In this document: piece after piece, positions 1-40,168 of the stretch | Numbering within the stretch: position 1 is the first letter of the stretch | How the letters are laid out: each line of letters starts with the position of its first letter | Assembly: GCA_902196205.1 (NCBI GenBank) | Contig: CABIKM010000044.1 | Coordinates: 1 to 40,168, forward strand | Source of the DNA: Candidatus Methylomirabilis lanthanidiphila | GTDB taxonomy: Bacteria; Methylomirabilota; Methylomirabilia; Methylomirabilales; Methylomirabilaceae | Reading direction: 5' to 3' | Length of the DNA: 40,168 bases | Translations under genes and position numbers: made by a program | Notes under the pieces: model-generated | Told to the model about the DNA's origin: nothing | The model's database searches: none | What the model saw: the letters and a program-made list of their open reading frames with translations, nothing else

Positions 1-19
1 GGGTAGGTGTCTCACTCAT
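1..19 (-). CDS. Start of a gene running off the left edge (partial)
   Basis: An ATG at 19-17 overlaps the TGA stop of the DUF262 gene by four bases (ATGA) and opens a reading frame beginning MSETPT that leaves the window after six codons. The overlap suggests translational coupling. In split GmrSD-type systems a DUF262 gene is followed by a DUF1524 (HNH nuclease) or second DUF262 gene, but six codons cannot show which, if either, lies here. Confidence 0.4.
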
Positions 20-1056
20 ATTGACACAGAGGGCTGATTTTCGGCATAGGCCTGCCACAGCTTGACGTACAGGTTGGTGAAGTAGGTGAAGTCGCCTTTG
101 AGAAACGCCTTCACTTTGGCCGGACTGTGGAGCAGGCCAAGGCCCTCATCCATGTCGGGCGCGAACATCGCTCGGTGATAGTCACCGTCGAAGCGTTGCC
201 CTTCCTTGCGCGTCGCGGCAAACTTCGCCTTGAGATAAAAGCGAAAGAAGCTGTCCAACTCGTCCTCTTTGAAGGCGTTGATTGCGGCCGCCTTGTTTTC
301 CCAGAGTCCGTTGTAGCTTTCCTTGTCCAGTTCGATCTTATTAATCTGTCCGAGCAGCTTGCCCTTGAGAATCTCATAGGGCCGCAGGCGCACGCCCCGG
401 TCGTTGATGACCTCGAAGACCATCGACACATCCGTCTGCTCCACCGCAAGGTTGATCAAGACCAGGCGATGCAGAAAATAGAACACGAACGTCTCGAAGC
501 AGCGTTTGTCCTTTAGCTCCTTGTCCAAGCAGGCGCTGATGGTTTCGTAGTTCCTGACTAGATTCTGTGCGGTGATGCCGCTGCTGGTGTCTATAGCCTT
601 CGAATCCACGCCGTCGAACAGCGCCTGCTGCGCGATCCTGTGGCCGACATGGTTCATCCAGAATTCCTGTTCGAATCCCGACTGACCGGCGATTTTACTG
701 TCAATCCAGCCGGCCAGCTTCGATCCGTGCAGTTTCGCCAAATGGCGCAACTTGATCAGGACCAGCGACAGCGTGGTCAGGCGTTGCTGCCCGTCAACCA
801 CGTAGACTTGCCCATCCACGACATTGGTGACATAGGTGTTCAGGTAATACCAAGGGTAGTGCGCCGTGATCGTCTCTTTTCCAGGGTCCAGGTCGCTGGA
901 GCGCGCGTACTGTCCCTTGAACTTGAAGAAGATGTCGTCGAGCAGCCGCAAAACAGGCTCATCGGTCCAACGGTAGTCGCGCTGGTAGAAGTCAATGTAG
1001 TAGGCTGTGTTGGAGAACACGCGGTCGATATTCTGTTTGTCAGGTGAGATGTCCAT
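16..1056 (-). CDS. DUF262 domain protein (GmrS/ParB-like fold)
   Basis: A 346-residue protein with the DUF262 hallmark DGQQRLTT near residues 88-95 and the second family block INDRGVRLRPYEILKG near residues 220-235. DUF262 is a ParB/Srx-like nucleotide-binding domain; in GmrSD and related type IV restriction systems it couples NTP hydrolysis to cleavage of modified DNA. The usual C-terminal DUF1524 HNH domain is absent, so this looks like a stand-alone DUF262 subunit, about half the length of fused proteins. A GGAGG lies 12 bases before the ATG. The stop overlaps the start of another gene at the window edge, which supports a two-gene unit. A defence role is inferred; some DUF262 proteins have no proven function. 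Confidence 0.8.
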   Translation of the reverse strand: MDISPDKQNIDRVFSNTAYYIDFYQRDYRWTDEPVLRLLDDIFFKFKGQYARSSDLDPGKETITAHYPWYYLNTYVTNVVDGQVYVVDGQQRLTTLSLVLIKLRHLAKLHGSKLAGWIDSKIAGQSGFEQEFWMNHVGHRIAQQALFDGVDSKAIDTSSGITAQNLVRNYETISACLDKELKDKRCFETFVFYFLHRLVLINLAVEQTDVSMVFEVINDRGVRLRPYEILKGKLLGQINKIELDKESYNGLWENKAAAINAFKEDELDSFFRFYLKAKFAATRKEGQRFDGDYHRAMFAPDMDEGLGLLHSPAKVKAFLKGDFTYFTNLYVKLWQAYAENQPSVSI

Positions 1057-1329
1057 ACGGTGTTATTTCCTCCAAGAGCATGCTGGACGCTGCGTCTGTG
1101 AGGCGCCTAACTATTAATAATCTGATCGGCATAGTTCCGAGTACGCGTCAACATAACACGGGTTGCGGCTATCGAGTAAGTGACAACATGGGTCTTATTT
1201 TCCGAGGACTTCACCAATCCTATCAGTGCTTTGACCCCGACAAACACTACGCCTTCTGTCCAGCATACCCAATCTTCGGCCGTTAGGCTCCATAAGCGGA
1301 TCCGCGGAGCTATCGGCCCTCATCGCAGA
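1057..1329. other. Intergenic stretch, no gene recognised
   Basis: This lies between the DUF262 gene and the 3' end of mqnE. I see no convincing gene, RNA or terminator. Short frames here show no family resemblance. A TTGACG on the minus strand has no good -10 partner at normal spacing. Confidence 0.5.
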
Positions 1330-2481
1330 TCAGGCGTTAGCCCGCTTTGGCCCTCTCACTGCAGTGGAGAGAGGGATGGGAGTCACCGCGTTGTAGAGCG
1401 CATCGCGTTCGACCGGCTGTCGGGCTGTCTCGCGGATCATGGCGAGAAGCTGGTCGTGACGAAGCTCCTGATGGTGCGAGTTGTCGCCCAGGGCGTGCGT
1501 AATCTCATAATGCGTGACGGTCCCATCGAGGTCGTCTGCCCCGTACCACAGCGCAAGCTGCGCCACCGCCGGTGTCGTCATAATCCAGAACGCCTTCACA
1601 TGAGGAATATTATCGAGGAGCAGTCTGGCGATGGCGATCTCGCGCAGGTTGGCATATCCGGTCGTGACCGGGAGATGGCTGAGCTCGGTGCCAACGGGAT
1701 CAAAGGCCAATGGGACACAGCACATGAAACCGCCTGTTTCGTCCTGCAGGTCGCGGATATGGAGTAGGTGCGCCACCTTCTCCTCGACGGTTTCGATGTG
1801 GCCGTAGAGCATCGTTACGTTTGAGCGAATACCGGCCCGATGTACGCTCCTAGCAACGTCAAACCAGCCCTCATTGTCCAGCTTGGCTCTGAACAGCTCT
1901 TCGTGGACGCGGTCACTGAACACCTCCGCCCCGCCGCCCGGACAACAGTCGAGCCCGGCCGTCTTCAGATCGGCTAGCACCTCGTCTATCGGCTTATTGG
2001 CCACGCGCTGGATCTGTGCCAGCTCGATCATCGTGAAGGCCTTGACCTGGACGCCGGGTCTGGCATCTTTCACTGCTCTGATGACATCCAGATAGTACTC
2101 GTATGGCAGCTTCGGATTGATCCCGGCCACAATGTGAATCTCACGGATCGGAACGTCGTCATGCTTACGGATCTGATCCTGAATCTCCTGAATACTCAGC
2201 ACATATCCTCGAGGGTCGCCGGCCGGGGCGTAAAATGAGCAGAACTTGCACCCCTTATTACAGATATTCGTATAGTTGATGTGCAGGTTACGGACGAAAT
2301 AGGTCAGGTTGTCGCTCATCCGCTCCCTGACCAAGTTGGCCAGAAAGCCCACTGAGGTCAGGTCGGGCGTCTGATAGAGCGCCAGTCCGTCACACGCGTC
2401 CAGACGCACACCATCCAGTATCTTATGATAGATCTTGTCCAAACCGGAGGCCGCCAACCTGGATTCCATCAGCCGACTCAT
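1330..2481 (-). CDS. mqnE: Aminofutalosine synthase (radical SAM)
   Basis: MqnE joins the MqnA product 3-[(1-carboxyvinyl)oxy]benzoate to SAM to make aminofutalosine in the futalosine route to menaquinone. The 383-residue length is normal. The radical SAM cluster motif CNKGCKFC is at residues 74-81 (Cys74, Cys78, Cys81), inside the typical block INYTNICNKGCKFCSFYA, and PGGGAEVF follows later, which favours MqnE over the related MqnC. The ATG overlaps the ccmI stop as ATGA, so it is the last gene of the ccm operon. No other mqn gene is in the window. Its position ties menaquinone synthesis to cytochrome c assembly, both needed for a quinone-based respiratory chain. Confidence 0.9.
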   Translation of the reverse strand: MSRLMESRLAASGLDKIYHKILDGVRLDACDGLALYQTPDLTSVGFLANLVRERMSDNLTYFVRNLHINYTNICNKGCKFCSFYAPAGDPRGYVLSIQEIQDQIRKHDDVPIREIHIVAGINPKLPYEYYLDVIRAVKDARPGVQVKAFTMIELAQIQRVANKPIDEVLADLKTAGLDCCPGGGAEVFSDRVHEELFRAKLDNEGWFDVARSVHRAGIRSNVTMLYGHIETVEEKVAHLLHIRDLQDETGGFMCCVPLAFDPVGTELSHLPVTTGYANLREIAIARLLLDNIPHVKAFWIMTTPAVAQLALWYGADDLDGTVTHYEITHALGDNSHHQELRHDQLLAMIRETARQPVERDALYNAVTPIPLSTAVRGPKRANA

Positions 2482-2798
2482 TGACGCCGTGCCCCTCTAG
2501 TCCGTTCGTCCAGGCTTCCCTGTTGACCACCCAACAAATCAATCGCCTGGAGGAGGGCAATGGCTCTCAGTTCGTAACTCTGTCGCGCCTGCTCATAGTC
2601 TTCAAGACTGAGCTTACCTGCCTGCTGATCGAACTCGAGCTCCTTAATGGCAGCATATACCGTCTGTTTCTCGGCCAGGAGTTCCTGCAACTCGTTCTGT
2701 TCCAACTCCAGTGGAGATCTCTCAGACGATTTGAAGAATGGAATGAGCACCGGCAAGAGGGCGAGAAAGAACAGCAGGCTGATGATCAGGATAAGCAT
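2478..2798 (-). CDS. ccmI: Short CcmI-like cytochrome c biogenesis protein
   Basis: About 106 residues: an N-terminal membrane helix (LILIISLLFFLALLPVLIPF) followed by a charged, probably coiled-coil segment rich in Glu, Gln and Leu, including KQTVYAAIKELEFDQQAGKL, which resembles the start of CcmI/CycH proteins. The large periplasmic TPR domain that makes Proteobacterial CcmI about 400 residues long is missing. CcmI presents apocytochrome c to the CcmF/CcmH haem ligation complex; what a TPR-less form does is not established. The ATG at 2798 is preferred; a GTG at 2807 is possible, and neither has a clear ribosome site. The gene overlaps mqnE and follows a heptad repeat array. Confidence 0.7.
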   Translation of the reverse strand: MLILIISLLFFLALLPVLIPFFKSSERSPLELEQNELQELLAEKQTVYAAIKELEFDQQAGKLSLEDYEQARQSYELRAIALLQAIDLLGGQQGSLDERTRGARRQ

Positions 2799-2808
2799 CG
2801 CAACCACT

Positions 2809-2913
2809 GTTCAACGTTCAACGTGCAACGTGCAACGCTGAACATTGAATCGTGAACGTTGAACATTGAACCTTGAACCTTGAACGTTGAACCTTGAACA
2901 TTGCACGTCGAAC
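2809..2913. repeat. Heptad array, 15 units, TTGAAC type
   Basis: Exactly 15 consecutive 7-bp units fill most of the ccmH-ccmI gap. The first four read GTTCAAC or GTGCAAC; the rest are variants of NTTGAAC (ATTGAAC, CTTGAAC, GTTGAAC and single-base changes). GTTCAAC is the reverse complement of GTTGAAC, so the array contains its own inverted arms and could fold as a hairpin in RNA. No frame is kept for a protein. Confidence 0.85.
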
Positions 2914-2918
2914 GTTCG

Positions 2919-3386
2919 TTAACGTTCCCACTCCTTCAGTTCCGATTCGAGTCGACTGGTATACCGCGGATCGGAAGGACCCGGCTGTTTCGCATTTGGT
3001 GCATGACCTCTTCCAATCGAGCGACGGATCGTGAGAGTAATGACAACGCCTCCGCCCAGGATGGCGACAAACGGCAGCAGCCAGGCAACCCAATTAAAGC
3101 CCTGGCGCATGGGCGAGAGCAGGATCCACTCGCCATAACGGCTGACGAAGTAGTTGCGGATCTGATCCGGACTCTCACCGTTCTTCAGCTTCTCGTGAAT
3201 CACCTCGCGCATCTGTGTCGCCATTTCTGATGGTGAATCGGCCACCGAGAGGTTCTGGCATACGGGGCAACGCAACTCAGCCGCCAACCGAAGCGTCTGC
3301 TCCTCCACGCTACCGGCTACAGTGGCCGATGCCCATCTCGCTAATAGGATTCCCGCTATCAATAACGCGAGGAGCGTTTTACGCAT
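2919..3386 (-). CDS. ccmH: Cytochrome c maturation protein CcmH
   Basis: CcmH is the membrane-anchored periplasmic thiol-disulfide protein that reduces apocytochrome c cysteines before haem ligation. The protein (about 155 residues) has a Sec-type N-terminal signal or anchor (MRKTLLALLIAGILLARWASA), the family motif LRCPVCQNLSVADS with Cys40 and Cys43, the helix SPSEMATQMREVIHEKL, and a C-terminal membrane helix (WVAWLLPFVAILGGGVVITL). The ATG at 3386 is chosen because AAGGGG lies just upstream and it starts a clean signal sequence; an ATG ten codons upstream (3416) is also possible. It lies between ccmG and ccmI, with heptad arrays on both sides. Confidence 0.92.
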   Translation of the reverse strand: MRKTLLALLIAGILLARWASATVAGSVEEQTLRLAAELRCPVCQNLSVADSPSEMATQMREVIHEKLKNGESPDQIRNYFVSRYGEWILLSPMRQGFNWVAWLLPFVAILGGGVVITLTIRRSIGRGHAPNAKQPGPSDPRYTSRLESELKEWER

Positions 3387-3453
3387 GCGTGGTCCCCTTG
3401 TCAGCAACGCCCGCATCCCGAGTTCCTGGTGCTTTATCTAACCCCTTCACAAC

Positions 3454-3502
3454 CTAGAACCTTGCACGTTGAACATTGCACCTTGAACCTTGAACCTTGA
3501 AC
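3454..3502. repeat. Heptad array, 7 units, TTGAAC type
   Basis: Seven units in the ccmG-ccmH gap: CTAGAAC, CTTGCAC, GTTGAAC, ATTGCAC, then CTTGAAC three times. It is the same sequence class as the array at 2809-2913 but has no inverted arm. Confidence 0.8.
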
Positions 3503-3507
3503 TTCCT

Positions 3508-4004
3508 TCACAGCATCTCCTCGATCTTCGCCTTCAGCACCTTCTCATCGACGGCGCCGACGTGCTTATAGTGAATCGTCCCGTCCTTCCCGATAAAGAA
3601 GGTCTCCGGCACACCATAGACGCCGTAGTCGATCGAGATCTTCCCCTGGAGGTCAGGACCGCTTGGAAAGCTGAGCTTGAACCGATCAATGAACGCCTTC
3701 GCATCAGCATCCCGGTCCTGGATATCCACGCCAATGACCATCAACCCTCGGTCCCGATAGGTTTGCCAGGCGGTCTCCAGATGCGGCGCCTCCTCGTAGC
3801 AAGCCGGAAAGCACCAGGAGGCCCAGAAGTTGAGGACGACCGGCTTCCCGCGGAGTTGTTCCAGGCTATTGCGGCTACCATCAAACATGGTCAGAGCGAA
3901 CGGCGGCGCCTGACGTCCAACCAGCGGAGACGGCACGTCCCTGGGGTTGGTTTTGAAGCCGTAGGCCAACAGCAGGAGGAGCGGGATGATGCTGAGGAGC
4001 AGGC

Positions 4005-4026
<22 letters not shown>
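3508..4026 (-). CDS. ccmG: Thioredoxin-like CcmG/DsbE with a CxxxC site
   Basis: CcmG is a membrane-anchored periplasmic thioredoxin that reduces CcmH or apocytochrome c. The 172-residue protein starts with an N-terminal helix (LSLLLSIIPLLLLLAYGF), then the fold blocks APPFALTMFDG, GKPVVLNFWASWC and the cis-proline loop GVPETFFIG. The active site reads WCFPACYEEAP, Cys72 and Cys76, so three residues separate the cysteines where CcmG and thioredoxins normally have two (CxxC). The codons are clear: TGC TTT CCG GCT TGC. The ATG at 4026 is chosen because the protein begins naturally there; it overlaps ccmF by 22 bases. Upstream codons of the open frame lie inside ccmF and have no signal-like character. 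Confidence 0.9.
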
Positions 4027-6004
<1,978 letters not shown>

Positions 6005-6005
<1 letters not shown>

Positions 6006-6454
6006 TATGGTGTGCGCTGCGGTTGCGCCAAGGTTTGGTGGATATGCTGGGCTGCGCCTTCCCCGTCCTTCGGAGGCGTATACTCTTCGGAATGCTTGGC
6101 CATAATCATACTTGACTGAAATGGGCCGCCGGCGGTGCACTTCCCCTCGACAACCGCCCCGGCGCCCTCTTTAAAGAGGTCGGGTGGAGACCCGGTGTGT
6201 TCAACCGCTACCTCTTCCTTCCCATCGGTCAGGCGGAACGTCAGCTTCAGCGTCTTCGGCTCCCAGTGGAGCGACCCTGGCACCACCATCCCGCCCAGGC
6301 GCAATGACCGATCGGGGACCGCGCCGCCCTTCGCCTTCAGCTCGGACGGCGTGATGTAATAGACGGCGGCCTCTCGAATCCCGCTATTGATCAGGTACGC
6401 GAGGGCGGCCACGATGAGACCTCCGCCCAACAGGAGTTTGGTCTTCTTGGTCAT
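6005..6454 (-). CDS. ccmE: Haem chaperone CcmE
   Basis: CcmE carries haem from CcmABCD to CcmF by covalent attachment at a histidine. The 149-residue protein has an N-terminal membrane helix (LLLGGGLIVAALAYLIN), the beta-barrel block YYITPSEL, and the haem-binding motif KHSEEYTPP with His121 and Tyr125 in the HxxxY spacing of the common bacterial type (not the CxxxY type). A hydrophilic tail follows. Its ATG overlaps the last codons of ccmD and its stop overlaps ccmF, so the three genes are translationally coupled. Confidence 0.95.
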
Positions 6455-6597
6455 CCTGTCATATCCTTCCGTTGCCGTCTGAGGGCATCACGCTGAGCGG
6501 TGGCGGCCCGTTTTCGCCAGTGAAGCGATACGAGATAGACGACCACACTGCCGCCGGTGAGCAGATACCCGGCCAGAATATAGGACCATGAATTCAC
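6451..6597 (-). CDS. ccmD: Small haem exporter protein CcmD
   Basis: A 48-residue frame from GTG at 6597 to TGA at 6451 fits exactly between ccmC and ccmE: its GTG overlaps the ccmC stop (GTGA) and its TGA overlaps the ccmE ATG (ATGA). The product has one membrane helix (ILAGYLLTGGSVVVYLVSLH) then a basic tail (WRKRAATAQRDALRRQRKDM), which is the CcmD plan. CcmD helps release haem-loaded CcmE from CcmABC. It is below the usual gene-calling cutoff and starts with GTG, so it could be missed; position, overlaps and topology together make the call good. Confidence 0.88.
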   Translation of the reverse strand: MNSWSYILAGYLLTGGSVVVYLVSLHWRKRAATAQRDALRRQRKDMTG

Positions 6598-7277
6598 CCC
6601 AGTAATTCCATTTGCAGCCGCAGCAGCTCTTCCCTCGCCCCCTCGATCTGCAGGCGCTTAATCAGGAGGTAGGCGTACAGCAACCCGAAGGCCACAAGGT
6701 TCGCATACAGCGCCACCTGCATGTCCAGGGCCACCGTTGACGGGCCGGGCCGTAGGATCGATGCGGGCTGGTGCAAGGTCCGCCACCAGACAACCGACAT
6801 GTGGATGATCGGAATATCGAGAAAGCCGAGAATTCCGAGGACCGCACAAAAGGTGGCCCCTCTCGATGGATCGTCTACCAGCGTCCGAAGCATCAGATAA
6901 CCGAGGAATACCAACAGCAGAATAGCGGTCGTGGTCAACCGCGCATCCCACGTCCACCACGCCCCCCACGTTGGTCGTCCCCATATCGAGCCGACCGCGA
7001 TCGACAACGCCGTGAAGAGCACTCCGATCTCAGCCGATGAGTACGCAACGGCGTCGTATTGCCGCTGACGGCGCCACAGATACAGAATACTCGCGACGAA
7101 GACGACAAAAAAAGCGAGGTAGCTGATCAGGATCAACGGTACGTGCAGGTACATAAGCCGCTGGACCTCTCCCTGCACCGCATCAGCCGGCGCATAGATA
7201 AAACCTGTGTACAGGCCGGCCAGCAACCCAATAACTGTCGAGATACCCAGTACCCGCTCAACACCCTGCCCGATCAT
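6594..7277 (-). CDS. ccmC: Haem exporter membrane protein CcmC
   Basis: CcmC binds haem with its periplasmic tryptophan-rich WWD domain and hands it to CcmE. About 227 residues with six hydrophobic helices; the motif WGRPTWGAWWTWDARLT is plain, and flanking histidines occur in LMYLHVPLILISY and IPIIHMSVVWWRTLHQP. I prefer the ATG at 7277 (MIGQGVERVLG). The frame can be read from a TTG at 7322, overlapping ccmB, but those 15 extra codons cross a fragment of the TTGAAC heptad repeat and add no membrane sequence. Confidence 0.93.
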   Translation of the reverse strand: MIGQGVERVLGISTVIGLLAGLYTGFIYAPADAVQGEVQRLMYLHVPLILISYLAFFVVFVASILYLWRRQRQYDAVAYSSAEIGVLFTALSIAVGSIWGRPTWGAWWTWDARLTTTAILLLVFLGYLMLRTLVDDPSRGATFCAVLGILGFLDIPIIHMSVVWWRTLHQPASILRPGPSTVALDMQVALYANLVAFGLLYAYLLIKRLQIEGAREELLRLQMELLG

Positions 7278-7289
7278 CGAACTGTATAC

Positions 7290-7303
7290 CTTGAACTTTG
7301 CAC
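7290..7303. repeat. Two-unit heptad remnant, TTGAAC type
   Basis: CTTGAAC followed by TTTGCAC in the short ccmB-ccmC gap. It matches the units at 3454-3502. It supports starting ccmC downstream of it. Confidence 0.5.
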
Positions 7304-7311
7304 CGTCGTTA

Positions 7312-7989
7312 TCATTCCTCAATCAGCAGCTCGAACGTCAACAACGACCCCACAAGAAACAAGACATCAAACGCCGCCATCAATTTGAGCCACGGCATGG
7401 CGAGTTCGAATGCCTCACCTCGCAGGACGATCTCTGTCCCCCTCACCGCAGCCAAGATTAAGGGAATCGTCAGGGGAAACAGGAGGAACGGCAGCATCGC
7501 CTCTCGCGCCCTCATGCCTATGGTCATCGTAGACAGCAGCGTTCCGACGGTCGCGAATCCCAGTGTCGCCGGAACGGTGATCACGAGCAGCTTGGGGAGT
7601 TGCGACCAGATGTCCATATTGTACAGGACCGAAAAGATGGGAAAGCTGATCAGTTCTACTAAAAGGATCACGCTGAAGTTGCCACACAGCTTCCCAAGGA
7701 AGATCGCTTCCCGCTCAGCCGGATAGAGGAGCAGGCCATCCAGACAGTCGTTCGCCAGTTCGCTCTGAACCGATCGGGTGAAACCGAGCACACCGGTAAA
7801 CGCAAAGGCCAGCCACAACAGGCCGGATGAGGCTCCGCGGATAAGGGTCTGATCGCCGCCCAGCGCGAAGTTGAACAGGAACAGCACCAGGAACGCGAAA
7901 AAACACATGGCGGTGATGCTTTCCCGATCACGCCACTCCGCGACCAGGTCCTTCCACGCGATCGCCAGGACCCGCCGAGCGAAGGTCAT
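7312..7989 (-). CDS. ccmB: Haem exporter membrane protein CcmB
   Basis: CcmB is the permease partner of the CcmA ATPase. The 225-residue protein begins MTFARRVLAIAWKDLVAEWRDRE, a typical CcmB start, followed by about six membrane helices (for example ITAMCFFAFLVLFLFNFAL and LLVITVPATLGFATVG) and the conserved stretch DGLLLYPAEREAIFLGKL. The ATG at 7989 overlaps the ccmA stop as ATGA and is preceded by a G-rich ribosome site; a GTG four codons upstream is less likely. It lies between ccmA and ccmC in the canonical order. Confidence 0.94.
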   Translation of the reverse strand: MTFARRVLAIAWKDLVAEWRDRESITAMCFFAFLVLFLFNFALGGDQTLIRGASSGLLWLAFAFTGVLGFTRSVQSELANDCLDGLLLYPAEREAIFLGKLCGNFSVILLVELISFPIFSVLYNMDIWSQLPKLLVITVPATLGFATVGTLLSTMTIGMRAREAMLPFLLFPLTIPLILAAVRGTEIVLRGEAFELAMPWLKLMAAFDVLFLVGSLLTFELLIEE

Positions 7990-8741
7990 TCGCCCCCCCA
8001 CAGCTCTCCATGAATTGAGAAAAGAGAGCGCAACGATTCCTGACTCACCTCGTCTCGTCCGGCGTCAAAGACGACACGCCCTTGCTGTAAGACCGCCATG
8101 CGATCCGCCATCGTAAACCCCAACGTCAGATCATGAGTCGCCAACAACGTTGTCACACCCGCAGCCTTTGAGGTCATGAGGAACTCTTCCAACAGTTTCG
8201 CCGCCTTGAGGTCAAGATTCGTGAACGGCTCATCAAGCAGCATCACCTTGGGCTCGCGAAGTATCAGCTTCGCCAGTGCAAGACGTCGCTTCATCCCGCT
8301 GGAAAATGTCCTGACCCGACCCTCGGCGGCCGTCTCCAGCCCGACCTTCGCCAGGACCTCCGCCACCCGCTCCGCGGAGCGATCCAGACCCAACATGGTT
8401 GCCGCAAACAGAAGATTTTCTCGCCCGGTGAGCGTTTCGTACAGTTGATGTCCGTGGGCAAGAACACCGATCACCCGTCTGACGCCTTCCCCATTCCTTC
8501 CTACTTCGAAACCGGCAACCTGTGCCGATCCGGCAGTAGGCCGTACCAGCCCGGCCAGAATTCTCAACAGGGTGCTCTTCCCTGCTCCGTTCGGGCCAAG
8601 GAGCGCCAGGATTTCTCCTGGGCCTACGCACAGATCGACGCCTCGCAGGGCCGGATGCGCGCCATACCACTTGACCAACGCTCGGGTCTCGACGGCCGGT
8701 ACAGTCCGGCGGAACTCCCCAACTTCGTCAGACCTCGCCAT
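7986..8741 (-). CDS. ccmA: Haem exporter ATPase CcmA
   Basis: CcmA is the ABC ATPase that drives release of haem-loaded CcmE from CcmABCD. From the ATG at 8741 it has 251 residues: Walker A GPNGAGKST at 49-57, Q-loop region near GVLAHGHQLYETLTGREN, signature FSSGMKRRLALAKLILREP, Walker B VMLLDEPFTNLD and the switch histidine in LLATHDLTLG. The signature is SSGMK rather than LSGGQ, as is common in CcmA. A GGGG six to seven bases upstream supports this start; an ATG 22 codons earlier has less support. It is the first gene of the ccm-mqnE operon. Confidence 0.95.
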   Translation of the reverse strand: MARSDEVGEFRRTVPAVETRALVKWYGAHPALRGVDLCVGPGEILALLGPNGAGKSTLLRILAGLVRPTAGSAQVAGFEVGRNGEGVRRVIGVLAHGHQLYETLTGRENLLFAATMLGLDRSAERVAEVLAKVGLETAAEGRVRTFSSGMKRRLALAKLILREPKVMLLDEPFTNLDLKAAKLLEEFLMTSKAAGVTTLLATHDLTLGFTMADRMAVLQQGRVVFDAGRDEVSQESLRSLFSIHGELWGGE

Positions 8742-8875
8742 TTGAAACCCCGAACACGGGAGTTCCAGCGCCATCGCACACACTACAGCACGGGACGACG
8801 CCACCACACCACGGATCCACGCAGATGATGAACATACGGTAAATAGCGCATTACACCCAATTTCCAGGCGAGTTT

Positions 8876-8904
8876 AGTCTAGCAGAGATTACATGGAGGG
8901 ACAA
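8876..8904 (-). promoter_or_regulatory. Candidate sigma-70 promoter for the ccm operon
   Basis: On the minus strand TTGTCC (8904-8899), 17 bases, then TAGACT (8881-8876); four of six bases match at each box. It lies about 135 bases before the ccmA start. Moderate match only. Confidence 0.35.
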
Positions 8905-8931
8905 CCGAAAAGGGAGTAAAGAAACGCGCAA

Positions 8932-9942
8932 CTACAGGCGGCTGGGCCGTACTTTCTCTAAACCCACCAGAGTTTTTCCGGACTGCAGCAAGTCGATAAA
9001 CTGCTCTACCAATCTGGGATCACATGAACCCTCTTCTGAGGCCTGCCTCATGATTGATACAACCTGGTAGCTCTCGAGCTGGGGCTTATAGGGCCTGGCC
9101 GTCATCAGCGCGTCGTAGATATCAACGGCCTGAATGATCCGGGCAGCAAGCGGAATCTCCTCTCCCTGCAAGCCGTCGGGATACCCGCTGCCGTCCCACC
9201 GTTCATGGTGGTGACGAATGATGGGGAGAACAAATTTCAGCGACTTCAGCGGCTTACAGATCCGCTCGCCGATAATCGGATGTTCTCGTATAATCCGCGA
9301 CTCCTCCTCAGTCAATTCCGAACGCTTATTCAGGATTGACTCCGGAACCGCAATCTTGCCGACGTCGTGCAGATAGCCTCCGCGATGTAGCGCCTTCAGT
9401 TGCTCCAGGGGAAGCCCCAGGCTTCGGCCAAGCGCAACCGAGTACCGGGATAATCGCTCGCAGTGCCCGTCGGTGTACGCATCCTTCGCCTCGACACTCA
9501 GAGCCAGCGTACACAATATATCCTCCGCATCCTCCAACTCATCAGTGATCTGCTTGAGCTTCAGCAGGGATCGAACCCTCGCGCTCAACTCCGCCGGGTG
9601 AAACGGCTTACTTAAAAAGTCGTCAGCCCCGACCTCGATACCACGGATTCTGTCTTGCAGATCACTGAGGGAGGTGATCATCACAATGGGGATGAGCCTG
9701 GTTCGCTCGTCCTGCTTGAGCCGAGCACAGACCTCAAACCCGCTCATACCCGGCATAATGACATCAAGCAGGATAAGATCCGGCGACCTGGCCGTCACTA
9801 ATTCAAGAGCCCGCTCCCCATCCAGGGCCAAGATGATCTCATAACCCTGAGGGGCCAGGATTGTCTCCACCAACGTGGTGTTGACCTCCTGGTCGTCGAC
9901 CACCAAAATCGTCCCACGAGGCAGGGGCGCTGGTGTTATCAA
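8932..9942 (-). CDS. Response regulator with HD-GYP phosphodiesterase domain
   Basis: The receiver domain (residues 10-125) has the acidic pair VVDD, phosphoacceptor Asp60 in LILLDVIMPG and the lysine of LSKPFHP. The HD-GYP domain (about 150-320) has HDVGKIAVP, REHPIIGERI and HHHERWDGSGYPDGLQGEEIP, as in active cyclic di-GMP phosphodiesterases. The protein should therefore degrade cyclic di-GMP (or a related dinucleotide) under control of a sensor kinase; none is encoded nearby. Translation starts at TTG (9942), which overlaps the lipB stop as TTGA and has a GGAGG six bases upstream within lipB. It is the last gene of the lipA-pdh operon, an unusual place for a signalling protein. Confidence 0.92.
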   Translation of the reverse strand: MITPAPLPRGTILVVDDQEVNTTLVETILAPQGYEIILALDGERALELVTARSPDLILLDVIMPGMSGFEVCARLKQDERTRLIPIVMITSLSDLQDRIRGIEVGADDFLSKPFHPAELSARVRSLLKLKQITDELEDAEDILCTLALSVEAKDAYTDGHCERLSRYSVALGRSLGLPLEQLKALHRGGYLHDVGKIAVPESILNKRSELTEEESRIIREHPIIGERICKPLKSLKFVLPIIRHHHERWDGSGYPDGLQGEEIPLAARIIQAVDIYDALMTARPYKPQLESYQVVSIMRQASEEGSCDPRLVEQFIDLLQSGKTLVGLEKVRPSRL

Positions 9943-10676
9943 CGTATGCCTCCAACGATTGCCGACTCATTGCTGTCGCTCATGTCGGCGTCACCGCTTC
10001 TGGCGTCGGAACGCTCCGACAGCAGCGCAGGCACAAACGCTATCCCGAACTCAGCCTCAAAACGTTCGGTCAGCGCTGCCGTCACCTCACGAATCGAGAT
10101 TGGACGACACAACTCCTGCGTCATGCTTGTCATCCTGACGCCCTGAATACCACAGGGAACGATCAGCTCGAAGGGCGTCAGATCCATATCAACATTCAGC
10201 GCAAAGCCATGGCGGGTCACCCACCGACCGACATGAATCCCCAACGAGGCGATCTTACGATCGCCAACCCAGACGCCCGTTCGCCCGCGTGATCGACCGG
10301 CGGCAATCCCAAAGTCCGACAGGGTGACGATCAGGACCTCCTCAAGCTGCCGAAGATATCGATGGACATCACGCCCATGATCGGTCAGGTTGAGGATCGG
10401 ATATCCTACCAACTGGCCGGGGCCATGATAGGTCATATCGCCGCCGCGCTCTACCTCGAAGAATTCGACCCCCATCTGCGCAAGAGAGGATTCTGGTACG
10501 CGGAGGTTGGCCTTCTGTCCGGCCCGTCCTAGGGTGATCACCGGCAGATGCTGGACCAAGAGGAGCATATCACCCAGACGGTCTTCAGCTCGAAGGGTCG
10601 CCAGTCGCCGCTGCAGGGTAAGCGCTTCGGCATAGGGTATAGTCCCCAGCTCGATCAGACTACAGGTGCGCATCAT
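9939..10676 (-). CDS. lipB: Octanoyl-[ACP]:protein transferase
   Basis: LipB moves octanoyl from acyl carrier protein to the lipoyl domains of 2-oxoacid dehydrogenases; LipA then inserts sulfur. The 245 residues include the family block RGGDMTYHGPGQLVGYPILNL, the catalytic lysine in KIASLGIHVGRWVTRHG and the catalytic cysteine in VPCGIQGVRMTSM. Two ATG codons in tandem (10676 and 10673) could start it. It follows lpd across a heptad inverted repeat and overlaps the HD-GYP gene. The substrate is almost certainly the E2 subunit encoded in the same operon. Confidence 0.95.
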   Translation of the reverse strand: MMRTCSLIELGTIPYAEALTLQRRLATLRAEDRLGDMLLLVQHLPVITLGRAGQKANLRVPESSLAQMGVEFFEVERGGDMTYHGPGQLVGYPILNLTDHGRDVHRYLRQLEEVLIVTLSDFGIAAGRSRGRTGVWVGDRKIASLGIHVGRWVTRHGFALNVDMDLTPFELIVPCGIQGVRMTSMTQELCRPISIREVTAALTERFEAEFGIAFVPALLSERSDARSGDADMSDSNESAIVGGIR

Positions 10677-10684
10677 CAGTGACG

Positions 10685-10778
10685 GGGTTTAGGGTTTCGG
10701 GTTTGGGGCTCGGGGTTGAGGACGCCTCGGAGAAACCTTTTAGACTCCATACCTATACCCCACACCCTAACCCCTGTC
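10685..10778. repeat. Heptad array with inverted arms, GGGTTTN type
   Basis: In the lpd-lipB gap, the left arm is GGGTTTA, GGGTTTC, GGGTTTG, GGGCTCG, GGGTTGA (10685-10719). The right arm (10751-10778) is ACCTATA, CCCCACA, CCCTAAC, CCCTGTC, roughly its reverse complement. The transcript could fold into an imperfect hairpin with a loop of about 31 bases. There is no T-run typical of a rho-independent terminator. Confidence 0.75.
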
Positions 10779-12188
10779 TTACATGTGGATGGCCCGACCT
10801 AGGGCCGCTAATGCAGCCTCACTCACCGCCTCGGACAGCGTCGGATGAGCATGGATCGACCCGGCAATCTCCTCCGGGGTTGCCTCCATAGAGATCGCCA
10901 GGCCGGCCTCGGCGATCAGTTCGGTAGCCTGAGCGCCGACGATATGTACACCCAGGATCTCGCCGTGGGTCGCATCGGCGATCACCTTAATGATTCCTTC
11001 GGTCTCGCCCAGGGCGATCGCCATCCCGCTGGCGCTGAACGGAAACCGACCGACACGGATGGTGTGCCCCTCGGCCCTGGCCTTCGCCTCTGTCAGACCG
11101 ACGCTGGCAACCTGCGGATGGCAGTACGTGCAGCTCGGGATCTTTGCAACATTGATCGCCTCCCCATCGTCCAACTTGGCCATCCGCTCGACTGCCCTGA
11201 TTCCATCGTGAGATGCCTTGTGGGCCAGGAGCGGCGCGCCGACCAGATCGCCGATGGCGTAGATGCCGGGAACACTGGACTCCATCCGTTCGTCAACCGC
11301 AACAAACCCATTCTTCGTCGCGACGCCCAGCTCTTTCAAGCCGCCCACCTCGGAGTTCGGCATCCTGCCGACCGCCACCAGGACGGTCTCGCCCGGCAGC
11401 TCCTGACTTTTACCGTTGCTCGATACCGTGACCCTGGCCTGTCCTGCCTCGACGGCTATCCGCTCAACGCTTGTGTTGGTGAGGATTGTTATTCCCTTTT
11501 TGGTCAAGGCGCGGTGCAGAAGCGCCGTGATCTCCTCGTCTTCATAGGGCAGGATCGTGGGAAGCAACTCAACAAGGGTGACAGCCGTGCCATAGGCCTG
11601 ATAGATGTCGGCGAACTCTACACCGATCGCTCCGCCACCGATAATAATCATCGAGGCAGGCGCCCGGTCCAGCAGCATCGCCTCAGTGCTGGTGAGCACA
11701 ACCTTGCCATCGACCGCGACGTGCGGTAGCAGCCTGGGCCTCGATCCGGTTGCCAGAAGGATCCGTTCTGCGCGGATCGCCTCATGCGTCTTGCCGTCCC
11801 TGTCAGAAATCTCCAGTTCCTTGGCCGAGGTGAAACGGGCTTCCCCGGAAAAAAGCGCGACCTTGTTCTTCCGCATCAGGAACTCAATCCCTTTGGACAG
11901 GCGCTCAGCTTTCTCGCGGCTGCGCTTGACGGCGATGCCGAAGTCGGCCCGGATATTGTCCGCCTGAACCCCAAACTCCCCGGCGCGGCGCATGAGGGAC
12001 AGCACATGCGCGCTCTGAAGCAATACCTTTGTCGGGATACATCCCCAGTTGAGACAGACTCCGCCCAACCGATCCCGCTCGACGAGAGCCACCCGCATTC
12101 CAAGTTGGGCGGCTCGGACCGATGCAACGTAGCCGCCAGGTCCCGCCCCGATCACCGCAAGATCAAATGTCCGTTCGTTCTGTCCCAT
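10779..12188 (-). CDS. lpd: Dihydrolipoyl dehydrogenase (E3)
   Basis: E3 reoxidises the dihydrolipoyl groups of E2 and reduces NAD+. The 469 residues hold an FAD-binding GAGPGG near residue 14, the redox disulfide LGGVCLNWGCIPTK (Cys45 and Cys50), a second Rossmann motif GGGAIGVEFADIY, FAD motif GIYAIGDL, and the C-terminal interface with the catalytic pair in HAHPTLSEAV. The ATG lies 11 bases after the aceF stop. As the only E3 in the operon it serves the adjacent pyruvate dehydrogenase, perhaps also other lipoyl enzymes elsewhere. Confidence 0.96.
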   Translation of the reverse strand: MGQNERTFDLAVIGAGPGGYVASVRAAQLGMRVALVERDRLGGVCLNWGCIPTKVLLQSAHVLSLMRRAGEFGVQADNIRADFGIAVKRSREKAERLSKGIEFLMRKNKVALFSGEARFTSAKELEISDRDGKTHEAIRAERILLATGSRPRLLPHVAVDGKVVLTSTEAMLLDRAPASMIIIGGGAIGVEFADIYQAYGTAVTLVELLPTILPYEDEEITALLHRALTKKGITILTNTSVERIAVEAGQARVTVSSNGKSQELPGETVLVAVGRMPNSEVGGLKELGVATKNGFVAVDERMESSVPGIYAIGDLVGAPLLAHKASHDGIRAVERMAKLDDGEAINVAKIPSCTYCHPQVASVGLTEAKARAEGHTIRVGRFPFSASGMAIALGETEGIIKVIADATHGEILGVHIVGAQATELIAEAGLAISMEATPEEIAGSIHAHPTLSEAVSEAALAALGRAIHM

Positions 12189-12199
12189 CCCGCCGCCGA

Positions 12200-13456
12200 T
12201 TACAGTACGAGGTGAAGGGGATGCTCAAGCAGCCACTTCACCTCCTGGAGGAACGTTGCCCCTGTCGCCCCATCCACCGCCCGATGATCGCATGACAACG
12301 TCATCCGCATCCGCTGAGCGATCTGCACTGTTCCATTCACAACAACCGGTTTATTCTGAATTCTGCCGATAGCCAGGATGGCGGCCTCCGGGGGGTTGAT
12401 GATCGCAGTAAACTCATCGATTTCATACATGCCAAGGTTCGACACGGTAAAGGTCGCTCCGGTATACTCTTCAGGCCGCAACTTCAAAGCCCTGGCCCGC
12501 TCGACCAGGCTCTTCGCCTCGCTGGCGATCTGCATCAGGCTTTTCCGGCCGCAGTCGCGCAACACCGGGTTGATCAATCCCTCCTCAAGCGCGACCGCAA
12601 TACCGATATTGACCTGAGAATAGACGCGAATCCGATCATCCATGAATGACACATTCATCGCCGGGTGTCGCCCCAGCGCCATCGCCACGGCCCTGATGAT
12701 GATGTCGGTAAAGGTGACCTTAAGGTCCGACGCCTGGACCTGCATCGCCTCACGCAACTCCGCCGCCTTCTCCATCGCCACCTCGACCGTCAGATAGAAG
12801 TGGGGTACGGTCGCCATACTCTGAGCTACGCGCTTGGCGATCGCCCGACGCATCGGCGAAAGCTCCCGGTCTTCAAACTCTACCGGTGACGTCGATGGGG
12901 CCCTCGCAACGGCTCGCTCCGCCGTCATCGGGGTCGGTGAGATCGACGGCGCCCGCCGACCGGTCGCCGTCGTGACCGACGTCACAGCATCTACATCACG
13001 GCGGATGACCCTTCCGCCGGGTCCGGACCCCTTGACGACAGCCAGGTCGATCCCCTGCGCGCGCGCGAGCCGCCTCGCCAGGGGCGACGCTTTCACGCGC
13101 CCGGACGTCACCATCTGATGCGCAGGAGCAAGCGGCGTAGACGCGCCCGACTGAGCCGACATCGCGGTCTGAATCGCTGAGCCCGCCACCGAAGACAGCA
13201 ACGCCGAGATATCCTCATCCGCTTCGGCAATCACTCCGATCTGGCGGCCGACCGGCGCCGACTGGCCGGCCCCGATAAGAATCTTCCGAAGGATACCAGA
13301 CCCAAAGGCTTCCATCTCAATGTCGGCCTTGTCGGTTTGGACCTCCGCGATGATGTCACCTCCCTCGACCCGGTCCCCCTCTTTCTTCAGCCATCGAAGG
13401 ATCTTTCCCTCCTCCATGGTATCGCTCAACCGGGGCATGACCACAGATATGGCCAT
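12200..13456 (-). CDS. Pyruvate dehydrogenase E2, dihydrolipoamide acetyltransferase
   Basis: E2 transfers the acetyl group from E1 to CoA and forms the core of the complex. The 418 residues contain one lipoyl domain (1-80, lipoylated Lys43 in QTDKADIEME), an Ala/Pro/Ser/Thr-rich linker, a peripheral subunit-binding domain (about 117-155, ASPLARRLARAQGIDL and GSGPGGRVIRRDV), a second linker, and the acyltransferase domain ending with the catalytic DHRAVDGATGA. The neighbouring E1 genes are of the alpha2beta2 type, so pyruvate is the likeliest substrate, though acetoin dehydrogenase subunits look similar. Confidence 0.93.
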   Translation of the reverse strand: MAISVVMPRLSDTMEEGKILRWLKKEGDRVEGGDIIAEVQTDKADIEMEAFGSGILRKILIGAGQSAPVGRQIGVIAEADEDISALLSSVAGSAIQTAMSAQSGASTPLAPAHQMVTSGRVKASPLARRLARAQGIDLAVVKGSGPGGRVIRRDVDAVTSVTTATGRRAPSISPTPMTAERAVARAPSTSPVEFEDRELSPMRRAIAKRVAQSMATVPHFYLTVEVAMEKAAELREAMQVQASDLKVTFTDIIIRAVAMALGRHPAMNVSFMDDRIRVYSQVNIGIAVALEEGLINPVLRDCGRKSLMQIASEAKSLVERARALKLRPEEYTGATFTVSNLGMYEIDEFTAIINPPEAAILAIGRIQNKPVVVNGTVQIAQRMRMTLSCDHRAVDGATGATFLQEVKWLLEHPLHLVL

Positions 13457-13486
13457 CGTCCGCTTCTACCCTCCTCTCGTTGGTAC

Positions 13487-13586
13487 GGGATTCAAGGTTT
13501 CGAGTTTGGAGTTTTGAGTTTCGGGGTAGACTCAGCTTTTCGTCCGAGGGTTTCCCCTAAACGCAAAACTCGAAACTCAAAACTCT
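13487..13586. repeat. Heptad array with inverted arms, GAGTTTN type
   Basis: In the pdhB-aceF gap, the left arm (to 13521) reads AAGGTTT, CGAGTTT, GGAGTTT, TGAGTTT. The right arm (13559-13586) reads AAACGCA, AAACTCG, AAACTCA, AAACTCT, close to its reverse complement. The array nearly fills the space between the two genes. Confidence 0.8.
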
Positions 13587-13588
13587 AT

Positions 13589-14566
13589 CTAGACGGCCAG
13601 GACCTTCTTTACCGCCGCCACCAGCCGCTCCTTACTCGGAATCTTCGCGCGCTCCAGATTCTTCGCATACGGTGTCGGGGCATTCGCACCGGTGACCCGC
13701 TCTACCGGCGCGTCCAAGTAATCAAAGGCCTGTTCGGAAATGATGGATCCGATCCCCGACCCGATCCCGGCAAACCCGGCACCGGACTCCATGACAACAG
13801 CTCGATTCGTCTTTTTGACCGACTCGATGATGAGATCAATATCCAGCGGGCGAAGCGTACGCGGATCCACTACCTCGACGGAGATCCCCTCTTTCTCCAA
13901 CTCCTCGGCCGTCTGCAACGCCAGGAGGAGCATTGTCGAGTAGGCCACAATCGTGACGTCGCGTCCTTCTCTCTTGATTTCACCAACTCCGAGTGGGATG
14001 GTGTAGTCGCCCTCTGGCACCTCGCCCTTCGTCCCGTACAGCAGCTCCGACTCGATGAAGATGACCGGGTCATCGTCCCGAATCGCGCTCTTGAGGAGTC
14101 CCTTCGCGTCCTTGGGGGTCCCCGGACGCACGATCTTCAGACCGGGAACATGGTAGAAGTACGACTCCATACTCTGTGAGTGCTGAGCCGCCAACTGATG
14201 CGCTGGACCGCCGGGGCCGCGAATGACCATCGGGACATTGAACTGACCGCCGGACATATACAGGATCTTCGCCGCCTGATTGACAATCTGATCGATCGCC
14301 ACCAACGCAAAATTAAAGGTCATCATCTCCACAATCGGCCGCAAGCCAACCATGGCCGCGCCGATACCGATGCCGGTGAACCCGGCCTCGCTGATCGGGG
14401 TATCGATCACCCGCTTCGAACCGAACTCCTCGAGCAGGCCTTGACTGACCTTGTAGGCCCCCTGGTAGAGGCCCACCTCCTCCCCCATCAGGAACACACG
14501 AGGGTCCCGACGCATCTCTTCGCGGAGCGCCTGATTTAGAGCCTCTCGATAGGTAATGATCGCCAT
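13589..14566 (-). CDS. pdhB: Pyruvate dehydrogenase E1 component, beta subunit
   Basis: The E1 beta subunit completes the thiamine diphosphate site that decarboxylates pyruvate. The 325 residues begin MAIITYREALNQALREEM, and include the family blocks LMGEEVGLYQGAYKVSQGL, DTPISEAGFTGIGIGAAMVG, GGPAHQLAAQHSQSMES and VDPRTLRPLD. The ATG at 14566 is chosen: GGAGG lies upstream and the extra upstream residues of the open frame come from inside the pdhA end. It follows pdhA by 16 bases. Confidence 0.95.
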   Translation of the reverse strand: MAIITYREALNQALREEMRRDPRVFLMGEEVGLYQGAYKVSQGLLEEFGSKRVIDTPISEAGFTGIGIGAAMVGLRPIVEMMTFNFALVAIDQIVNQAAKILYMSGGQFNVPMVIRGPGGPAHQLAAQHSQSMESYFYHVPGLKIVRPGTPKDAKGLLKSAIRDDDPVIFIESELLYGTKGEVPEGDYTIPLGVGEIKREGRDVTIVAYSTMLLLALQTAEELEKEGISVEVVDPRTLRPLDIDLIIESVKKTNRAVVMESGAGFAGIGSGIGSIISEQAFDYLDAPVERVTGANAPTPYAKNLERAKIPSKERLVAAVKKVLAV

Positions 14567-14582
14567 ACGCTCGTTCCCTCCC

Positions 14583-15554
14583 TCAGCGCTCTGAGACGTA
14601 GACGTCGGTACACAGCCATTCCACCGGCGGCTCCGGCGAGGCATCGGCGTACCGGATCGCCTCCTCCACCGTCACTCGGACCTCTTTCTCCAGCGCCTTC
14701 CAATCCGACTCCTTGATCATCCTCTCGCCCGTGAGATAATCCCGGAACAGTACGAGCGGATCCCGCTGCTTTTCCCGCTCAATTTCCTCTTTCGTTCGGT
14801 AGGTCCCAGGATCGGCCATCGAGTGTCCCCGGAATCGATACGTCTTCGCCTCAATCAAAGATGGAATCCGCTCCCGCCGCGCCCGCTCAACGGCCGCCCC
14901 TACACACTCCCGAACGGCCAGAACATCCATCCCATCCACCGCCTCGCCGGGCATCCCGTACGCCTCCGCCCGCCGGTACAGATCTTTAACCGGGGTGGCG
15001 CGCTCCACGGCAGTGCCCATGCCGTAGCGGTTGTTCTCACAGATATAGACGATCGGCAGGTGCCACAGGGCCGCTATATTTAGGGCTTCATGAAACACCC
15101 CCTGGTTGACGGCCGCGTCTCCGAAGAAGCAGAGCGTCACCTGATCCTTCCCCTCGTACTGACTCGCGAAGGCGGCGCCGGTCCCGATCGGGATCTGCCC
15201 GGCCACGATCGCATGGCCGCCCAGGAAGTTGCGGGGTTTGTCGAACAGGTGCATCGATCCGCCCTTGCCTTTGCACAGACCGTCTGCCCGGCCGAACAGC
15301 TCCGCCATGATCTTCCCAGGATCGCAGCCCTTAGCCAGAGCGTGGCCATGTTCCCGGTAGCTGGCAATGACGTAGTCGTCCGGTCGTAACACGGAGATGG
15401 CACCTGTCGCCACCGCCTCCTGGCCAATATACAGATGGAGGAAACCGCCGATCTTCCCCATGGCGTACATCTCGGCGCACTTCTCCTCGAACCGGCGCAT
15501 CAGGAGCATCTGTCGAAGCAGATCCACCAGTTCCTTTTGCTCTAACTTCTGCAT
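14583..15554 (-). CDS. pdhA: Pyruvate dehydrogenase E1 component, alpha subunit
   Basis: The E1 alpha subunit binds thiamine diphosphate and carries the regulated loop. The 323 residues show the family start ELVDLLRQMLLMRRFEEK, the block GFLHLYIGQEAVATG, and the diphosphate-magnesium motif GDAAVNQGVFHEALN running on to ICENN, followed by the loop YRFRGHSMADPGTYR. A strong ribosome site (GGGAGGACTGAGCT) precedes the ATG. The start overlaps the lipA 3' end by 13 bases, so lipoate synthesis and E1 expression are linked. Confidence 0.95.
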   Translation of the reverse strand: MQKLEQKELVDLLRQMLLMRRFEEKCAEMYAMGKIGGFLHLYIGQEAVATGAISVLRPDDYVIASYREHGHALAKGCDPGKIMAELFGRADGLCKGKGGSMHLFDKPRNFLGGHAIVAGQIPIGTGAAFASQYEGKDQVTLCFFGDAAVNQGVFHEALNIAALWHLPIVYICENNRYGMGTAVERATPVKDLYRRAEAYGMPGEAVDGMDVLAVRECVGAAVERARRERIPSLIEAKTYRFRGHSMADPGTYRTKEEIEREKQRDPLVLFRDYLTGERMIKESDWKALEKEVRVTVEEAIRYADASPEPPVEWLCTDVYVSER

Positions 15555-16486
15555 AGCTCAGTCCTCCCGCTCTCACGCTTTCGGCTGACTTCCTCAGCCT
15601 GGCCGCGGGCATGGTACGAACTGCGGACCAACGGCCCAGATTCTACGTACTTGAACCCCATTTCTTCTCCAATCACTTTCAACTCCCTGAACTCTTCCGG
15701 AGTATAGTATTTCCTAATCGGCACATGCGCCTGACTCGGCCGCAGGTATTGTCCAAGCGTCAAGATATCGCAATCTGCCTCCCTGAGGTCCGCCATAGTG
15801 CGGAGTAGTTCCGGCCATACCTCACCAAACCCCACAATAATCCCGGACTTGGTTATGATCTCCGGCGCTATGCGCCGCGCCGTGGCCAGTAACTCGATCG
15901 ATCGCTCATAGTCCGATCCTAGGCGTACCTCTTGATACAACCGGGGAATGGTTTCCATGTTGTGGCTGAGAATAGTCGGCGCGGCGTCGACAACGGTTCT
16001 CAGCGCGACCTCACTGCCACGGAAATCAGGAACCAGCACCTCGATACTACAGTCCGGCGAACGCTCCCGAATCTGTCGAATGACGGCCGCGAAGATCTGC
16101 GCACCGCCGTCGGCCAGGTCATCGCGATTGACCGAGGTGATGACCGCATGGGCTAACCCAAGTTCACAAATCGCTGTAGCTACACGATCCGGTTCAGCCA
16201 TATCGAGTTCAGTCGGCCTGCCGTGCGTAGCAGCACAGAAACCGCAGTTGCGGGTGCAGATCTCGCCAAGGATGAGGAACGTGGCCGTAAGCTGCTGCCA
16301 GCACTCGCCGATATTTGGACACAGGGCCTCTTCGCAGATGGTATGAAGCTGCCGCTCTCGGACGAGTCGCTTCAACCGAAGGTAATTGGGTGAGCCGGGA
16401 GCTTTAACCTTTAGCCAGGGTGGCTTGGGTGAGCCGACAATCTCGGGAAGCGACAACAGCGGCGTTGCCTTAACCGGTTGGAGCAC
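15542..16486 (-). CDS. lipA: Lipoyl synthase
   Basis: LipA is a radical SAM enzyme that inserts two sulfurs into the octanoyl chain on lipoyl domains. Both iron-sulfur motifs are present: auxiliary cluster CEEALCPNIGECW and SAM cluster CTRNCGFC, plus the C-terminal RSSYHA serine that ligates the auxiliary cluster. From GTG at 16486 it has 314 residues; GAGG five to six bases upstream supports this start. A GTG at 16507 would add seven residues but has no ribosome site. It is the first gene of the lipA-pdhA-pdhB-aceF-lpd-lipB operon. Confidence 0.94.
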   Translation of the reverse strand: MLQPVKATPLLSLPEIVGSPKPPWLKVKAPGSPNYLRLKRLVRERQLHTICEEALCPNIGECWQQLTATFLILGEICTRNCGFCAATHGRPTELDMAEPDRVATAICELGLAHAVITSVNRDDLADGGAQIFAAVIRQIRERSPDCSIEVLVPDFRGSEVALRTVVDAAPTILSHNMETIPRLYQEVRLGSDYERSIELLATARRIAPEIITKSGIIVGFGEVWPELLRTMADLREADCDILTLGQYLRPSQAHVPIRKYYTPEEFRELKVIGEEMGFKYVESGPLVRSSYHARGQAEEVSRKRESGRTELCRS

Positions 16487-16564
16487 AAATGCCTCGTTTG
16501 AGCCCACAAAATTGATTGGTCGAGTCGCCGTTTGGGTAGGCGGAATCCAGGCGCGCTGTGTGTT

Positions 16565-16593
16565 TTTGTATCATGTCTCCACCCATCTGTCAA
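16565..16593 (-). promoter_or_regulatory. Probable sigma-70 promoter of the lipA-pdh operon
   Basis: On the minus strand TTGACA (16593-16588, perfect -35), exactly 17 bases, then TACAAA (16570-16565). Transcription would begin near 16558, about 50-70 bases before lipA. The -35 overlaps the area just downstream of the yjbQ-like gene. Confidence 0.6.
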
Positions 16594-16605
16594 TATTCGA
16601 CCAGC

Positions 16606-17007
16606 TTAGCCGATCCGGACGATTACTCGACGATCGCGAGGACCGTCGAACTCCATGAGCATGATGCTCTGCCACGCGCCCAACATCAGTCGCCCCTGCT
16701 TCACCGGCACTGTTTCACTCGGGCCGAGGATGGCCGCTTTGATGTGGGCCGCTGCGTTGCCGTCGATCCGGTCGTGGCGCCAGATCCCCTCCGGGATCAG
16801 CTTCACCAGCGCCTCCTGAAGATCGTCGCCGATGTTCGGGTCGGCATTCTCGTTGATGGTGACCGCCGCAGTCGCATGCGGCACAAAGACACAACAGAGC
16901 CCCTCGTCTAGGCCGCCCTGCGCCGCGATCTCCCGAACCCTCGGCGTAATGTCGATCACTTGAGATAGTTGCGTCGTCTTGATGACGAACTCGCGCATCT
17001 GCGGCAT
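16606..17007 (-). CDS. YjbQ family (UPF0047) protein, copy 1
   Basis: A 133-residue UPF0047 protein with VFVPHATAAVTINENADPN near residues 41-59 and the block GNAAAHIKAAILGPS followed by GRLMLGAWQSIMLMEFDGP. E. coli YjbQ has promiscuous thiamine phosphate synthase activity; the true role of the family is unsettled. The ATG shares its A with the PHP gene stop (TAATG), so the two are coupled. An in-frame ATG three codons later is also possible. A second, divergent copy lies at 19446-19883. Confidence 0.88.
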   Translation of the reverse strand: MPQMREFVIKTTQLSQVIDITPRVREIAAQGGLDEGLCCVFVPHATAAVTINENADPNIGDDLQEALVKLIPEGIWRHDRIDGNAAAHIKAAILGPSETVPVKQGRLMLGAWQSIMLMEFDGPRDRRVIVRIG

Positions 17008-17861
17008 TATCCGGCCTGCGCTCGAACGGGTGTAGTGCGGGGCGCAGCGTGCGCGGCGAGCAACTCTTCGAATCGTGCCTCCGGCAGGGCCGGTCTCCCA
17101 AGCCCTATCGAGCGGAGACCCTCGGTGCCGTGGTAGTCGGAGCCGCCGACCGTCAACAGACCGTATTCCAAGCGCATTCGTTCATAGCGGAATACCGATT
17201 CGGTATCATGCTGCGAATGATACACCTCCAAACCATCAAGCCCATGCGGTACAAGGAATGGGATGATCTCGTTGCGGCCATACTCTCCGGGGTGTGCAAG
17301 AGACGCCAGACCTCCAGCCCCCTTGATGGCAGATATCGCCGTAGCGGCAGGAATCCTTGAGCGTTCCACGTAGCCAGGCTTGCCGAACGTCAGATATCGG
17401 TCGAACGCCTCCTTCAGCGACGCCACATATCCGCGCCTGATCATCGCGTGCGCCACATGAGGACGTCCGACTGAGTAGCCTGGCGCCGACCTCACAATCT
17501 CATCAGCGTCCAACGGGAGGCCAAGAACCCAGAGCTTCGCGATCATGCGATGAATCCTCTCGATTCGGTCGTTGCGAGAGGCAGCAAGGAATTCGGCCAG
17601 ACGCGTATCGTTCGGATCGATGAAGTGTCCGAGGATGTGCACCTCCAGATCGTCCACATGCGCGGTGATCTCAACGCCTGGAACAAACTGCACCCCTATC
17701 CGCGCAGCTTCCGCGTCTGCTGCAGGCAACCCTTCCAGGGTGTCGTGATCGGTCACAGCGAGGACCGCAACGTCAGACTGTTTCGCCAGACCGATAAGTT
17801 CTTGCGGGGACAGTCGGCCGTCTGAGGCAGTCGAGTGAGTATGCAGATCGATCAGGCGCAT
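17007..17861 (-). CDS. PHP-domain phosphoesterase (TrpH/RNase AM-like)
   Basis: 284 residues with the PHP metal motifs: DLHTHSTASDGRLSP at the N-terminus, VTDHDTLEGLPAA, the glutamate of FVPGVEITAH, ASLAHPGEYG and the final GGSDYHGTE. This is the layout of the YciV/TrpH subfamily, which in E. coli removes nucleotides from short RNAs and hydrolyses 3',5'-bisphosphonucleotides. That activity is inferred by family. The stop is fused to the start of the yjbQ-like gene. Upstream lies fdhD across a small heptad array. Confidence 0.9.
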   Translation of the reverse strand: MRLIDLHTHSTASDGRLSPQELIGLAKQSDVAVLAVTDHDTLEGLPAADAEAARIGVQFVPGVEITAHVDDLEVHILGHFIDPNDTRLAEFLAASRNDRIERIHRMIAKLWVLGLPLDADEIVRSAPGYSVGRPHVAHAMIRRGYVASLKEAFDRYLTFGKPGYVERSRIPAATAISAIKGAGGLASLAHPGEYGRNEIIPFLVPHGLDGLEVYHSQHDTESVFRYERMRLEYGLLTVGGSDYHGTEGLRSIGLGRPALPEARFEELLAAHAAPRTTPVRAQAG

Positions 17862-17866
17862 AGGGC

Positions 17867-17901
17867 AAGTGAAAAGTGGCTAGTGGTGAGTGGCTAGGAG
17901 T
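17867..17901. repeat. Heptad array, 5 units, AAGTGGC type
   Basis: AAGTGAA, AAGTGGC, TAGTGGT, GAGTGGC, TAGGAGT across the PHP-fdhD junction. The array runs into fdhD: its reverse complement encodes the last residues LLATHH and the TAG stop. Confidence 0.65.
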
Positions 17902-18665
17902 GCCGCCCGTTGCGGCAGTAAACGCTCAGGATGGCTGTAGACATTAAACCCTTCGCCGCGGCAGTAACCGATCACAGTGATACCAAAGCGCTTGGCTGCC
18001 ATGATAGCGAGGCCGGTGGGTGAGGTTCGAGAGATGATAAACGGGGTCCGCATATGCGCCCCCTTGCGGAGCATCTCCGACGAGATGCGCCCGGTGGACA
18101 GGAGGATATTACCCGCGGTTGGAATCCCTTGCAGTAGCGCTTCGCCGTGGATCTTATCCAGGGCGTTATGTCGTCCCACGTCCTCAGCGACGAGCAGCAG
18201 GCGCCTGCCGTCGCTCAGAGCGGCCGCGTGAATGCCGCGCGACTCCCGGTAGAGATATGCCTCAGCATACAACTGTTTCATGAGATCGAACGGTTGATCC
18301 GAGTGCAGGGTCGCCTCGTCAGAGAATGCCTTCAACCCCTCCATCGGCATACCGAATGTAATCCCTCCGGTACACCCGGAGGTCAAGATGCGGCGGCGCG
18401 GCGGCGTAAATGCCTTGGTGAGTCTGACATCCGCCACCCCTTCCTCGGGAAAGACCTCCAGCGACGTCATCTCGTCGAGTCCCTGAATGATCCCCTCAAA
18501 ACTCAAGAATCCCAGGACCAGGCAATCAAGCTTAACCGGCGTGCACAGCAATGTGGCCAGCTCATACCCGTTGACAAAAATCGTGAGGGGTTGCTCCCGC
18601 ACGACCGGGATCTCTACTGTCTCGAACGATCCGCCGCGATACCGAACGATCCGATGCGTGGCCAT
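17880..18665 (-). CDS. fdhD: Formate dehydrogenase accessory sulfurtransferase
   Basis: FdhD passes sulfur from a cysteine desulfurase to the molybdenum or tungsten cofactor of formate dehydrogenase. The 261 residues contain FVNGYELATLLCTPVKLDCLVLGFL, the loop TSGCTGGITFG, and EDVGRHNALDKIHG followed by LSTGRISSEMLRKGA, all typical. E. coli FdhD uses a Cys-x-x-Cys pair (Cys121 and Cys124); here the loop keeps a single cysteine. The last residues and stop are formed by a heptad array. The ATG lies one base after the transporter stop. No formate dehydrogenase gene is in the window, but moeA and iscS are. Confidence 0.93.
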   Translation of the reverse strand: MATHRIVRYRGGSFETVEIPVVREQPLTIFVNGYELATLLCTPVKLDCLVLGFLSFEGIIQGLDEMTSLEVFPEEGVADVRLTKAFTPPRRRILTSGCTGGITFGMPMEGLKAFSDEATLHSDQPFDLMKQLYAEAYLYRESRGIHAAALSDGRRLLLVAEDVGRHNALDKIHGEALLQGIPTAGNILLSTGRISSEMLRKGAHMRTPFIISRTSPTGLAIMAAKRFGITVIGYCRGEGFNVYSHPERLLPQRAALLATHH

Positions 18666-18666
18666 T

Positions 18667-19389
18667 TTAGTACCAGAGAGCGCTCAAGAAGTACCCGATG
18701 CCGTAACCTGCAACCGAAACCAACAGCCCGATCCCCAGCATCTCGAGCCCGCTGCGCCACCAGGCTTTCCTCGTCAGCACTGTTTTGCCGGCTCCGGTGG
18801 CAAAGAGAGCGAAGGCGGCAAGGCTCATCGAAACCACGAACGCCTCCCTGAGTTCCAGGAACAGGTACGGGGCAATCGGAATGATCGCGCCAACACAGGA
18901 GGAGACGCCCATCAGTACGCCGACCTTCACCGGGTTGTCGAATCGTTCCTCGATGAGCCCCAACTCCTCCACCATCATCGCCTTGAGTAAGCGTTCCTTA
19001 TCAGCGGTCAACCGCGTGACGACCAGCTCCACCTCATCTTCCGAAAAACCCTTACTCCGATAGATCTGGCACATCTCCTCGCGTTCCTTCTCAGGCATCG
19101 TCTCGATTTCGAGTCGTTCACGCGCAATCTCTCGCTGGTAGAGTTCTCCTTCCGACTTGGTTGAGAGATAGGCGCCGAATCCCATTGAAAGGGTTTGAGC
19201 AAGGGCCTCTGCCACGCTTGAGATGACAATCATGCGTTGGCCGGCGCTCGCCGCATTGACCCCGGCGAGAAAGGCTACGGTCGTAATGAGGCCGTCATGT
19301 ATGCCGAAGACGACCTCACGAATTCGCCGCCCCACCGGGAAATGCGAGCTTTCCTCAATCTTACCGAACCCGATGCGCGTCGCGTTCAT
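18667..19389 (-). CDS. VIT1/CCC1-family iron or manganese transporter
   Basis: A 240-residue membrane protein of the VIT1/CCC1 family, which moves Fe2+ or Mn2+. Helices 1-2 carry REVVFGIHDGLITTVAFLAGV and SMGFGAYLSTKSEGELYQRE, the family signature; a charged cytoplasmic segment rich in Glu (LEIETMPEKEREEM to EELGLIEERFDNP) follows, matching the metal-binding region of VIT1, then three C-terminal helices. A GGAGAG ribosome site precedes the ATG. fdhD starts one base after its stop, so the two are cotranscribed. Direction and metal cannot be decided from sequence alone. Confidence 0.87.
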   Translation of the reverse strand: MNATRIGFGKIEESSHFPVGRRIREVVFGIHDGLITTVAFLAGVNAASAGQRMIVISSVAEALAQTLSMGFGAYLSTKSEGELYQREIARERLEIETMPEKEREEMCQIYRSKGFSEDEVELVVTRLTADKERLLKAMMVEELGLIEERFDNPVKVGVLMGVSSCVGAIIPIAPYLFLELREAFVVSMSLAAFALFATGAGKTVLTRKAWWRSGLEMLGIGLLVSVAGYGIGYFLSALWY

Positions 19390-19445
19390 TATCTCTCCGC
19401 CTCAGCCTGTCTGCGTGCGATGCACAGACGGGCAGGGTTCCGATG

Positions 19446-19883
19446 TCAACCCTCTTTTGCGGCCAGTATCTGGAGTTGAATCTGCCGCTCTCTCGGGCCG
19501 TCCAACTCGGCAAAGATAATCGACTCAAAGGTCCCGAGGCTCATCTCCCCATCCACAACCGGAACCGAGAGCTGCCGACCAAGTAGAAGCGAACGAAGAT
19601 GCGACGCGGCGTTGCTCCGATCACAATCAGAGTACGATGGATCGTTGTGCCGATAGCCGTTTCCCTGTTCGACCAGGCGGTCCAGGAGAAGCTGAACATC
19701 ATGGAGTAATGCTTCCTGCCACTCATTAATGAACAGCGCAGTCGTCGTGTGAAGGGAATTGAGAATGATCAACCCCTGCTTGATCTTATGCCCCTGCAGC
19801 AGATCTCGCACACGCTTTGTCAGGTCCATGAACTGGAGTCGATCCTCCGTCGCTACCGTAAACGTCTCGTGCCTGATTACCAT
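19446..19883 (-). CDS. YjbQ family (UPF0047) protein, copy 2
   Basis: 145 residues with NSLHTTTALFINEWQE and SNAASHLRSLLLGRQ followed by GEMSLGTFESIIFAELDGPRER, so it is a UPF0047 relative of the gene at 16606, but clearly diverged: the central segment carries an insertion (YRHNDPSYSDCDRSN) and the INENADP block has become INEWQEA. The ATG at 19883 is chosen because GGAGGGAGG lies directly upstream. The function is unproven. Confidence 0.85.
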   Translation of the reverse strand: MVIRHETFTVATEDRLQFMDLTKRVRDLLQGHKIKQGLIILNSLHTTTALFINEWQEALLHDVQLLLDRLVEQGNGYRHNDPSYSDCDRSNAASHLRSLLLGRQLSVPVVDGEMSLGTFESIIFAELDGPRERQIQLQILAAKEG

Positions 19884-20035
19884 GCCTCCCTCCGTTAGGT
19901 TGCACATTCCTCACACAGGTGTTTGCCGCCTTGGATAACGGCACCACCATCCTCAGACGGTAATCCGCACTACCGTCCATCATGAATGTCCTGCCATCGC
20001 GCCTCAACCGTCATTCCTCTCATCGCTTTGGCCGG

Positions 20036-20497
20036 CTACCAGTCAGGGTGGAGGTCGGGCCGCTGCTTCATCGCCTCCGTCAACGGCGTCATCAGACGCT
20101 CCTTCCCGTACACAAAATCACCCCGCTCGTAGGACGCAATCTCGTACTGCTTACCCAACACAATCGCCTCCTCCGGACAGGCTTCCTCGCAGTAACCGCA
20201 AAAGATGCAACGCAGCATATGGATCTTGTATGTCTTCGCGTACCGCTCACCCTTGGAGTGGCGTTCCTGCTCAGTGTTCTCGGCCGCCTCGACATAGATC
20301 GCGTCTGCCGGACAGGCCACCGCGCACAGTTCGCAGCCCACGCACCGCTCCATCCCGTCGTCGCCAACCACCAGCATGTGCAGACCCCGGTAGCGAGCCG
20401 CGAGTGGAAGCCGCTCCTCCGGATAGGAAACCGTCACCGGCTTTCGGAAGATATGTTTGAACGTCGTCGCCATCCCTTTGACAATCCCGCTAATCAT
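20036..20497 (-). CDS. nuoI: NADH-quinone oxidoreductase subunit I (cluster 1)
   Basis: NuoI carries the two 4Fe-4S clusters (N6a and N6b) that pass electrons to NuoB. The 153 residues contain CVGCELCAVACPADAI and CIFCGYCEEACPEEAI, each supplying the CxxCxxCxxxCP pattern, after an N-terminal amphipathic region (MISGIVKGMATTFKHIFRKP). The ATG at 20497 is chosen: AAGGTGG lies just upstream; a GTG three codons earlier is possible. It follows nuoB by a short gap, with no other complex I gene adjacent. A second nuoI lies at 28779. Confidence 0.93.
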   Translation of the reverse strand: MISGIVKGMATTFKHIFRKPVTVSYPEERLPLAARYRGLHMLVVGDDGMERCVGCELCAVACPADAIYVEAAENTEQERHSKGERYAKTYKIHMLRCIFCGYCEEACPEEAIVLGKQYEIASYERGDFVYGKERLMTPLTEAMKQRPDLHPDW

Positions 20498-20531
20498 CGT
20501 CGCCACCTTGAACGCGCCGCACGCGACTTTC

Positions 20532-21083
20532 CTACGCTACCTTTTTCCAGGGAAGATGGAAGAGGCCCTGCTTACTCGGCCGCTCCTTGGCAATCTTTTC
20601 CTGCAGCAGCATGATCCCGTGGATCAACTGCTCAGGTCTTGGCGGACAGCCAGGCACGTAGACATCGACCGGCACAATCTGGTCTACACCCTGGACGATG
20701 GTATAGGTATTGAAGATGCCGCCACAGGACGCACATGCACCCATAGCGATCACCCACTTCGGTTCCGGCATCTGATCGTAGATCCTTCTGAGGACCGGCG
20801 CCATCTTGCGGCTCACGCGGCCGGCCACAATCATCAGGTCGGACTGACGCGGCGATCCACGAAAGACCTCGGCCCCGAATCGCGCCAGATCGAAACGTGA
20901 CGCCCCTGTTGCCATCATCTCAATCGCGCAGCAAGCGAGTCCGAAGCTCGCCGGCCAGATCGATGACTTCCTCGCCCAATTGACCAGACTGTCCAGGGTT
21001 GTCAGGAGGAGGCCCCGCTCAAATTCCTGCTCCTCCTCCTTCGTAGACGGAGTGTCGATATCTGTATCTGTCAACTGAAGCAT
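20532..21083 (-). CDS. nuoB: NADH-quinone oxidoreductase subunit B (cluster 1)
   Basis: NuoB holds cluster N2, the last iron-sulfur centre before quinone. The 183 residues include the cysteine pair in [11 protein letters not shown], the third ligand in [19 protein letters not shown] and the fourth in [19 protein letters not shown] adds one cysteine where the second NuoB here has GACAIS. A GAGGGG ribosome site precedes the ATG. It is transcribed with the nuoI at 20036, forming a stand-alone nuoBI pair. Confidence 0.94.
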
Positions 21084-21118
21084 ATACTATCCCCTCAAGA
21101 CATTTCGGTGAGGAGTTT

Positions 21119-21180
21119 AGACTGAAGACTGAAGCCCGAAAGGGAACTCCACAACTTATAGTCTTCAGCCTTCAGCCTCT
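21119..21180. repeat. Heptad array with inverted arms, AGNCTGA type
   Basis: In the iscS-nuoB gap, left arm AGACTGA, AGACTGA, AGCCCGA (21119-21139); right arm AGTCTTC, AGCCTTC, AGCCTCT (21160-21180), its approximate reverse complement. Confidence 0.75.
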
Positions 21181-21204
21181 CCACCTGTCTTTCTACGCTC
21201 CCTT

Positions 21205-22422
21205 TTAGCATGCGCGGAGTCCCCCTTTGACGTCGATCCCGTCCAGCGCCATCTCATACAGCGGTGAAAGCGCTCGCAGGCGGGTCGCACTCTCTATCAC
21301 ACGCGCGGCGACGTAGTCCGTCTCTTCCTCAGTGTTCGACCGGCCGAGCCCGAAACGGATGCTCGCATGCGCCAGCTCCGCGTTGAGGCCGATCGCCAGC
21401 AGGACGTACGAGGGCTCAACCGTCGCGCTGGTGCAGGCCGAACCGGAAGAGACCGCGATCCCTTTCAGCGCCATCAGCAATGACTCGCCTTCGACAAACT
21501 CAAAGGAGACATTCAGGTTGCCGGGTAGGCGCTCGGTGGGGTGACCGTTGAGGCGCAGATAGTCCAACCCGGACCATAGCGCATCCCGCAACCGCTCGCG
21601 AAGCGCGAGCAGCCGCGCGGGCTCAGTCTGAAGCTCGCGTTCGGCGAGCGCACACGCTGCGCCGAAACCGACGCATCCGGGAACATTGAGCGTTCCGGAA
21701 CGACGCCCCTTTTCGTGGCCTCCGCCATCCATCTGCGGGACCAGTGTGACGCGAGGCTTAGTCATCCGCACGTAGAGCGCACCCATTCCCTTCGGACCGT
21801 AACATTTATGGGCCGACGCCGATAAGAGATCGACCTGCCAGTCGTCTACCGCCAGTGGGAGCTTGCCCACGTACTGAGCGGCATCGGTATGGAATAAGAT
21901 GCCATGACGTTTCGCGATCCGGCCGATCTCGGCAATCGGTTGCAGCGTTCCGATTTCGTTGTTGGCCGCCATGATGGAAATAAGAATCGTGTCTTTCCTG
22001 ATTGCGCGCTCGACGTCGGTCGGATCGACCCGTCCGCTGTTATCTACGGGAAGGCGGGTGACCTCGCAGCCCTCTCGCTCCAACCGCCTGCAGGTGTCGA
22101 GGACAGCGTGATGCTCGATCTGCGAGGTAATGAGGTGCCGACCCTTCTCCCGATAGGCGGCGGCCACCCCTTTGATCGCGAGGTTATTCGCCTCCGTGGC
22201 GCCGCTCGTCCATACGATCTCTGCCGCCTTACAGCCAAGCAGGTGCGCGACCTGCGCGCGGGCCTGCTCCACTGCCTCCTCCGCCACCCAGCCAAACGAG
22301 TGGCTCCGAGAGGCCGGGTTGCCGAACCGCTCACAGAAGTACGGGCGCATCGCCTCGAAGACCTCGTGGGTAACGGGCGTCGTCGCCATATGATCCATGT
22401 AGATGGGAAGCGTCACGGTCAT
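21205..22422 (-). CDS. iscS: Cysteine desulfurase (IscS/NifS family)
   Basis: A PLP enzyme that takes sulfur from cysteine for iron-sulfur clusters and other acceptors. The 405 residues include the N-terminal [28 protein letters not shown], the PLP-binding lysine in [27 protein letters not shown], and the mobile catalytic cysteine in [14 protein letters not shown], typical of the IscS-like group. The ATG at 22422 begins the recognisable protein but has no clear ribosome site; an ATG at 22500 would add 26 residues of no resemblance. No iscU is adjacent. It lies upstream of the iron-sulfur nuoB/nuoI genes and could supply FdhD as well. Confidence 0.92.
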
Positions 22423-22557
22423 GTGCGTCGATTGTGTTTTTGCGCCTGTTGCGTCTATTGCGATAATGACGTCCCTGGGACCCGTCGGCCATGAGGACAT
22501 GAATAATAGCCTGACGTTTCGCTCGATCGTCGTGACTGCTCAATGCTATCTATGGTA

Positions 22558-22586
22558 AGCATACTATTATGCACCGGTGAATTCAA
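22558..22586 (-). promoter_or_regulatory. Candidate promoter for iscS
   Basis: On the minus strand TTGAAT (22586-22581), 17 bases, TATGCT (22563-22558). Moderate match. The -35 box overlaps the end of the apgM-tail relic. Confidence 0.35.
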
Positions 22587-22692
22587 CGTTGATCTCGCCA
22601 TCCTCGCCTGCTTCCGGCCTCATGCTCCACACTTCTTGAATCTCAAGGCGTCGGCCATTGCCACATGCCTCGCACAGCAGACAATCGACTCC
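22583..22692 (-). pseudogene. Decayed copy of the apgM 3' end (direct repeat, left copy)
   Basis: The minus strand here encodes VAMADALRFKKCGA and a stop (22622-22620), matching the intact ApgM C-terminus LAIANALRFKKFGA. The similarity continues into the 3' flank: TCAACGTTGATCT here against TCAATCGTTGATCT at 25189. Further upstream the reading is frameshifted. The segment is in the same orientation as apgM, so the two copies are direct repeats bracketing the radical SAM and flippase-like genes. I judged the similarity by eye. Confidence 0.7.
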
Positions 22693-22773
22693 CCGCACCC
22701 GCCTGACTGAACATGAGCGCCCACATGCTCATCATGATCCATCCGTTACCATCGGCCCTTGACGGCGTCCGCC

Positions 22774-23820
22774 TCACAGCAGGGTGTCCGATTCCGTCCG
22801 AACGGGCACGCTTCTCAGCCGTCGTCGACTCAGCGCCATCTCCAACCAGTACGTCGCCAGGCCGACCGCCGTCCAGAATATCTGGTTCAGTCGCAGGATC
22901 ATTGAAAATGCGACGCCCTCAGCAAACGTAAAGCCGATCGTCCTTTCGAAGATCAGCGCGCGTGTCAGCTCCTGTGTGCCGAGCCCGGCCGGCACCATGA
23001 AGATGACGCAGTCGAACCAGCTACCGAAGAACCAGATCGTCGATGCCTTCGCCCAGTCGTTCACACCGAAGACACACCAGAGGAAAAGCCCGGCCTGTGC
23101 GATCCCCGTCGTGAACCCAAGGGCGTGCCAGAACATCGCCAGGAGCAGTTCCTTCCTCTGCGTTTCATAGTGACTGCGCAGCCGGCCGTCCATCTCAGAC
23201 AGGTTCGTTTCGACCCACTCGCGCGCTTGCCGCCCGGCAACAGCCCCTACGACGCGGCCGAGAAAGTCGCCGAACCGCCCCTGCCGCTGGAAGATCAGAA
23301 AACCGATAAAGCCGCCCCACATGAGCGCGCTCGCGGCCCAGAACGTGAGCTTCACGCCAAGGTCGATCGGCGTCCAGGCCAGGACCACCGCCGATCCCAG
23401 AAAGGCCAGCCCAAACTGCACGATACTGTACGTGAACTTGTCGATGATCACCACTCTCGCCGCTTCGCTGCGCGGGACATGCTTTTCCAGGAGCATGGCC
23501 TTCACCACCTCGCCGCCGAATCCGGAGGTCGGCGTGATGAAGTTGTAGGCCGCGGCGGTACAGCGCGCATACAGCAGATTAACCAGCGGTACCTTCGGGC
23601 TCTCCCGGCTGAAGCAGTAGCGTGTCGCCATCGCGCGCATGACGTCGCCCACTCCCTCCAGGGCTATGAAGAGGCCGAGTCCGAAGCCGAAACGCACGAC
23701 GCCCCCCCACAGATCCCGCGGCCCTGCCTGGTAGAGCAGATAGCTGAAGAGCACCACACCGATGAGCGGTACGATGGCGTGGAGGATCCGAAGACCGCGC
23801 CTGCCCGTATTCTGGCTCAT
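22774..23820 (-). CDS. Flippase-like membrane protein (UPF0104/LPG synthase TM family)
   Basis: 348 residues with about eight hydrophobic helices (ILHAIVPLIGVVLFSYLLYQAG, FGLGLFIALEGVGDVMRAMATRY, VVIIDKFTYSIVQFGLAFLGSAVVLAW and others) and the family blocks NFITPTSGFGGEVVKAMLLEK and VFMVPAGLGTQE-like VPAGLGTQELTRALIF. These mark the TIGR00374/PF03706 group, which includes the membrane part of lysylphosphatidylglycerol synthase, glycolipid flippase-like proteins and hopanoid-associated HpnL. The aminoacyl-transferase domain is absent. Its ATG shares its A with the radical SAM stop (TAATG), so both proteins likely act on one lipid. The substrate is unknown. Confidence 0.85.
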   Translation of the reverse strand: MSQNTGRRGLRILHAIVPLIGVVLFSYLLYQAGPRDLWGGVVRFGFGLGLFIALEGVGDVMRAMATRYCFSRESPKVPLVNLLYARCTAAAYNFITPTSGFGGEVVKAMLLEKHVPRSEAARVVIIDKFTYSIVQFGLAFLGSAVVLAWTPIDLGVKLTFWAASALMWGGFIGFLIFQRQGRFGDFLGRVVGAVAGRQAREWVETNLSEMDGRLRSHYETQRKELLLAMFWHALGFTTGIAQAGLFLWCVFGVNDWAKASTIWFFGSWFDCVIFMVPAGLGTQELTRALIFERTIGFTFAEGVAFSMILRLNQIFWTAVGLATYWLEMALSRRRLRSVPVRTESDTLL

Positions 23821-25022
23821 TAGTGTTCGGTAAGCTGGCAGCAGCGGTTGCAGATTGGCAGAAGCCCACCTTGTTCGGACAGCATCCGCCGAAAGGTCTG
23901 GTATCTGTCGCCGAACCAGATATCGAGAAACGGCTGCTCGTTGACGTTCCCCATCGAGAGCGGCTCATCCGCGAAGAGGTTGCACGGGTAGACCTGACCG
24001 TCAACGTCGATCGTCGGCTCAAGGTAAGGCACCGGGCAGTGCGTGCGCCCGAGGTTCCAATTATAGTTCGTGTAGAGCTTCGGAATCTCCGCCAATGGGA
24101 TCGACGGGAGGTGGTGAACGAAGAAGTCGTAATCCTTGGTCTTGAGTCGGCGAATCGTCTGCTCGATCTCCTTCGCCTCCTCCTCGAAATCGCGATAGTC
24201 CTCAACGAACCCCTTCCAGCTCGTAAGGCCGTTCACACCGAAGTACTGTGCGACAATCTTGTTATAGGCTTCGCCCGTGGCCGTGGACATCCAGATCGGG
24301 TTCGACTTGATGGTGAGCACGTCCAACAGCCCTTTTCCGGCCAGCTCCTCGCAGAGCTTGTACAGTGACAGGCACCTGTTGTGGCGTGTCATGGTGAAGC
24401 TCACTTGCACGAGCGGCGTATGCCGATTGCGGCGCTCGCGCTCCGCAATGATCGCCTGCAGCCCCTCCATGGTCCTGTCGTACGCCCACTCCGCTTGGCG
24501 CACAAAATTGTGCGCCTGCTCATCGCCGTCGACCGACACATGGATCGCATCGATCCCCGCATCGACTAATTCTCCCGCATACTTCTTCAAAAGCGTACCG
24601 TTGGTAACGGGCTTCACGAAGAGACGATGGCGCTTGAGCATCTGGAAGAGCTCGATGATCTGTGGATAGAGAAAGGTCTCGCCTCCCTCTATGTCGACGT
24701 ACCTGAGGCCGTGCGGCGCGAGCTCCTTCACAACCCCCTCGATCACGTCGAGCTTAAGTGTGCGCTGGAGCTTGGCGGTATCATAACTGAAGTAGGTTCC
24801 TGTGTCGCCCCATTGGCCGCACATCTTACAGCGGAGGTTACAGCCGTAGATGATGCGCAGGTCGAGCTTGACAGGATAGAAGGTGCCTTGTGCGGGAAGG
24901 TCATTGTGCGCGAGCCGTTTGGCAGTCTCGTTGTAGGCGCTCCTTCGCAGGACAAAGTAGTAGTAGCGCGGGTTTTCGACGACGCCCTGGAGGAGGCGCC
25001 AATACAGGCCGACTCTTGACAT
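23820..25022 (-). CDS. Radical SAM/SPASM protein of unknown substrate
   Basis: 400 residues. The radical SAM cluster motif CNLRCKMC is at residues 61-68, followed by the SAM-binding GGE block (DIEGGETFLYP), a TNGTLL stretch and HVSVDGDEQAHN. The C-terminal SPASM-type region has Cys in HCPVPYLEP, VYPCNLFADEPLSMGN and ICNRCC, enough to hold auxiliary iron-sulfur clusters. GGAGAGGAGAT just before the ATG at 25022 fixes the start; an ATG five codons upstream lies within that ribosome site. It is not an HpnH-type hopanoid enzyme, which lacks this tail. Coupling to a flippase-like protein suggests lipid or glycolipid modification. Confidence 0.88.
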   Translation of the reverse strand: MSRVGLYWRLLQGVVENPRYYYFVLRRSAYNETAKRLAHNDLPAQGTFYPVKLDLRIIYGCNLRCKMCGQWGDTGTYFSYDTAKLQRTLKLDVIEGVVKELAPHGLRYVDIEGGETFLYPQIIELFQMLKRHRLFVKPVTNGTLLKKYAGELVDAGIDAIHVSVDGDEQAHNFVRQAEWAYDRTMEGLQAIIAERERRNRHTPLVQVSFTMTRHNRCLSLYKLCEELAGKGLLDVLTIKSNPIWMSTATGEAYNKIVAQYFGVNGLTSWKGFVEDYRDFEEEAKEIEQTIRRLKTKDYDFFVHHLPSIPLAEIPKLYTNYNWNLGRTHCPVPYLEPTIDVDGQVYPCNLFADEPLSMGNVNEQPFLDIWFGDRYQTFRRMLSEQGGLLPICNRCCQLTEH

Positions 25023-25188
25023 GATCTCCTCTCCCATACTGCATCATCTACGACACTGCGCGTCTGGCGCATAAGGCAATCATGGTGCTATGCGAGGGTC
25101 CTTGAGCCCCACAGGGAAACCCGCCTTCGCCGAATGGGGTTTCAACGCTCGCGGCGCGCCATGGTCGACGCCAACCGGACCCGACACG

Positions 25189-25287
25189 TCAATCGTTGAT
25201 CTGATAGCCCCGTGTTTCCTGCCTCATGCCCCGAACTTCTTGAATCTCAGCGCGTTGGCGATAGCCAGAGGGATAAGATCGACTGCT
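25189..25287. repeat. apgM 3' end and flank (direct repeat, right copy)
   Basis: The last codons of the intact apgM and about 35 bases after its stop are repeated in decayed form at 22583-22692, in the same orientation. The CTTCTTGAATCTCA core and the GTTGATCT flank match; the rest diverges. Confidence 0.7.
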
Positions 25288-26426
25288 CGTATTGTGCCCA
25301 AGGGTCCCTGAACGCACGCTCGCTCCGTAAATCTGCTGATCCCGCTCGAACGCGACCATCGCGACCAGAGCAGAAAGGGAACCGGATGCCAGCTATGGCT
25401 TTTCAGGACAGCCGGCGTCGAATGGTCGCCGGTCACGATGAAGACATCAGGGCGCAACGCCAGAAAATCAGGGATTCGTCGATCCACCTCTTCCAGCGCC
25501 GCAACTTTCGCATCAAAGTCGCCGTCCTCACCAGCCCGATCGGTCCCCTTAAAATGGACATAGAAGAAATCGTACTGATCGTAGTTGGCCGCCACGGTTC
25601 GGAGTTCCTCATTCAGGTCGGCGCAGAAGGGTAACGCCTCCATCCCAACCAGTTTGGCGAGACCGCGGTACATCGGATAACAGGTAATCGCGACCGCACG
25701 CAACTGCAGCAGTTCCGGAAACGCCGGCAGCGTTGGCGGCAATGCAAAGCCCCTCAGCAAGATCATATTGGCCGGATGCTCTGCCTTGAGGATTCCGCGG
25801 GCCTGTTCCACGAATTGATTCACCAGCGCGGCCGTCCGTTCCGCTGCTGAACCGACACCATTGACAGCAAGCGGTCGCTCGCCTATAGCCTGGGGATCGG
25901 AATCAGAGAGGGCATCGGAAAGCCCCTCCCCCCGGAATACAACCACGAACCGATGTTCCTTCACGGGCCGGACAATCACCTCCACCCCTTCTATCCGGAT
26001 CTGATCGAGCCGACTGCACAGGCGCCGGCAGGTCTCGGTCGTAATTCGACCGGCGCGCCGATCGGTAATCCTCCCCTCTTCATCGAGTGTGCAGAAGTTG
26101 CCCCGACTCGCCACATCGCCAGGACGAAGGTCCAGGTCGATGCCGCAGGCCTCAAGCACCCCCCGTCCGATCTGATACATCAACGGATCATAGCCGAAGA
26201 GGGCAAGATGCCCCGGCCCGCTCCCGGGGATAATCCCCGGGCCAACCATATCGATCAGGCCGCACAGGGAACGAGCGGCAAGCGCATCAAGGTTGGGGAG
26301 CGTCGCGATCTCCATTTCACTTTGGCCATCCGCCTCTCTCGGCAGACCCCCCAACCCGTCAGCAACAAACAGCACAATCTTCGAGGATGAAGGAATGACC
26401 AGTTGCTTGAGAAGCGTCAGATCCAT
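25224..26426 (-). CDS. apgM: Cofactor-independent phosphoglycerate mutase, archaeal type
   Basis: ApgM interconverts 3- and 2-phosphoglycerate in glycolysis and gluconeogenesis and belongs to the alkaline phosphatase superfamily. From the ATG at 26426 it has 400 residues: N-terminal metal block VLFVADGLGGLP, PGSGPGHLALFGYDP near residue 70 with the conserved GHLALFGYDP, then FKGTDRAGEDGDFDAKVAALEEVD and the C-terminal VTGDHSTPAVLKSHSWHPVP histidine-aspartate set. Upstream codons of the open frame run antiparallel into moeA and show no homology. GGAGG lies about 11 bases before the ATG. It is read after moeA; its 3' end is partly duplicated at 22583. Confidence 0.92.
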   Translation of the reverse strand: MDLTLLKQLVIPSSSKIVLFVADGLGGLPREADGQSEMEIATLPNLDALAARSLCGLIDMVGPGIIPGSGPGHLALFGYDPLMYQIGRGVLEACGIDLDLRPGDVASRGNFCTLDEEGRITDRRAGRITTETCRRLCSRLDQIRIEGVEVIVRPVKEHRFVVVFRGEGLSDALSDSDPQAIGERPLAVNGVGSAAERTAALVNQFVEQARGILKAEHPANMILLRGFALPPTLPAFPELLQLRAVAITCYPMYRGLAKLVGMEALPFCADLNEELRTVAANYDQYDFFYVHFKGTDRAGEDGDFDAKVAALEEVDRRIPDFLALRPDVFIVTGDHSTPAVLKSHSWHPVPFLLWSRWSRSSGISRFTERACVQGPLGTIRAVDLIPLAIANALRFKKFGA

Positions 26427-26487
26427 GCGGGTATCGCCTCCAGACAGTACGGCCCGGAACAGGCGCCGAGGACAACCTGATGGGTGG

Positions 26488-27699
26488 TCAAAACAGGAGG
26501 ACCTCCACAACTTCTCCCTTTTCGAGGAGGTCCACATTGGCAGGAATCTCGATATAGCCTTCTGCGTCAGCCATCGAGGTAATGGCGCCCGACTCTTTGA
26601 AGACCGGAACCACCTCCCCGCCATCGAGGCGGACAGGCAGGTATTGATGCCGCCCGATGGTCGAGGTGTATCGACGGACCATCGGCGCCTTCAATGAGGC
26701 GAGCGCTCGCTCGCCAAGCCTTGACATCTTCCTGAGCGCGGGCGCCAGAATCCCATATCCGTTGGTCAGACAGGACGTGGGATAGCCCGGCATCCCGATC
26801 AACAGATGGCCTTCCACGACACCGCACAGGGTCGGTTTCCCGGGCTTGACGGCAATGCCGTGAAACTTGATCTCCCCCATCCGCTCCACCGCCTCGACCA
26901 TCATGTCCCGCTCGCCGACAGAGCTGCCTCCCGATAGGACGATGAGGTCGTACGTCAGGGCCTCCCGGATCGTCGAGATCGCCGCTTCCAACGTATCTTT
27001 CATAATCGGGAAAATCTGCGGAAGACCGCCGTTCTCGCTGATGAGCGCAGAGAGGGTATAGGAGTTGATGTCATAGATCCTTCCGGGACTGAGCGCCTCT
27101 CCGGGCATAAGAATTTCATTGCCGGAAGGAATGACAGCAACCGCAGGCTTCTGATACACCGTGACCTTTTGGAACCCGAGGGCGGCCAGCACGCCGATCT
27201 TGCTCGGATCCAGACGCATCCCGCGCTGAAGGACACAGCTTCCCGACTTGATGTCCTCACCCATCGGCGAGGCATGTTGTTGCGGATAGACAGGCTTGTA
27301 CACCATGACGTTGGTCCTGTCCAGCTCGGTATCTTCCACCATCACAACGGCATCGGCGCCATCGGGCATCGGGGCGCCAGTCGCCACCTGGATGCAGGCG
27401 GCAGGGCGGACGCTGAGGCGAGCCGACTCTCCGGCGTGAATCACCTCGATCAGCTCCAGAATCCTCGGTGAAAAGTTGCCCGCGCCGAAGGTATCCTCTG
27501 CCCTGACGGCATAACCGTCCATGGCCGCCCGAGCAAAAGGCGGCACATCCATCGACGCGCAGACCTCTTCAGCCAGAACCCGGCCCACCGCCTCAAGCAG
27601 CGTCACCTGCTCAGTCCGCTCTATCGGCCGGGCGGCGTCCATGACGATGCGCATCCCCGCCTCCAGGTCGAGGAGCGCCTTCATCGGTTTCATTACCAT
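26488..27699 (-). CDS. moeA: Molybdopterin molybdenumtransferase
   Basis: MoeA inserts molybdate into adenylylated molybdopterin to finish the cofactor. The 403 residues include MDVPPFARAAMDGYAVRAED, VATGAPMPDGADAVVMVEDTE, VIPSGNEI, LIVLSGGSSVGERDMM and LCGVVEGHLLIGMPGYPTS, covering all family domains and a C-terminal beta domain. The ATG at 27699 follows GAGG at good spacing; a GTG at 27711 sits within that ribosome site. It lies between trxB and apgM. With fdhD nearby, the molybdenum enzyme served could be a formate dehydrogenase encoded elsewhere. Confidence 0.94.
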   Translation of the reverse strand: MVMKPMKALLDLEAGMRIVMDAARPIERTEQVTLLEAVGRVLAEEVCASMDVPPFARAAMDGYAVRAEDTFGAGNFSPRILELIEVIHAGESARLSVRPAACIQVATGAPMPDGADAVVMVEDTELDRTNVMVYKPVYPQQHASPMGEDIKSGSCVLQRGMRLDPSKIGVLAALGFQKVTVYQKPAVAVIPSGNEILMPGEALSPGRIYDINSYTLSALISENGGLPQIFPIMKDTLEAAISTIREALTYDLIVLSGGSSVGERDMMVEAVERMGEIKFHGIAVKPGKPTLCGVVEGHLLIGMPGYPTSCLTNGYGILAPALRKMSRLGERALASLKAPMVRRYTSTIGRHQYLPVRLDGGEVVPVFKESGAITSMADAEGYIEIPANVDLLEKGEVVEVLLF

Positions 27700-27742
27700 G
27701 GTCTTCCTCACAAATAGCCGTCGCCGCTAACAGCAGGTGTTT

Positions 27743-27803
27743 AGGCTGAAGAGTGAAGGCTGAAGCATCCTAAAAACTTTCAGTCTATCTACCTTCAGCC
27801 TCT
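27743..27803. repeat. Heptad array with inverted arms, AGNCTGA type
   Basis: In the moeA-trxB gap, left arm AGGCTGA, AGAGTGA, AGGCTGA (27743-27763); right arm within 27778-27803 (TTTCAGTC, then CTTCAGCC), approximately its reverse complement. Same class as 21119-21180. Confidence 0.7.
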
Positions 27804-27844
27804 TCGACCCGATTCTGATAGCTGGAGGCCGATCGCTCACCTTC

Positions 27845-28777
27845 TTACCCGTGGTTTTCCAGGTACCTCTCGACGTCCAGGGCGGCCATACATCCCGATC
27901 CGGCTGCCGTAATGGCCTGCTTGTAGACGTGGTCCTGCACATCGCCCGCAGCATAGACGCCAGGAACGCTGGTCAACGTCCCGTTGTGCGTGACGATATA
28001 GCCTCGCTCGTCCATCTCCAACTGCCCCGCGAACAGCTTCGTATTGGGGGAATGCCCGATGGCAACGAATACCCCATCGCAGGCGAGCGTCTCCAGCGAC
28101 GTCGAACCATCAACGCGGGTGGCGATTCCGGTCACTTTCCCCTGCGACACATCAAGGATGTCTGCAACCGTCCGGTTCCACAAGATCTCAATCTTCGGAT
28201 TCGCAAAGATCCGCTCCTGCATGATCTTCGAGGCGCGCAGCTTGTCCCGTCGATGAATCAGCGTCACCTTCGCCGCGAATTTTGTCAGGAACAGCGCCTC
28301 CTCAACAGCCGAGTCGCCCCCGCCCACAATCGCCACCTTCTGATCCCTGAAAAAGAACCCATCACAGGTCGCGCAGGTCGACACCCCATGGCCCAGCAGT
28401 TTTCGCTCCGACTCAAGCCCGAGCATATTCGCCGACGCGCCGGTCGCAACGATCAGCGCCTTGGTCTTATGCACGTCATTGTCAACCGTCAGGGTGAAGG
28501 GGTTTCTGCTCACATCGGCGGCTGTGGCATCTCCCTTCACAAACCTCGCGCCGAATCGCTCCGCCTGCTGCCGCATCCGGGAGATCAGCTCCGGTCCCAT
28601 GAGCCCATCCGAGAATCCCGGATAGTTCTCCACCAGCGTCGTCAGGACCAACTGCCCGCCGGTCTCGTTTCCTTCGATGACCAGGGGATGCAGATTGGCT
28701 CTGGCGGTATACAAGGCCGCAGTCAGCCCCGCCGGACCTGAGCCGAGAATGATCACCTCTTCTGTAGGAGTACCCAT
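27845..28777 (-). CDS. trxB: Thioredoxin reductase
   Basis: TrxB transfers electrons from NADPH through FAD and a disulfide to thioredoxin. The 310 residues hold the FAD motif GSGPAGLTAALYTARA, the active site CATCDGFFF with Cys135 and Cys138, the NADPH motif GGGDSAVEEALFL and the late FAD motif YAAGDVQDHVYKQAITAAGSG. The ATG lies one base after the nuoI stop, so it is in the nuoG-B-I unit. Thioredoxin itself is not in the window; CcmG-type thiol proteins are, but they act in the periplasm. Confidence 0.95.
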   Translation of the reverse strand: MGTPTEEVIILGSGPAGLTAALYTARANLHPLVIEGNETGGQLVLTTLVENYPGFSDGLMGPELISRMRQQAERFGARFVKGDATAADVSRNPFTLTVDNDVHKTKALIVATGASANMLGLESERKLLGHGVSTCATCDGFFFRDQKVAIVGGGDSAVEEALFLTKFAAKVTLIHRRDKLRASKIMQERIFANPKIEILWNRTVADILDVSQGKVTGIATRVDGSTSLETLACDGVFVAIGHSPNTKLFAGQLEMDERGYIVTHNGTLTSVPGVYAAGDVQDHVYKQAITAAGSGCMAALDVERYLENHG

Positions 28778-28778
28778 A

Positions 28779-29309
28779 TCAGGAAGAGGGCGCCGCAGCG
28801 ACCGCCTCTACCTTCTCGGGCTCCGGCTCGGGAGTAGGCGCCGGCGGCTTTTCTGGAGTCATTGGAGAGGGGTAGTAACGATCTGCCGTCAGGGCCTTGA
28901 TATCGAAGACCAGGTCGCTGCGCACAGGGGCGCTCAGTTCGCCGATCCGGGTCCACATCGTAATGGCGTCGAAGGGGCAGACCTCGACGCACAGGTTACA
29001 GTACATGCAGAGGTTGTGGTCGATTTGGAAGGCGGACGGGTGGCGGCTCTTGCCCTTACCGGTCCCCGTAAGCTCGATGCAGCGGGTGGGGCAGATCCGA
29101 GCGCAGGCCTCACAGGCAGTACACTTGAGCTGTCCCGTCGTCTCGTCGATCGTGAGTACGTGGCGGTTCAGCGCCCGTAACGGCTGTGTCCGATGCTCAT
29201 CGGGATACTGGACAGTAATCGCGCGGGTGAAAAGGTACCGGAGCGTCACCTTCATCGAACGAAGGATACTGACGCTTCCGCCGAACAGATCTGAAAAATA
29301 GCGTCCCAT
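28779..29309 (-). CDS. nuoI: NADH-quinone oxidoreductase subunit I (cluster 2)
   Basis: 176 residues with CTACEACARICPTRCI and CMYCNLCVEVCPFDAI, the two 4Fe-4S motifs of NuoI, after an N-terminal segment resembling the other copy (MKVTLRYLFTRAITVQYPDEHR). The C-terminus is extended by a Pro/Glu-rich tail (TPEKPPAPTPEPEPEKVEAV) that the copy at 20036 lacks. AAGGGGG precedes the ATG, 12 bases after nuoB. The protein is diverged from the first NuoI, so it was not recently duplicated. Confidence 0.92.
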   Translation of the reverse strand: MGRYFSDLFGGSVSILRSMKVTLRYLFTRAITVQYPDEHRTQPLRALNRHVLTIDETTGQLKCTACEACARICPTRCIELTGTGKGKSRHPSAFQIDHNLCMYCNLCVEVCPFDAITMWTRIGELSAPVRSDLVFDIKALTADRYYPSPMTPEKPPAPTPEPEPEKVEAVAAAPSS

Positions 29310-29320
29310 AGCGTTCCCCC

Positions 29321-29848
29321 TTAAGCCGCCACCAGGGGCTCGGGCAAGGTAGGCCGGCCGCCTGGTTTCGCGCGCTCGCCGCGCATGATCTGATCCTGCA
29401 GGGTCAGGATGCCGAAGATGAGCGCCTCAGGAGTAGGCGGACAGCCTGGGACATAGACGTCGACCGGAACCAGCAGGTCCACCCCCTTGACGACATGATA
29501 GGCGTCGTAGTAGAAGGGGCCGCCGGAGATGGCACAAGCGCCCATGGCAATCACCCACTTGGGGTCGGGCATTTGCTCGTACAGCGTCTTGATGCGAGGC
29601 GCCATTTTCTCGGTGACGGTCCCGGCCACGATCATCACATCGGACTGGCGCGGCGACGGGCGAAAGACCCCCGCCCCCAAACGGTCAAGGTCGAAGCGGG
29701 AGGCCCCGGCAGCCATCATCTCAATTGCGCAGCAGGCCAGGCCGAAGGTCATCGGCCAGGGGGAGGATTTGCGAGCCCAGTTAAAGAGCCACTCGACCGT
29801 TGTCGTAATGACGTTCGGCTCGATCTGTTTGTTGTCGAACAACCCCAT
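29321..29848 (-). CDS. nuoB: NADH-quinone oxidoreductase subunit B (cluster 2)
   Basis: 175 residues with the N2 cluster ligands: [32 protein letters not shown] and [13 protein letters not shown]. Compared with the copy at 20532 it is clearly the same family but differs along its whole length. AAGGAGATC precedes the ATG at ideal spacing. It sits between nuoG and nuoI; nuoC, D, E, F and the membrane subunits are not here. Confidence 0.94.
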
Positions 29849-29869
29849 CAGTGATCTCCTTTATACATC

Positions 29870-29962
29870 AGCGTTCAGCCGTCAGCTATCAGCATTCAGC
29901 AGGTCCAGATCGGGTTCTTTCCCCGTATCTCGCTGAACGCTGTCGGCTGATAGCTGATAGCT
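29870..29962. repeat. Heptad array with inverted arms, AGCNNTC type
   Basis: In the nuoB-nuoG gap, left arm AGCGTTC, AGCCGTC, AGCTATC, AGCATTC (29870-29897); right arm 29931-29962 contains CGCTGAACGCTGTCGGCTGA and TAGCTGATAGC, close to its reverse complement. It could form a long hairpin between the two cistrons. Confidence 0.8.
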
Positions 29963-29974
29963 TCTTCACAGTCG

Positions 29975-31609
29975 CTATTGTGCCGCCGCTGTTTCCACCA
30001 ACGGCGTTCCCAACTCGCCAATACTCTCGTACGTCACGCCTGCACATGCCGAAACCGAGCGGGCGAGCTCTTGCCATACCGCTTCTGCATTCCCTTCCGT
30101 CAGGGGAAGTTCCATTCGGTTTGCAAGGCGCTGAAGGAACTCGACGAGCGGAATCGCGCGACCGAACGGTTCCAGCGCCGGTTGGAGCCGCTGAACCCGT
30201 CCCGCGAAATTTGTAAACGTCCCTTCCTTTTCAAAAAAGCTGAGTCCCGGTAGAACAACATGCGCCAGTTTTGCCGTCGCTGTCAAGAACAAATCGTGAG
30301 TGACCAGCAGATCCAGTTTTTTCAGTGAGTTCGCGACGGGGAGCTCTCCGGATAGCGCGGCCACCAAATCCTCTTCAAAGACGAGTAAGGCCGCCAGCCG
30401 CCCCTCGCCTGCAGCGCTCAGCATCTCTCTGGTCCCCATGCCTTGACTCTTTGGAAGCAATCCCAGCGTGCGCATTCCGACCGAGTTCGGATACTTGTCG
30501 GTCCGTCGAAGCAGATGATCTTCTGGCGCGTCACCGCCCGGCTCCTGAGATCGCGCTACCCGGTAATCGATGTTGGGAATGCCGAGTCTTTCTCCAAACA
30601 GTTGTCGAACGAGAAACGCCTCCTCGTTGGTCAGCCGTGCCGATGCGATTACGCCGATCGCCTCCGCTCCCTTCTCGCCGAGGATCCGGCTGAGGTCCTC
30701 GGCAATACGGTCGATCGCCTCGTCCCAGCTTGCCGGCTGCAACTCGCCGTGACGCTGCATGAACGGCGTACCGATCCGTCCCGGGTCCTGAGCGAAATGA
30801 AACTCGAAGCGGCCTTCATCGCAGATCCAGTGGCCGTTGACCTCATTATTGACTCGGGGGCGGATGCGGAGAATCTGCGCGCCCGATTCCTTATGGCGGA
30901 CATCAGCCGTAATATTGCATCCGGCGCTGCACAGTCCGCAGATCGTCGGAACCTGTGTGATCAGATCCCACGGCCTTGCGGCGAAGCGATAGTCGCGGCT
31001 CGTCAATGCGCCCACCGGACAGAGATCGATCACGTTCCCCGAGTATCTGTTATCGAGGCTCCGGCCCGGGAAGAGACCGATCTCGGATCGGTCGCCTCGA
31101 CCGAACACACCCAGCTCCGACGTGCCCGTCACATCCTGGCAAAACCGGACACAGCGCGTGCACAGAATACATCGCTCCGCGTCGAAGATAATGAAAGGAC
31201 CGATCGGTTGATGCTTGATCCGCTGGATCTTCGGTTCGATAAAGCGGCTTTCGCCGGGGCCGTATCTGAGCGTGTAGTTCTGAAGCGGGCACTCTCCGCC
31301 CTTGTCGCAGACAGGGCAATCGAGCGGGTGATTCAGCAGCAGAAACTCAAGCACCGCGTTCCTGGCCTTCTTCACCCGGTCTGAGGCCGTCAATACCTCC
31401 ATCCCATCCGCAACCGGGGTGGCACATGAGATCACCAGCTTCGGCGTCCCCTGCACCTCCACCTGGCACATCCGACAACTGCCTACTACGCGCAGCTTCG
31501 GATGATAGCAAAAATGCGGAATCTCGCTCCCGGTCTGCAGAACCGCCTCAAGAATCGACGTCCCGGCGGGAACCTGTACCGGTTTACTATCAACAATCAG
31601 CTCAACCAC
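29975..31609 (-). CDS. nuoG: NADH-quinone oxidoreductase subunit G, short form
   Basis: 544 residues: a plant-type 2Fe-2S domain (HFCYHPKLRVVGSCRMCQVE, later ISCATPV), the His-Cys3 motif HPLDCPVCDKGGECPLQ, two 4Fe-4S motifs (CILCTRCVRFCQ and later CPVGAL), the extra N7-type set CGLCSAGC with GHWICDEGRF, and a shortened molybdopterin-oxidoreductase-like domain. Full NuoG is usually 700-900 residues, so the C-terminal domain is truncated. GTG at 31609 (MVELIVDSKPVQVPAG) is chosen since GGAG lies upstream; a GTG at 31639 is possible. It is the first gene of its unit, about 125 bases after a strong promoter. Confidence 0.9.
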   Translation of the reverse strand: MVELIVDSKPVQVPAGTSILEAVLQTGSEIPHFCYHPKLRVVGSCRMCQVEVQGTPKLVISCATPVADGMEVLTASDRVKKARNAVLEFLLLNHPLDCPVCDKGGECPLQNYTLRYGPGESRFIEPKIQRIKHQPIGPFIIFDAERCILCTRCVRFCQDVTGTSELGVFGRGDRSEIGLFPGRSLDNRYSGNVIDLCPVGALTSRDYRFAARPWDLITQVPTICGLCSAGCNITADVRHKESGAQILRIRPRVNNEVNGHWICDEGRFEFHFAQDPGRIGTPFMQRHGELQPASWDEAIDRIAEDLSRILGEKGAEAIGVIASARLTNEEAFLVRQLFGERLGIPNIDYRVARSQEPGGDAPEDHLLRRTDKYPNSVGMRTLGLLPKSQGMGTREMLSAAGEGRLAALLVFEEDLVAALSGELPVANSLKKLDLLVTHDLFLTATAKLAHVVLPGLSFFEKEGTFTNFAGRVQRLQPALEPFGRAIPLVEFLQRLANRMELPLTEGNAEAVWQELARSVSACAGVTYESIGELGTPLVETAAAQ

Positions 31610-31664
31610 GCAACACTCCAGGGGGCCGAGCCTCACCACGGCTCACAATAATACCAGCCGGACA

Positions 31665-31722
31665 AGCAATCAGCCGTCTGCGGTGAAACCTATCGAAGGT
31701 CGGCGGCTGAACGCTGACCGCT
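31665..31722. repeat. Heptad array with inverted arms in the nuoG leader, AGCNNTC type
   Basis: Left AGCAATC, AGCCGTC (31665-31678); right CGGCGGCTGAACGCTGACCG followed by CT (31701-31722), whose reverse complement continues the AGCNNTC heptads. If transcription starts near 31735 the array lies in the 5' leader. Confidence 0.65.
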
Positions 31723-31742
31723 AAATACTACTTACTAATTAA

Positions 31743-31771
31743 ACTATAAAAGAGCCCCTAGATGCTGTCAA
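31743..31771 (-). promoter_or_regulatory. Near-consensus sigma-70 promoter of the nuoG unit
   Basis: On the minus strand TTGACA (31771-31766), exactly 17 bases, TATAGT (31748-31743): 11 of 12 consensus bases. Predicted start near 31735, about 125 bases before nuoG. Confidence 0.72.
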
Positions 31772-31827
31772 CTGCAAAGCGGCCAATTCTACACGCCTCG
31801 CGCGCCGTCTGGATCGTGGCTTTCACC

Positions 31828-31856
31828 TTGACTTCGCGTTCAACCGAAGCTATCGT
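31828..31856 (+). promoter_or_regulatory. Candidate sigma-70 promoter for the CBS-domain gene
   Basis: TTGACT (31828-31833), 17 bases, TATCGT (31851-31856). Transcription would start about 78 bases before the ATG at 31941. Confidence 0.5.
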
Positions 31857-31940
31857 TAAAATGGTACCAATGGGGAGTGGAAATAAGGATGGCATGACGT
31901 GTCAGCGCACTCCTGTATCACGATTGGGAGGCTAAGCATT

Positions 31941-32468
31941 ATGGGTATTGCGGCAAGCGAATTTGAGGACGCGTACGAGGACGTTGAGGCGGACGAGGAC
32001 ACCGAGAAGATATCCTGCACAATCCTGACCGAGCCGATTCGAGGATTGGAATTTCGGGAGCCGATTTGTGTCCAGTCTGATACCGCCGTGCGGGACGCGG
32101 CTACGGCGATGAACGACGCTCGTGTCGGCTGTGTACTCGTGATGGAGGGCGACCGGCTTATCGGAATCTTCACTGAGCGGGACATCCTGAAGAAGGTGGT
32201 GGGGCGGCTCGACCTGGACAGTCCTATCGGGCAAGCCATGACGCCCAATCCGGAGACCGTGGGGATGGATGACGGCATCGCCTACGCCCTCAACAAGATG
32301 CACGTTGGCGGCTACCGTCATATCCCGGTCCTCGACAGACAGGGCCGCCCGGTGGGCGTCGTGTCGATACGGGACGTCGTCAGGTTCATCGTCTCTCTGT
32401 TCCCCTCCGCGGTACTGAATGTGCCGCCCGAACCCAGCCTCGCGGCGCGAGAACTTGATGGCGGCTAG
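31941..32468 (+). CDS. Tandem CBS-domain protein
   Basis: 175 residues: an acidic N-terminal stretch (EFEDAYEDVEADEDTEKI), then two CBS domains (PICVQSDTAVRDAATAMNDARVGCVLVMEGD.. to FTERDILKKVVGR; and TPNPETVGMDDGIAYALNKM to VVSIRDVVRFI). CBS pairs bind adenosine nucleotides or SAM and regulate partner proteins; no catalytic domain is attached. GGGAGG nine bases upstream supports the ATG at 31941. It is followed by korA within 40 bases on the same strand, so it may sense energy state for that enzyme; this is inference. Confidence 0.88.
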   Translation: MGIAASEFEDAYEDVEADEDTEKISCTILTEPIRGLEFREPICVQSDTAVRDAATAMNDARVGCVLVMEGDRLIGIFTERDILKKVVGRLDLDSPIGQAMTPNPETVGMDDGIAYALNKMHVGGYRHIPVLDRQGRPVGVVSIRDVVRFIVSLFPSAVLNVPPEPSLAARELDGG

Positions 32469-32505
32469 CAAACAGTTAGACCCTATCCACGATGAAAGGA
32501 TCTCG

Positions 32506-34416
32506 ATGAGCGATAACGAGAGCACGCAGTCTGCGCCTGAGGCCCGGTCCCGACCGATGAGCGAGTTGGAGACGGTCGTCGTTCGGTTTGCCGGCGATTC
32601 AGGCGATGGGATGCAACTGACCGGAACGGAATTTACCAAAAGCGTTGCGCTGGAAGGGAGTGACTTGGCGACATTCCCGGATTACCCGGCCGAGATTCGG
32701 GCGCCGGCAGGAACGCTGGCCGGCGTATCGGCCTACCAGATTCACTTCTCGAACCAGGAGGTTTATACCCCGGGTGATCAACCCGACGTCCTGGTGGTCA
32801 TGAATCCGGCCGCCTTGCGGATCAACCTGCCGGACCTGCCGCGCGGCGGGATCATCATCGCGAATGTCGGGACGTTCACTCAGTCGAACCTTGAGAAGGC
32901 GGGATATAGGTCGAATCCGCTGGAAGACGGCAGCCTATCCGGTTATCAGGTGTTTGCCATCGACATCTCCAAGCAGGTCGCGCTCGCCCTGGACGGGATG
33001 GGGCTGACAGCCAAAGAGGTCGGACGCTGTAAAAACTTCTACGCCCTCGGCCTCATGTTCTGGTTGTACAACCATCCGATGGAGCGCGAGGAGAAGAGCA
33101 TCCGGGCCAAGTTCCAGAAAAATCCGAAGCTTGCCGAGGCCAACATCAAGGCGTTTCGGGCCGGCTACTATTACGGCGAGACCGCCGAGCTGTTTCCGAC
33201 CCGCTACGTCGTGCCCCCTGCCGTCATCGCGCCGGGCACCTATCGCCACATTACCGGTAACGAGGCCACGGCGATCGGCCTCATCACCGCGGCGCAGCTC
33301 GCATCGTTGCCGCTCTTTTGCGGAAGCTACCCGATCACGCCGGCCTCCGATATCCTGCACACCCTGGCCATGTATCCGCACTACGATGTGATCACATTTC
33401 AGGCTGAGGATGAGATCGCGGCGATGACCGCGACGATCGGGGCGGCGTACGCGGGCGCGCTCGGGGTGACCACGACCTCCGGTCCTGGCATGGCGCTCAA
33501 GACCGAAGCGATCGGCCTGGCCGTCATGGCCGAGTTGCCGTTGGTTATCGTGAACGTCCAGCGCGGCGGACCGTCCACCGGCCTGCCGACCAAGACCGAA
33601 CAGGCCGACCTCTTCCAGGCGGTCTTCGGGCGGAACGGCGAGTGTCCCGCCGTCGTGATCGCGCCGGCAACGCCCGGCGATTGCTTCCGGATGGCCATTG
33701 AGGCCGCCCGGATCGCCATACGCCACATGTGTACAGTGATCTATCTGTCGGACGGCTTCCTGGCCAACGGCGCCGAACCCTGGAAGCTCCCGGAGGTCGC
33801 ATCGCTTCAGAAGATCCCGGTCACGTTCAGGACCGACCCTGAGGGATTTTACCCCTATCTGCGCGATCCTGAGACCCTGGCACGCCCGTGGGTCATTCCG
33901 GGAACACCGGGGATGGAACACCGCATCGGCGGTCTTGAGAAAGAGGATGTGATCGGGAACGTCTCGTACGAAGCGAAGAACCATGAGAAGATGGTTCGGA
34001 TACGGGCCGAAAAGATTGCGCGCGTCGTCCATGAGATCCCGGACGCAACGGTCTATGGCGATCCATCCGGCGATCTGCTCATCGTCGGATGGGGCTCAAC
34101 CTACGGGGCAATCATGCAGGCGGTCAAGAGTCTCCGTCGGCGCGGCCACCGTGTGTCGGCGCTCCATCTGCGTTACCTGAACCCGATGCCGGCCAACGTC
34201 GGCCGTCTGCTGTCCAACTTCCAACGCGTGCTGGTCGCGGAGATGAACCTTGGACAGTTGCTGATGATGCTCCGGGCGCAGTACCTGGTTGACGCGGTGG
34301 GGTTCCATAAGGTCCAGGGCAGGCCGTTCAAGGTCTCCGAAATCGTGATCAAGGCGGAAGAACTCTTGGGCGCGCGTGAACAGACTGAGCTCTGTACGCA
34401 CGCAGAGGTGGTATAA
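32506..34416 (+). CDS. korA: 2-oxoacid:ferredoxin oxidoreductase, fused gamma-alpha subunit
   Basis: KorA with KorB oxidises a 2-oxoacid, probably 2-oxoglutarate, to an acyl-CoA with ferredoxin as acceptor, or runs in reverse. The 636 residues fuse the gamma domain at the N-terminus (RFAGDSGDGMQLTGTEF, PAEIRAPAGTLAGVSAYQI) to the alpha domain (GNEATAIGLITAAQLASLPLFCGSYPITPASDILHTL, QAEDEIAAMTATIGAAYAGA, TTSGPGM, QRGGPSTGLPTKTEQADL). The fused order is that of KorA in bacteria. The ATG at 32506 follows AAAGGATC. The substrate is assigned by similarity; pyruvate is less likely. Confidence 0.9.
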   Translation: MSDNESTQSAPEARSRPMSELETVVVRFAGDSGDGMQLTGTEFTKSVALEGSDLATFPDYPAEIRAPAGTLAGVSAYQIHFSNQEVYTPGDQPDVLVVMNPAALRINLPDLPRGGIIIANVGTFTQSNLEKAGYRSNPLEDGSLSGYQVFAIDISKQVALALDGMGLTAKEVGRCKNFYALGLMFWLYNHPMEREEKSIRAKFQKNPKLAEANIKAFRAGYYYGETAELFPTRYVVPPAVIAPGTYRHITGNEATAIGLITAAQLASLPLFCGSYPITPASDILHTLAMYPHYDVITFQAEDEIAAMTATIGAAYAGALGVTTTSGPGMALKTEAIGLAVMAELPLVIVNVQRGGPSTGLPTKTEQADLFQAVFGRNGECPAVVIAPATPGDCFRMAIEAARIAIRHMCTVIYLSDGFLANGAEPWKLPEVASLQKIPVTFRTDPEGFYPYLRDPETLARPWVIPGTPGMEHRIGGLEKEDVIGNVSYEAKNHEKMVRIRAEKIARVVHEIPDATVYGDPSGDLLIVGWGSTYGAIMQAVKSLRRRGHRVSALHLRYLNPMPANVGRLLSNFQRVLVAEMNLGQLLMMLRAQYLVDAVGFHKVQGRPFKVSEIVIKAEELLGAREQTELCTHAEVV

Positions 34417-34418
34417 CC

Positions 34419-35443
<1,025 letters not shown>

Positions 35444-35444
<1 letters not shown>

Positions 35445-35464
35445 GCGATCAGCGATCAGCCGTT
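35444..35464. repeat. Short heptad array, AGCNNTC type
   Basis: AGCGATC, AGCGATC, AGCCGTT directly at the korB stop codon. No clear inverted arm. Confidence 0.55.
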
Positions 35465-35531
35465 AGGTAGAGGCTACCGACTGCTCGTACATACAGTGGA
35501 AGCATCCGTACGCTTATAAAGGGGGGTCGGC

Positions 35532-36314
35532 GTGAAGCAGATAGAGCCGCAGGTCTTTCTCCTAGCCAGACCGACAATCGATGCCGAGGGGCTCGCCGCT
35601 TACCTGCAGGCCGTAGGCGCCCCCGGGTGGACAACCGATTCGCCCTCAGCGGCTGAGCAACTGATTGAGGTGGCGGGGCGCGCCTGCTATCGCTCGTTCG
35701 AACCGGGCCTCAATCCTAACGTTACCAAGGTCCGGGAGGGAAGCCAAGCTTACCTGCAGAATATCCTGAATGTCAAGCATGGCAGCGTCCTGGAGCACGC
35801 CAACTGGACCTTCGCATTCTTCCATGTCAGCCGGGTCCTGACCCACGAGCTGGTGCGACACCGCGCCGGGACCGCCATCAGCCAGGAAAGTCTGCGCTTC
35901 GTGCGTCTGACCGATATCCCGATGTGGCTCCCGCCGGAGATCCGCGATCATCCGGAGGCGCGCGCGATCTTCGAGGAGGCGGTCGTCAACGGCGAGAAGG
36001 CGCAAGAGCGACTGGCTGAGGTCTTGAAGATCGACGGGCGGCCGTTTCACGAGAAGAAGGTGCTCACCTCCGCGATGCGCCGGATCGCCCCCGATGGGAT
36101 AGCGACGACCCTCATCTGGACCGCGAACGCCAGGACGCTCCGGTGGGTGATCGAGGCGAGAACGGCACCGGGTGCGGAGGTAGAAATTCGAAGCGTCTTC
36201 GGGAAGGTAGCCGAAATCATGATGAAGGAGGCTCCTACCCTCTTCGGGGATTTCACGGCAATCCCCTTACCCGACGGCACCTGTCAGTGGCAGCCAGAAC
36301 ATAGCAAGGTGTAA
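35532..36314 (+). CDS. thyX: Flavin-dependent thymidylate synthase
   Basis: ThyX makes dTMP from dUMP using methylenetetrahydrofolate and FAD/NADPH. The 260 residues hold the family block SVLEHANWTFAFFHVSRVLTHE and the signature RHRAGTAISQESLRF (residues 109-123). The usual ThyX motif is RHR, seven residues, Ser; here eight separate RHR from the aligned Ser120. Translation starts at GTG (35532) with GGGGGG seven or so bases upstream. Between korB and a convergent pentapeptide gene; its own promoter is not evident. Confidence 0.92.
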   Translation: MKQIEPQVFLLARPTIDAEGLAAYLQAVGAPGWTTDSPSAAEQLIEVAGRACYRSFEPGLNPNVTKVREGSQAYLQNILNVKHGSVLEHANWTFAFFHVSRVLTHELVRHRAGTAISQESLRFVRLTDIPMWLPPEIRDHPEARAIFEEAVVNGEKAQERLAEVLKIDGRPFHEKKVLTSAMRRIAPDGIATTLIWTANARTLRWVIEARTAPGAEVEIRSVFGKVAEIMMKEAPTLFGDFTAIPLPDGTCQWQPEHSKV

Positions 36315-36323
36315 TACCGGCTA

Positions 36324-36413
36324 AGCGATCAGCTTTCAGCAGTCAGCTATCAGCTCTTCCGATACGCCTCCTGTTTTATCTGAGGCTGACGGCTGAACGC
36401 TGACCGCTGAACA
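36324..36413. repeat. Heptad array with inverted arms between convergent genes, AGCNNTC type
   Basis: Left arm AGCGATC, AGCTTTC, AGCAGTC, AGCTATC, AGCTCTT (36324-36358); right arm 36383-36413 reads GAGGCTGACGGCTGAACGCT then GACCGCTGAAC, approximately its reverse complement. It sits between the thyX and pentapeptide stops, where a bidirectional terminator would be expected, though no T-run is seen. Confidence 0.8.
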
Positions 36414-36416
36414 CCA

Positions 36417-36845
36417 TTACTCTTCGACGACGATTCCTAACGCCTTCAAGAAAGACTCGACTTGGGCTTTCTTAATCTTTGTTGAGCCGCCGCGCCCCCA
36501 AAACTTCACGTGAAAGAGATCGGCGTCATCGAGCTGGGCGCCCGCAAAGTTGGTACCCGCGACGTTCGCGTCCCGGAGGTTGGCTTTCCTCAGGTTGGCG
36601 CCGGTCAGGTTCGCATCCCGGAGGTTAGCGCCCTGGAGGTTGGCCTCCTGTAAATCAGCATCTCGAAGATCGGCGCCGCCGAGGATGGCGCCCGCGAGAT
36701 CGGCCTCCCGAAGATAGGCGTTCTTCAAGTCGGCATTCATCAGGGGAGATTCCTTCCTGACCGCCTCCACCACAGCATCACGAACCGACTCTTTCCCTGA
36801 TTCGTACACAATCTTGTCGCTGTTATACCAAGACACAATTCTCAT
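36417..36845 (-). CDS. Pentapeptide-repeat protein
   Basis: 142 residues. From about residue 37 to 110 it is built of A(D/N)LXX pentapeptides (for example NADLKNAYLREADLAGAILG, GADLRDADLQEANLQGANLR, DANLTGANLRKANL), about 14-15 units, expected to form a right-handed quadrilateral beta-helix. A short non-repeat N-terminus (MRIVSWYNSDKIVYESGKES) and a basic C-terminal tail (STKIKKAQVESFLKALG) flank it. No signal peptide, so cytoplasmic. Some pentapeptide proteins (MfpA/Qnr) bind DNA gyrase; nothing here shows that specifically. Confidence 0.88.
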   Translation of the reverse strand: MRIVSWYNSDKIVYESGKESVRDAVVEAVRKESPLMNADLKNAYLREADLAGAILGGADLRDADLQEANLQGANLRDANLTGANLRKANLRDANVAGTNFAGAQLDDADLFHVKFWGRGGSTKIKKAQVESFLKALGIVVEE

Positions 36846-37272
36846 AATAGCTGCCTATTGCTCCTGATATTGTGACGGCTTATGCGTCTTTTCTCGAACT
36901 CTCGCAGCCTCTGCGCTGCGCCTCCGTACCCAACCGCAAAACGAACAGTCGATGAACCAACGTTAATATAATTGCGCTCAGCGAGGTGTCAAGAAAAAAA
37001 TGCGGCCCCGGAATAAGATTTCGATAATGGTCCCGGCTAACGTATAAGTGGGATGATGGACCCTATCAATAAACGTGGTGTATGCCACACTCATTTCGCT
37101 TGACCATCGGCGGCCGACACCCTCACAATAAAACTCTAGATGTGGAAGCAGGTGTTCCTTCACAGAGGTAAGGATACGCAACATGAAGCTCGTGGATCTG
37201 CAGGTCTTTACTCTTGACGAAACCACCCTCATCTCGACGGCAAATCGGGGCATTCCAACCAGGAGGAGAAAG
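36846..37272. other. Divergent intergenic region, no gene recognised
   Basis: This 427-base stretch lies between the pentapeptide gene and the SBBP-repeat gene. An open frame continues upstream from the SBBP start to an ATG at 37183, but those 30 codons have no recognisable character. A TTGACC at about 37100 has no good -10 at normal spacing. No terminator or RNA is seen. Confidence 0.5.
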
Positions 37273-38511
37273 ATGGGCGTGAACGGTCATACAAAAGCTA
37301 GGGCTGGACTTGTAATGGGACTTCTGGCGGCATTGAACTGGCAGGCCGCGCCGGCTCAGGCATCGCCCACGCTTTCCCTCTCTGCCACTACCCATTCCAA
37401 CGTCGCCACTGAGGCCAGCCTGCGGGCGGCATACGGTACGTTACCGATCTCTTTCGAGGCCAACCATGGTCAGGCCGACCCCCGGGTGAAGTTTTTAGCT
37501 CGTGGTCACGGCTACAGCATATTCCTGACTGACACCAAGGCGATACTGGCCTTACGCCAGCCGAAGCGGCGAGGCCCTCAGCACGGCTCCACGATTCTAC
37601 AAATGGAACTTATGGGTAGCAGCGCCGAGCGCCAAGTAGCGGGGATCGACGAACTGGTCGGTAGAGTCCACTACCTTCACGGCAATGACCCCACCATGTG
37701 GCGAACCGATATCCCAACCTACGCGAAGGTGTATAACTACAGCGTGTACCCAGGTATCGACCTCGTTTATTACGGTAATCAGCGTGAACTGGAGTACGAC
37801 TTTCTCATCGCGCCCGGAGCCGATCCAACAGTCATCACGCTGCGCTTTGAGGGAGCGAAGCGCCTCGAGGTGGACACCCGTGGCGACTTGGTCCTGCGCA
37901 TGGCACGGGGATCCATCCGCCTTCAGAAACCTGTCCTCTATCAGGAGATAGAAGGAACAAGACAGGTCGTCTCAGGCGGCTATGTCATCAAAGGCGCAGA
38001 CCAGGTGAGTTTCCAGGTAGGCGCCTACAATAAAGGCGCACCGCTGGTGATCGACCCGGTGGTGGTTTATTCGGCGCTTCTGGGAGGAAGCGCCGATGAA
38101 ATAGGCTTCGCCATTGCCGTAGATGCGGAAGGCCACGCCTACGTAGCGGGAAGGAGCGAGTCGTCCAATTTTCCGACATCCAAGGGCGCGTTTCATTCTA
38201 AGCCTGCCGGCGCTGCGGATGTGTTCGTGACGAAGCTTGCGCCCAACGGCGGCAGCCTCGTCTACTCGACCTTCCTGGGCGGGAATAGCGATGACTGGGG
38301 CCACGGTATCGCGGTGGATGCGGAAGGCCACGCCTACGTAACAGGCGGGACACACTCCGCCAAGTTCCCCACGAGCCCTGGAGCATTCGATACCTCCTCC
38401 AACGGCGACCGGGATGCCTTCGTGACGAAGCTCGCGCCCAACGGCGGCAGCCTCGTCTACTCTACCTTCCTGGGGGGGTCCGGTATGATTGGGGTTACGG
38501 TATTGCCGTAG
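37273..38511 (+). CDS. SBBP-repeat secreted protein, 5' part before a frameshift
   Basis: The ATG at 37273 follows AGGAGGAGAAAG and begins a Sec signal peptide (RAGLVMGLLAALNWQAAPAQA). Then comes the N-terminal domain usually found ahead of SBBP repeats (YGTLPISFEANHGQADPRVKF, YSVYPGIDLVYYGNQRELEYDF) and the first 65-residue repeats (VDAEGHAYVAGRSESSNFPT, then FVTKLAPNGGSLVYSTFLGG). SBBP repeats are beta-propeller-like and typical of exported proteins. The frame ends abruptly at 38511, ten codons after a G7 tract; the repeats continue in the next frame to 39221. An ATG 30 codons upstream is less likely. The function is unknown. Confidence 0.8.
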   Translation: MGVNGHTKARAGLVMGLLAALNWQAAPAQASPTLSLSATTHSNVATEASLRAAYGTLPISFEANHGQADPRVKFLARGHGYSIFLTDTKAILALRQPKRRGPQHGSTILQMELMGSSAERQVAGIDELVGRVHYLHGNDPTMWRTDIPTYAKVYNYSVYPGIDLVYYGNQRELEYDFLIAPGADPTVITLRFEGAKRLEVDTRGDLVLRMARGSIRLQKPVLYQEIEGTRQVVSGGYVIKGADQVSFQVGAYNKGAPLVIDPVVVYSALLGGSADEIGFAIAVDAEGHAYVAGRSESSNFPTSKGAFHSKPAGAADVFVTKLAPNGGSLVYSTFLGGNSDDWGHGIAVDAEGHAYVTGGTHSAKFPTSPGAFDTSSNGDRDAFVTKLAPNGGSLVYSTFLGGSGMIGVTVLP

Positions 38512-39221
38512 ACGGCGAGGGCCATGCGTACGTAACCGGAGAAACCCTCTCTCTCAACTTCCCCACGACTCCCGGAGCGTTCGATACGAAGCCTTACAGC
38601 GACAGAGATGTCTTCGTGACGAAGCTTGCGCCCAACGGCGGCAGCCTCGTCTACTCGACCTTCCTGGGCGGGAGCCGGTCCGATTGGGGCCACGCGATTA
38701 CCGTGGATAACGAGGATCATGCGTACGTGACGGGGGGCACCCTTTCTGACGATTTCCCCACAACTCCTGGCGCGCGCGATACCTCACCTAAGGGCCACGG
38801 GGATGCCTTTGTGACGAAGCTGACACCAGACGGCGCGAGCCTCGTCTACTCGACCTTCCTGGGCGGAAATGAGTACGACATAGGCTTTGGCATCGCCATG
38901 GACGCCGACGGCCATGCCTATGTGACAGGCAGGACAAAGTCTCTCAACTTCCCCACAACACCAGGGGCAGTCGATACCTCCTACAACGGTTGGGGGGATG
39001 CCTTTGTGACGAAGCTCGCCCCCACGGGCTTTAGCCTCGTCTACTCGACCTTCCTGGGCGGCAATCAGCATGATTGGGGAGAAGCCATCACCATCGATAA
39101 GGAAGGTCATGCCTACGTAACTGGTGGCACCAAGTCGCCAGACTTCCCCACGACACCCGGCGCATTGGGCTCTGCGCTCAAGGGTGATGGAGACGCCTTC
39201 GTCACCAGGTATGAGTTGTAG
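38480..39221 (+). pseudogene. SBBP-repeat protein, 3' part in a shifted frame
   Basis: From about 38480 the plus frame reads YDWGYGIAVDGEGHAYVTGE and four more repeats, each ending VTKLAPNGGSLVYSTFLGG-like, up to the stop at 39221. An ATG at 38616 lies inside the repeats and has no ribosome site. The repeat period is 195 bases: equivalent GAAGCT sites are at 38232, 38427, 38621, 38816 and 39011. The interval across the junction (38427 to 38621) is 194, so one base has been lost there, most simply from the G7 run at 38473-38479. With that base restored the whole gene would encode about 650 residues with six repeats. Confidence 0.78.
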
Positions 39222-39247
39222 CGCTGCAGATAGACTGCGTCTCGGGT

Positions 39248-39269
39248 GGGGCGAACGATGTTTCGCCCC
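39248..39269. terminator. GC-rich hairpin between convergent genes
   Basis: GGGGCGAA, a six-base loop, TTCGCCCC. It lies between the stops of the SBBP gene (+) and the carbonic anhydrase gene (-), overlapping the latter's stop by a base. There is no T-run, so it would be an atypical terminator or a small palindromic repeat. Confidence 0.4.
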
Positions 39270-39844
39270 TACGCCCCGATTCGCGTGGCCTCAGGGACCT
39301 CGACGAGCTGACCGGTCTTGACGTCGTAGATATAGCCATGGATGGGAATCGCACGTGGGACCAGCGGATGCGTCCTGATGCGGCGTATGTCCGCGCAGAC
39401 ACTCTCGACCTGGTCGGCGATGGTCAGCCAGTCGATAAACGCGCCTTCCGTTGATCCGGGACCTTGACCGGTATCATGCCATCCGTGGGCGTCGATAGCC
39501 GCGGTCGTAAGGCTCTTGGCCAGCAACCCGCGCATGATCTCGTCGGTAAAGGTCTCCATTCCGCAATCGGTGTGGTGGATGACAAACCATTCCCGAGTCC
39601 CGAGCAGTTTATAGGAAATGACCAGCGATCGGATCGCGTCGTCGCTGGCGCGTCCGCCCGCATTGCGGATGACATGGGCATCCCCTTCCGACAGCCCGGC
39701 GTATTTAGCCGGATCAAGTCGCGCATCCATACAGGTCAGGATGGCGAACCGTCGTCCCGGCGGCATCGCCAGCTTGGCCTTCTCCCCAAACTGTGTCGCA
39801 TAGACCTTATTGGCGGCGAGGACCTCATCTCGAATCGCGCTCAT
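39269..39844 (-). CDS. Beta-class carbonic anhydrase
   Basis: Carbonic anhydrase interconverts CO2 and bicarbonate. The 191 residues have the beta-class zinc ligands: Cys38 with the Asp40-Arg42 pair (LTCMDARLD), and His91 and Cys94 in HHTDCGM, plus [14 protein letters not shown]. The ATG at 39844 follows GGGAGGGTGCAAA; the longer upstream reading has no ribosome site. It is transcribed toward the SBBP gene, with a hairpin between them. It stands alone, without a carboxysome or bicarbonate transporter gene nearby. Confidence 0.92.
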
Positions 39845-39926
39845 TTTGCACCCTCCCGTGATTGTGGTTGAACGCCAGCAGTGTGGCACTGATGCTCAGA
39901 TTTTGTCTACAGACGGTGGACGTGCT

Positions 39927-40075
39927 CTAGCAGGGTGTTGAAAAAGTCCTTATATGTCATTGCGAGGAGCGATTTTTGCGACGAAGCAATCTATAACTTA
40001 TTGTTTTTTATGGAAACGGGATTGCCTCACTTCGTCCGTAATGATGGCAAAACGAGTTTTTCAACAACCTGCTAG
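39927..40075. mobile_element. MITE-like element with terminal inverted repeats
   Basis: A 149-base unit begins CTAGCAGGGTGTTGAAAAAG and ends with the near-perfect reverse complement (AACTCGTTTT on the inverted strand: CTAGCAGGTTGTTGAAAAAC), about 20 of 22 bases matching. Inside are two partly inverted copies of a TCATTGCGAGG...GAAGCAATC palindrome. No transposase gene lies within it; the size and ends suggest a non-autonomous element mobilised in trans. A clear target duplication is not visible. Confidence 0.65.
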
Positions 40076-40111
40076 TGTCCTGAGTCTGAAATCCGTGACA
40101 TATATCCGGCC

Positions 40112-40160
40112 GTCATTCCCGCCAAGCCAGCAGGGCGGGCGCGAGCCGGAATCCAGGAAA
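40112..40160. repeat. GTCATTCCCGCC palindromic repeat
   Basis: GTCATTCCCGCC followed by GGCGGGCGCGAGCCGGAATCC reduced to its ends (GGCGGGC, GGAATCCAGG) forms an imperfect inverted repeat, a pattern commonly scattered in bacterial genomes. It lies at the right edge of the window. Confidence 0.5.
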
Positions 40161-40168
40161 TAGCGTGG

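Follow-up and report, generated by a model that had tools for sequence, protein, structure and literature searches.

We propose, at somewhat below even confidence, that a radical SAM enzyme (rSAM) and a predicted flippase (flip1) encoded side by side in Candidatus Methylomirabilis lanthanidiphila form a cassette, subject to gain and loss, that supplies a phosphoinositol-type lipid pathway, whose genes lie elsewhere in the genome, with one step of modification and one of translocation. The original prediction had the pair modify and move an undescribed lipid or glycolipid; the lipid part of this is partly supported, and the gene contexts narrow the undescribed compound to a probable inositol-type phospholipid.

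The pair lies in a stretch of 40,168 nucleotides from this genome (G000), hereafter the window, with the rSAM gene first and the flip1 gene next:

23820..25022, minus strand: radical SAM/Twitch enzyme, 400 aa (PF04055 and PF13186 above cut-off; orthologues)
22774..23820, minus strand: flip1, a UPF0104/HpnL-like multi-span membrane protein of 348 aa, predicted flippase (TIGR00374 and TIGR03476 scores; orthologues)
23818..23822, minus strand: TAATG stop/start overlap, one base, of the rSAM and flip1 genes (sequence)

Both open reading frames and the TAATG overlap are present where the original prediction had placed them. The rSAM start at 25022 (MSRVGLYW, 400 aa) agrees with the Methylomirabilis orthologues, and an alternative in-frame ATG at 25037 appears less likely as the start. 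Among the Methylomirabilis genomes compared, the overlap is restricted to G000; in relatives, the two genes abut (TAG-ATG, TAA-ATG) or are spaced by 11 nt (G010) or 179 nt (G006). According to Pfam and NCBIfam, the neighbors of the pair are apgM upstream and a class V aminotransferase of the cysteine-desulfurase type downstream. Farther out in the window, the region is flanked on both sides by two similar pairs that look like the complex I proteins NuoI/NuoB by sequence appearance (20036-21083 and 28779-29848), and two small proteins recognized by eye as resembling YjbQ/UPF0047 are encoded close together (16606-17007 and 19446-19907).

Across genomes, rSAM and flip1 are neighboring genes in each of the six Methylomirabilis genomes that could be checked (G000, G006, G008, G009, G010, G014); G011, whose contig ends within rSAM, was left out of this count. 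The concern that the two genes might rarely be adjacent elsewhere is thus not borne out within Methylomirabilis, but adjacency does not hold in two Myxococcota genomes: there, the flippase relative is encoded on a contig other than that of rSAM, and next to rSAM is either an MFS transporter gene or one for a DUF3604 protein. In a seventh Methylomirabilis genome, G001, the rSAM orthologue directly follows a different flippase-like gene. The orthologues are 84-87% identical in Methylomirabilis, 69% in G001 and 64% in the two Myxococcota for rSAM, and 80-82% for flip1. The rSAM subfamily is narrow: among Methylomirabilota it occurs in Methylomirabilis only (8 of 95 genomes), and in one Myxococcota class it occurs in 2 of 91 genomes. 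More distant relatives are found in Acidobacteria (30-34% identity) beside an M64 peptidase and an LpxL-type acyltransferase, and in G095 (30-33%) among GT2, GT4, a DegT aminotransferase and WbqC; because these relatives adjoin different gene sets, the wider rSAM family probably serves several envelope pathways. In the GC-rich Myxococcota loci, codon-model gene calls are partly antisense ORFs, and assignments there were made from homology and Pfam. As a separate observation, rSAM relatives in the Acidobacteria loci L014, L015, L016, L017 and L018 recur near a lipid A-type acyltransferase; most of these loci also have a B12-binding radical SAM protein or an M64 peptidase.

The enzyme passes the Pfam cut-off for radical SAM proteins (PF04055, 72.1 bits, cut-off 29.5), and its C terminus passes that of the SPASM profile (PF13186, 53.7 bits, cut-off 21.5). 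Its conserved cysteines fall into two groups:

24819..24842, minus strand: CX3CX2C radical SAM motif (C61, C65, C68) in CNLRCKMCGQWG, invariant in 13 aligned relatives
23838..24038, minus strand: Twitch domain cysteines C329, C347, C391, C394 (and C395), invariant; the first four align with the BtrN Twitch

The original description of a SPASM enzyme with a cysteine-rich C terminus holds for the radical SAM fold and the profile match, but not for the class. The seven-cysteine SPASM motif CX9-15GX4C..CX2CX5CX3C..C, as defined in PMC6231123, is absent from rSAM, and the 13-sequence alignment has five C-terminal cysteines common to all members; judged by these residues, the C-terminal domain is a BtrN-like Twitch domain and not a full SPASM domain. 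In a phmmer comparison with BtrN, C329, C347, C391 and C394 align with the Twitch cysteines, the match covers residues 327-396 only, and no similarity over the full length was found. The BtrN Twitch domain holds a single auxiliary cluster with four cysteine ligands, the proposed acceptor of an electron when an alcohol undergoes two-electron oxidation (PMC9012708, PMC6231123). As the tie to BtrN is confined to this domain, the reaction of rSAM is one that we infer; and since SkfB, MoaA and BtrN all have a Twitch domain (PMC6231123), similarity in it does not predict the reaction. The structure model of rSAM is of moderate quality (pLDDT 70.5), and Foldseek returned many SPASM/Twitch enzymes at similar scores, with no function singled out. 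As originally predicted, rSAM is not of the HpnH type (TIGR03470, 54.5 bits, cut-off 225.05), and every named maturase family listed by NCBIfam scores far below its cut-off.

For flip1, the original assignment to the UPF0104/LPG-synthase family survives in part. The protein is barely above the cut-off of the NCBIfam 'flippase-like' family TIGR00374 (43.5 bits, cut-off 43.2), and a paralogue elsewhere in G000 with 28% identity is a PF03706 member; against this, the Pfam search of flip1 gave no match at E<=0.1, PF03706 included, and HpnL (TIGR03476), its best named match at 86 bits, stays below the cut-off of 195.65. A structure model built from two sequences was of no use (pLDDT 40.9). UPF0104 proteins are predicted lipid flippases (PMC5898192), and on this family resemblance flip1 would translocate a lipid. 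Its closest Myxococcota relatives reach 176 bits, as compared with at most about 106 bits for paralogues in Methylomirabilota. In the flippase tree, which included two of these Myxococcota flippases, L108 and L109, both group with flip1 with a support of 100/98, on a long branch that was flagged as a possible artefact.

What may tie the pair to inositol is a conserved phosphoinositol-type cluster of Methylomirabilis, which in species other than that of G001 runs in the order TldE, TldD, flip2, HAD, NTP transferase, ATP-grasp-like protein, class III aminotransferase, Gfo/Idh dehydrogenase, CDP-alcohol phosphotransferase and myo-inositol-phosphate synthase. The synthase matches PF07994 and PF01658. 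The CDP-alcohol phosphotransferase has IPCT/DIPPS-type similarity (92 bits, NCBIfam) and the Gfo/Idh dehydrogenase IolG similarity (NCBIfam), both below the equivalog cut-offs; the ATP-grasp-like label is our own reading of a protein that has no match in Pfam or NCBIfam. Flip2 is the cluster's own flippase and distinct from flip1. In G001, and only there, the rSAM orthologue lies inside this cluster, between the TldE/TldD genes and the remaining genes, immediately downstream of a PF03706 LPG_synthase_TM protein that is 23% identical to flip1. We considered contamination of this contig, as the genome is 8% contaminated, and rejected it: CinA and TldD on the same contig are 80-93% identical to those of other Methylomirabilis. 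The Myxococcota flippases nearest to flip1 (L108, L145, L146) likewise adjoin homologues of the same cluster genes, and a CDP-alcohol phosphotransferase is the recurring neighbor of related flippases in Methylomirabilota (9 of 24 loci). All eight rSAM-bearing Methylomirabilis genomes encode both inositol-phosphate synthase and CDP-alcohol phosphotransferase, in G000 not next to the pair, which there is on another contig than the cluster. The cluster is found in 8/8 of these versus 13/15 Methylomirabilis overall, a co-occurrence that is not significant. Several cluster-bearing genomes have no rSAM, so the enzyme is optional to the cluster.

Some further features of these loci deserve mention in their own right. 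A TldE/TldD-like pair is constantly beside the cluster in Methylomirabilis (L091:4063-7192; equivalents in L141-L144). A second, different radical SAM enzyme is present in the G001 cluster (L091:10950-11972) and, in G062, beside a flippase and a CDP-alcohol phosphotransferase (L067:499-1419). The rSAM of G001 also adjoins a 404-aa membrane protein, a homologue of which precedes the flippase-like gene in ten genomes of family f7 (L059, L061, L065, L070, L072, L075, L076, L077, L079, L081).

The state of flip2 suggests how the cassette and the cluster may be connected. The G000 cluster is complete save for flip2: compared with G003, it has lost about 910 bp between TldD and HAD, and the deletion remnant consists of about 25 codons in which the flip2 N terminus can still be matched (L140:11406-11560, contig C55). 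The cassette-bearing G010 lacks flip2 as well, while all cluster-bearing, cassette-free genomes that were compared (G003, G004, G005, G012, G013) have kept it. The loss thus affects two of six judgeable cassette-bearing genomes versus none of five cassette-free ones; apparent truncation or loss in G008 and G014, where the contigs end, was not counted. Flip1, flip2 or both are encoded in each of the 13 Methylomirabilis genomes with the cluster; the two genomes of the genus that are cluster-free, G002 (81% complete) and G007 (94% complete), lack rSAM and both flippases. The pattern is suggestive of flip1 replacing flip2, in numbers that are small and not significant.

That the pair behaves as a cassette can be read from its genomic site. 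It sits between apgM and the cysteine desulfurase, and G001, G003, G004 and G005 have the same flanking genes without it. In the window, it is flanked by a direct repeat:

25213..25267, minus strand: upstream copy of the 55-nt direct repeat, at the apgM 3' end and just beyond (sequence comparison)
22609..22663, minus strand: downstream copy of this 55-nt repeat, a decayed apgM 3' end; the sequence after it matches the G003 empty site

The two copies, both derived from the apgM 3' end, are 82% identical and 2604 nt apart. The sequence just past the downstream copy matches the gap between apgM and the cysteine desulfurase in the cassette-free G003, G004 and G005, and G009 has a similar apgM remnant after its flippase gene. 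No recombinase gene was found within the cassette. The repeat and the empty sites would be accounted for equally by an insertion at the apgM end that came with a duplication and by a loss via recombination between the repeats. In the apgM tree, cassette-bearing and cassette-free species are intermixed, with the cassette-free G003 nearest to G000 and G004 nearest to G014, at modest support; joint gain or loss of rSAM and flip1 has therefore probably happened on more than one occasion.

How could the pair act on the product of the cluster? In the proposed mechanism, inositol-phosphate synthase, the nucleotidyltransferase and the IPCT/DIPPS-type CDP-alcohol phosphotransferase would place an inositol-like head group onto a lipid at the cytoplasmic side, and the IolG-like dehydrogenase, the aminotransferase, HAD and the ATP-grasp-like protein would tailor it. 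The Twitch rSAM would then abstract a hydrogen from an (amino)cyclitol or sugar head group, leading to oxidation with the auxiliary cluster as electron acceptor, as modeled on the BtrN proposal for 2-deoxy-scyllo-inosamine. Finally, flip1 would move the modified lipid to the outer leaflet, replacing or supplementing flip2. Both the inositol-type lipid as substrate and oxidation as the reaction are our inferences. A bolder version, which we regard as speculative and on the doubtful side, casts rSAM as a Twitch dehydrogenase or epimerase acting on an inositol-derived lipid head group, that is, lipid-bound aminocyclitol chemistry, and forming with the flippase a mobile cassette that alters the surface lipid of nitrite-dependent methane oxidizers.

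As ALTERNATIVES to the favored reading, we weighed a different lipid such as a hopanoid, a glycan as the substrate, a RiPP system and hitchhiking. It is conceivable, if rather unlikely, that the pair modifies and moves a different envelope lipid, such as a hopanoid or another glycolipid, independently of the inositol-type cluster. HpnL as the best named match of flip1 and the lipid A acyltransferase beside the Acidobacteria relatives point this way, but the HpnL and HpnH cut-offs are clearly missed, for which reason a hopanoid assignment was rejected, and the G001 orthologue and the Myxococcota flippase relatives are positioned with the inositol-type cluster. The CDP-alcohol phosphotransferase that recurs next to related flippases in Methylomirabilota speaks against a glycan role, in which the sugar tailored by rSAM would belong to a surface polysaccharide or to an undecaprenyl-linked glycan, with the UPF0104 protein aiding export, as proposed for archaeal AglD-type flippases. 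UPF0104 proteins have been linked to archaeal glycosylation (PMC5898192), the G095 relatives keep company with glycosyltransferases, and the flippase relative of the Myxococcota genome G099 adjoins a PMT-type transferase and an epimerase; yet the pair has no adjoining glycosyltransferase in any Methylomirabilis genome, and we consider this role unlikely.

The remaining two explanations dispense with a shared lipid or glycan. Were rSAM a RiPP maturase, with the membrane protein exporting a peptide or protecting against it, one could point to SkfB and SuiB among the best Foldseek matches, but rSAM has no RRE domain in Pfam, no peptide-maturase family scores above its cut-off, and the gaps around rSAM in G010 (9-11 nt) and upstream of it in G006 (9 nt) are too small for a precursor. 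The other gap sequences around rSAM share no small ORF beyond ancestral intergenic DNA. Neither a peptide-modifying family nor a nearby precursor, the findings that would have spoken against the original prediction, was encountered, and with no RRE, no precursor and no space, we rejected a RiPP system as highly improbable. Hitchhiking of rSAM and flip1 without a joint function would suit their narrow distribution and their separation in Myxococcota. The close linkage in six genomes, the rSAM of G001 separately adjoining another flippase-like gene, and the rare flippase in both rSAM-bearing Myxococcota genomes versus 5 of 89 others argue against it and make it improbable.

If the favored reading of a cassette serving an inositol-type lipid pathway is right, a radical SAM step would be added to inositol-lipid synthesis, an unassigned Twitch subfamily would gain a testable substrate class, and an unrecognized polar lipid would be predicted in bacteria that are important as methane sinks. 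Inositol lipids are regarded as fairly rare in bacteria (PMC9246714). A radical SAM step was not found described for any known inositol-lipid pathway, and in the open-license literature no paper on Methylomirabilis with inositol was found by title and abstract.

Finally, we would like to compare the pair with known systems. HpnH and HpnL of hopanoid biosynthesis also combine a radical SAM enzyme with a UPF0104-type membrane protein, but our pair misses both curated cut-offs and no hopanoid gene is among the neighboring genes read. BtrN, the 2-deoxy-scyllo-inosamine dehydrogenase of butirosin biosynthesis, shares the Twitch domain with aligned cysteines and acts on an aminocyclitol; in contrast to rSAM, its chain has about 270 aa rather than 400, its substrate is soluble, and the sequence match lies in the Twitch domain alone. 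The gpgSDF operon of Pseudomonas aeruginosa and hexSDF of Clostridioides difficile join a head-group enzyme and a predicted flippase in one operon, GpgF being a UPF0104 protein, but use a glycosyltransferase and a deacetylase instead of a radical SAM enzyme to make GlcN-PG or an aminohexosyl glycolipid (PMC12713373). An enzyme with a UPF0104 flippase for one lipid is hence a known arrangement, as gpgSDF illustrates, and the 'novel system' of the original prediction was too strong a term. A close parallel to the Methylomirabilis gene set is offered by the Bacteroidetes inositol-lipid clusters, BT_1522-1526 and the B. vulgatus-like alternative, which have an inositol-phosphate synthase, a CDP-alcohol phosphatidyltransferase, an NTP transferase and a HAD hydrolase, with an LPG-synthase homologue as a recurrent neighbor of both (PMC9246714). 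Radical SAM enzymes and aminotransferases go unmentioned for them in the main text of that paper, whereas Methylomirabilis has rSAM and one flippase in a separate cassette, as well as an extra ATP-grasp-like gene, an aminotransferase and an IolG-like dehydrogenase. What is new here is thus the radical SAM step, its likely tie to an inositol-type lipid, and the patchy gain and loss of the cassette.
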